Part shown: positions 1-45,824 of the stretch, one piece after another
Layout of the letters: each line of letters begins with the position of its first letter
How positions within the stretch are numbered: the stretch's first letter is position 1
Source: Planctomycetaceae bacterium
Lineage (GTDB): Bacteria > Planctomycetota > Phycisphaerae > Phycisphaerales > SM1A02
Reading direction: 5' to 3'
Assembly: GCA_947480055.1 (NCBI GenBank)
Contig: CANKBX010000003.1
Coordinates: 1-45,824 of the forward strand
DNA: 45,824 nt
Notes under the pieces: model-generated
Database searches by the model: none
What the model was told of the DNA's origin: nothing
Seen by the model: only the letters and a program-made list of their open reading frames with translations
Translations under genes and position numbers: made by a program

Positions 1-854
1 GTTTCGTTTTCACAGAACAACAACTCGTCGGACTTGTCGCAACTCAACACATACTGATCCATATGGTTTGGTGAAACAACAATGTGCCCAGGCTCTTGCA
101 TGCGCATGGCCGGCTTTGTGGCGTTGTGCACCCAACTCCAATTGTTGCGGAACCAAGCTTGTAGCAACACATGAATGTCCGCGGCTTCAGGACCTTGGTT
201 GCGAACAGTGACGCGCCACAAAATATCGTCGGGCGTGGCCTTGGCGTATTCAACCGTCACATCAAAGTGGCGCAGATCGCTGAAGGCTTCAGTGTCAAGC
301 AATTCATATTCGGGCGCATTCAGACCGCGATCGCGATTTGTGGTAATCAAGTCTTCATATGGATACGCGCGCTGCGGATATTTGTAGAGCATGCGCTGGT
401 AACTGGCGGTCGGCGTGGCGTCTTGATGCCAGTACAACTCCTTCACATCTTCGCCGTGATTGCCCTGCGAATTTGTGAGACCGAACAAGCGTTCTTTTAG
501 AATTGGATCTTTGCCGTTCCATAAACCAATGCCAAGGCAAACCCGCTGCTTTTCATCGCAGAAGCCGGCTAATCCGTCCTCGCCCCAGCGAAAGGCGCGA
601 CTGCGCGCGTGATCGTGTGGAAAATAATCCCACGCGTTGCCGTCGGCGGAATAATCTTCGCGCACGGTTCCCCATTGACGATCACTGACCCACGGACCCC
701 ACTTGCGCCAGCGATGGTCGCTCTTGTCTTCGAGCAAACGCTGACGCTCAGGATCGTTGCTTCGCTTCACTTGTAAAAATCCGTCATTGCGAAGTGTGGG
801 ATTGGGATCGGCAACAACATTTGATTTTGCGGATTTATTCGGGTCGGCGCTCAT
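1..854 (-). CDS. GH63-family glucosidase, N-terminal part (runs off the window)
   Basis: Reading the minus strand from the ATG at 854 gives 284 uninterrupted codons that run off the left edge. The protein has the hallmarks of bacterial GH63 (mannosyl-oligosaccharide-glucosidase-like) enzymes: RWRKWGPWVSDRQWGTVRED near residue 50, then DYFPHDHARSRAFRWGEDG, then WNGKDPILKERLFGLTNSQG and GNHGEDVKELYWH. The family hydrolyses terminal alpha-glucosidic linkages. Only the N-terminal substrate-groove domain is visible; the (alpha/alpha)6 barrel with the catalytic acids lies outside. No signal peptide is seen, so it is probably cytoplasmic, acting on storage or compatible-solute glucosides (inference). 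It is transcribed away from the lipoprotein gene at 912. The family call is firm, the substrate unknown. Confidence 0.88.
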   Translation of the reverse strand, partial: MSADPNKSAKSNVVADPNPTLRNDGFLQVKRSNDPERQRLLEDKSDHRWRKWGPWVSDRQWGTVREDYSADGNAWDYFPHDHARSRAFRWGEDGLAGFCDEKQRVCLGIGLWNGKDPILKERLFGLTNSQGNHGEDVKELYWHQDATPTASYQRMLYKYPQRAYPYEDLITTNRDRGLNAPEYELLDTEAFSDLRHFDVTVEYAKATPDDILWRVTVRNQGPEAADIHVLLQAWFRNNWSWVHNATKPAMRMQEPGHIVVSPNHMDQYVLSCDKSDELLFCENE

Positions 855-911
855 GGGTGTATGAGAGCATCTTTAACGCGTCTTTACAAGCAAATTGGAT
901 ACGCTGTTGGG

Positions 912-1529
912 ATGAATTTTGTGGCGAAAATATTTATTTCAAGGAATACAAATCGATTCACGGCGACTTGCATGATTGTTATTACAGCAGCGTGGAATTT
1001 TGGTTGCGTGACAACAACCACGCCCGTGAATGAAGATCAGTGGTTGCCCAGGCGTGATGCTCCCACCGCGGTGAAGCAAAATGCGAAGTCAGATGAGAAG
1101 TCAGATGCGAAGTCGGGCGCATTGCCAAACGATAAGCCTCGGGCGCAAGCATCAACCGAACCAGTGGTGAAACCGTGGGATATGCCCGCGGTTTCCGCGA
1201 CTAAGTCGGATTTAACTCAGCCGAGCTCGCAACAAATGCGGCAGTGTTTAGAGGGCGCGACTTGGATCAAACTTGATGAGAACGGCACGCGCCGGCGAAG
1301 TTTGAAATTAAATGCGGACGGAACATTTGTCGCCAAATCCGACGGCGAAAGTGGCGAGTTACCGGCATTCACTGGATTACTGGTGCAAGCGAAAGGCCAA
1401 TGGTCGGTCAAGGAAAATGAGTTGAGATTGCTTCCGCATGCGGGCGATCCAGTTGTGGTGCAACTGCAATGGCTTGGTGACAAGCGCTTGGTCATGATGA
1501 ACGGCGAGTCGTGGATGCGAAGCCAGTGA
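912..1529 (+). CDS. Putative lipoprotein, function unknown
   Basis: The frame opens at 861, but a start at 912 gives a more natural export signal: a short N-region with Lys and Arg, a hydrophobic stretch MIVITAAW, then NFGC as a weak lipobox (Cys at about residue 32). ATG 972 is also possible. A low-complexity linker with repeated K-S-D/A motifs and several prolines follows (about residues 50-110). The C-terminal 95 residues look like a small beta-rich domain with a motif pattern (LNADGTF, GQWSVKENELRL) seen in lipocalin-like or META-like folds that describe how a value departs from a baseline; that resemblance is only structural intuition. No enzyme motif is recognised. It is divergent from the GH63 gene, so their promoters must share 855-911 or the region just downstream. 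Confidence 0.6.
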   Translation: MNFVAKIFISRNTNRFTATCMIVITAAWNFGCVTTTTPVNEDQWLPRRDAPTAVKQNAKSDEKSDAKSGALPNDKPRAQASTEPVVKPWDMPAVSATKSDLTQPSSQQMRQCLEGATWIKLDENGTRRRSLKLNADGTFVAKSDGESGELPAFTGLLVQAKGQWSVKENELRLLPHAGDPVVVQLQWLGDKRLVMMNGESWMRSQ

Positions 1530-1570
1530 GGCGAATTATGAAATGTAGAAGTACAAGTTGCCCGAAAGAC

Positions 1571-2545
1571 TTAGCCTTCATCGGCGCGCATGATTGCAAT
1601 CTCTTGGCGCATTTGATCAAGCACGCGCATCTTTGCGTGCCGAATAGAAGCTTCGCTCATATCTAAATCTTTCGCGACGCTGGCAACTGGTTCGCCGCGA
1701 ACGCCGTAGCGCTCAAATGCCTCGAGCGTTTTGGGTTGGATATTTGTCTTCACTTTTTCCAAGGCGCGGCGCAACAAATGCTCCGTCCATTCACGATCCC
1801 ACGCCGCGTTTAATTCGCTTTCACCCGCCGGCGGATCATAAGATTCTGGCAAGCCAACGATGGGACGCTTGCGACGATAGCGATCACGGATGGCGTTGAG
1901 CGTGATGCGCTTGAGATAGCCGCGGAAGCGGCCCTTTGCGGGGTCATATTCAAAAACCCGGGACTGCTTGAAAAATCCAAGCATGACGTCTTGCAGAATG
2001 TCGTCCACTTCTTGTGGCTTTGCGCCGGCGTTGCGGGCGAACCCCGCGATCACGGAGCCATACATTTTTGAGAAATCATTCCAACCAACTTGGCGATCAA
2101 GCGTTCCATCGGCGCGCAGACGCAACAACATGGATGCGCTGGTTTGATACGGATCTTTGGAATCAGTTGGTGGCGGCGGAAGTTCTGGAATTTCCTGTTC
2201 GCCATCGCCATCATCTTCATCGGTGGTTGTGCGCGCGATAAATGTCCACGGCCCAATGGCGAGCACATCGCGGTCATGTAATTCCATTTTTTCATTTGGC
2301 TCAAGGCGCACGCCATTCAATAAAGTTCCCAGTGAACTTGTGGCGTCCTCAATGGTCGCGCCAGCGCGATCGATCCGCAGAACCGCGTGTCGACGCGAGA
2401 CAGATTCATCTTCTAGCACCAAACCAGAATCGGTTGCGCGGCCAATGATGCAAGTGGAATTTCCCTCTATACGAACACCGGGACAGGCTGGGCCGCTCGC
2501 CCGAATGAGCGAAAGAAATTTATTTGTTTTTGGGAGGGGCGCCAT
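1571..2545 (-). CDS. FHA-domain / ECF-type sigma-70 fusion protein
   Basis: 324 aa. Residues 25-105 form a forkhead-associated domain with G35-R36, the S50-R-R-H53 phosphothreonine-binding motif and N77-G78. An acidic, proline-rich linker (about 108-135) leads to sigma region 2 (about 155-225: DDILQDVMLGFF, then GRFRGYLKRI and NAIRDRYRRKR) and a region-4 helix-turn-helix (about 262-316: VASVAKDLDMSEASIRHAK). Sigma-70 ECF factors direct RNA polymerase to particular promoters; FHA domains dock on phosphothreonine peptides. The gene lies 51 bp downstream of a Ser/Thr kinase on the same strand and no anti-sigma factor is next to it. Control by kinase phosphorylation is therefore a reasonable inference. 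Domain calls are firm; the regulatory link is inferred. Confidence 0.9.
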   Translation of the reverse strand: MAPLPKTNKFLSLIRASGPACPGVRIEGNSTCIIGRATDSGLVLEDESVSRRHAVLRIDRAGATIEDATSSLGTLLNGVRLEPNEKMELHDRDVLAIGPWTFIARTTTDEDDGDGEQEIPELPPPPTDSKDPYQTSASMLLRLRADGTLDRQVGWNDFSKMYGSVIAGFARNAGAKPQEVDDILQDVMLGFFKQSRVFEYDPAKGRFRGYLKRITLNAIRDRYRRKRPIVGLPESYDPPAGESELNAAWDREWTEHLLRRALEKVKTNIQPKTLEAFERYGVRGEPVASVAKDLDMSEASIRHAKMRVLDQMRQEIAIMRADEG

Positions 2546-2596
2546 GGTGAAGTGTGAATAGTGACCGCAAATCGGCGACCATGCAAGCCAACATTT

Positions 2597-4423
2597 TTAT
2601 TGATTGGCGGACGTGTTGGCGGGCGTCACGCTTTGGCTGGTTGAAAGCGTTCGGAACAAAGAACTTATTTTTTTTGATAGTTTTTCATTGAGTTCCGGGG
2701 CATCTTCCAGCGCGGTTTGTGCTTTATTAAGAAATGACACAGCATCAGAATTTTTGCCTTCTGCCGCTGAAATACGCGCCAATTCTAAATATGCCCGCGC
2801 AAGGTCGTCGGTGTCGGCTGGCGATTCAGACAAAAATTCCCGGCGGGCCTTGTCGGCGTTGCGGCGCGCATCAATGAACGAACCATCCGCGCGAAGCGAT
2901 CCAGCAAGAAGCAGTTCCGTTTCCGCAAGTAGGCGCGTTTGATCATTTGATTGAAGAAGTTCAATGGCTCGCGAAAATTCCTGGGCGGCAAGGTCGTTGC
3001 GATTTTGCGAAATCCACAAGTGACCCATGGACGCACGCACGCGCGCCTCCATGATTGGATCGTTGTTCAAGCGAAGTCCGGCAAGTCGGCTGGCCTCCGC
3101 CAAAATGTCCGCCGAGGTTCGTGGGGTCGCGGCCGGTTTAGAAATAATTTCAGTAAGCAACTCCGTTATGAGAATGGTGGCGTCGTTGGCGCCTTGCGAA
3201 GCAATTTCGGCGCGATCTTTTGCCGCCAAGGCCATGGCGCGCTGTGAACGCGCGTTTAAGAAACTCGCAGTCAAGGCAAGAATGGCGATCAACGCAAGAG
3301 AGACGGCGAGTGGGTGGTGACTCATCGCGCGCTTCAGTCTTCGCGGCGGCGTGTCGGGGCGCGCATGCACGGATTCGCCGCGGCGGAAACGCTCCAGATC
3401 TTGCGCAAGAGTGAGCGCGGAGTCGTAGCGGCGGCGCGGATCGCGGCAAAGACAGCGCGAGATGATGGCGTTGAGATCTCCGCGCAATTCAGAAATAATA
3501 TGAGCGGGAGTTGTGGATCGATTTTGCGCGGCCAATTTCTTTTCCGCATCGGGAAGTTTTTTAAACAACTCATGAGCCGCGCGGGTGTCATCATCATCGG
3601 GCAAACAGTCGGTGAGAAGCCGCAGCATGACCGCGCCAAGCGAGTAAATATCCATGCGGGAATTCGCCTCCCCGGTGCGTAGATTTCGCGCTTCGGGCGC
3701 CATGAAAGTTGGAGTGCCAACCAAAGCACCCGCGCGTTCATCGGGATTCGTAGGATCAAACGCGGCGCGCGCAACTCCGAAATCAATCACTTTCACAACC
3801 GCTTCATCGGCATCAAGAGAAACAAGAATGTTGGAGGGCTTGAGATCGCGGTGAATCACGCCGCGTTGATGGGCGTGATGAACCGCGCGGCAAACTTGCG
3901 CCATGAGATCCATTCGTTGACCAAGTGAATGACCTGCGACATCACAAGCTTGTGTGATTGGAGAACCCGCGGCCAATTCCATCGCGAACCACGGACGACC
4001 ATCGGCTGATTCACCGGCCTCGAAAATTTTGATCAAGCCAGGATGATCAAGAAGCGCGACAACGTGGCGCTCGCTCTCAAAGCGCGCGCGACTTGATGCG
4101 TCAAGGCGATCGGGTCGAAGAATTTTAAACGCCACAGAGCGGCGCAGTGGTTCATCTTGTTCCGCAAGCCACACAATTCCAAAGCCGCCCTCACCAAGCA
4201 CGCTGCGAAGGTGATACGGACCAATGCAAATTTCCGGTTTGATTTCTGTTTGCCCCAAAACGCTTTGCGGCGCGTTGCCCGCGGTGGGCAGCAATTCCAA
4301 AGCCTTGTTCAGCGTGGAGCGGTTGCCGTGAAGCAACTCGCGCAAAGCGGCCGCGCGGCGAGATGCGGGTAGCGAAAGCACCTTTCGAATCGCTTCTTCT
4401 GCTGTAATAGCCGGCAACGTCAT
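2597..4423 (-). CDS. Membrane Ser/Thr protein kinase with C-terminal TPR region
   Basis: 608 aa from the ATG at 4423. The frame stays open upstream to 4768, but that part is antisense to the dehydrogenase at 4463 and has no kinase features. All catalytic elements of a Hanks-type kinase are present: Gly-rich loop GEGGFGIV (77-84), VAFK with the ATP lysine K100, catalytic loop HRDLKPSN (191-198), DFG (214-216) and APE (242-244). One membrane segment follows (about 371-390), and residues about 440-580 carry TPR-like helical pairs that would lie outside the cytoplasmic membrane. Planctomycetes encode many kinases of this layout. The gene is probably co-transcribed with the FHA-sigma gene 51 bp downstream. 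The input signal and substrate are not evident. Confidence 0.93.
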   Translation of the reverse strand: MTLPAITAEEAIRKVLSLPASRRAAALRELLHGNRSTLNKALELLPTAGNAPQSVLGQTEIKPEICIGPYHLRSVLGEGGFGIVWLAEQDEPLRRSVAFKILRPDRLDASSRARFESERHVVALLDHPGLIKIFEAGESADGRPWFAMELAAGSPITQACDVAGHSLGQRMDLMAQVCRAVHHAHQRGVIHRDLKPSNILVSLDADEAVVKVIDFGVARAAFDPTNPDERAGALVGTPTFMAPEARNLRTGEANSRMDIYSLGAVMLRLLTDCLPDDDDTRAAHELFKKLPDAEKKLAAQNRSTTPAHIISELRGDLNAIISRCLCRDPRRRYDSALTLAQDLERFRRGESVHARPDTPPRRLKRAMSHHPLAVSLALIAILALTASFLNARSQRAMALAAKDRAEIASQGANDATILITELLTEIISKPAATPRTSADILAEASRLAGLRLNNDPIMEARVRASMGHLWISQNRNDLAAQEFSRAIELLQSNDQTRLLAETELLLAGSLRADGSFIDARRNADKARREFLSESPADTDDLARAYLELARISAAEGKNSDAVSFLNKAQTALEDAPELNEKLSKKISSLFRTLSTSQSVTPANTSANQ

Positions 4424-4462
4424 GCGAGCATGGTAAGCATTACGGCGGTTACCTTTAAGCGT

Positions 4463-5299
4463 ATGGACAACTTTTCTTTGCAAGGAAAAACCGCGCTGGT
4501 GTGCGGGGCGACACAGGGAATTGGTTACGCGACGGCGCAGGCGCTGGCCGCGGCGGGAGCCAGGGTGATTCTTTGTGGACGCAATGATGAAGGTCTTGCA
4601 AAGGCGCTTGAAGAATTGCCCAAGGTGAACCAAGTTGCGCGTGGCGTGAATACAAATGCTGAGTCGGTGACCACGTATCAACACGAAATTATGTTGGTGG
4701 ACCACGCAAATCCTGTGGCGGTGGAGAAAGCTGCCGACGCATTGGTGGCGCGAATCGGCGCGGTGCATATTTTGGTTGTGAACACAGGCGCGCCGGAAGC
4801 GGGATATTTAATAGACGCGTCAACGGATGAAATTGACAAGTGCGTTGCGCAACTTTTATCCGCCGCGCACAAGTTAGCGCAAGTGTGCGCGCCGGTCATG
4901 CGCGCGGCGAAATATGGACGGATTATTGTCGTGGGCAGCACAAGTATTGAGCGGCCAATTCGTGGTCATGGAGTGAGCAATGTCGCGCGCGCGGCCATGG
5001 CCAATTGGACCCGCACGCTTGCGGGAGAACTTGGTGGATTTGCAATTACGGCGAACTTGATCATGCCAGGACCAACGCGTACGCAACGACTTGAGTCCAT
5101 CATTGCTGGGCGCGCCAAGCGTTCAGGTAGTTCTGTTGAGGAAGTGGAGGCGTCGATGATCGGAAAAATTCCTACGGGTCGGTTTGCATCGCCACAAGAA
5201 ATTGCCGCGGTGATTGCGTTTATCGCTTCGCCCGCGGCGGCGTATGTGAACGGCGCGTTGATTGCGGTTGATGGCGGAATGTTGTGCATGCAGAGTTGA
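4463..5299 (+). CDS. SDR-family oxidoreductase with non-canonical active site
   Basis: 278 aa from ATG 4463; an in-frame ATG at 4430 is less likely. It is a Rossmann-fold short-chain dehydrogenase, with the dinucleotide motif CGATQGIG (14-21), NTG in place of NAG (107-109), the catalytic-strand serines GSTS (158-161), and the PG motif (LIMPGPTRT) after strand 6. The usual Tyr-x3-Lys pair is replaced by Ser172-x3-Arg176 (VSNVARAAM). A subgroup annotated as FabG-like or generic SDR is known with SN-x-x-R at this place, so this is probably a real lineage rather than a sequencing fault. The C-terminal cofactor-side motif (NGALIAVDGG) is typical. The gene starts 39 bp from the divergent kinase. 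Substrate unknown; oxidoreductase activity is not assured without Tyr/Lys. Confidence 0.85.
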   Translation: MDNFSLQGKTALVCGATQGIGYATAQALAAAGARVILCGRNDEGLAKALEELPKVNQVARGVNTNAESVTTYQHEIMLVDHANPVAVEKAADALVARIGAVHILVVNTGAPEAGYLIDASTDEIDKCVAQLLSAAHKLAQVCAPVMRAAKYGRIIVVGSTSIERPIRGHGVSNVARAAMANWTRTLAGELGGFAITANLIMPGPTRTQRLESIIAGRAKRSGSSVEEVEASMIGKIPTGRFASPQEIAAVIAFIASPAAAYVNGALIAVDGGMLCMQS

Positions 5300-5327
5300 A
5301 CCCGAGCAAGAGCGTTACCATGATCGC

Positions 5328-6242
5328 GTGAAAAACATTCCTCCAAACTTTAAAACCATTTTTAAATTATCAATACAAATTGCCGCGTGCGCGGGAGTTT
5401 TATGCGGATGTGTCGCGGCGGCGCGCAAGATTGGCTCCAACGCCAACAATTCGGATTCAAGCGCGGCAACTTCACATGACACGTCCACCACGGCGTTGCG
5501 TTGGTCTGGCTCGTTCATGAATTCCAGCGGAACTTCTGGCGGGCAAGCGCGCTTTGTGATCGAGCAATCGGGGCGTGTGCGCGGAAGCATGACCGACACC
5601 GTGTGGTCGCAAGCAAATCCAACTGTGCCGCCGCGCGTCGCAACAGTTTCAGGCTTGTTGGGTCCAGGCGATGACATTGGTTTGACCGTGACGTGGACCG
5701 GCGGCTCGTATTTTTCATATGCGGGAACGTGGTCGCATCCAACAGCAGGTTCGCTGGGCGCAAATTTGAAAGCGACCACAACCAACGGCCAAAGCCAAGT
5801 CGATCAAATCACACTCGCTTTGCATGAGCAAGGAATTCCAGGTACGCCGCCGTATGGCGTTGCTCAAAAAACTGTCATGCCAGATTTTCAGAAACAGTGG
5901 ACTGGAACATGGACGGTGAATTGGTTCGACGGAGGCGCGGATTGGGGCACGGGCACGATTCGCGTTACGTCGGACGGCGCAATGAGCGGCGCGTTGGTGG
6001 ATGACGGATTTAATTCAACCGAATGGAATAAGTCTATTTCCGCGGCATTTGCAGGCAAAATCGCACCCGATGGAAGCACATCGGCGACAGTGACTTGGTC
6101 GGACACCAGACCAGTGTGGCCAGTGGCGGGCAAAGCATATTTTGTTGATCCAGAAAAGTTTCAATTGAACTTCACGCCGGCGACCAATGCCGCAACGCCG
6201 GCAAATTCAATCACTATGACATTCATGCGCGGTCATGGTTGA
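5328..6242 (+). CDS. Secreted lipoprotein of unknown function
   Basis: The chosen start is GTG 5328, 28 bp after the dehydrogenase stop. It gives a 304-aa protein with a proper lipoprotein signal: KNIPPNFKTIFK, a hydrophobic stretch, and the lipobox LCGC with Cys28. The frame extends back to 5262, but that would overlap the dehydrogenase and bury the signal. The mature protein is rich in Gly, Thr, Ser and Trp and shows two similar beta-rich segments, each with a W-x-G or W-T-G-T-W pattern (around residues 60-160 and 190-290), suggesting an internally duplicated beta-sandwich or beta-barrel. No catalytic motif is recognised. Likely co-transcribed with the dehydrogenase; convergent with the large cytochrome gene. 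Confidence 0.7.
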   Translation: MKNIPPNFKTIFKLSIQIAACAGVLCGCVAAARKIGSNANNSDSSAATSHDTSTTALRWSGSFMNSSGTSGGQARFVIEQSGRVRGSMTDTVWSQANPTVPPRVATVSGLLGPGDDIGLTVTWTGGSYFSYAGTWSHPTAGSLGANLKATTTNGQSQVDQITLALHEQGIPGTPPYGVAQKTVMPDFQKQWTGTWTVNWFDGGADWGTGTIRVTSDGAMSGALVDDGFNSTEWNKSISAAFAGKIAPDGSTSATVTWSDTRPVWPVAGKAYFVDPEKFQLNFTPATNAATPANSITMTFMRGHG

Positions 6243-6356
6243 TGAATGAGTTGGTGGTGATGCGCGTGGCGATTGAATTGTTGAGTGCGGTCGAATTTTT
6301 TATTTAAGCAATGTGTCAAGTTGTGTGAAACGCTCGTGTTGTTTGAGCGACAAAAT

Positions 6357-9300
6357 TTATGGCGCGTTCTTGGGTTGCAGTGTGGACAAATAAGCCACCA
6401 CGTCGCGCAACTCGCGCGGTGAAAGCAACACGCTCATGGTTGGCATGGCGCTCACGGGACCAAATCCCGCCGCAAGTTTTGCATTTGGTTGCACCAAACT
6501 TTCAAGCAAGCCGCGGCGGTCATATCGCGTGGCAACACCTTCAAGCGATGGGCCCGCGTGTCCGCCACCGCCGGCAATAGCGTGGCAGCGCAAGCATTGC
6601 GAGGCGGAGTTTGCGGCGACAATGCGCTGACCTTGCTCCGCGTTGCCGCCTTCAACGCACGCGTTGAATATTGGAAATGGATCGGGACTTGCGAAATTTT
6701 TCTTCCAGTCTGCGAGCGATTGTGCAAACTCCGGCTCTTGGCGTGCTTCGCATGCCTGAATTATTTCTAATTGCAAAGGCGCGGAAAGAGTTCCTTGCGC
6801 GAGTTGCTGCGCGAGTGGTTTGAGCGCGTTGGCCGCGGCAATATCTTGCATTGAAGCGAGCGCGGTAATGGCTTCTTGTTGCTCAATGATTTCGCCGTGA
6901 AGAATTGCCTGCTGTAAAAGTGCAATGGCTTTCGCGGGATTTTCTTTTGCAAACACGCTACGCGCCGCCGCACGCAACTTTGGATTCTGCGACATCAATG
7001 CAGCATCAACCGCGTTGGCCAGTTGAGGATTGTGTTCCTGCGCAAGTAGCCGCAAACAACTGGCGCGTTCGCCGGCGTTTGCATTTGTATCCAGCGCGGT
7101 GCGCAGTGCGGCCGCGGAATCAAGTTCAACGCCAACCTTGCCAGCAAGCTCACGCGCTTTGCCACGCAATTCCTCGTCTGGTGAATTCTGAGCCAACGCG
7201 GGCAAAGACAACATCAATGCGCGCTTCCAGATTTTTTCATCGCGAGTCTTGGCGTCGATATCAATCACGCGTCCATGCACGGGTTCGCGCGCGCCGGGCG
7301 CCGACCATTCCGCAAGTGCTTCAAACGCAAGCATGCGCGCCGCCGGGGAAATAAGAGTGCTTTGGGAAAGTTCAGCAAGGCGATTCACCGCGGCGGCGTC
7401 AGCCAACAATCGATTGGTCGCAATAATGCGCCGCAATAGCGGCAATGTGCGAGGATCTTGTTGCGTGAACGCACCAACATTTGTCTGGGAACTATTTGCG
7501 TGATCGCAAAATCGCTCGCCAAGCGTCGCCAACATTTGTATTTGTGATTCAATGTTCAAGTCGTAAATAGCGCGCGCCGCTTCAAGCGCAATGGTGGCGT
7601 CGGAATCAAAGAGCAAGCGGCCAATTGCAGGATCACGCATTTGCCGAAGCGCCAGCAACGCGCCCAAGCGCACCTGCGGAAATTGATCCGCGGCCATGAT
7701 TTCTAGTTTTGCGCGATCACCAATGCGAGCAAGCGCCGTTGTGGCGGCTTGTCGTAGCCACGGATCGGCGTTGTCATTTTCCCAAAGCACCGCGGTGAGA
7801 TTTGCAATTGCATCCTTGTCTTGCAAGCGACCGAGTGCTGCGCAGGCGTACGCGCGTGCGCGCGGATTTTCATCCAGCGTCATTGCGCGAATTAGATCAA
7901 GCGACTTCAGGCAGCGCGAATCACCCAACGCGCGTGTGGCTTGAGCCTTCAACTCTGAATTTGGATCTGCCGCGAGTTGCATCAGTTCATCACACGCCTT
8001 GTCGCCGGCGGGCGTTGCACTAAATTTCCGCGCCACCACACCAAGCGCCCACAATCCATGCAGACGCGCGCGTTCTGGTGTTTCAAAATTATGCGTAAGC
8101 GCAATAAGCGAATCAATCGCCGCGCCACCACGCGCCGCCAACTCCAAGTGCGCGCCCTGGCGCACACGGCGATCCGCATGATCAAGCCACGCCAGTAAAT
8201 CACTTGTGTCAGCGTCACGAAACCCTTTTTTCAAAATGTTCGCGCCACCCGCAGCCTTCGCCTTTTCCAATGATTCTGGCTGCCAAATGCGATATAAACG
8301 ACCCGTGCCATCGCTCGTCCAACCATCAAACCAATCGGTCACCCACATGCAACCGTCGGTGCCAAAGTCAACGTCCGTGGGCAACACCTCGCGCAAAAAA
8401 ACCTCCGCGTCTTTTATTTCATAGCCCGCGCCCTTAGGCTCAAGTTTGAAAGACCAAATTTGGCTGTACGCGTCTCCACCAAGAAAATCACATACGAACA
8501 TTGCGCCGTTGTATTTTTCTGGAAAGCCAACGCCGGGGTAACTCACAAGACCCGAAGGACCATCGGTGAGATGCGCGACCGGCGGAGTGATCCACGCGGG
8601 TTGCACAACATCAGTTGGATCAAACATGAACCACTCGTGCTCTTGATCCCACGCCCCGCGCTTGTTGGGGCCCTCCAAAGTTTGATAGTGCATTTCCCAC
8701 CCCACATCTCCACCATCGGGAAGATATTCCACGCGCGCTTTGTCGCCGCCGTCGGAGTTGTTGTCAACGGTGAATAGATCGCCAAGGTCATTGAACGCGA
8801 GTTCCTGCGGATTGCGCAGTCCACGAAAGACAACTTCAAGATTTGAGCCATCAAGTTCACAGCGAAATACGGCTCCGCGCGCTGCGTCTTGCAGCACCGC
8901 GCCCTCTTTTGTGCGAACGTTGTAGCCGCGATCACCAATGCTCCAGTACAAGCGGCCATCCATTCCTAGAACAAGCCCGTGCATGTCGTGGCCGCGCAAG
9001 CTTGTTTTCACACCAAAGCCCGTGAACATTTTCTCGCGCACCTCGGCCACGCCGTCACTATCTTTGTCTTGAAAGCGCCACAAGTTTGGAATGCAAGTCA
9101 CAAACACACTGTCGCCAACCTGCAACGCGCCGGCCGCGGTTCCATCAAGTGGCTCACGCAACTCGCCAGAAAAATTCACCGCGGTGTCAGCAACGCCATC
9201 ACCGTTTGTATCCGTGACATGTTTCACGCGGTCGGCATACTTGGTGTACCAATCCATGCCGTTCACGCGCTTGTCCGCGTACTTGGCGTAAATCGCCAAG

Positions 9301-9638
9301 CGTTCTTCAACAGTGCGCGCGCGCAAATCTTCCATAAGCCACCACGGCGAATAGCGATTGTCCTCCACGCCGCGATCCTGGCGCTCGCTTTCAACCACCA
9401 TCAATGATCCATCATTGAGCACGGTGAATGCAACTGGGTCCGCAACAAGCGGCTCTTTTGCCCACAATTTCCATTGAAAACCATCTGGCGGCTTCACGCC
9501 CTCGGGATCGTGCGCGGGCTCGGTCGTGGTTGCCGCGGTTGCGCTGGATTGATCGACCTGATTTTTTTCAGATGTGGTTTGATAGCGCGCGGCCAGCAAA
9601 ATTGGCATGAATAAAATAAGAATAATTCGAAGGATCAC
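6357..9638 (-). CDS. PVC-type heme-binding CxxCH protein with dehydrogenase-like propeller and HEAT repeats
   Basis: 1093 aa. A short hydrophobic N-terminal signal (about 1-17) targets it outside the cytoplasm. Residues about 50-460 resemble the membrane-bound dehydrogenase (sugar/sorbosone dehydrogenase-like beta-propeller) domain of planctomycetes and verrucomicrobia, with EYLPDGGDVGWEMHYQ and DVDFGTDGCMWVTDWFDGW. Residues about 470-950 are Ala/Leu-rich helical repeats of HEAT type. The C-terminal 100 residues are a class I cytochrome c domain: CLRCH (1015-1019) binds heme and Met1065 (SAMPTM) is the likely distal ligand. The family is expanded in the PVC superphylum and is thought to oxidise sugars or other carbohydrates in the periplasm, though individual substrates are largely unknown. 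It is a single gene, convergent with the lipoprotein at 5328. Confidence 0.93.
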   Translation of the reverse strand: MILRIILILFMPILLAARYQTTSEKNQVDQSSATAATTTEPAHDPEGVKPPDGFQWKLWAKEPLVADPVAFTVLNDGSLMVVESERQDRGVEDNRYSPWWLMEDLRARTVEERLAIYAKYADKRVNGMDWYTKYADRVKHVTDTNGDGVADTAVNFSGELREPLDGTAAGALQVGDSVFVTCIPNLWRFQDKDSDGVAEVREKMFTGFGVKTSLRGHDMHGLVLGMDGRLYWSIGDRGYNVRTKEGAVLQDAARGAVFRCELDGSNLEVVFRGLRNPQELAFNDLGDLFTVDNNSDGGDKARVEYLPDGGDVGWEMHYQTLEGPNKRGAWDQEHEWFMFDPTDVVQPAWITPPVAHLTDGPSGLVSYPGVGFPEKYNGAMFVCDFLGGDAYSQIWSFKLEPKGAGYEIKDAEVFLREVLPTDVDFGTDGCMWVTDWFDGWTSDGTGRLYRIWQPESLEKAKAAGGANILKKGFRDADTSDLLAWLDHADRRVRQGAHLELAARGGAAIDSLIALTHNFETPERARLHGLWALGVVARKFSATPAGDKACDELMQLAADPNSELKAQATRALGDSRCLKSLDLIRAMTLDENPRARAYACAALGRLQDKDAIANLTAVLWENDNADPWLRQAATTALARIGDRAKLEIMAADQFPQVRLGALLALRQMRDPAIGRLLFDSDATIALEAARAIYDLNIESQIQMLATLGERFCDHANSSQTNVGAFTQQDPRTLPLLRRIIATNRLLADAAAVNRLAELSQSTLISPAARMLAFEALAEWSAPGAREPVHGRVIDIDAKTRDEKIWKRALMLSLPALAQNSPDEELRGKARELAGKVGVELDSAAALRTALDTNANAGERASCLRLLAQEHNPQLANAVDAALMSQNPKLRAAARSVFAKENPAKAIALLQQAILHGEIIEQQEAITALASMQDIAAANALKPLAQQLAQGTLSAPLQLEIIQACEARQEPEFAQSLADWKKNFASPDPFPIFNACVEGGNAEQGQRIVAANSASQCLRCHAIAGGGGHAGPSLEGVATRYDRRGLLESLVQPNAKLAAGFGPVSAMPTMSVLLSPRELRDVVAYLSTLQPKNAP

Positions 9639-9677
9639 ACCACCATACTAAGCAACATCCACCAAAGATCTCTACCG

Positions 9678-10832
9678 CTAAACCAGCGATTGCCAAGTTT
9701 GGCTCAAACCCTCGAGCATGGAAATTTGGGGATCAAAGTTCAGCTTAGAAACAGCGGAAGAAATGTCCGCGCACGAATGTGGACTGTCGGCGTCACGCGG
9801 CGGCAGAAGGCGCGGCGGAATTTTTATTTTAGATATGTCCGCGATCATGTCTAGAAGTTGCCTTAATGAAGTGGCGCGGCCAAGGCCAATATTAAATCTC
9901 TCGCCGCGCAGATTGTGGAGCGGATCAGCCGCGCGAAGAAATGCCTGCACCACATTGGCCACGGGAACAAAGTCTCGTGTTTGCTCACCCGTGCCAAAAA
10001 GCGACGCGGGCTGCCGCAATTTTGCTGCGGCAAAAAACGCCGCAATGACCGCCGCGTATGCGCCAGTTGCACTTTGACGCGGCCCAAACACATTGAACAA
10101 TCGCAAACTTGCCGCGTGGGTATTGTTGGCGCGCGCGTAAGTTTCTATAAGCGTTTCGCCCTGCGCCTTCCCAGCGGCGTATGGACTTGCCGCAACCACT
10201 GGATCACTTTCGCTCGATGGAATATTTGGCGCAAGTCCATACACGGCGGAACTTGAAGCGAACACAACGCTTGAAACTTTCGCGGTGGAACATTCGCGCA
10301 ACACAATTTCTGTGCCCAGAATGTTGCTGTTGTAATGTTTGTCGGGCTCGTGCACGCTTTGCGCAATACCCACCATCGCGGCAAGATGAAATACATGGCT
10401 ACAACCTGTAACGGCGCGGCGCACGGTTGCGGCGTCACTGACCGAGCCAACAATAAGTTCGGCGTCACGTTGCTTCGCAGTATCAATTTGCCGCGCTGCA
10501 ACTGCGGATTGGTCTCCATGAATATTGCGATCAGACGTGTTGCCTTTCTTTGTTGCATCCAACTGAATCTGCGCGCTCCAAAGATTGCGCCGATCGCCCG
10601 TGCTTAAATCATCAAGCACGCGCACGTGCGCTCCGGCCGCAAGCAGGGCGTCAACAATGTTGGAGCCAATAAAGCCAGCGCCTCCAGTAACCAACGCGGT
10701 TGCGCCGCGAAAGTGCGCTACATAAGCGGGGGAGTTGCTCACGCTGTTGTTTGCAGATTGCAAAGTAGATTTGGCTGAGAAATTGTCTGGCACGCCGCCA
10801 AAGCATAAGCCAGATATGAAGCGACCATTCAT
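9678..10832 (-). CDS. NAD-dependent sugar-nucleotide epimerase (extended SDR)
   Basis: 384 aa if started at ATG 10832; the frame is open to 10946, but that part would overlap the glycosyltransferase beginning at 10915. The NAD motif GGAGFIGS sits at about residue 50, so the N-terminal 40 residues are atypical and a later non-ATG start is possible. The active site shows Ser-Ser-Ser (FASSSAVYG) and Tyr-x3-Lys (SPYAAGKAQGE). The family includes UDP-glucose and UDP-GlcNAc 4-epimerases. A charged insert of roughly 35 residues lies after LDDLSTGDRRNLW, where most relatives go straight into the DxxD segment. It probably supplies an activated sugar for the adjacent polysaccharide genes; the exact substrate cannot be read. 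Confidence 0.85.
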   Translation of the reverse strand: MNGRFISGLCFGGVPDNFSAKSTLQSANNSVSNSPAYVAHFRGATALVTGGAGFIGSNIVDALLAAGAHVRVLDDLSTGDRRNLWSAQIQLDATKKGNTSDRNIHGDQSAVAARQIDTAKQRDAELIVGSVSDAATVRRAVTGCSHVFHLAAMVGIAQSVHEPDKHYNSNILGTEIVLRECSTAKVSSVVFASSSAVYGLAPNIPSSESDPVVAASPYAAGKAQGETLIETYARANNTHAASLRLFNVFGPRQSATGAYAAVIAAFFAAAKLRQPASLFGTGEQTRDFVPVANVVQAFLRAADPLHNLRGERFNIGLGRATSLRQLLDMIADISKIKIPPRLLPPRDADSPHSCADISSAVSKLNFDPQISMLEGLSQTWQSLV

Positions 10833-10914
10833 GAATCGCCGATAGAAACAACGAGTTACGATCACGATTGCAAATGCATCCAAACATGTCGTGCTGGTGC
10901 ACGAAAGCCTTGAA

Positions 10915-12102
10915 ATGAACGATACGCAACAAGCCACCACGAACACTCGTCCGCAAGTGGCTGTTGTGTATCACTTCTTTCCGCACTATCGACGCGCCAT
11001 TGTGGAAGAGTTGGCGCGCAGCACACAAGCCGACTTCACGTTTATTGGTGATGACCACGATCGCGGATACGCGCATGGCATTCGCGCCGCGCAGTTCACG
11101 CCCGCGGTGAAATTTATTCTTGCACCCGCGCACAGATTTGGCGGACCATTTCGATGGCAGTGGGGCGCGGTGCGCTCGGGCATGAACCCAGCATTCGATA
11201 CGGTAATTTTTCACGCTGTTCCGCATTGGCCATGCACATGGATTGGCGCTATCGCAGCGCGCTTGCTTGGCAAGCGTGTGTTCTTTTGGGGACACGGATA
11301 TTTGTCGCAACCGAGCGGATTGAAAGGGTTGTTCAGAAAGTTGTTCTACGCCATACCGCATCAGCACATGTTCTATGGACGCGGATCCAAGCAGATTGCA
11401 ATGCAGCACGGTTGGTCGCCGGAACATCTTCATGTGATTTACAACAGCCAAGACATGGCGGAGCAAATTGCGGCGCGCGAAAAAGTGAGCGTGATGCGAA
11501 CAGACCAAATTCGTCGTGAACTCTTCGGCGACGCCGCCACGCCTGTGGTGATTTGCACTACTCGACTCATTGCGCTGCGGCGACTTGACTTGCTTATCGA
11601 CGCCATTGCAGAGTTGAAACGACGTGGCACCAATGCAAATTTAATTATTGTTGGCGACGGAGAAGAACGAGCGATATTAGAAGCACAGGCTATCGCTCGT
11701 GGTGTGCGCGCCCACTTCGAAGGAGCTTGTTACAACGAGCAGCGAATTGCGGAGCTTGTCATGGCGAGCAATGTGACGGTGGCGCCCGGCATGGTTGGCT
11801 TAACTGCCATGCACAGCATGGTGTATGGCGTACCTGTGGTCACGCACAATGACGCGGACAATCAAATGCCGGAGTGGGAAGCCATTATTCCAGGCAAAAA
11901 CGGCTCGCTTTTCAACAAAGACAATGTTGCATCTCTGGCAGACGCAATTCAATCGTGGCTTACAACGCCGTATCCAACAACCGAAACGAAAGCCGCGTGC
12001 CACGCTGTCATGGATCGATTTTGGAACCCCACCTATCAGCGCCGCGCCATTGAGCGCGCCGTGTGCGGTGAGCCCGCGGATGATTTGTTTGACATCAAGT
12101 AG
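10915..12102 (+). CDS. Glycosyltransferase family 4 protein (paralogue of 35320-36534)
   Basis: 395 aa from ATG 10915; an in-frame ATG at 10891 lacks support. GT-B fold features: an N-terminal Rossmann half (VAVVYHFFPHYRRAIVEELA), a C-terminal nucleotide-sugar half with RLIALRRLDLLIDAI, LIIVGDGEE, and the donor-site region APGMVGLTAMHSMVYGVPVV. Retaining GT4 enzymes move a sugar from a nucleotide donor to a growing glycan on the cytoplasmic membrane. The protein is closely related to the GT4 at 35320, sharing the opening motif, the HG(Y/F)L segment, the FYGR segment and the C-terminal PADDL. Its last 8 bp overlap the convergent flippase gene. Confidence 0.9.
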   Translation: MNDTQQATTNTRPQVAVVYHFFPHYRRAIVEELARSTQADFTFIGDDHDRGYAHGIRAAQFTPAVKFILAPAHRFGGPFRWQWGAVRSGMNPAFDTVIFHAVPHWPCTWIGAIAARLLGKRVFFWGHGYLSQPSGLKGLFRKLFYAIPHQHMFYGRGSKQIAMQHGWSPEHLHVIYNSQDMAEQIAAREKVSVMRTDQIRRELFGDAATPVVICTTRLIALRRLDLLIDAIAELKRRGTNANLIIVGDGEERAILEAQAIARGVRAHFEGACYNEQRIAELVMASNVTVAPGMVGLTAMHSMVYGVPVVTHNDADNQMPEWEAIIPGKNGSLFNKDNVASLADAIQSWLTTPYPTTETKAACHAVMDRFWNPTYQRRAIERAVCGEPADDLFDIK

Positions 12103-13617
12103 GTGAGCGGCGAATCTTTTTCAGCGCGCCAACTACAAATCCGTCAATGGTGTTGCGAATGTCGGCGTGTAAGAAACGCATAATCCAAATCGCAAGCAAT
12201 GTGGCGATTGGCCCAACAACAAATAGTGACGCGATGTCGCCCAGTCGGCCAAAACTACTAGCCCATTGTGTGAGCATGTAGAAGCCGCCAAACAGTGGCA
12301 CGCACACAACCCACGGCCGTACAAAGATGGCAAGCGCATCAAACAAATGTTTGCGCGGCGAAGCGAGTGTGCACAACCACACCACAAGTGGCGCACTGAT
12401 TGCCCAGCACGCTCCGCTGGCAATAGCAATGCCAAGCGCGCCTTTCCAATCTGCGCCCATCCAGTAAATAGGAAGTGAAATTAAAAGTTGAATTCCCTGC
12501 CACGCAAAGAATGTTCCAAAGCGCCGCTGTGCGCGCAGGCATGACATGGATGGACCGGTGGCAAAATAGAAAGCCTGCATCAAACTCACCACTTGAAAGA
12601 CTGAAATAGCAGGCTGCCACTTTTCGGCAAGAATCAGCCTAAATAATGGTTCTGCCAAGATGGCTTGCGTAAAACAAATCGGCACGCACACCGCACTGAG
12701 CACGCGTTGCGCCTTCAGAAACCCTGCAACTTGCCGCTCTGGATCATCTTGCAAGCGCCCAAAAATTGGTTGAAGCACAACGCCCAGTTGATACGCGATC
12801 ACCGTGTTGGCTTGTGCCGCGATCAAGAATGCAAAACCAAATAATCCGGCTTGGTACTCACCCGAAATAAATCCAAGCACCAGAATTTCCAGCATCACAA
12901 TGACATTGTGTATGTATTGGGCGCTTGCGGCTTTCACGAATGAACGAAACAGAAATAGCGCAAGTTTGGGGTGAAAGCGCGCGGAACGCGGAACGTTTGA
13001 AATACTGGAATACCAAGTTGCCTTTGCCGCGACATTGACTATTTGGGGAACAACCAACGCCGCGGAGCGACCGCCACAAGCAGCGATTACTAAGGAAAGC
13101 AGAGTCGCACCCATTTGTAAAACGCCATCTATAAAGGCCATCTTTGGATAGGCCAGGCTTAAACGCATTGCGGAAAGCGGAACCACAAATTTAGCTTCAA
13201 TGATCGGTCGAATTGCTTGAACCGCTAAAAGACCAATCAGCCAAGCAGCTGAGAATTTAGTATAAAAGTAAATAACCACAGGAATACTCAGCAGGGTTAC
13301 AGCCGCGGTACAGCAACCAATAATCATGGCCAGGCCAGACGCGCTTGGCGCGAGCAATGCAAAGCGTTTTGGATGGGCGATCAACACATCGCCTACCGTG
13401 AGCGGAAGAAATAAACATAGAAATTGAAAGATCGCCAAAGACCCAATTCCTACCCCCCATTCAGCGGGAGTTAAAAAACTCGCGATGATAAACATTGCGC
13501 CCGCGGTGAGCGCCTTATTAATGAGCCACTGCGCCGAGTTCAACATTGATCCGCGCATGGCCACTCGACCTAAACCACCAGAATGCGTATTGGAATCCGT
13601 GGAGGTCGGCGGCACCG

Positions 13618-13621
<4 letters not shown>
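12095..13621 (-). CDS. Polysaccharide flippase of the MOP superfamily (Wzx-like)
   Basis: 508 aa, strongly hydrophobic, with about 12-14 membrane segments spread over residues 35-490 and a short polar N-terminus. The layout is that of the polysaccharide transporter/oligosaccharide flippase branch of the MOP superfamily, which moves lipid-linked repeat units to the outer face of the cytoplasmic membrane for Wzy-type polymerisation. The start codon overlaps the stop of the upstream gene in an ATGA (13618-13621), so it is probably translationally coupled to the putative hydrolase at 13618 and through that to gmd. It ends 8 bp inside the convergent GT4. No polymerase gene is in this locus; the nearest candidate is at 31942. 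Confidence 0.88.
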
Positions 13622-15830
<2,209 letters not shown>

Positions 15831-15863
15831 TTAACCTTCCAATCATTGGGTACCTTTATTGAA

Positions 15864-16820
15864 ATGACTTCCACATCCGCACAACCTTTCCGCGGCAAAC
15901 GCATTGTTGTAACGGGCGGCGTTGGATTTCTTGGACGAGTTCTTGTGGACAAATTAAAGGCGCGCGGAGCGGATGAGATTTTGATTCCTTTGCAAAAGGA
16001 CTTTGATTTAACCACCGAGGCCGCCGTGGTTCGCATGTACGACACCATGAAGCCGGACGTTGTGTTTCACTTAGCAGCAGAAGTTGGTGGTATTGGCGCC
16101 AACATGAAGAATCCAGGGCGTTACTTCTACGCCAACATGGCCATGGCTCTGCATTTGATTGAGCACGCGCGCCAACGCAACTTGGGCAAGTTTGTTCAGG
16201 TTGGAACAATTTGCGCGTATCCCAAGTTCACACCGGTACCGTTTCAAGAAAGCGAGCTTTGGAACGGCTATCCAGAAGAAACCAATGCGCCGTACGGCAT
16301 TGCCAAGAAGGCGGCAATGGTGATGTTGGATGCGTATCAACGGCAATATGGTTTGAAGTCAACGTATGTGTTGCCCGTGAATTTGTACGGACCGGGCGAC
16401 AATTTTAATTTGGATACGTCGCATGTCATTCCAGCGCTCGTTCGTAAATGCGTTGAGGCCGTGACCACAAAGACCGACCACATTGAATGTTGGGGCACGG
16501 GTTCCGCAAGCCGCGAGTTTTTATATGTGGACGATGCCGCCGAGGGTTTGATTCGTGCCGCTGAAGTGCTAGACACTCCCGAGCCGATCAACTTGGGTAC
16601 TGGCATGGAAATCACCATCAAAAATTTGGTCACGCTTATCGCTAAATTGAGCGGATTTACAGGCGAAATTCGCTGGAATTCGTCCAAGCCAGACGGGCAA
16701 CCGCGGCGCTGCTTAAATGTAGAACGTGCTGCGAAGTTGCTTGGCTGGCGCGCGCAAGTTGGATTTGAAGATGGATTAAAGCGCACGATTGAGTGGTATC
16801 GGGGGCAACACAATGCTTGA
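15864..16820 (+). CDS. fcl: GDP-L-fucose synthase
   Basis: 318 aa from ATG 15864 (the open frame begins at 15846). An extended-SDR epimerase/reductase with the NADP motif GGVGFLGR near residue 16, the family signature [23 protein letters not shown], and Tyr-x3-Lys in [11 protein letters not shown]. It turns GDP-4-keto-6-deoxymannose into GDP-L-fucose by 3,5-epimerisation and NADPH-dependent reduction. Together with gmd this makes the whole two-step pathway from GDP-mannose. It is the first gene of a long plus-strand run (15864-26265) and is divergent from gmd across about 130 bp that must hold both promoters. Confidence 0.95.
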
Positions 16821-16887
16821 TTGCTTTTGCGCTATCTCAACGAGCGTTTCAGCAAGAGCGCAAAAAATAATTGAAGGGGTCCGCTGA

Positions 16888-18789
16888 ATGTGCGGCATTA
16901 TTGGCGCATGGGGTGCCGCGTCCGCGCGCGTGAATGCCGCAACGGATTTCATCAAGCATCGCGGACCTGATGACACCGGAATTTTTACCGCAGTTGGCGC
17001 GCCGCTCACGCTTGGACACACTCGGCTTTCCATTTTAGATTTGTCGCCACTTGGTCATCAGCCAATGCTTGATGAAAGTGGAAAAGTTGCGCTAGTGTTC
17101 AACGGAGAAATTTATAATTTTCCAGAACTTCGCGCCGCCCTTGCTAGCGTTGGCTACAACTTTAAAAGTCATTCAGATACTGAAGTTTTGCTTGCTCTTT
17201 ATTTAAGCGAAGGCATGGCGATGTTGCCAAAGCTCAACGGGATATTTGCGTTCGCCATTTGGGACGGTAGAAGTCAAGAATTGTTCGTGGCCAGGGACGC
17301 CTTGGGCGTGAAGCCATTTTATTTTTGCGCCGATGCCTCTGGGTTTTCATTTGCCAGCGAAATCAAGGCACTTCTTCAACTACGCCCAGATTTGCGGGAA
17401 TTGGACCCAATTTCGATTCACCGTTACCTCAGTTTTTTGTGGTGTCCTGGCGAAGGCACTCCGCTTCGCGCGGTGCGCAAACTTTTGCCGGGCGAGGCGA
17501 TGGTGATCAAGAACAACGCAATTTACAAGCGATGGATTTGGTATCAACTTCCCGCCTTCCGCGGAGTTGGGCAAAATTTATCTGAACATGACGCCATTGC
17601 TGGAACGGAAAGCGCGTTGCGCACGGCGGTGCATCGGCAACTACTCGCGGATGTTCCTGTCGGGGCGTTTCTTTCTGGTGGACTTGATTCAAGCGCCGTT
17701 GTTGCAATGGCGCGTGAGCGAGCTTCAAACATTCGATGTTTCTCAATTGAATCCAAGGGTGGCGCGGAGGCGGGTGAAACGGAAGATCTTCCTTACGCCA
17801 AGTTGGTCGCAAAGCATCTCGGTGTTCCGCTTGATCTGGTGCAAATTGATTCATCGCGGATGGCATCGGATATCGAACGCATGGTGTACATGCTTGATGA
17901 ACCGCTTGCGGATCCAGCCACGCTGAACGTTCTTTATATTTCACAACTCGCGCGCGAGCAGGGAATCAAAGTTCTTTTGTCGGGCGCTGGCGGCGATGAT
18001 TTGTTCACCGGATATCGACGACACCGCGCCTTGTCATATGAGAGTTTGTGGTCATGGCTGCCAGGATTTGCGAGGCAAGGTTTGGAAAATATCACTTCGG
18101 GGCTTGATCAAAGAAAGCCGCTTTCGCGGCGTTTAGCAAAGGTATTTCGTGGAGCGGCTTTGGATGGAAACGCGCGCATCGCAAATTATTTCGTATGGCA
18201 ACAGGAAAGTCGGTTGCGCTCTTTGTATTCCAAACAATTTCGGGATTCACTTGTTGGGCAATCCGCGGTTCAACCCATGATTGATTTTCTTGTGCCGCTT
18301 CCACAAAACACATCAGGCTTGGAGCGGATGCTGGCATTGGAGCAACGGTTTTTCTTGGCCGATCACAATCTTCCTTATACCGACAAAATGTCAATGGCTG
18401 TTGGACTAGAAGCGCGCGTGCCCTTTCTGGATTTGGATCTTGTGGAGTTTGCCGCGCGCATTCCGACAAAATTCAAGCAACGCGGCAACGAAGGCAAGTG
18501 GGTATTAAAAAAAGCCATGGAGCCATACTTGCCACATGATGTGATCTATCGGCCCAAGACCGGCTTCAGTGCGCCGCTTCGTCGTTGGATGCGATTTGAA
18601 TTACGAGAATTGTTTGGCGATCTTCTTTCAACTCAAAGTTTAAATCAGCGCGGTTTGTTCGATCCAGTCGCGGTTCAGAAACTGATTCAAGACAACGATT
18701 CTGGCCGAAGCGATGCCGCTTATACATTGTTGTCTTTGATGTGTATTGAAATTTGGTGTAGGCGATTTCTAGATAATAGTGGCGCTTGA
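16888..18789 (+). CDS. AsnB-type glutamine-hydrolysing asparagine synthase / amidotransferase
   Basis: 633 aa. The start codon places Cys2 as the N-terminal nucleophile (MCGIIGAWG), and GAAGGGG about 8 nt upstream is a good Shine-Dalgarno. The N-terminal glutaminase domain (about 1-200) shows KHRGPDD, FNGEIYNF and ELFVARDALGVKP. The C-terminal ATP-pyrophosphatase synthetase domain (about 245-620) has the PPi-loop FLSGGLDSS and LSGAGGDDLFTGY. The reaction is ATP-dependent transfer of glutamine nitrogen to a carboxylate. In capsule and O-antigen loci such enzymes often amidate uronic acids or other sugars rather than make free asparagine; that use here is inferred from context. A second copy is at 33291. 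Confidence 0.92.
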   Translation: MCGIIGAWGAASARVNAATDFIKHRGPDDTGIFTAVGAPLTLGHTRLSILDLSPLGHQPMLDESGKVALVFNGEIYNFPELRAALASVGYNFKSHSDTEVLLALYLSEGMAMLPKLNGIFAFAIWDGRSQELFVARDALGVKPFYFCADASGFSFASEIKALLQLRPDLRELDPISIHRYLSFLWCPGEGTPLRAVRKLLPGEAMVIKNNAIYKRWIWYQLPAFRGVGQNLSEHDAIAGTESALRTAVHRQLLADVPVGAFLSGGLDSSAVVAMARERASNIRCFSIESKGGAEAGETEDLPYAKLVAKHLGVPLDLVQIDSSRMASDIERMVYMLDEPLADPATLNVLYISQLAREQGIKVLLSGAGGDDLFTGYRRHRALSYESLWSWLPGFARQGLENITSGLDQRKPLSRRLAKVFRGAALDGNARIANYFVWQQESRLRSLYSKQFRDSLVGQSAVQPMIDFLVPLPQNTSGLERMLALEQRFFLADHNLPYTDKMSMAVGLEARVPFLDLDLVEFAARIPTKFKQRGNEGKWVLKKAMEPYLPHDVIYRPKTGFSAPLRRWMRFELRELFGDLLSTQSLNQRGLFDPVAVQKLIQDNDSGRSDAAYTLLSLMCIEIWCRRFLDNSGA

Positions 18790-18924
18790 AATTTTTAGGC
18801 AAATTAAGATTCGCCGAGTCATTCATAAAGTCTTCATATGTCCAAACCATGATTCGCCAAGCGCAGTATCTTTGAAAGTTATTCAACGATTTCTAGAAAT
18901 GCGCCGACAAATCCAATCAACTCC

Positions 18925-21051
18925 ATGAAACAAATTCTCCAAAATCTTAAAGATGGTCATACCGAAGTCGCAGAAGTTCCCGTGCCGCGCGTTGGGCGAG
19001 GTTCATTGCTTATTCATTCTTCGCGCACACTTATTTCCGCCGGCACCGAGCGCATGATGGTGGACTTTGGCAAGGCCAATTTTCTGGACAAGGCCCGTCA
19101 ACAACCCGACAAGGTGAAGCAAGTCTTTGAAAAAATTCGCACCGATGGTCTGGCGCCAACATTGAACGCCGTCATGAACAAACTTGATCAACCACTTGCA
19201 ATGGGCTATTGCAATGTTGGAACAGTGGCGGAAATTGGCGCTGGCGTAAGCGGGTTTGCGATTGGTGATCGCGTGGCTTCCAACGGCAAGCATGCCGAAG
19301 TTGTGAGCGTGCCCGTGAACCTAAGCGCAAAAGTTCCCGCGAATGTTTCCGATGACGCCGCCGCGTTCACTGTGATAGGCGCCATTGCATTACAAGGCGT
19401 GCGTTTGATTCAACCAACTTTGGGCGAAGCGGTTGTGGTGACGGGCATGGGTTTGATCGGCCTGATCACCGTTCAGTTGTTGCGCGCGCACGGATGTCGC
19501 GTGCTTGGCATTGATTTTGATTCCAAGAAACTAGCCATGGCCAAACAATTTGGCGCCGAAATTGTTGATCTTTCACAAGGGCAAGATCCAATCGCCGCCG
19601 CTGATGCATTTTCGCGCGGGCGCGGCATGGATGCGGTCATTGTTACAGCCGCAACCAAAAGCAATGAGCCCATGCATCAAGCGGCGTTGATGTGCCGCAA
19701 ACGCGGGCGAATTGTTCTTGTTGGCGTGACCGGGCTTGAATTGTCGCGCGATGATTTCTTTAAGAAGGAAATTACTTTCCAGGTTTCTTGCTCTTACGGT
19801 CCCGGTCGCTACGACCCGAATTACGAAGAGAAGGGCCAGGATTATCCCGTTGGATTTGTGCGCTGGACCGAGCAGCGCAATCTTGAGGCGGTGCTTGACA
19901 TGATGTCCGACGGCCGACTTGATGTGACAAGTTTGATTTCGCATCGTTATCAAATTGAGGAAGCGGAGAAGGCGTATGAAGTTGTGGGTGGTTCCGAACC
20001 ATCGCTTGCGATTTTGTTGGAGTATCCAGGTGCCAGCGCGAAGAATGAAAATCTAACCCAGCGCACCGTGAAATTTGCGCAGACCACCAATGCCACGGGC
20101 GCAGGTTCAGCGATCAACAATGTTGCAGTAAGTTTCATTGGCGCCGGCAACTATGCCACAGCAGTCTTGATCAATGCTTTCAAGGGAAGTGGCGCGCATC
20201 TTCGCAGTGTGGCTTCAAGCGCGGGAGTAAGCGGCGTGCACGCGGGTCGTAAATACGGATTTGAAGAAACCACCACTGACACCGATAAACTTTTCACGGA
20301 CGCGGGTACCAACGCTGTTGTGATCACTACGCGTCATGACAGCCACGCGGGCTTCACACTGAAAGCGCTCGCCGGCGGCAAGCATGTATTTGTGGAAAAA
20401 CCCCTGTGTTTAACGCTGGATGAGCTGGCGAACATTCACACCGCCGCCGCTGCTGGCAAAGCCCTTGTAATGGTCGGATTCAACCGTCGCTTCTCGCCGC
20501 AGGTGCAAAAAGTGAAGCAGCTTTTGAAAGCGGCGACTGGTCCCAAGTCATTCGTGATGACCGTGAATGCTGGCGCCATTCCCGCAGATCATTGGACACA
20601 AGATGCCGAACAAGGCGGCGGTCGAATCATTGGCGAAGGCTGTCACTTCATTGACCTGCTTCGCTTTCTTGCGGGCTCACCCATTGAATCACACACATCC
20701 GTCGCGATGCAGAGTGCCACTGGCGACACTGTCACGATCAATCTTAAATTTATCGACGGCTCTTTGGGAACCGTTCATTACTTCGCCAACGGCAGCAAGG
20801 CGTTTCCCAAGGAGCGTCTTGAAGTATTTTCAAACGGCGCCGTTTTGCAATTGGACAACTTTCGCAAACTAAAGGGGTTCGGCTGGAAAGGTTTTAAGAA
20901 AATGAATTTATGGAAACAAGATAAGGGTCAAGCAGCATGCGCGGCGGCCTTTGTTGACGCGGTGAAGAAGGGCGGCCCCGCCCCGATTCCGCTTGAAGAA
21001 ATTATAGAAATTGCTCGCGTGAGCATTGAGATTGCCAAGGATTGTCAATGA
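18925..21051 (+). CDS. Bi-domain oxidoreductase (MDR-type dehydrogenase fused to Gfo/Idh/MocA)
   Basis: 708 aa. Residues about 1-375 are a medium-chain dehydrogenase/reductase with the nucleotide-binding motif VTGMGLIGLITVQLL and PLAMGYCNVGTV. The usual zinc-binding set near the N-terminus is not apparent. A linker follows, then a Gfo/Idh/MocA-type domain (about 390-708) with SFIGAGNYATAV, HVFVEKPLC (the EKP motif) and GEGCHFIDLL. Fusions of exactly this layout are common in capsule and exopolysaccharide loci, next to WecB-like epimerases and heparinase-like lyases, as here, and are presumed to oxidise or reduce an NDP-sugar or its product. The chemistry is not established. Its stop overlaps the wecB start as ATGA (21048-21051). 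Confidence 0.9.
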   Translation: MKQILQNLKDGHTEVAEVPVPRVGRGSLLIHSSRTLISAGTERMMVDFGKANFLDKARQQPDKVKQVFEKIRTDGLAPTLNAVMNKLDQPLAMGYCNVGTVAEIGAGVSGFAIGDRVASNGKHAEVVSVPVNLSAKVPANVSDDAAAFTVIGAIALQGVRLIQPTLGEAVVVTGMGLIGLITVQLLRAHGCRVLGIDFDSKKLAMAKQFGAEIVDLSQGQDPIAAADAFSRGRGMDAVIVTAATKSNEPMHQAALMCRKRGRIVLVGVTGLELSRDDFFKKEITFQVSCSYGPGRYDPNYEEKGQDYPVGFVRWTEQRNLEAVLDMMSDGRLDVTSLISHRYQIEEAEKAYEVVGGSEPSLAILLEYPGASAKNENLTQRTVKFAQTTNATGAGSAINNVAVSFIGAGNYATAVLINAFKGSGAHLRSVASSAGVSGVHAGRKYGFEETTTDTDKLFTDAGTNAVVITTRHDSHAGFTLKALAGGKHVFVEKPLCLTLDELANIHTAAAAGKALVMVGFNRRFSPQVQKVKQLLKAATGPKSFVMTVNAGAIPADHWTQDAEQGGGRIIGEGCHFIDLLRFLAGSPIESHTSVAMQSATGDTVTINLKFIDGSLGTVHYFANGSKAFPKERLEVFSNGAVLQLDNFRKLKGFGWKGFKKMNLWKQDKGQAACAAAFVDAVKKGGPAPIPLEEIIEIARVSIEIAKDCQ

Positions 21052-22157
21052 CACAACAACACATTTTGGTAGACATCATCGCCGGCGCACGTCCAAATTT
21101 CATGAAGATTGCGCCGATTATTCGTGCGGTCAAGGCAAGTCAAGAAAAAGGCGGTCGACTCAAGTATCGACTTGTTCACACCGGCCAACATTACGACGCG
21201 AAGATGTCCGGCGACTTTTTTACGCAACTTGGAATTCCAGCGCCAGATGTGAATTTGGAGGTTGGTTCAGGAACGCAGGCTGAACAAACTGCCGTGATTA
21301 TGACGCGCTATGAGAAGTTGCTTCTAGATGCCCGCAGTAATTTATGTCTGGTTGTTGGCGATGTGACTTCCACCATGGCTTGCGCCATTGCCGCGCAAAA
21401 GTTGTGCGTTCCCGTGGCCCACGTGGAGGGCGGCATTCGTTCAGGTGACTGGACCATGCCCGAAGAAATCAATCGCATGGTGACGGACTCAATCACAAAT
21501 TATTTTTTCACCACCAGCGATGTGGCGAACAATAATTTAAAAAAGGCCGGTGTGCCAAGCGAAAGAATTTTCTTTGTGGGCAACACCATGATCGATACTT
21601 TGCTTGCCAACATGGATCGATTGCAGCCGCCAGCATTCTGGAAAGACATGAATCTTTCAGCCGGCCAATATTTTGTGCTGACTCTGCACCGACCCAATAA
21701 TGTTGACGGCGAAAACAAGTTGGCCCAAATGTTGACCGCGGTGGGAACCGGCGCAAAGGGATCACCAGTGATTTTCCCGGTTCATCCACGCACCGCAAAA
21801 ACACTCAAGGCCATCGAGGGCCTTCCTGCCAACCTGCATTTTGTGGATCCGCAACCGTATCTTGAGTTTAATTATTTAGTGAAACATGCCAAAGCTGTCA
21901 TCACGGATTCTGGCGGAATTACCGAGGAAACCACGGTAATGGGAGTGCCTTGCATGACGTTGCGTGACTCCACCGAACGGCCAGAAACCGTCACTGTTGG
22001 CACCAACGAACTCCTTGGAACGAATCCTTCAGCGCTTGCTCCCGCTTTTGAGAAATTGTTTGCGGGTAAATGGAAGCGCGGTGCGATTCCAGAGATGTGG
22101 GATGGCAAGACGGGGCCAAGAATTGTGAAGCATTTGGAGCAACTTTTGGCAAAATGA
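21048..22157 (+). CDS. wecB: Non-hydrolysing UDP-N-acetylglucosamine 2-epimerase
   Basis: 369 aa from ATG 21048, overlapping the preceding stop. Signature segments of the GT-B-like WecB/MnaA family are intact: IAGARPNFMKIAPI, VHTGQHYD, VEGGIRSGDWTMPEEINR, LTLHRPNNVD, and TDSGGITEET with the UDP-binding residues near the C-terminus. It interconverts UDP-GlcNAc and UDP-ManNAc. ManNAc or ManNAcA would then be available to the glycan built by this locus. A separate dehydrogenase making UDP-ManNAcA (WecC) is not seen in the window; the neighbouring bi-domain oxidoreductase might take that or a related step, which is a guess. Confidence 0.95.
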   Translation: MTQQHILVDIIAGARPNFMKIAPIIRAVKASQEKGGRLKYRLVHTGQHYDAKMSGDFFTQLGIPAPDVNLEVGSGTQAEQTAVIMTRYEKLLLDARSNLCLVVGDVTSTMACAIAAQKLCVPVAHVEGGIRSGDWTMPEEINRMVTDSITNYFFTTSDVANNNLKKAGVPSERIFFVGNTMIDTLLANMDRLQPPAFWKDMNLSAGQYFVLTLHRPNNVDGENKLAQMLTAVGTGAKGSPVIFPVHPRTAKTLKAIEGLPANLHFVDPQPYLEFNYLVKHAKAVITDSGGITEETTVMGVPCMTLRDSTERPETVTVGTNELLGTNPSALAPAFEKLFAGKWKRGAIPEMWDGKTGPRIVKHLEQLLAK

Positions 22158-22208
22158 AATCACGAGTTTCCTCCCAACGGTTTGTGCTTGTCTGTTACCT
22201 TTTGCATC

Positions 22209-23834
22209 GTGCAACGCTTTCTTCAATATTGGCACACGCTGCGGCACTTGAAACCAGTTCAGTTCTACGGTCGGCTTTGGTTTCGTTTGCATACGCCCAA
22301 AATTGATTTGCGCGCGGCGCCATCAGTAAGATCCACAACTAGTGCATGGGTTGAACCCGTTGCCAAACATCAGACACAGTTTGGCGCAATGACATTTCGG
22401 TTTCTCAATCAAGATCAAACGCTCAGTGGCGCTGACGCCTGGAACGATACGCGCTGTGACAAACTATGGCTTTACAACCTGCATTATTTTGACGACTTGT
22501 GTGCTGCGGGTGCCAGCGATCGCATTGTGTGGCACAAACAATTGATCGAGAAATGGATCGCGGAAAATCCGCCAGCCATCGGCAATGGCTGGGAGCCTTA
22601 CCCAACATCGCTGCGCATTGTGAATTGGATCAAGTGGTCGTTGGGTGGAAATCAATTAACGAACGGCGCGCTTCAAAGCTTGGCGATTCAATCGCGCTGG
22701 CTTTCCAAGCGTGTCGAGCACCATTTGCTCGCAAATCACCTGTTTGTAAATGCCAAGGCGCTTGTGTTTGCCGGAATGTTTTTTCAGGGTTTAGAAGCCG
22801 ATTCTTGGCTGAATCAAGGTCTTCGAATTCTGGCGCGCGAAATTCCTGAACAAGTTTTGGCGGATGGGGGTCATTTTGAATTAAGCCCCATGTATCACGC
22901 CATCATTTTGGAGGACATTTTGGATTTGATCAACGCGTGTCAAAGTTGGCCGAGCGCGTTGGCTTTGCAACAGGCAAGCGCACTTCGCGCCGCCGCACAG
23001 CGAATGTTGACCTGGCTTGAAATCATGAGCCACCCCGATGGCGATGTGTCATTTTTTAATGACGCTGCATTTGGTATCGCGCCTCGTTTGATTGATGTAT
23101 CCCAATACGCAAATCGTTTGGGAGTGCGTGTGCAACAATTTGATTCAAGCAAAGAAATTCATCATCTACAACAATCGGGCTATATACGCGCACAAAAAGG
23201 CGCGGCGGTTCTGCTTGTGGATGTTGGGCGCATTGGTCCGGATTATCAACCAGGCCATGCTCACGCCGACACTCTGTCATTCGAATTTTCTTTGGGCGAA
23301 CAACGAATTTTTGTGAATAGTGGAACTTCCACATATAAATCCGGCGCACAGAGATCGCTTGAGCGTTCAACTGCGGCGCACAACACCATTGAGATCAATC
23401 ATGCGAATTCAAGTGAGGTGTGGGGGGGCTTTCGCGTTGCGCGTCGAGCGCAGCCATTCGGCATTGAATGTGTTGAAGCAGAAACCGCGCTCGCAATTAC
23501 CGCTTCGCATGCCGGCTATCAACGACTTGTCGGGCGGCCCACTCATCAAAGGATTTGGAAGCTATCTCGCAGATCATTGACGGTCACTGATCAGATTAAG
23601 GGAGAATTGAGTGGAGCCATAGCGCGTTTGTATTTGCACCCATCAGTAAAAGTGCTTGAAAATAATATGCTTACGCTGGCAAATGGACAACACTTACGCT
23701 ATTCCACCAAGGGGGCAATCGTGACTATTGTGGATTCGGTTTGGCACCCAGAGTTTGGAAAAAATGTGAGCAACACATGTTTCGTGCTCACACTCAGCGG
23801 ATCAGAATCCGTGTTTGAATTACAGTGGTCTTGA
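22209..23834 (+). CDS. Heparinase II/III-family polysaccharide lyase-like protein
   Basis: About 541 aa from GTG 22209, which gives QRFLQYWHTLRHLKPVQFYG, the usual N-terminus of this group; TTG 22182 is an alternative. No signal peptide is evident. The N-terminal half (about 60-330) is an alpha-helical toroid of the alginate-lyase/heparinase type (NGWEPYPTSLRIVNW, HLLANHLFVNAKAL, GGHFELSPMYH). The C-terminal heparinase II/III beta-sheet domain has the signature GHAHADTLSFEF and NSGTSTYKSG, with a catalytic-type His/Tyr set. Such genes recur next to WecB, bi-domain oxidoreductase and GT4 genes in surface-glycan loci, so the protein probably acts on the locus's own acidic polymer or intermediate. 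Substrate unknown. Confidence 0.85.
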   Translation: MQRFLQYWHTLRHLKPVQFYGRLWFRLHTPKIDLRAAPSVRSTTSAWVEPVAKHQTQFGAMTFRFLNQDQTLSGADAWNDTRCDKLWLYNLHYFDDLCAAGASDRIVWHKQLIEKWIAENPPAIGNGWEPYPTSLRIVNWIKWSLGGNQLTNGALQSLAIQSRWLSKRVEHHLLANHLFVNAKALVFAGMFFQGLEADSWLNQGLRILAREIPEQVLADGGHFELSPMYHAIILEDILDLINACQSWPSALALQQASALRAAAQRMLTWLEIMSHPDGDVSFFNDAAFGIAPRLIDVSQYANRLGVRVQQFDSSKEIHHLQQSGYIRAQKGAAVLLVDVGRIGPDYQPGHAHADTLSFEFSLGEQRIFVNSGTSTYKSGAQRSLERSTAAHNTIEINHANSSEVWGGFRVARRAQPFGIECVEAETALAITASHAGYQRLVGRPTHQRIWKLSRRSLTVTDQIKGELSGAIARLYLHPSVKVLENNMLTLANGQHLRYSTKGAIVTIVDSVWHPEFGKNVSNTCFVLTLSGSESVFELQWS

Positions 23835-23835
23835 A

Positions 23836-26265
23836 ATGCACATTCTTTTTCTCACCGATAATTTTCCGCCCGAAGTCAACGCTCCTGCGTCGCGCACATT
23901 TGAACACTGCCGCGAATGGGTGAGGCAAGGCGAACAAGTGACGGTGATCACTGGTGCGCCAAACTTCCCCACGGGAAAAGTTTTTGAGGGCTATAAGAAC
24001 AAACTTTGGCAAACAGAAACCATAGATGGCATTCGCGTGATTCGAGTGTGGACATATATCACCGCCAATGAGGGATTTTTAAGACGCATTTTGGATTACA
24101 TCAGTTTCATGTTGAGCGCGGTAGTGGCGGCAGTATTTGTAAGCAAGGTTGATGTTGTCATTGGCACTTCACCACAGTTTTTTACGGCGTGCGGTGCTTG
24201 GATTGTGAGCGTGTACAAACGGCGCCCGTTTGTCTTTGAGTTGCGTGACTTGTGGCCAGAATCAATTCGTGTGGTGGGAGCCATGAAAGATTCTTTTGCG
24301 TTGGATATGTTGGAAAAGCTGGAACTCTTTTTGTATCGACGCGCCGACAGAATTATTTCTGTAACACACGCGTTTAAAAGAAACCTGATCAAGCGTGGCA
24401 TCAATGGCGACAAAATTAAAGTGGTCACCAACGGCGTTGATAGTTCGCGATTTATGCCGCAAAAACGCGACGAACAATTAGTGCAGCAACTTGGATTAGA
24501 GGGCAAATTTGTTGGCGGATATATCGGAACCCATGGACTTGCGCACGCGCTTGAAACCCTGCTTGATGCCGCGAAGATGGCGCAAGATCAAGGCGACGAT
24601 TCACTTGCCTTTGTGTTTCTGGGCGACGGCGCAAGGAAAGCGGAGCTGAAAAATCGTACCGCGGAATTGGCATTGAAGAATGTTCACTTCGTTGATTCCG
24701 TGGCTAAGGATCTAGTGCCGCGCTACTGGGCGCTGCTTGATGTCGCCATTATTCATCTTCGACGCACGCCATTGTTTGAGACAGTGATTCCGTCCAAACT
24801 GTTCGAGTGCATGGGTATGGGTATTCCGGTATTGCATGGAGTGGCGGGCGAATCCGCTGAAATTGTGGAGAGCGAAGGAGTTGGAATTCCATTTGTTCCA
24901 GAAGATGCGGTCGCGTTGCTGGCATCCATGCGCAGGTTGCAACAGGACAAGCAGCTCTACAACACATTCCGTGACAATGGATTGCTTGCCGCTAAAAAAT
25001 ATGATCGGAACATGTTGGCGCTGAGCATGCTTAAAGCGCTGCGAAGAATTCGGGTGCTGATGTTAAATCAAGCTTTCTGGCCAGACGTGGTCGCCACGGC
25101 GCAGCACGCCGACGATTTAGCGCGATACTTGCGCGAAAATGGCGACGATGTAACTGTGGTTGCAAGCCGAGCTATTTATGGCGAACGTGGAGCAACTCTG
25201 CCCAAACGTGAAACACACAAGGGAATCCAAATTTATCGCGTGGGGTTGCAACTCTTCGGCAAGCGCGGCATCACGCCACGTGTGTTTGATTTCACATTAT
25301 TTTATGTGGCAGCCTTGTGGCGTTGCATGATGTTGCCGCGCCACGATGTTGTGATTTGCTTCACAACGCCACCATTTATTGCCCTAGTCGGCGTGTTGTT
25401 GAAATGGATCAAGGGCACTCATTTGGTCTATTGGACTATGGATTTATATCCCGAGGTTGCTGGCGCCGCGGGCGTGATGAAATCACGGGGCATGCTCTGG
25501 AATATTTTTCGTTGGATAGATCGAATTTGTTTGCGTCAAAGCGATCGAGTGGTTGCGCTTGGTGACTATATGAAACAAAAAGTAATCGAGAAGGGCGCCA
25601 TCCCCAATCGTGTCAGCGCTATTTCTGTTTGGAGCGGTGCCGAGAAATTCGCAAAGCGAAATAGGGAAGAAAATCCGCTGCGTAAGGAGTGGAATATTGG
25701 CGACCGCTTCACCGTTTTATATGTTGGAAATTTTGGTCTTGGGCACGACATGGACGCCATTGCGGGCGCGGTTGAACGATTGAAAGATGACGACTCTATT
25801 CGTTGGCTTTTTATTGGCGATGGCAAAGCGAAACTAAATTTAGAGCGGCGTATTGAGGAGTGCGGAGCCAAGAATATTTTTGTCAGCGGCTATCAAACGC
25901 GCGAGCAGCTTGCGGATGTGTTGGATGTTGGTGATACGCACTTGGTCACATTGCTTCCAGGTTGGGAAGGTTTGATTTTGCCGAGTAAGTTCTTCAGTGT
26001 TCTTGCGGCTGGCAAGCCGGTATTGTGGGTTGGTCCCGAGAAAAGCGAATGTGTATCCATATTGAAGGAGAACCAATGCGGCTATCAAAGCGAGCCAAGT
26101 GATGGCGGTGCTTTGGCGCGCGAGATTCAATATCTTGCCGCACACAGAAACGAAGCGGCGGAGATGGGCCGTCGTGGTCAGGTTGCTTATGAAAATAAAT
26201 ACGAATCTCACCACGCCTGCAAGGCTTGGCAAAATGTTTTGCATGAAATTGTTCGACCTCTGTGA
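23836..26265 (+). CDS. Tandem fusion of two GT4 glycosyltransferases
   Basis: 809 aa from ATG 23836, one base after the heparinase-like gene's stop. Residues 1 to about 403 are a complete WbuB-like GT4 (MHILFLTDNFPPEVNAP, ELRDLWPESI, TNGVDSSRF, then the donor site IPSKLFECMGMGIPVL). From residue 405 a second complete GT4 begins (IRVLMLNQAFWPDVVATAQH, TMDLYPEVAGAAG, YVGNFGLGHDMDAI, donor site ILPSKFFSVLAAGKPVL). There is no linker: the second unit starts with ATT CGG GTG where free-standing relatives start with ATG. Two sequential sugar additions by one polypeptide are therefore likely. It ends the plus-strand run that starts at fcl. Confidence 0.9.
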   Translation: MHILFLTDNFPPEVNAPASRTFEHCREWVRQGEQVTVITGAPNFPTGKVFEGYKNKLWQTETIDGIRVIRVWTYITANEGFLRRILDYISFMLSAVVAAVFVSKVDVVIGTSPQFFTACGAWIVSVYKRRPFVFELRDLWPESIRVVGAMKDSFALDMLEKLELFLYRRADRIISVTHAFKRNLIKRGINGDKIKVVTNGVDSSRFMPQKRDEQLVQQLGLEGKFVGGYIGTHGLAHALETLLDAAKMAQDQGDDSLAFVFLGDGARKAELKNRTAELALKNVHFVDSVAKDLVPRYWALLDVAIIHLRRTPLFETVIPSKLFECMGMGIPVLHGVAGESAEIVESEGVGIPFVPEDAVALLASMRRLQQDKQLYNTFRDNGLLAAKKYDRNMLALSMLKALRRIRVLMLNQAFWPDVVATAQHADDLARYLRENGDDVTVVASRAIYGERGATLPKRETHKGIQIYRVGLQLFGKRGITPRVFDFTLFYVAALWRCMMLPRHDVVICFTTPPFIALVGVLLKWIKGTHLVYWTMDLYPEVAGAAGVMKSRGMLWNIFRWIDRICLRQSDRVVALGDYMKQKVIEKGAIPNRVSAISVWSGAEKFAKRNREENPLRKEWNIGDRFTVLYVGNFGLGHDMDAIAGAVERLKDDDSIRWLFIGDGKAKLNLERRIEECGAKNIFVSGYQTREQLADVLDVGDTHLVTLLPGWEGLILPSKFFSVLAAGKPVLWVGPEKSECVSILKENQCGYQSEPSDGGALAREIQYLAAHRNEAAEMGRRGQVAYENKYESHHACKAWQNVLHEIVRPL

Positions 26266-26346
26266 TCGATCCCAGGCGGATAATTTTTGTGATTTATATT
26301 TCAATGCCAGTGGGGGCACGGGTTGCGGTCATGCAGGTCATTCGAA

Positions 26347-27207
26347 TTAAGAATTTGCTGAAATGAGTTCCGCAATCTTAAGCCTGATCTGCCAGAAATA
26401 GATCGCCTTCATGCGCGCAAAGGCGTAGCCCGTGCGGCCATCCAAGAAGCCAAGTTTGTAAACGAAGATGTATAGAAAATACGCGGGCGCTAGCCACCAG
26501 CGCGTTAAGTTGTTGTACTTGCGTCGCTGGATAGCGGTGAAATGTTCTCCACCGATTGCCGAATCTCCACCGGCGTTGCGCAGTTTCATATATCGCCGCG
26601 CTTCCCATGACGAATACTCATTGTGTTTGGCAATGTACGAGTGCAGGCCCTTGAAATCATTGTGGTCAATCCTGGCTTTCAACTCGCCAACGCTTCCTTG
26701 CAGCACGGGATGTTCATGTACTTCCATGTCAAGCGAACTCCATGCATCCTCGTCAATGCGCTCGTACAAACCCGCGCCAACTTTGAACAGCGGCAACTTC
26801 AACTGCGGCACGCCGTGCTTGAGTTCTTGACCCAGAAAATAATTCGAGTAGTTCACCCAGAAACCCGTATGTTGCGTGCTGGCAATGGCGCTCTCAAGTT
26901 CATTTACAAACGCTTCGGTTACATATTCATCCGCATCCAAGAAAAAAACCCACGGCGTTTCCATTTGGTGATTCAGCAAATACCAATTGCGTTTTTTTGG
27001 ATAGTGGCCATTCCACCTGAACGGAACAAACTCACAACCAAACTTCTCGGCAATGGCTTGTGTTTGATCCGTGCTTCCGGAATCAATGATGACAATCTTG
27101 GCAAAGCGCGCGAGTTGCTGCAGACACTTGGGCAGGTTTCGCTCCTCATTTTTCACCGGAATGACCACGGTGATGGGCAATTTCGCTGAGTTGATAGGCA
27201 CGCTCAT
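26347..27207 (-). CDS. Glycosyltransferase family 2 protein
   Basis: 286 aa from ATG 27207 (frame open to 27267, with an in-frame ATG there). It has a GT-A fold with PITVVIPVKNEERNLPKCL at the start, IDSGSTDQTQ for the nucleotide site, and the metal-binding DADEY (FFLDADEYVTEAF) at about residue 95. The C-terminal part carries a Trp-rich hydrophobic region (RWWLAPAYFLYIFVYK), likely membrane-associated. The layout resembles WaaE/KdtX-like inverting transferases that act on lipid-linked or core glycans. It is convergent with the GT4 fusion and divergent from mscS. Donor and acceptor are unknown. Confidence 0.9.
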   Translation of the reverse strand: MSVPINSAKLPITVVIPVKNEERNLPKCLQQLARFAKIVIIDSGSTDQTQAIAEKFGCEFVPFRWNGHYPKKRNWYLLNHQMETPWVFFLDADEYVTEAFVNELESAIASTQHTGFWVNYSNYFLGQELKHGVPQLKLPLFKVGAGLYERIDEDAWSSLDMEVHEHPVLQGSVGELKARIDHNDFKGLHSYIAKHNEYSSWEARRYMKLRNAGGDSAIGGEHFTAIQRRKYNNLTRWWLAPAYFLYIFVYKLGFLDGRTGYAFARMKAIYFWQIRLKIAELISANS

Positions 27208-27350
27208 ATCGTATCGGCATAATTTCCATCCCTTGTTGAAGTTCGTGGCTTCTATAACATTCGCCATTCTTTCAGAATCTGTAACACAATGGCTCGCTCC
27301 GCATAAACGTAATTTCGCAACCCGACTCCAACTTCAACCCCCACCAAACC

Positions 27351-28166
27351 ATGAATGAACAAATAGAAACACTGCAGCGCATTAAGAACCACAGCATTGA
27401 CCTTCTTATGGAGTTTGGTCCAAGGGTGATCTCCGCCACTGTGATCATGATTGTTGGATTTCTTGTGGCGCGCTGGATCGGCAAAGCTTTTTTGCGCGCG
27501 GCGCGGCCATTGAAATTTGACATCACGCTGCAGGCGTTGTTGGCGCGCATTGTTCGTGTTGCTGTTCTGTTGATCTTTGTGCTCATGGCGTTGCAAAACC
27601 TGGGCGTGCAACTGCTGCCACTTATTGCCGGCCTTGGTGTTGCGGGCGCGGGCATTGCGCTGGCCATGCAGGGAGTTCTTGGAAACTTGGTCGCGGGACT
27701 TACGATTATTTTCACGCGTCCGTTTCGCGTTGGCGAATATGTTTCCATGCAGGGAGTGGAGGGGCGCGTGGAAGCCGTCACGTTGTTCTCCACAAAACTG
27801 AGCCACGCCGATCGCTCGATTGTGATTGTGCCCAACCGAAAAATTGTCGGAGAAATTATGCACAATTACGGCACGCTGCGCCAACTTTCACTCAGCGTGT
27901 CCGTGGTGTACGGAACAAACATTGCGTACGCCACCGAAGTTGTTCAATCCGTTCTTGCCGCAAACGCGCATGTGCTGAAGGACCCAGCGCCGGCGGTTGG
28001 AATTGCAAATCTAAAAGAAGTGGCCATTGAAATCGCAATCAAGCCATGGACGCAAGTAGCCGACGCGGGCGCCGCCGGTCCAGCCATTTACAACGAGTTG
28101 CTAGAAAAATTTCGCGCGGCGGGCATTCAGATTTATATGCCCGCCATGCGTATTGTTGCCGCATAA
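27351..28166 (+). CDS. Small-conductance mechanosensitive channel, MscS family
   Basis: 271 aa, close to the size of E. coli MscS. There are three membrane segments (about 23-43, 65-85 and the pore helix 88-125); the last is the Gly/Ala-rich pore helix GLGVAGAGIALAMQGVLGN, followed by AGLTIIFTRPFRVGEYV, which starts the cytoplasmic beta domain. The beta domain segment IVPNRKIVGEIMHNY is the family signature. MscS channels open under membrane tension and release solutes on hypo-osmotic shock. The gene is not obviously tied to the polysaccharide genes; it stands alone between the divergent GT2 gene and cysS. Confidence 0.94.
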   Translation: MNEQIETLQRIKNHSIDLLMEFGPRVISATVIMIVGFLVARWIGKAFLRAARPLKFDITLQALLARIVRVAVLLIFVLMALQNLGVQLLPLIAGLGVAGAGIALAMQGVLGNLVAGLTIIFTRPFRVGEYVSMQGVEGRVEAVTLFSTKLSHADRSIVIVPNRKIVGEIMHNYGTLRQLSLSVSVVYGTNIAYATEVVQSVLAANAHVLKDPAPAVGIANLKEVAIEIAIKPWTQVADAGAAGPAIYNELLEKFRAAGIQIYMPAMRIVAA

Positions 28167-28330
28167 AACACATGTTTTTGATTTATCAATTTGACCGTCG
28201 CGCGCGGGGTGGGGCGACTCTCCAATGACATTACTTGCAATGCGTAGATCCGAAGTTTGAACCGCACTTCGCCCCACCAATTCTTTGAGCTTCAAACACA
28301 ACTCCTCGCTCTTGTACTTATCATTCCAAC

Positions 28331-30013
28331 ATGCCCGCCGTACACATTCACAACACGCTTACTGGTGAACTTGCCGAAATAAATCCCATCGCGGGCGCGG
28401 CTGGTCCCGTCACTTTTTATACGTGCGGGCCAACGGTGTACGACGACGCGCACATTGGCAACTTTCGCTCATTTCTAAACGCCGATATTTTGCGCCGCAC
28501 CATTGAACTCACTGGCACGCCCGTTCGCCACGTCATGAACATTACCGATGTTGGCCACATGACAGACGACACCAACGCCGACGGCGCCGGCGAGGACAAG
28601 ATGGCCGTGGCGGGTCGCCGTCTTTTGGAAGCCAAAAAATCTGGAAAAATTCACGCCGACGTCGCCATTGATGCCAACGATCCAATGGCTATCGCGGATT
28701 TTTACGCCAACCGATTTCTAGAAGACGCGCGCCTGTTGGGTCTGAAAGTTGCCATTGAAGCGCAAAGCGATCCATCGCTTATGCCGCGGCCAACTCAGTG
28801 GATTTCACAAATGCTTGACATGATCAAGCAACTCATTGAACGCGGGCACGCATATGTTGCCAGCGACGGCGCGGTGTATTTCAATGTGAAAAGTTTCGCT
28901 GACTACGGCAAACTTTCCGGAAACACGCTTGAGAATTTGCGCGAGGGCGAGGGCGGGCGCATTAGTGCGCAGCATCAGGCCGCCAAGAAAAATCCTGGCG
29001 ATTTTATGTTGTGGAAGCCGGATCCGCATCACGTGTTGAAATGGGATTCGCCCTACGGCGCGGGATATCCCGGCTGGCATTTGGAATGCTCCGCCATGGC
29101 CGCGGGTTTGCTTGGTGCGGAAATAGATATTCACTCCGGCGGCGAGGACAATATTTTTCCGCACCACGAATGTGAGATTGCGCAAAGTCGTTGCGCGCAC
29201 AACAAGCCAAGTTTTGCGCGCTTGTGGTTCCACACGCGCCACTTGATTGTTGAGGGCGAGAAAATGTCCAAGAGCAAAGGCAATTTTTTTACCGCGCGCG
29301 ACTTGTTCGCCAAGGGCGTTACACCCGCCGCGCTTCGCCTAGAAATTACGCGCACGCATTACCGCACCAATGCCAACTTCACTATGCAAGGTTTGGCAGA
29401 TTGCCAGCGCATGATTGATCGATGGAGTCGCGCCGCGGAGGCGTTGCAAGCGAAAGTTGCGGCGGGCACGCCACGTTTGGTGGGAGGCGACGCACACAAT
29501 TCCGCCAGCGCCAAAAACGCAAACGTAAACGCGAACGCGAACGCAAACGCAAACGCAAACGCAAACACAAGCGCAAACGTAAATGCAAACGCAAATATAA
29601 ATACAAATGCATGCGCAAACATCAATCACAACGCGCCGGCCGGCCCATTTGAAACCGCATTGCCGCGCTTCACCCAAGCGTTGTGTGAAGACCTAAACAT
29701 GGCGCGCGCAATTGCGGCGCTGAACGAAGCAGTCGCCGTTGAAGACAACTCCGCGTGCGCGCATCGCGAACTTGCGGCGCTGCACAAAATGGATTCCGTT
29801 CTTGGCGTGCTAGAGCGCAACACTCAAGTTGCAACCAGTGGCGACAGCGACTTCGAAGCCAAAGTGAACGCGTTGATTGAAGTCCGCGCCTCCGCGCGCC
29901 GCAACAAAGATTTTGCCGCAAGCGACCGCGCTCGTGATGAACTTGTGTCGTTAGGCGTGCAAATTAAAGATGGCGCCACGGGAACCACTTGGACGCGCGC
30001 GGTTCGTGCTTGA
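28331..30013 (+). CDS. cysS: Cysteine-tRNA ligase with a low-complexity Asn/Ala insert
   Basis: 560 aa, longer than the usual 460-490. Class I catalytic core: FYTCGPTVYDDAHIGNFRSF carries the zinc cysteine and the HIGH-type HIGN; a second zinc-binding Cys is in GWHLECSAMA, and HHECEIAQS gives His and Glu/Cys ligands. The KMSKS loop is KMSKSKGNFF. The anticodon-side helical region (DALR) starts near residue 340. Within it, at about residues 392-437, sits a run of alternating Asn and Ala (with Thr, Val, Ile) encoded by an imperfect hexanucleotide repeat; this accounts for most of the extra length. The C-terminal part continues normally (VALIEVRASARRNKDFAASD-like). An essential housekeeping enzyme, so probably functional despite the insert. 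Confidence 0.96.
   Translation: MPAVHIHNTLTGELAEINPIAGAAGPVTFYTCGPTVYDDAHIGNFRSFLNADILRRTIELTGTPVRHVMNITDVGHMTDDTNADGAGEDKMAVAGRRLLEAKKSGKIHADVAIDANDPMAIADFYANRFLEDARLLGLKVAIEAQSDPSLMPRPTQWISQMLDMIKQLIERGHAYVASDGAVYFNVKSFADYGKLSGNTLENLREGEGGRISAQHQAAKKNPGDFMLWKPDPHHVLKWDSPYGAGYPGWHLECSAMAAGLLGAEIDIHSGGEDNIFPHHECEIAQSRCAHNKPSFARLWFHTRHLIVEGEKMSKSKGNFFTARDLFAKGVTPAALRLEITRTHYRTNANFTMQGLADCQRMIDRWSRAAEALQAKVAAGTPRLVGGDAHNSASAKNANVNANANANANANANTSANVNANANINTNACANINHNAPAGPFETALPRFTQALCEDLNMARAIAALNEAVAVEDNSACAHRELAALHKMDSVLGVLERNTQVATSGDSDFEAKVNALIEVRASARRNKDFAASDRARDELVSLGVQIKDGATGTTWTRAVRA
29514..29634 (+). repeat. Imperfect hexanucleotide repeat inside cysS
   Basis: Runs of AACGCA, AACGCG and AACGTA follow one another for about 120 bp; the middle part (roughly 29530-29566) is nearly perfect and the 3' part is degraded with AAATATAAATAC-type units. 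All units are multiples of six in the reading frame, so length changes add or remove Asn-Ala pairs without a frameshift. The complementary strand gives open frames only because of the repeat. Confidence 0.9.
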
Positions 30014-30143
30014 TTTTAAATTGCACAACTGGGTGAATATCCGCGCGTCATAAAATATGTTGCCACGGGGCTCAGACAACACACTCCTGCTGTGGAAAAA
30101 TCTTTTTTTCACGAACTCATCTAGCCCCACGCGCCATTCATCT

Positions 30144-30611
30144 TTAGTGCGAAAATTCCACAACAGTCGTGCCGCTGTCATTCATTAATCGCAACAAACC
30201 GCCTTCTAAGGAAAAGCTTCGCACACTTGCCAGTGCCGAAAAATATGCCTGTTCGGCCTTCATAAGTTCTGGTGAGCCGCCCATTTTAGTGGACACAAGT
30301 GGACCAAATTTCAATTGCCCAGTTGCCGTTGTGCATATTCCAGAAAATCGATTCACACCGCTAAAGCCAGAGACCGCATTGTTGGCGCCAAACTCAAGAC
30401 TAAGATTTGCGCCCAGAATTGCCCCGTTGCTATTCATGCTGACCAAAACCCACTTGCCACCACCAAGCGATTTAGGATCGGTTTTCGCCTCAAGCTCTTG
30501 TTTCACCCAAACCGGTTGCGGTTGCGAATCGCAACCACCAGTAATCAGCGCGCCAAACATTGCACTAAAAAGAACTGAAGCAACCAAACGCGCGCGATGG
30601 ATTTGTCTCAT
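30144..30611 (-). CDS. META/HslJ-domain lipoprotein
   Basis: 155 aa from ATG 30611, which has AGGA five bases upstream; the ATG at 30623 is in frame too, and the open frame beyond it runs into repeats and is not coding. A signal peptide with two arginines and a hydrophobic core ends at TGGC (Cys27), fitting a lipoprotein. The mature part matches the META domain: GGKWVLVSMNSNGAILG, LSLEF, and GFSGVNRFSG (the family's cysteine-less GxNRFSG signature), then KMGGSPELMKAEQAYFSAL. HslJ-like proteins are linked to novobiocin resistance and motility in E. coli; a role here is not known. The gene is divergent from coaE across the repeat array. Confidence 0.82.
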   Translation of the reverse strand: MRQIHRARLVASVLFSAMFGALITGGCDSQPQPVWVKQELEAKTDPKSLGGGKWVLVSMNSNGAILGANLSLEFGANNAVSGFSGVNRFSGICTTATGQLKFGPLVSTKMGGSPELMKAEQAYFSALASVRSFSLEGGLLRLMNDSGTTVVEFSH

Positions 30612-30648
30612 GTGTGTCCTCATATTTTGTAAAGATGATTGATAAACA

Positions 30649-31050
30649 AAAAGCAATTTTAGCAACCTCGCAAACGCCACAAACTCCCGCGTCACAGAAA
30701 GGGTGGCACCAAAAGCAAATTTATCACCCGCGCAAACGCTACAAACTCCCGCGTCGCAGAAAGGGTGGCACCACAAGCGAGTTTAGCACCCGCGCAAGCC
30801 CTGCTTGCGTGGGGTGCGTTGTCTGAGCGACTGGTGCCACCCTTTCTGCAAAGCGTTTCACTCTCTTGCAAAGTGTGCGTTATCTGAGCGACTGGTGCCA
30901 CCCTTTCTGCAAAGCGTTTCACTCTCTTGCAAAGTGTGCGTTATCTGAGCGACTGGCGCCACCCTTTCTGCAAAGTGTGCGTTGTCTGAGCGACTGGTGC
31001 CATCCTTTCTGCAAAGCGTTTCACTCTCTTGCAAAGTGAGCGTTATTCCC
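30649..31050. repeat. Bipartite intergenic repeat array with shared 17-bp core
   Basis: The left half has units of 62 bp (starting at 30649, 30711 and a partial at 30773). The right half has units of 61, 61, 41 and 61 bp (starting at 30816, 30877, 30938 and 30979). Both halves carry the core GGTGCCACCCTTTCTGC: reversed in the left half (30694-30710 with a mismatch, and 30756-30772) and forward in the right half (30833, 30894, 30955, 30996; the last two each with one mismatch). The 41-bp unit lacks exactly 20 bp between two GCAAAG direct repeats. At the axis, 30789-30813 forms an 11-bp stem with a 3-nt loop. Together the array fills the divergent META-lipoprotein/coaE intergenic region. Confidence 0.9.
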
Positions 31051-31073
31051 GCGCCCGCCGCTATCCTTGCATC

Positions 31074-31703
31074 ATGTCGACCACTCCCCGACTTCCGGTC
31101 ATTGGACTTGTTGGAGGTATCGGTAGCGGAAAAAGCGAAGTAGCCCGAATGCTTGCGGAAGTTGGTTGCGTTGTATGCGACTCGGATTCTCTGGTGCGAA
31201 AAACCCTGCGCGAGCCAGCCATCAAAGAAGAACTTGTACGCTGGTGGGGCCCAACCATTCTTGACGCTCACGGAGACATCAATCGCAAAGCCGTTGCGCA
31301 CTTGGTATTCGCTTCAACAGAAGATCGCCACCGCCTTGAGCAACTGATTCACCCACGAGTGGAAGCGCTGCGTCACAAGATATTTGCCGCGGCTCCATCG
31401 ACAACACCGGCGTTGATTATTGACGCGCCGCTTCTGCTTGAAGCCGGCCTTGGACCAAAGTGCGATCGCATTTGGTTCATTGACACTCCGCTCGCAACCC
31501 GTCTTGAACGCGTGCAGCGAACCCGCGGTTGGAGCGCGCATGATTTGCAGCGCCGAGAATCCGCCCAGTGGCCGCTTGACCGAAAGCGCTTGGCGGCTAA
31601 CGATATTTTGCAGAATGAAGGAGATCCCGACTCGTTGCGTCGACAGGTATTGCAGATTCTGCGAGATCTCCCGCCAATTACTGAAATGAAATCAAATTTT
31701 TAG
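31074..31703 (+). CDS. coaE: Dephospho-CoA kinase
   Basis: 209 aa from ATG 31074; upstream codons belong to the repeat array. The P-loop GGIGSGKS is at residues 14-21; the family segment GCVVCDSDSLVRKTL follows, then HPRVEALR and IIDAPLLLEAGL. The last step of coenzyme A synthesis, phosphorylation of the ribose 3'-OH of dephospho-CoA, is its reaction. The C-terminal 50 residues (160-209, from R-R-E-S) have a diverged duplicate at 37996-38148. In planctomycetes, to my recollection, coaE is often followed directly by rho; here rho lies 6.7 kb further on, behind a block of polysaccharide genes. Confidence 0.95.
   Translation: MSTTPRLPVIGLVGGIGSGKSEVARMLAEVGCVVCDSDSLVRKTLREPAIKEELVRWWGPTILDAHGDINRKAVAHLVFASTEDRHRLEQLIHPRVEALRHKIFAAAPSTTPALIIDAPLLLEAGLGPKCDRIWFIDTPLATRLERVQRTRGWSAHDLQRRESAQWPLDRKRLAANDILQNEGDPDSLRRQVLQILRDLPPITEMKSNF
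31551..31588 (+). repeat. Left copy of a 38-bp direct repeat (att-like) in coaE
   Basis: This stretch of coaE (codons from R160 on) matches 37996-38033 at 37 of 38 positions by hand alignment, the only difference being C/T at the fifteenth base. Immediately after it the two copies diverge to roughly 70% identity. It is the likely crossover or attachment point of the island. Confidence 0.8.
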
Positions 31704-31941
31704 GCAACAGGCAGTCATTTGGTTTGGCATGTATTTCATAGCCAAATTAAATATGCGCCCATGTACACTTTCAGAATGAACTCCACGGTTGCGAATTGCC
31801 ACCTATCCATACGCGTAGTTGCCCGTGATTTGCGCCAACAGTTCATTGCAAAACGTGGACAGAAAGATCTATCGCCTCGCCAGGGCCAGCTTTCATGTCG
31901 TTCAATTATTTCCACTCAATTTGGTCGCTTGGAAAACTGAA

Positions 31942-33285
31942 ATGCTCGAAGTATTGACTGTCGGGATTTTTATAGCTGCCTGCGTAATGGCGCTTCTTAG
32001 TCCGGCGTGGGGGCTTGCCCTTGTCTCAGTCATGTTCACCTTGGAGCAGGCCCTGCAAGCCACTTCGTCCATGTTCTTGAACCAGTTGTCACTCGCAAAT
32101 ATTTGCGTGGCGTTGGCGGTTGGTATCGGATCTATACGAGCAATTTCAAAGCAGCACAGGCCTTTTCTTGGTTATTTTACATTTGAGTGGATCGTCACTA
32201 TTGTTATTTTTACTTGGTCGTGCATCTCTTTGATTTGGACCCCTTCATTCAAATCAGGAAGCGAACTTATTTCTGCGGGAATTCCTTACTTTATTTTATA
32301 TGTGATCGTCAGCCCTTTTTTAATTGACGGCATTGATTCGCTTAATAATTTTTTCCGCGTATTTCTAATTTTGGGATCAGTAGTAATTATTCTCATTTTG
32401 GTTAATCCAACATTTACAGTCACATCTGGACGCTTGGGTATTAACTTGGGAGCGACCCTAAGAACAAATCCGCTAGCCATGGGCGAACTTGGAGGCAGCG
32501 TTCTGCTTGTCTCCGCCCTGTTTCGAATTGGCGTCAAGTCAATCTTTATTAACATCATTCGCGTCGTAGGATTTTTCTGCGGCACCGCAATTGCGCTTCA
32601 GTCTGGTTCGCGCGGCCAAATTCTCTTCGCCGTATTGTTGGCATTCATTTTCTACCCAGTATCGGTGAGAGTTAAAAATCTATTTTCATTCCTCGCCACA
32701 TCTCTTGGTTTGATCGTTTTGCTGCCAATTACTTTATGGGTAGCTCAAGTGGTTCTTGGAGATGTGGGATTGCGACGTTGGGATGCCGACGTGATCGCGG
32801 GCGGAACGGAAGTTCGAATCGAAAATATTATGGATTTGTTGGGCGGCTTCGTCACGAATCCCGCCGCCTGGCTTGTGGGGCTGGGATTTAACGCATTTAC
32901 GTCCATCAGTACCGCTGGATCCGAACCATATTCACACGTGATGTTCATTGATATTTTTGCGGAGCTTGGTATTCCACTGTTTATTTTATTCTCCATCAGC
33001 ATGTACACCACTGCCCGTAATTCAATCTGGCTCTTTCGCCGATTTAGAGATGAACCGACACAAAGGGCAACCTTGGCCGTGCTTTTCTCTTTTCTCGCCT
33101 ATCAAATTTTGCTGATGAATAAACAAGGATACCTTTGGGCCGCGGGATCTTTCTTTGTTGTAGTTCTCATACTGTCGCGCTTGAAGTTTCGCACTGAAGA
33201 ATCAGATTTTGAATTAGAAATGAGCGATCCCGATTTGAACACCTCTACCGAGAATCAAGAAACTCATCTTGTAAAGCTGAGCTAA
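31942..33285 (+). CDS. O-antigen ligase / polymerase-like membrane protein (Wzy or WaaL family)
   Basis: 447 aa from ATG 31942; an open frame reaches back to 31819 but without a membrane-protein pattern. About 10-12 membrane segments. A long hydrophilic loop between the middle and late segments carries LQSGSRGQILF, with the S-R-G motif seen in O-antigen ligase/polymerase proteins, and the C-terminal third has FVTNPAAWLVGLGFNAF and a short His-containing loop (PYSHVMFIDIFAELG). Wzy polymerises flipped repeat units; WaaL moves polymer onto lipid A-core. They cannot be told apart here. As region 2 has a flippase but no polymerase, polymerase is the more useful guess. The 238 bp upstream hold no gene that I can support. 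Confidence 0.82.
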   Translation: MLEVLTVGIFIAACVMALLSPAWGLALVSVMFTLEQALQATSSMFLNQLSLANICVALAVGIGSIRAISKQHRPFLGYFTFEWIVTIVIFTWSCISLIWTPSFKSGSELISAGIPYFILYVIVSPFLIDGIDSLNNFFRVFLILGSVVIILILVNPTFTVTSGRLGINLGATLRTNPLAMGELGGSVLLVSALFRIGVKSIFINIIRVVGFFCGTAIALQSGSRGQILFAVLLAFIFYPVSVRVKNLFSFLATSLGLIVLLPITLWVAQVVLGDVGLRRWDADVIAGGTEVRIENIMDLLGGFVTNPAAWLVGLGFNAFTSISTAGSEPYSHVMFIDIFAELGIPLFILFSISMYTTARNSIWLFRRFRDEPTQRATLAVLFSFLAYQILLMNKQGYLWAAGSFFVVVLILSRLKFRTEESDFELEMSDPDLNTSTENQETHLVKLS

Positions 33286-33290
33286 ATCCA

Positions 33291-35231
33291 ATGTGCGGAA
33301 TTTTTGGAATCATTTCTGCTTCTGGTCTTCGCGAAGGAGATCCGCAACTTCTGAGGGATCTTGCGGCCGCGTTGGTGCACCGCGGTCCAGATGGAGAGGG
33401 GTTCCTTGAAACCAAACAGGTCGCTTTGGGAATGCGACGGCTCGCCATTATCGATCTTGCGGGCGGTTGGCAGCCGCTTTGGAATGAAGATGAATCAATC
33501 GCATTGGTTGCCAACGGCGAGGTGTACAACTTCATTGAACTTCGCCGTGATTTAGAGGCGCGCGGTCACCGCTTTAAAACCGGAAGTGACTGCGAAACAA
33601 TAATCCATCTCTACGAGGAATACGGGTCGGATTGCGTTCAACATCTTCGAGGCATGTTTGCGTTCGCCCTGTTGGACCGAACGAAAGGCCGCGTGTTGAT
33701 TGTTCGCGACCGCATTGGCGAGAAACCACTTTTCTTGGCGTGGAACCAAAACCGCTTGGTCTTTGCAAGTGAAATGCGCGGTCTCATTGGTTCTGGCGCG
33801 GTGCCATTTGAAATTGATCCGGGTGGAGTCAATCTTTATATGCATTATGGATTTGTGCCTGAACCAAATACCGCGGTGCGGGGAGTGCGCAAGTTGTCCG
33901 CCGGGCACTTGATTGAAATTGATCTGAATCCGTGGAAGGTGAGCGAAAGATGTTGGTGGCGCATGGAAGATGCGCCGCCAATCGACGCTGATCCAGGCGA
34001 AACTATTCGGGCGGTGTTGGAGGAAATTTCCTCGCTGGTTGTGCGCTCGGATGTTCCAGTTGGAATCGCGCTTTCGGGAGGCGTTGATTCAAGCCTGATC
34101 GCCGTTATGGCCAAGGCGAAATTGCAGAACAAGCTCACCGCATTTTCGATTGGCTATGAGGGCGGCGCTTGGCAAGATGAGACAGGTCTCGCCAAGGAAT
34201 TCGCGGACAAGGTTGGCATTCAGATGCATGTTGGTCAGATCAACACCGAAGATGTCGTGAATGGCTTCGCGGATGTTTGCCTGAAAAAAGACGATCCAAT
34301 TGCGGATCTAACTGGATCAAGTTATTACGCGGTGATGAAGATGGCCCGCGAACATGGCGTGCCGGTGATGCTCATGGGTCATGGTGGTGATGAATTATTC
34401 TGGGGATATAAATGGCAGAAAGATGCCGCTATTCGCGCGGAGCGTCGCGAAAAACTTTTGCGCGGCGATGTTGGTCTAGCAAGTTATCTTCGCATTTCCA
34501 AACCACCAATCAGTTGGACCGCGGCAATGACGTGGCTTGAGCATGGAGGCGGTTTGTTGAGTGGTTTGCAAGATTGGCGGCAAGACAAATCATGGCCCCG
34601 CCATCAACTTCCGTGTTGGGATCCACATCACCAATGGCGAACTGCCGACGCGCTTGCGCCCGTTGTTCTTGATTGTTGGGAGGAGGCGCGGCAAACCGAT
34701 CCGACCGCAATTTTTAGAGGCGAGCAGTTTTTTCCGCGTACGGATATTTCCCTGACAAAGCTGGTGAGTGAAACTTATATGACCGTCAACGGCATCGCTC
34801 AGGGAGATCGCTTAAGCATGGCCACAAGCGTGGAGTGCAGACTTCCTTTAGTTGACTATCGTTTGATCGAAACAGTGATTGGTTTGCGCAAGGCTCGACC
34901 TGATCATCATCTTCCGCCAAAGGCTTGGCTTCATGCGGCGTCCAAGGACATTGTTCCTTCCTTTGTATTTGAAAGACGCAAGCGTGGATTCGCACCTCCA
35001 TGGCGTCGTTGGCATCAAGCTATTTTTGACCGCCATATTTCGGATCTTCGCAACGGGGCTCTTGTGCAAGCGGGCATCGTTCGTCGCGGCTCATTTGACG
35101 CAATTCGCAGTATTCATGACTGGTGTGGACGACCCACTCCACTTCTTATTCCAATGTTGGTTCTTGAGTGTTGGGCGCAAGGCATGACCCGCGCGGCAGC
35201 CAACGCACCGCGACCGTATCGAGCGCATTGA
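33291..35231 (+). CDS. AsnB-type glutamine-hydrolysing asparagine synthase / amidotransferase (second copy)
   Basis: 646 aa, starting 5 bp after the membrane protein's stop; a spacing that suggests an operon. The N-terminal nucleophile Cys2 (MCGIFGIIS), the glutaminase motifs VHRGPDGEGF and NGEVYNFIEL, VRDRIGEKPLF, and the synthetase PPi-loop ALSGGVDSSLIAV are intact; LMGHGGDELFWGY is the second ATP-site motif. It is clearly a homologue of the protein at 16888 but only moderately similar, so it is not a recent duplicate. Role inferred as in that copy: amide or amine transfer onto a carboxylated sugar or on a glycan precursor. Confidence 0.9.
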   Translation: MCGIFGIISASGLREGDPQLLRDLAAALVHRGPDGEGFLETKQVALGMRRLAIIDLAGGWQPLWNEDESIALVANGEVYNFIELRRDLEARGHRFKTGSDCETIIHLYEEYGSDCVQHLRGMFAFALLDRTKGRVLIVRDRIGEKPLFLAWNQNRLVFASEMRGLIGSGAVPFEIDPGGVNLYMHYGFVPEPNTAVRGVRKLSAGHLIEIDLNPWKVSERCWWRMEDAPPIDADPGETIRAVLEEISSLVVRSDVPVGIALSGGVDSSLIAVMAKAKLQNKLTAFSIGYEGGAWQDETGLAKEFADKVGIQMHVGQINTEDVVNGFADVCLKKDDPIADLTGSSYYAVMKMAREHGVPVMLMGHGGDELFWGYKWQKDAAIRAERREKLLRGDVGLASYLRISKPPISWTAAMTWLEHGGGLLSGLQDWRQDKSWPRHQLPCWDPHHQWRTADALAPVVLDCWEEARQTDPTAIFRGEQFFPRTDISLTKLVSETYMTVNGIAQGDRLSMATSVECRLPLVDYRLIETVIGLRKARPDHHLPPKAWLHAASKDIVPSFVFERRKRGFAPPWRRWHQAIFDRHISDLRNGALVQAGIVRRGSFDAIRSIHDWCGRPTPLLIPMLVLECWAQGMTRAAANAPRPYRAH

Positions 35232-35319
35232 AATTCATTCGGGTCCAATGAATTGTGCACGGAGGATTGTTACACTTTTGTCGCGGCATGGCGATCTTTT
35301 CCATGGCGCCAACCACCAG

Positions 35320-36534
35320 ATGGCCGCCGACGTTCAATCAAAGAAATCCTCCACAAAGCGTCCACGCGTCGCCGTGGTTTATCATTTTTTTGCGCATTAT
35401 CGCGAGCCCATTGTTGAAAGACTCGCACGCAGCGAGGTCGCTGATTTTGTTTTTTGTGGCGACGACCATGATTATGAAAGCACAATCAAAAAAGCGAATT
35501 TTAGTTCAAGGGTAGATTTTCGTTTTTGCCGCACGCACAAAATTTTTCGCTCGATCATGTGGCAGAGCGGAATTATCCGCGTTGCGTTATCGCGCGAATT
35601 TGATCAGATTATATTTTTAGGAAACGCATTTTGGATCGCAACATGGATCGCGGCCATCATGGCGCGTCTCACTGGAAAACGTGTTCTGTATTGGAGCCAC
35701 GGATTTTTACAAACGCCCCAGGGAATGAAGGGGTTGCTTCGAAGATCTTTTTTCGCACTTGCGCACGCGCATTTGTTTTATGGACGATACGCAAAACAAG
35801 AGGCGATCACGCTTGGCTGGAATCCTTCGCGATTGCACGTGGTTGGCAATAGCTTGAATCTAGACGCACAAACACGCGAAAGAAATTTAGTCAAGGATGG
35901 GGAGCTTGCCGCGCTTCGCCAACGCTTGTTCAAAGATCCCTCGCTTCCGATCGCATTTTGTTCCTGTCGCTTGCAGCCATCTAAGCGTTTAGATCTGCTT
36001 GTGAGCGCTCTTGCCAAACTTGCGCAACAAGGCACGCGCGCCAATTTATTAATTGTGGGTGATGGATCAGCGCGCGCCGATTTGGAGCGCTTGGCGAAAG
36101 AATCTGGAATCGACGCCCACTTCACCGGCGCTTGCTACGACGACGCGCAACTTGCCCGATATATCAGCGCTTCGGATGTAACGGTGTCGCCAGGATTTGT
36201 TGGCTTGACGGCGATACACAGCATGGCGTTTGGCGTGCCCGTAATCACACACGGCACCATGGCCAAACAAGCTCCTGAAGTGGAGGCCATTATTCCAGGA
36301 GTCACGGGCGATCTTTTTGCTCTTGGAAATGTCGATGATCTGGCGAGATGCATGAAGTCATGGTTGAGCCCACAGCGAGATCGCGAGCGCACGCGCCAGG
36401 CATGCATTCAGTTGGTCGAGCGTTTCTGGTCTCCAGCGTTTCAACAAATGATCATTGAGCATGCTGTCTTGGGGTACCCTGCGGATGACTTGTTGTTTCT
36501 CAGGCAGCCAAAGGCAAGGAGCGAACCCACATGA
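35320..36534 (+). CDS. Glycosyltransferase family 4 protein (paralogue of 10915-12102)
   Basis: 404 aa from ATG 35320, which matches the start of its paralogue (14-15 residues before VAVVYHFF); ATG 35248 is an in-frame alternative. GT-B motifs: VAVVYHFFAHYREPIVERLA, YWSHGFLQTPQGMKGL, RLQPSKRLDLLVSAL, LLIVGDGSARADL, and the donor site SPGFVGLTAIHSMAFGVPVI. The C-terminus GYPADDLLFL parallels CGEPADDLFDI of the other. Presumably adds a sugar to the same or a similar acceptor as that enzyme. The stop overlaps the acetyltransferase start by ATGA (36531-36534). Confidence 0.9.
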   Translation: MAADVQSKKSSTKRPRVAVVYHFFAHYREPIVERLARSEVADFVFCGDDHDYESTIKKANFSSRVDFRFCRTHKIFRSIMWQSGIIRVALSREFDQIIFLGNAFWIATWIAAIMARLTGKRVLYWSHGFLQTPQGMKGLLRRSFFALAHAHLFYGRYAKQEAITLGWNPSRLHVVGNSLNLDAQTRERNLVKDGELAALRQRLFKDPSLPIAFCSCRLQPSKRLDLLVSALAKLAQQGTRANLLIVGDGSARADLERLAKESGIDAHFTGACYDDAQLARYISASDVTVSPGFVGLTAIHSMAFGVPVITHGTMAKQAPEVEAIIPGVTGDLFALGNVDDLARCMKSWLSPQRDRERTRQACIQLVERFWSPAFQQMIIEHAVLGYPADDLLFLRQPKARSEPT

Positions 36535-37097
36535 TTCGAAAATTGCTTGGACGCGGCAAATTCTTCTTATTTATGAGGGGCCGAGTTATGTCATGGAGAA
36601 GGTTTCGCCATGGACTCAAGCATGTGCATCCAACTTTTTACATGGGTCCAAATTGCATTGTGACAACTGATTTAGTCGCTGGCGCATATTCCTTCATGAA
36701 TAACGACTGCATGATCCAGGCTCGCGTTGTGCTGGGTCGATATGTTTTGCTGGGACCACGGGTGTCGGTTGTCGGCGGTGATCATCGGCCAGGCTTGCCC
36801 GGCGTTCCAAACATTTTCAGCGGACGACCAGAAATTTTGGAGACCGTGATTGAAGATGATGCATGGATTGGGCACGGCGCAATATTGATGCAGGGAGTGC
36901 GGATCGGTCGTGGAGCAATCGTTGCCTCGGGCGCGGTGGTCACACGCGATGTTCCTCCGTATGAAATTCACGGCGGCGTACCAGCAAAAAAAATCAGTGA
37001 AAGATTCACAGACCCCGCCGCGCGCGCCTTGCATGACAGCATGTTGGCAGGTCCCTTATATAAAGGCCAACTCGCCAAGCCGCAGCTTGATGATTAA
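36531..37097 (+). CDS. Hexapeptide-repeat acyltransferase (WcaF/VatD-like)
   Basis: 188 aa. Left-handed beta-helix repeats ([LIV]-G-x4 patterns) run from about residue 55 to 150: VLGRYVLLGPRVSVVGGDHR with the catalytic-type His, then DDAWIGHGAILMQGVRIGRG, IVASGAVVTRDVPPYEI and GGVPAKKI. The family transfers acetyl from acetyl-CoA to a sugar hydroxyl or amine. An N-terminal basic segment (about 1-30) is unusual and could aid membrane contact. Translationally coupled to the GT4 upstream. O- or N-acetylation of the glycan is the likely outcome. Confidence 0.9.
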   Translation: MIRKLLGRGKFFLFMRGRVMSWRRFRHGLKHVHPTFYMGPNCIVTTDLVAGAYSFMNNDCMIQARVVLGRYVLLGPRVSVVGGDHRPGLPGVPNIFSGRPEILETVIEDDAWIGHGAILMQGVRIGRGAIVASGAVVTRDVPPYEIHGGVPAKKISERFTDPAARALHDSMLAGPLYKGQLAKPQLDD

Positions 37098-37154
37098 ACT
37101 TTATGCAACCCAGTTCAACTTTATTTGTTCGAGATTGTCTCGCCGGTTATTTCA

Positions 37155-37970
37155 ATGACAGCCAATAAAAAAGAAGTATTTGATTTTTGGAATAAGGCAT
37201 CTTGCGGCGAGGATTTATATCTTCACAACACGCAGGCTCAGGGCTATGTCGAACAGGCTCGCATGCGTTACCAACTTGAGCCATATATTTTTGATTTTGC
37301 GAAGTTTTCCGAAAGTAAAGGCAAGCGCGTGCTTGAAATTGGAGTTGGCTTGGGTGCCGACCATCAGCAATTTGCGCAAGCGGGTGCGGAACTCTTCGGT
37401 GTGGACTTGACCGCCCGCGCGGTGGAGCACACGCAAAAAAGATTGAAGTGCTTTGGTTTACAGTCCACAATTGCTATCGATGACGCGGAAAATTTATCGT
37501 TTCCAAACGACACATTCGATATTGTCTATTCATGGGGCGTGCTTCATCACAGCCCTAATACACCAAAAGCAATCTCTGAAGTATGGCGCGTTCTTAAGCC
37601 AGGCGCAGTGGCGAAGATAATGATCTATTCAAAGTGGAGTGTGATTGGCGCCATGCTTTGGACTCGCTACGCGCTTTTGCAAGGCAAGCCTTGGTTGTCG
37701 CTTACAGAAATTTATGATCGCTATCTTGAAAGTCCCGGCACAAAGGCCTACACAATTTCACAGGTCAAGCAGCTCATGAGTTCATTTGAAAACGTGCGGA
37801 TTTCTACCGTGTTAACCCACGGTGATCTTCTAAGCTCACAAGCTGGACAACGCCATGCGGGACTATTGCTTCGCATGGCTAGAGCGATTTGGCCGCGATG
37901 GCTCATTCAAACATTATTTCCAACAGCGGGGCTTTTCATGTTGATTGAAGGCTCAAAGCCCGCCCAATAA
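37155..37970 (+). CDS. Class I SAM-dependent methyltransferase
   Basis: 271 aa from ATG 37155; the frame opens at 37125 but the segment before 37155 lacks family features. Motif I (GVGLGADHQQFAQAGAELFG-type, glycine-rich SAM loop) is at about residue 62, the acidic end of strand 2 is GVDL, and motif IV/V YSWGVLHHSPNTPKAI with EVWRVLKPGA is present. The C-terminal 90 residues are hydrophobic and carry Trp and Arg, suggesting membrane contact. A sugar O-methyltransferase is a reasonable guess by context. It is the last gene before the displaced coaE fragment. Confidence 0.88.
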   Translation: MTANKKEVFDFWNKASCGEDLYLHNTQAQGYVEQARMRYQLEPYIFDFAKFSESKGKRVLEIGVGLGADHQQFAQAGAELFGVDLTARAVEHTQKRLKCFGLQSTIAIDDAENLSFPNDTFDIVYSWGVLHHSPNTPKAISEVWRVLKPGAVAKIMIYSKWSVIGAMLWTRYALLQGKPWLSLTEIYDRYLESPGTKAYTISQVKQLMSSFENVRISTVLTHGDLLSSQAGQRHAGLLLRMARAIWPRWLIQTLFPTAGLFMLIEGSKPAQ

Positions 37971-37995
37971 TCACTCATTCAATTTCAAGGAATAA

Positions 37996-38033
37996 CGCCG
38001 AGAATCCGCTCAGTGGCCGCTTGACCGAAAGCG
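37996..38033 (+). repeat. Right copy of the 38-bp direct repeat (att-like)
   Basis: Matches 31551-31588 at 37 of 38 positions (hand alignment). It is the 5' end of the displaced coaE fragment and marks the right edge of the island. Confidence 0.8.
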
Positions 38034-38148
38034 TTCCGCAGCGCATGATGTACTGCGTAACGAAGGTGATTCAGCTTCGTTGCAGAGACAGGTACTACAG
38101 GTTCTGCGGGATCTCCCGCCGGCGACCTCAACTGAATCAAAGCTCTAA
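37996..38148 (+). pseudogene. Displaced 3' fragment of coaE (last 50 codons plus stop)
   Basis: Reads in one frame as RRESAQWPLDRKRSAAHDVL, NEGD, LQRQVLQVLRDLPPAT, ending with TAA 38146-38148. It aligns without any gap to codons 160-209 of the intact coaE at 31074 and ends at the same point. A TAA (37993-37995) directly before the first codon cuts the reading frame, and the P-loop part is absent, so it is not functional. The first 38 bases are nearly identical between copies and the remaining 115 are diverged. It is probably the original coaE 3' end next to rho, displaced by the island. Confidence 0.88.
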
Positions 38149-38202
38149 ACATTCGGCGGGCGTCCGCTGCTTGGTTTAAAGTTCCCGTTCACAACTGCGT
38201 TC

Positions 38203-38372
38203 ATGGCAAAAGCCATTACGCAAGATATGGATAGACCGTCATTACACAGCCCCCACAATCACAGCCACAACAACAGCATCAACAACGAGATCACCAAGGC
38301 AAGCGTCGACGACGACGAAAGGGTGGCGGAGGTGGTGGTGGCGGACACGGCGGTCACGGTGGTCAACCGCAC
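38203..38372 (+). other. Rho N-terminal coding segment, apparently out of frame with its upstream ATGs
   Basis: In the frame of rho, bases 38235-38372 translate to a Gln/Pro-rich then Arg-rich then Gly/His-rich segment (QPQQQHQQRD, KRRRRRKGGG) that is typical of Rho proteins in this phylum. In that frame a TAG at 38232-38234 blocks extension and no ATG is available. The only ATGs upstream, 38203 and 38227, are in another frame. One extra C in the five-C run at 38250-38254 would join ATG 38203 to rho (giving MAKAITQDMDRPSLHSPPQ). Initiation at ATT 38241 is another option. Which holds cannot be decided here. Confidence 0.6.
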
Positions 38373-39749
38373 ATGCCTGTCATGATCTTGGCGCCAGGCA
38401 GTTTGCCAACGGATGATTTGCTCAATCAAGAAATTCAGGCTTTGGAAACTGAACTGACCGGCAAGAAAGCCGTCAAGCGTGAAGACCTTGATGTGGCCGG
38501 CATGCACAGACTTGGCGCCGAAGAAATGATCAAACTTGCGCGCGCTGAAGGCTTGGAAGAACAAGCCGGCATGCCCAAGCAAAAGTTGGCGTTTGAAATT
38601 CTCAAGGCCCGCGCCAACAAGCACGGCTTGATGATCGCCACCGGCACGCTTGAAATTATGAACGAAGGCTTTGGTTTCTTGCGTAGCGCGGAGTACAGCT
38701 ACATGGACAGCCCCGATGACATTTATGTCAGCGCGCTGCACATTCGCAAACTTAATTTGCGCAAGGGTCAAGTGTTGACCGGTTTGGTGCGCGCGCCGAA
38801 AGACACGGAAGTGTTTTTCACCATGCTGCACATAGATCTTGTGAATGGAAAACCACTCACGGCACTGCGGGATTTGCCTACTTTTGAGGCCCTCACGCCG
38901 CTGCATCCAGACAAACGAATTCATTTGGAAATGGTGGGACAGCCCACCAAACTAGAGACGCGAATTATTGACATGGTCACGCCGCTTGGCTTTGGCCAAC
39001 GCGGTTTAATTGTTGCGCCGCCACGCACCGGCAAGACCGTGATTCTGCAACAAATCACCAACGCAATTTGCGTGAACCATCCAGACGTTCACGTGATCGT
39101 GTTGTTGATTGACGAGCGCCCCGAGGAAGTCACGGATTTTCGCCGCAACACTCCGCCGCGCGTTGAAGTGATCGCCAGCACATTTGACGAGGAAGTTGCG
39201 CGCCACATTCAAGTCGCCGAAATGGTGATGGAGAAGGCGCGTCGCATGGTTGAGTTCGGCCAGCACGTTGTGATTTTGCTTGACAGCATCACGCGGCTCG
39301 CGCGTGGTTACAACAACGGAATGTCTGGCTCTGGAAAAATCGGCTCGGGCGGCGTGGACAACGCCGCGTTGATCAAGCCCAAGAAATTCTTTGGCTCCGC
39401 GCGCAACATTGAGCACGGTGGTTCGCTCACTATTCTTGCGACGGCGCTTGTGGACACGGGTAGCCGCGCCGACGAAGTCATCTTTGAGGAGTTCAAGGGA
39501 ACCGGCAACGCCGAACTTCACTTGGATCGCAAGTTGGTTGAGAAGCGCATTTATCCAGCGATTGATGTTGGCGCCAGCGGCACGCGTCGCGAAGAATTAT
39601 TGCTTGACCCCAAGGAGCACGAGTTGATTGTGCGCCTGCGCAAAGTGGTGAGCGACATGAACGTGGTTGAAGCCATGGAGCTTCTCAAGAGCCGCTTGGG
39701 CAAGACCAAAAGCAATGCGGAGTTCTTGATGACCATGAACATGGGTTGA
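38373..39749 (+). CDS. rho: Transcription termination factor Rho
   Basis: 458 aa from ATG 38373, the most conservative start; an N-terminal basic/Gly-rich segment probably lies upstream, see the entry at 38203. RNA-binding cold-shock-like domain around residues 85-165 ([23 protein letters not shown]). RecA-type ATPase: Walker A PPRTGKT at 216-222 (K221), [15 protein letters not shown], and Walker [16 protein letters not shown], with the Q- and R-loop segments ([16 protein letters not shown]) following. Rho is a hexameric ATP-dependent RNA translocase that ends transcription of untranslated RNAs. It was probably next to coaE before the island at 31.55-38.03 kb came in. Confidence 0.96.
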
Positions 39750-39823
39750 GCCCACGCACCCGCCGCCCCGCGGACTGCGTATAGAGAAAAGCCTTATTTC
39801 GCAAGGATATCCAAGGAAATTCA

Positions 39824-40813
39824 ATGAATTCCACGCATGCCTCCCGTATTGCTTTCAACGTCCGCCGCGCTTTCACCATTGTTGAAATTTTAGTGGTGAT
39901 CAGCATCATTGGAATTTTGATTGGCATTTTGTTGCCCACGTTGAGCGCGGCCCGCGGCAACGCGTTGCGCGCCGGAAGCATGGCGAACATGAAACAAACC
40001 TTCATGTTGATTCAGTCTTACGCGCAGACCAATCGCGAAACTGTTGTGCCAAGTGTATTTGATAATTCCGCCGCCACGGTCAAGGGGAAAGTGCGCGGAG
40101 AAGTTCCACCAGTTGGCAAGCAATACAAGGGAACATGGGCGGACATTTTATGGACCGACGCCGGATACGGACCCGTGGCCACCAATTCGGATGATCCAAC
40201 TGAATATCAATATCGCGTGGATAATCCCGACGACTTTCTCTATCAAAGAATGCCCGACTACGAACGCACTCCATTTCGATCCAAGGCGCAATTAAAAATT
40301 CCAACTAACGATTCGCAAATCACCATCAGTATGGATTCAGATATTGTCGCCAACGATTTTGGTGGCAACGCGATCCTGAGCGGAGTACCCGGCCAATTCG
40401 CGGGCAACAATTTCTTTGACGCTCGAAGCGCGGCCAAGCGCGCGCTGACCAATCATAAATTTGATTCGCTCAAGGGACCGTATTTCACATTTGGCGAAAT
40501 TGTCCGCCCGGAAATCAGCGCCTATCTCATTGATTCATTTCTTGGTGAAACAATTGATCCAGTGCAAACAACGCAAGTTGGTCCATTCAACGCCACGGAC
40601 GCCACGCAAAATCAGATCGCATTCCGCTACCCAGGTGACACATGTCTGATGTTGCTTCTTGATGGCCACGTTCAGACCGAAACTTCATGGGCCAACTTTT
40701 TTGAGCTTGAAGGCGGGTCCAATGATCGCAACGACAACGGCACTCTGAAGGACACCACGGCTGGCGGCGATCCAGGCCGGGGTGTTCGATTTCGCCACCT
40801 TGATATGCGCTAG
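39824..40813 (+). CDS. Prepilin-type N-terminal cleavage/methylation domain protein
   Basis: 329 aa with AAGGA seven bases before the ATG. A basic leader is followed by RAFTIVEILVVISIIGIL, the class III signal sequence with Phe and Glu at +1/+5-type positions after Ala in place of the usual Gly, then a hydrophobic helix and an Ala-rich stalk (LLPTLSAARGNALRAG). The remaining two-thirds are soluble and end near DTCLMLLLDGHVQTETSW, which recalls the H-x9-DG C-terminal motif of planctomycetal pseudopilins. Such proteins are processed by prepilin peptidase and are attributed to type II-like secretion or surface structures; a specific role is unknown. Confidence 0.9.
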   Translation: MNSTHASRIAFNVRRAFTIVEILVVISIIGILIGILLPTLSAARGNALRAGSMANMKQTFMLIQSYAQTNRETVVPSVFDNSAATVKGKVRGEVPPVGKQYKGTWADILWTDAGYGPVATNSDDPTEYQYRVDNPDDFLYQRMPDYERTPFRSKAQLKIPTNDSQITISMDSDIVANDFGGNAILSGVPGQFAGNNFFDARSAAKRALTNHKFDSLKGPYFTFGEIVRPEISAYLIDSFLGETIDPVQTTQVGPFNATDATQNQIAFRYPGDTCLMLLLDGHVQTETSWANFFELEGGSNDRNDNGTLKDTTAGGDPGRGVRFRHLDMR

Positions 40814-41120
40814 GCCTTGAATTGACAGTTTAAAGCGTCTGCGCTGACCTAAAAAAGCTGTTTTTGGATCAAAAACGCCTATTTTACCAAAATTGGGGTA
40901 AATATCGTTCAATACCTTAATTACTAAGGCATTCTTACTTGGGCCAAATGGCGAGTTTTTCACTTGGGCGCAATCCGCTCAAACCCTGCAAAAATATTGC
41001 GCGCCACACATCGACCGACCGCGATCATCCACATGCTTTCCCCCACTTGACCCACGCCAAAAAATCTGTACCCTTTCACACTCACCGCCCGTTTCTACGG
41101 GCGGTTTTTAATCGGTAACT
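40814..41120. other. 307-bp intergenic region with AT-rich inverted repeats
   Basis: No coding gene is seen. Short inverted repeats occur at 40860-40876 (GTTTTTG-GAT-CAAAAAC), 40883-40902 (TTTACC/GGTAAA) and 40915-40929 (CCTTA/TAAGG). A consensus-like TTGACA lies at 40822-40827 without a convincing -10, and TTGACC at 41047-41052 with TACCCT 16 bases on (41069-41074) is a possible promoter for the tRNA-Thr/tuf unit. The terminator-like hairpin at 41085 closes the region. Confidence 0.5.
41085..41109 (+). terminator. Intrinsic-terminator-like hairpin immediately upstream of tRNA-Thr
   Basis: A perfect 8-bp stem CCGCCCGT/ACGGGCGG (41085-41092, 41097-41104) with a TTCT loop is followed by TTTTT. 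It ends 11 bases before the tRNA-Thr 5' end, and the only promoter-like sequence I see (41047-41074) is upstream of it. It may end upstream transcripts or act as an attenuator for the tRNA-tuf unit. Confidence 0.75.
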
Positions 41121-41192
41121 GCCCCCGTAGCTCAGTGGTAGAGCACACCCTTGGTAAGGGTGAGGTCGAGGGTTCAATCCCCTTCGGTGGCT
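41121..41192 (+). tRNA. tRNA-Thr (anticodon GGT)
   Basis: Cloverleaf: acceptor GCCCCCG/CGGTGGC (one mismatch at C4/U69), D arm GCTC-AGTGGTAGA-GAGC, anticodon arm CACCC-TTGGTAA-GGGTG with anticodon GGT, T arm GAGGG-TTCAATC-CCCTT. No CCA is encoded. It precedes tuf, a position found for tRNA-Thr in many bacteria. Confidence 0.95.
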
Positions 41193-41199
41193 TAGACGA

Positions 41200-41303
41200 A
41201 TTCGATGTTCAATCGAATGTCAGCCGAAATGAAAGTCGTTCGAGCACGCGCTCGAACGCAGTCGCCCGAGCGACTTGACGAACCTTGTCGGAACAGTTCC
41301 GAC
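41200..41303 (+). promoter_or_regulatory. Structured leader between tRNA-Thr and tuf
   Basis: Four inverted repeats lie in 151 bp: 41200-41218 (ATTCGAT, loop GTTCA), 41237-41258 (CGTTCGAGC, 4-nt loop, perfect 9-bp stem), 41261-41274 (GTCG/CGAC) and 41287-41303 (GTCGGAAC-A-GTTCCGAC). They could be RNA processing sites that separate tRNA from tuf mRNA, or a regulatory leader. No T-run follows any of them, so they are not intrinsic terminators. Confidence 0.55.
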
Positions 41304-41343
41304 GCGTCGAGTTTCTCAAAGTCTGTTGGATTGGAGCAATGTC

Positions 41344-42570
41344 ATGGCCAAAGAAAATTTCAATCGCACAAAACCACACGTCAATGTAGGCACGATCGGA
41401 CACGTCGATCACGGTAAGACAACTCTCACCGCTGCCATCACCGCAGTTCAAGCCGCCAAGGGCCTAAGCAAAGCCGTCGCGTACGACGCCGTTGCCAAAG
41501 CCAGCGAAAGCGAAGGCCGCCGCGATCCAACAAAGATCGTGACCATCGCAACCAGCCACGTTGAATACGAAACCAAGAGCCGCCATTACGCGCACGTTGA
41601 TTGCCCAGGCCACGCCGATTATGTGAAGAACATGATCACCGGCGCCGCGCAAATGGACGGCGCAATTTTGGTTGTGAGCGCAACCGACGGCCCGATGCCG
41701 CAAACCAAGGAGCACATTCTGTTGGCGCGCCAAGTTGGCGTTCCAGCGCTTGTTGTGTTCTTGAACAAGTGCGACCTTGTTGATGACAAGGAATTGCTTG
41801 AGTTGGTTGAAATGGAAGTTCGTGAATTGCTCACCAAGTACGGATTTGATGGCGACAAGATTCCAATTATTCGCGGCGCCGCTTTCCCAGCTCTGAGCAA
41901 TCCAACAGACGCCGAGAAAACCAAGTGCATTTCCGATCTTATGGATGCAATCGACACGCATATTCCAGAGCCTGTTCGTGAAACAGACAAGCCTTTCATG
42001 ATGAGCGTCGAAGACGTGTTCAGCATCAAGGGTCGTGGAACCGTGGCCACTGGTCGTATTGAGCGCGGCATCATCAAGGTCAACGATGAAGTTGAAATTG
42101 TTGGTCTTCGCCCAGACACACGCAAGTCAATTGTGACCGGCGTTGAAATGTTCCAGAAGACACTCGATGAAGGTCGCGCTGGTGACAACGTTGGTTGTCT
42201 CCTTCGTGGCGTTGAAAAAGCCGACGTTGAGCGTGGTCAAGTTCTCTGCAAGCCAGGAACCATCAAGCCACACAGTCAGTTTGAAGCGGAAGTTTATGTT
42301 CTGAAGAAGGAAGAGGGTGGTCGATCCACATCTTTCATCTCTGGCTACAAGCCACAGTTCTACTTCCGTACATCAGACATCACCGGTCGCATTGAGTTGA
42401 TCAAGGAAGGCGTTGAGTCGAAGGACTTGATGTGCATGCCTGGCGACAATATCACCATGCGCGTTGACCTTGAAGGCAAGGGCGTAGCTATGGAAGTTGG
42501 AACACGTTTCGCCGTCCGTGAGGGTGGTCGAACCGTGGGTTCAGGTGTTTGTACGAAGATCAATCTGTAA
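41344..42570 (+). CDS. tuf: Translation elongation factor EF-Tu
   Basis: 408 aa from ATG 41344 ([16 protein letters not shown]), with GGAG about 8 bases upstream; the frame is open back to 41275 but that is the structured leader. GTPase motifs: G1 GHVDHGKT (19-26), DCPGHADY, and NKCD; domain 2/3 follow to [12 protein letters not shown]-Tu delivers aminoacyl-tRNA to the ribosome. It belongs to the tRNA-Thr, tuf, rpmG, tRNA-Trp, secE, nusG group common in bacteria. Confidence 0.98.
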
Positions 42571-42576
42571 GTTTCA

Positions 42577-42621
42577 TCCTGTCTGTTCCCGCTGACCACG
42601 TGTCGGCGGGAACAGATGGGA
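42577..42621 (+). terminator. Long hairpin between tuf and rpmG
   Basis: A 20-bp stem with a few G-U pairs (TCCTGTCTGTTCCC arm against GGGAACAGATGGGA arm) and a 5-nt loop lies 6 bases after the tuf stop. TTTAT follows, a weak T-run. It may be a partial terminator or mRNA-stability or processing element that lowers rpmG-secE-nusG output relative to tuf. Confidence 0.65.
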
Positions 42622-42652
42622 TTTATCAAAGGCCTCAGGCCTGGAGTTTGTC

Positions 42653-42832
42653 ATGGCTAAAAAATCTCTCGATCGCGAATATGTTTGGCTTCAATGCACC
42701 GAAACCGGTGACTTGAATTACCGCACCGAAATCCGCGTGAAGGGCGGAATTTCCGAACGAGTGAAAGAAGGCTTTAAAAAGTTTTCGCCACGACTTCGCA
42801 AGCACACCCTTCACAAAATCAAGCGCAAGTAA
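42653..42832 (+). CDS. rpmG: 50S ribosomal protein L33
   Basis: 59 aa (ATG 42653, TAA 42830-42832): MAKKSLDREYVWLQCTETGD start, LNYRT, then a basic C-terminus PRLRKHTLHKIKRK. That is the L33 family, which binds 23S rRNA near the E-site. The zinc-ribbon cysteine set is reduced to a single Cys15, so it is a zinc-independent form. The gene is preceded by CTGGAG 8 bases before the ATG and lies between tuf and tRNA-Trp in the conserved order. Confidence 0.96.
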   Translation: MAKKSLDREYVWLQCTETGDLNYRTEIRVKGGISERVKEGFKKFSPRLRKHTLHKIKRK

Positions 42833-42858
42833 GGATCTCAATCTTTGCTCACGCATAA

Positions 42859-42931
42859 ACGTCGGTAGCTCAGCTGGTAGAGCAGCGGATTCCAAATCCG
42901 CAGGTCGCGGGTTCGATCCCCTCCCGGCGTG
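42859..42931 (+). tRNA. tRNA-Trp (anticodon CCA)
   Basis: Acceptor ACGTCGG/CCGGCGT (one U-G pair), D arm GCTC-AGCTGGTAGA-GAGC, anticodon arm GCGGAT-TCCAAA-TCCGC region with CCA anticodon, T arm GCGGG-TTCGATC-CCCTC (one mismatch). No CCA tail encoded. It sits between rpmG and secE as in most bacteria. Confidence 0.95.
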
Positions 42932-42988
42932 TTTGACAGCCTGTTGGTCGGCGTGTTTGGCGTTACTCATTCATTGTGAAAGTTCAAT

Positions 42989-43399
42989 ATGGCAAGTGCA
43001 ATTAAAAAATTTGGTCAAGGCTATTGGACCCGAGTGATGTCCGTTGTTGGCTTTGGTTTGGTGGCCGTGCTTGGCGCAATTTGGCTTTGGCGCATGTTGG
43101 AAACTGTCAACGTGGGCTTTCCCGCGATCTATCTTGCCAGCGGCGTAGCCACATTATTTTTGGCAATTATTGGCGCCGCCATCTGGTGGTTTGTGGGTTG
43201 GAACGCCCGCAGCGTTGACTTTCTTGTAGCCACTGAAGGCGAAATGAAAAAAGTGAATTGGTCCACCAAGCAAGAGCTTGTTGGAAGCACGGTTGTGGTG
43301 ATCGCGGTGGTCATCATCATCTCACTGTTCTGTTGGTTGTTTGACTTTATCTTTTCAACCCTGTTCGTCTGGATGAAAGTTTTGGACATGAGGAGCTGA
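42989..43399 (+). CDS. secE: Preprotein translocase subunit SecE
   Basis: 136 aa. The conserved SecE core is at residues about 85-130: amphipathic helix EGEMKKVNWSTKQELVGST followed by the essential transmembrane helix VVVIAVVIIISLFCWLFDF. Two further hydrophobic segments lie before it (about 16-36 and 44-70), so this is a three-helix SecE like that of some Gram-negatives rather than the one-helix form. It clamps SecY in the Sec translocon. It is directly followed by nusG (5-bp gap), the usual pairing. Confidence 0.95.
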   Translation: MASAIKKFGQGYWTRVMSVVGFGLVAVLGAIWLWRMLETVNVGFPAIYLASGVATLFLAIIGAAIWWFVGWNARSVDFLVATEGEMKKVNWSTKQELVGSTVVVIAVVIIISLFCWLFDFIFSTLFVWMKVLDMRS

Positions 43400-43404
43400 T
43401 CGAC

Positions 43405-44232
43405 ATGCTGTCAGAAGAATCACCAAATAACGAAAATCATGATGAAGCCAGCGGCGATGCCGCGGCCAAGACCAAAAATCTTTCCGCTGGACTGAGCGCG
43501 CTTCGAAGCACCGGTCCATTGAAGGGCGGCGTGGCCACAAGTCGCGCGTATGAAGCTGCGAGCACAAAGAACAAGGGCACGCCAATGTTGGCGCCACCAA
43601 CAATGTCCGCCGCGGAAATGACCGCCAACGGAACGCTCACGCCAGTTGATCCCGACAGCGAGTTGCCGATGTATCGCGACGGCATGGATTGGTTCGTGCT
43701 ACGCGTCGCAAGCAACAAGGAAAATTCCGTTCAGTCAACGCTGGAGCGTAAGGTTCAAATTGAAGGCATGAAGCATTTGGTTGGTCGCATCATGGTGCCA
43801 ACCGAAAAGACAAAGACCATCAAGGCCGGCAAGCAACGCGTGACGGAGACAAAGTTGTATCCCGGCTACGTGTTTGTTGAAATGAAGTTGGAGCCGGACG
43901 GACGCATTCCGCAAGACGTGTTTTTCTTGATCAAGGAAACAACGGGCGTGGGCGATTTCGTTGGTACAGCTGGTCGGCCAACGCCAATGGCGCCGCCAGA
44001 AGTTGAGAAGATGTTGTTTGACAGCAAGAAGCCTGATGAATCACCGACCGTGCGCATGGAGTTTGTGAAGGGCGACGCGGTTGTGATCAAGGAAGGTCCG
44101 TTCCAGAATTACGAGGGAACGGTGGACGAAACATTGCCCGAGAAGGGCTTGGTTCGCGTGTTGGTTACCATCTTCGGTCGTCAGGCTCCTGTTGAGCTTG
44201 AGTATTGGCAAATTGCCAAGGCTGAAAAGTAA
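43405..44232 (+). CDS. nusG: Transcription termination/antitermination factor NusG with N-terminal extension
   Basis: 275 aa, against about 180 in E. coli. AGGAG (overlapping the secE stop) is 9 bases before the ATG. The extra N-terminal 90 or so residues are Ala/Ser/Thr-rich and low in hydrophobics, probably disordered. NGN domain from about residue 92 (MDWFVLRVASNKENSVQSTL, LYPGYVFVEM) and KOW domain from about 222 (FVKGDAVVIKEGPFQNYEGTV). NusG bridges RNA polymerase with Rho or ribosome. The expected next gene rplK is absent; a lipoprotein gene follows. Confidence 0.95.
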   Translation: MLSEESPNNENHDEASGDAAAKTKNLSAGLSALRSTGPLKGGVATSRAYEAASTKNKGTPMLAPPTMSAAEMTANGTLTPVDPDSELPMYRDGMDWFVLRVASNKENSVQSTLERKVQIEGMKHLVGRIMVPTEKTKTIKAGKQRVTETKLYPGYVFVEMKLEPDGRIPQDVFFLIKETTGVGDFVGTAGRPTPMAPPEVEKMLFDSKKPDESPTVRMEFVKGDAVVIKEGPFQNYEGTVDETLPEKGLVRVLVTIFGRQAPVELEYWQIAKAEK

Positions 44233-44271
44233 GCACCGGGTTACATCGTATTTGAAATGGGAGCAGCTCTT

Positions 44272-44868
44272 ATGCAACGAATCGGATCCACATTTGTGCT
44301 CGCAATTGTGTTTGCCTCTGCTCTGATTATCGCGCTCACGGGTTGCACCGCGGGCGCCACCTATCCACCAACTGCTGGCAGGACAACGCTTTCTCCATCC
44401 ACTCCGCCATGCCCGCAACTTATGGCCAGCGGTTTGCGCTATGCGCAACAACGTCTTGCGCCAGCCGGTGAAATTCTTGTTTTCAATTTGCCTCCGCAAA
44501 CAGCGCAATATGTTTGGGATGATGTTGCATTGAAGCTTGGCGAAGGCTCGCGCCCCATGACTGCCAGCGACACCACAGGCATGACGCTGCAACAACTTCG
44601 CCTCAATGGCAGCATGGCGGAAGTTGATGTGATCTACGTCACCACCGAGGGTGTTTGGCAAATGGCAACCGTGCATTTAGAAGGCGCGTTCGGCGTGGAA
44701 TTTCGCCCGTCATTTGTGCAGCGTTGGCTGATTCCAGTGGAAAAGCCAGCGTTCAATCCACCTCTTGTTGGATCTTTTGACGATGCTCCGGAGTCGCCTG
44801 TTTCGTCGCCAATTATTCCAAGCACGCCAACTTCCGCTGTTTCCACAGATCCAGCGCCTCAGCACTGA
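44272..44868 (+). CDS. Putative lipoprotein, function unknown
   Basis: 198 aa from ATG 44272, preceded by GGGAG at 8 bases; ATG 44257 is in frame but lacks that spacing. Signal peptide MQRIGSTFVLAIVFASALII then lipobox LTGC (Cys25). The mature part has a folded centre (about 50-155: AQQRLAPAGEILVFNLP, YVWDDVALKLGEG) and a Pro/Ser/Thr-rich tail. No family is recognised. It lies 39 bp after nusG, on the same strand, and may be read-through co-transcribed. Confidence 0.72.
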   Translation: MQRIGSTFVLAIVFASALIIALTGCTAGATYPPTAGRTTLSPSTPPCPQLMASGLRYAQQRLAPAGEILVFNLPPQTAQYVWDDVALKLGEGSRPMTASDTTGMTLQQLRLNGSMAEVDVIYVTTEGVWQMATVHLEGAFGVEFRPSFVQRWLIPVEKPAFNPPLVGSFDDAPESPVSSPIIPSTPTSAVSTDPAPQH

Positions 44869-44916
44869 TTTGACGAAGCGCTCGGAACTTTTGCCGCTCT
44901 TTCGTAGCATCTGAGT

Positions 44917-45824
44917 GTGAAACCGCACTCGCCCGCATCCAAGTTGATTCATAATGTATTGCATCAAGAATGCGAGTCGGCGCACAGAAGATTGGCGCAA
45001 GCCATGGGTGACGCTGAGCGTGATCAAGTAGAGGGCATTCGCGGATACAGGCGAGCCGTAAAAAAAATTCGTTGCGCGTTGCAATTAACCGCCGGTGGTT
45101 TGGGTTTAGAAAAACGCAAAGAGCTCGATGCTCAGTGGGCGTCGCTGGCGCGGCGACTGGGAGTTATGCGGGACAGGGACGCGCGCGATAAAAAGATCAA
45201 TGAAATTATTTCGCTGTTGCCAGTTCATGCGCAAGAAGGCGCACGCTTAGCGTGGGTTGGCGTTGCGCATTCGTTGAATTTTTTAGAAGCGCGCAACGCA
45301 ACAGCGCCAAAAATAGGGACAGTGATTTCTAGCCATGATCACCGCGAAGTGCTTGAAGGTTTAGCCAGCGACACAGAGCGCATGATTTTAGCGACGGAAG
45401 CGATTCGATTTTCCGATCTTTCTCCGCAGATGGTGGCGGGCTCGGTTGAACATCTTTGGAATCGCGCGCAAAGGCAGGCGCGCAAATCATGGGATGGTCG
45501 TGATCAGGCTTGGTTGCACGCATTGCGTAAGCGAGTTCAACGCGCGCACATTGCGTTTCGACTTCTACGCGCGCAGGGTGGCGAGGGTGGTTTGGAGGTT
45601 GAGAAACGCTTGGATGCGGCGGCAAAGGCAATGGGGGAATTTCGTGACGTGTGCATGCTTGAATCGCAGTTGCGAGACCATTTTGCGCAAGTGGGAATTG
45701 CAAAAACAGCGCCAACACAAACAACGCTCCAACATATTTTGCCCGCGCAAGAACAACTATCGCAAGCGCCCGCGCCAACTCCGCTTTCGGAAATTATCGC
45801 CCCGCTTGAAATGCTTCGAAATCA
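44917..45824 (+). CDS. CHAD-domain protein, N-terminal part (runs off the window)
   Basis: 302 codons open to the right edge, starting at GTG 44917 (a TAG lies at 44905; CTG 44911 is possible). Two helical CHAD-type halves: GIRGYRRAVKKIRCALQL near residue 42 and ALRKRVQRAHIAFRLLR near residue 192, each with conserved basic residues, then the ELN/D-like motif MGEFRDVCMLESQL. CHAD domains bind polyphosphate and often associate with polyphosphate granules or CYTH triphosphatases. No signal peptide is seen. C-terminus unseen. Moderate certainty. Confidence 0.72.
   Translation, partial: MKPHSPASKLIHNVLHQECESAHRRLAQAMGDAERDQVEGIRGYRRAVKKIRCALQLTAGGLGLEKRKELDAQWASLARRLGVMRDRDARDKKINEIISLLPVHAQEGARLAWVGVAHSLNFLEARNATAPKIGTVISSHDHREVLEGLASDTERMILATEAIRFSDLSPQMVAGSVEHLWNRAQRQARKSWDGRDQAWLHALRKRVQRAHIAFRLLRAQGGEGGLEVEKRLDAAAKAMGEFRDVCMLESQLRDHFAQVGIAKTAPTQTTLQHILPAQEQLSQAPAPTPLSEIIAPLEMLRN

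Follow-up and report, generated by a model that had tools for sequence, protein, structure and literature searches.

How membrane kinases pass their signals to transcription is a question raised directly by a pair of genes in the 45,824-nucleotide stretch of planctomycete DNA analyzed here (the window). A transmembrane Hanks-type Ser/Thr kinase is encoded immediately before a protein that joins an FHA domain to an ECF sigma factor (hereafter FHA-sigma). Little is known about how planctomycetes couple their many Ser/Thr kinases to transcription, and no mechanism has been worked out for kinase-linked ECF groups in which the acidic DAED motif is retained. In the lineage described here, the sigma factor itself bears a phosphothreonine-reading domain. 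A sequence-only reading of the locus had proposed a two-gene unit in which the FHA domain docks on the phosphorylated loop of the kinase, so that the kinase sets sigma activity directly. The analysis below retains kinase control as the favored explanation, revises how the two proteins would meet, and weighs three other ways in which the FHA domain could be used.

The Kinase and FHA-Sigma Genes

Gene coordinates, Pfam profiles and AF2 models confirm both genes and the 51 bp that separate them. The features of the locus, in window coordinates, are as follows.

2597–4423, minus strand: gene for a transmembrane Hanks-type Ser/Thr kinase, 608 aa (profiles, fold match)
4283–4285, minus strand: T47 codon, in a predicted cytoplasmic disordered segment (conservation in linked kinases, AF2)
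3422–4216, minus strand: kinase domain, residues 70–334 (PF00069, E=2.2e-40)
3272–3328, minus strand: predicted transmembrane helix, residues ~366–384 (hydropathy)
2633–3115, minus strand: TPR-like helical-hairpin region, residues 437–597, predicted extracytoplasmic (PF13424 sub-threshold, AF2)
2546–2596, minus strand: 51-bp spacer from kinase stop to sigma start (gene coordinates)
1571–2545, minus strand: FHA-ECF sigma factor gene, 324 aa (Pfam and NCBIfam profiles, sigma-domain tree)
2252–2449, minus strand: FHA domain, residues 33–98, with phosphothreonine pocket G35, R36, S50, R51, H53 and N77 (PF00498, E=1.7e-16)
2144–2227, minus strand: disordered linker joining FHA to sigma-2, residues 107–134 (AF2 pLDDT <50 at 109–134)
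2141–2143, minus strand: T135 codon at the linker/sigma-2 junction, candidate phosphosite or helix N-cap (conservation, AF2)
1577–2140, minus strand: ECF sigma domains, sigma-2 at ~136–230 with EVDD at 179–182 and sigma-4 at ~242–323 (profiles, AF2 helices)

The kinase retains intact HRDLKPSN, DFG and APE motifs, and among solved folds the closest is that of Xanthomonas citri PknS (9eed; 38% identity, E=1.6e-17), with the next match at 4e-13. The extracytoplasmic TPR region claimed earlier is partly borne out: AF2 predicts an array of helical hairpins at residues 437–597, mostly with pLDDT values of 75–94, but the TPR match falls below the Pfam threshold (PF13424, 20.5 versus 30.1 bits). The spacer to the sigma gene varies from ~18 to 57 bp across the genus. 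No terminator-like site was found in the 51-bp spacer of the window, and scans for sigma-70 promoters and terminators over positions 1500–4600 gave matches no more often than chance. Among the genes neighboring FHA-sigma no match to an anti-sigma family was found, as had been claimed, and neither the 222-aa gene at 861–1529 nor the partial gene at 3–854 has a Pfam match.

On its other side, the kinase gene starts ~40 bp from a divergent SDR gene (window 4421–4465). The hexamer TACC(A/T)T lies 6–7 nt before each ATG of this pair, as TACCAT and TACCTT, and 11 of 12 aligned loci from the same genus retain the TACCAT on the kinase side. This pattern looks like a pair of leaderless divergent promoters.

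In FHA-sigma, region 2 is matched at residues 161–227 (Sigma70_r2, PF04542, E=8.8e-12). Region 4 taken alone scores under its Pfam cut-off (11.9 versus 25.7 bits), but it is included in the match to the ECF superfamily model TIGR02937 (residues 157–315, E=2.4e-15) and forms a confident helical bundle in the AF2 model. That model, built from a 30-row alignment, has a mean pLDDT of 84 and a pTM of 0.78, and it displays a confident FHA beta-sandwich, disorder at 109–134 and two helical sigma domains. The sigma portion thus consists of sigma-2 and sigma-4 only, which is the layout of ECF (group IV) factors.

The intact FHA domain with an SRRH motif described in the sequence-only reading is upheld. 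The pocket residues expected of a phosphothreonine-binding FHA domain (GR, SxxH and N on a beta-sandwich) are present as GR at 35–36, SRRH at 50–53 and N77. Across 74 FHA-sigma relatives, G35, R36, S50, R51 and H53 are identical in every member, giving the pattern GR...SRxH, and N77 is kept in 68. The same pocket is found with and without an adjacent kinase gene, so the loss of the pocket across the family, which had been named in advance as a reason to give up the idea, is not seen. FHA-bearing proteins were defined by the FHA profile, and badly degenerate domains (such as that of L106, below) therefore fall outside this count. Five pocket residues identical in 74 of 74 proteins are what one would expect of a domain retained for phosphothreonine binding.

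The solved structures closest to this FHA domain, by both sequence and fold, are those of FhaA, GarA and OdhI, which are known phosphothreonine-dependent regulators; these proteins differ in having no sigma fusion. The fold is also near that of the DgcB FHA domain, which was solved with its own phosphorylated N-terminal peptide. Within the host genome, an FHA-GAF-SpoIIE phosphatase (L001:169–1770, contig 50) carries the FHA domain most like the FHA-sigma profile among five compared, and it is a possible domain donor.

Distribution and Gene Neighborhoods

Among 181 genomes searched within the family, full-length FHA-sigma proteins were found in ~15 genera. Wider samples, one of 397 genomes from the class and one of 392 from the phylum, partly overlapping, gave full-length matches in this one Phycisphaerales family only, and beyond it only the sigma half aligns. 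The expectation that an N-terminal FHA domain on a sigma factor is uncommon therefore holds for these samples. No published account of an ECF sigma factor with a fused FHA domain was found, although the literature searched was limited and this is weak evidence. Public records assign most of the named relatives to uncultured Phycisphaerales. Two contigs titled Singulisphaera sp. GP187 and Hyphomonas sp. TMED17 (L150 and L175) carry a Phycisphaerales FHA-sigma and are likely misnamed MAGs.

Two apparent variants were rejected on inspection. An FHA-sigma that seemed to end a single-chain protein of 1017 aa (L098) lies in a frame running in from the edge of the contig, and what precedes its FHA domain there is not a kinase. 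A tblastn match in Kiritimatiellota (L194, match 33–316) proved to span separate neighboring ECF and FHA-kinase genes. There, at L194:2125–4029, an ECF sigma gene directly precedes an FHA-kinase fusion gene, such that the same three modules occur rearranged, and both adjoin genes resembling type VI secretion parts.

Kinase neighbors were scored with purpose-built profiles on fetched neighborhoods, with adjacency taken as a distance within 400 bp. A same-strand kinase lies just upstream of 15 of the 74 FHA-sigma genes, a divergent one beside 8 and a downstream one beside 5; a contig edge intervenes at 4, and the remaining 42 have no kinase within 400 bp. The pair is thus not an obligate two-gene unit: the proposed check that a kinase be found next door each time gave a negative answer, and relatives of the kind named in advance as speaking against the idea, with an FHA-sigma but no kinase beside it, do exist. 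What stands of that claim is the operon-like pair within the genus. The upstream kinase is kept in all 13 same-genus genomes that provide enough contig, at sigma identities of 60–99%, and G176, from another genus, has the same kinase-sigma order, again with an SDR gene alongside. Chance pairing is unlikely given this conservation and the few kinase and FHA matches (seven and three, respectively) in the host genome, which measures 2.2 Mb and is 82% complete.

No near-full-length ortholog of the linked kinase was found in 10 genomes that belong neither to the genus nor to G176. The kinases that adjoin FHA-sigma in other genera are only distantly similar to that of the window, and genomes whose FHA-sigma has no adjacent kinase encode several to many kinases. 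In genus g7 (L071–L083), 8 of 12 loci have FHA-sigma divergent from a different transmembrane TPR kinase, at ~140 bp. A further group of genera (L084, L086–L090 and L097) has it ~1.3 kb from a small soluble kinase of ~280 aa on the same strand; HAD-like and Rrf2-like genes occupy the interval in L084.

Origin of the Fusion

All FHA-bearing rows of a 137-row maximum-likelihood tree built on the sigma domain fall in one clade with support of 95/83. This clade also includes two rows cut by contig edges and L106, whose FHA region is degenerate and lacks both GR and SRxH. Most FHA-less rows outside the clade have a downstream kinase; across the phylum, a same-strand kinase lies directly downstream, within 400 bp, in 52 of 78 FHA-less sigma relatives. 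Tree and neighborhood counts together place the window protein among planctomycete sigma groups whose ECF members neighbor kinases, and the downstream counts imply that the FHA domain joined an ECF sigma factor that was already kinase-linked. The fusion probably arose once inside this clade, and the simplest reading of the tree is a single origin followed by loss or rearrangement of the kinase neighbor. Some deep joins have low support, so a single origin is likely rather than proven.

Candidate Phosphorylation Sites

The activation loop would be the obvious docking site on the kinase, as had been proposed, but the sole conserved loop Thr in the linked kinases is T237, a structural P+1 residue, and the other loop Thr positions vary. 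Loop docking consequently finds no support as a conserved mechanism. Outside the kinase domain, T47 is the only Thr identical in all 14 linked kinases, and in the AF2 model it borders a segment whose pLDDT is under 50.

In the sigma factor, attention falls on T135. This residue is Thr in all 148 members of the kinase-linked clade that cover the site, at a mean pairwise identity of 39%, and none of the other sigma columns conserved at ≥93% in the clade, 13 in all with T135, is Ser or Thr. The aligned column holds Thr in ~4 of 35 same-order ECFs without an adjacent kinase, with the reservation that the control alignment of this short N-terminal stretch is uncertain by one or two residues and that in several control proteins a ‘TDE/SDE’ start places a T or S close by. 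Since kinase linkage and T135 co-occur in one clade, they represent one evolutionary association rather than many.

AF2 begins the first helix of sigma-2 (136–143) right after T135, and helix capping is, from this position, a full alternative explanation for the conservation. T135 is also equally invariant in clade members with and without an FHA domain, which weakens its standing as an FHA-specific ligand. With these two observations in mind, the residue need be neither an FHA ligand nor a phosphosite, and on conservation and modeling it is best described as a candidate phosphosite or helix cap.

A Proposed Kinase-to-Sigma Relay and Its Alternatives

The explanation that we favor, with somewhat more than even confidence, is that FHA-sigma is a kinase-controlled ECF sigma factor with an FHA input, forming a phospho-relay from membrane to promoter that would resemble EmbR-PknH. 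The transmembrane kinase would sense an external signal through its TPR-like domain and then autophosphorylate. The FHA domain, flexibly tethered to the sigma domains, would read phosphothreonine and recruit sigma to the kinase or another phosphoprotein. Sigma availability would then be set by the kinase, most likely through phosphorylation of the docked sigma, with T135 as the best candidate site. Where no kinase is adjacent, the FHA input would have to be served in trans by kinases encoded elsewhere. We infer the kinase-sigma operon, autophosphorylation, docking, T135 phosphorylation and the direction of the effect, be it activation or sequestration.

Evidence was counted on both sides of this relay. 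Conservation of the pair in 13 of 13 same-genus genomes and in G176 speaks for it, as does the nearness of the kinase fold to PknS, which phosphorylates the ECF sigma factor EcfK. Also on its side are the invariant FHA pocket, found even in the 42 proteins with no adjacent kinase, the kinase linkage of FHA-less relatives, the FHA fold match to FhaA, GarA and OdhI, the EmbR-PknH precedent and the strict conservation of T135. Against it stand the 42 unpaired FHA-sigmas, the 10 genomes in which no near-full-length ortholog of the linked kinase was found, the absence of a conserved loop Thr other than T237, and the presence of T135, with its helix-cap position, in FHA-less members too. The earlier claim of direct kinase control accordingly survives in part: the sigma factor belongs to a kinase-linked clade, but obligate pairing is not general.

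A broader version of the relay, which we regard as rather unlikely in full, is a class of ECF sigma factors governed by a single invariant Thr: kinases of the clade would phosphorylate T135 at the N-terminus of sigma-2, away from the known ECF43 sites in sigma-2.2 and the linker. The FHA domain gained in one Phycisphaerales family would then read the T135 mark or the kinase's own, such that adjacency would no longer be needed.

The best-surviving rival to the favored relay, though itself unlikely, is phospho-dependent sequestration, in which sigma is held at the membrane through its FHA domain by a phosphoprotein, either the autophosphorylated kinase or another one, that would serve as an anti-sigma switched by phosphorylation until dephosphorylation frees the intrinsically active factor. 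D182 of sigma-2.2 is present in 74 of 74 FHA-sigmas and acidic residues occupy 179 and 181 in nearly all, and with this motif intact the unphosphorylated sigma should bind core RNAP. The absence of a nearby anti-sigma gene, a flexible linker that ranges from 17 to 65 aa across relatives and the conserved T47 in a disordered cytoplasmic segment of the kinase would all suit a tether of this kind. However, no phosphatase gene lies next to the FHA-sigma locus, and in the kinase-linked ECFs characterized to date the kinase activates the sigma factor and does not sequester it (PMC13147305, PMC8999054).

Less probable is an intramolecular switch of the GarA/OdhI type, in which the FHA domain binds pT135 or a linker pThr of its own chain and closes or opens sigma without docking on the kinase. 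The FHA fold resemblances noted above, including DgcB with its own phosphopeptide, are compatible with such a switch; T135 is invariant and adjoins the flexible linker, which at 17–65 aa is probably long enough to loop back. The invariance of T135 is just as strict in FHA-less members, however, and FHA ligands bind in extended conformation, whereas T135 sits at a helix N-terminus.

An equally improbable proposal, that the FHA domain serves unrelated kinases or phosphoproteins in trans and that the neighboring kinase of this genus is not its partner, would explain the 42 relatives with no adjacent kinase, the distant similarity of the kinases next door in other genera and the six other kinases in the host genome, but it sits poorly with the tight same-strand spacing in 13 of 13 same-genus genomes and another genus and with kinase linkage being the usual state of the FHA-less sister lineages.

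Relationship to Known Systems

The favored relay finds its closest functional parallel in Mycobacterium tuberculosis, where EmbR requires its FHA domain both to interact with PknH, encoded in the same operon, and to be phosphorylated by it (PMC9239209, PMC4601284), although one of these studies failed to detect EmbR phosphorylation under normal growth (PMC9239209). In both systems the gene of a transmembrane Ser/Thr kinase adjoins that of a transcription regulator to which an FHA domain is fused. FHA-sigma does not have the EmbR-family architecture, however. EmbR is a SARP/OmpR-type DNA-binding activator with an OmpR-type HTH, a BTAD and a C-terminal FHA domain, whereas the FHA domain here is N-terminal, the effector is a subunit of RNAP and the gene order is reversed.

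Among ECF groups, PknS of X. citri directly phosphorylates EcfK (PMC13147305), and in ECF43 phosphorylation at sigma-2.2 restores a missing charge, the DAED motif being mostly absent (PMC8999054). Like EcfP-PknT and EcfK-PknS of ECF43, the window locus places an ECF gene beside that of a transmembrane Hanks kinase with no anti-sigma gene. The window sigma differs in having an FHA domain and in keeping the acidic EVDD where ECF43 members have an uncharged replacement with a phosphosite; charge restoration of the ECF43 type was therefore rejected. Phosphorylation control has also been proposed for ECF59, ECF61, ECF62 and ECF217, which include planctomycete examples and retain a DAED-like motif, and such groups may differ from EcfP in mechanism (PMC8999054). 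The sigma-then-kinase layout of the FHA-less relatives resembles these four groups in a comparison by layout and motif, and the review that proposed such control mentions no FHA domain (PMC8999054).

Overall, FHA-sigma is a variant of the kinase-linked ECF sigma factors and not a new kind of system. With kinase T47 and sigma T135 as two specific candidate residues, the missing step from kinase to transcription could be tested directly in E. coli.

Farther along the window, a gene resembling cysteinyl-tRNA synthetase (28331–30013) contains an in-frame Asn/Ala-rich hexanucleotide repeat of ~13 copies at 29515–29631.
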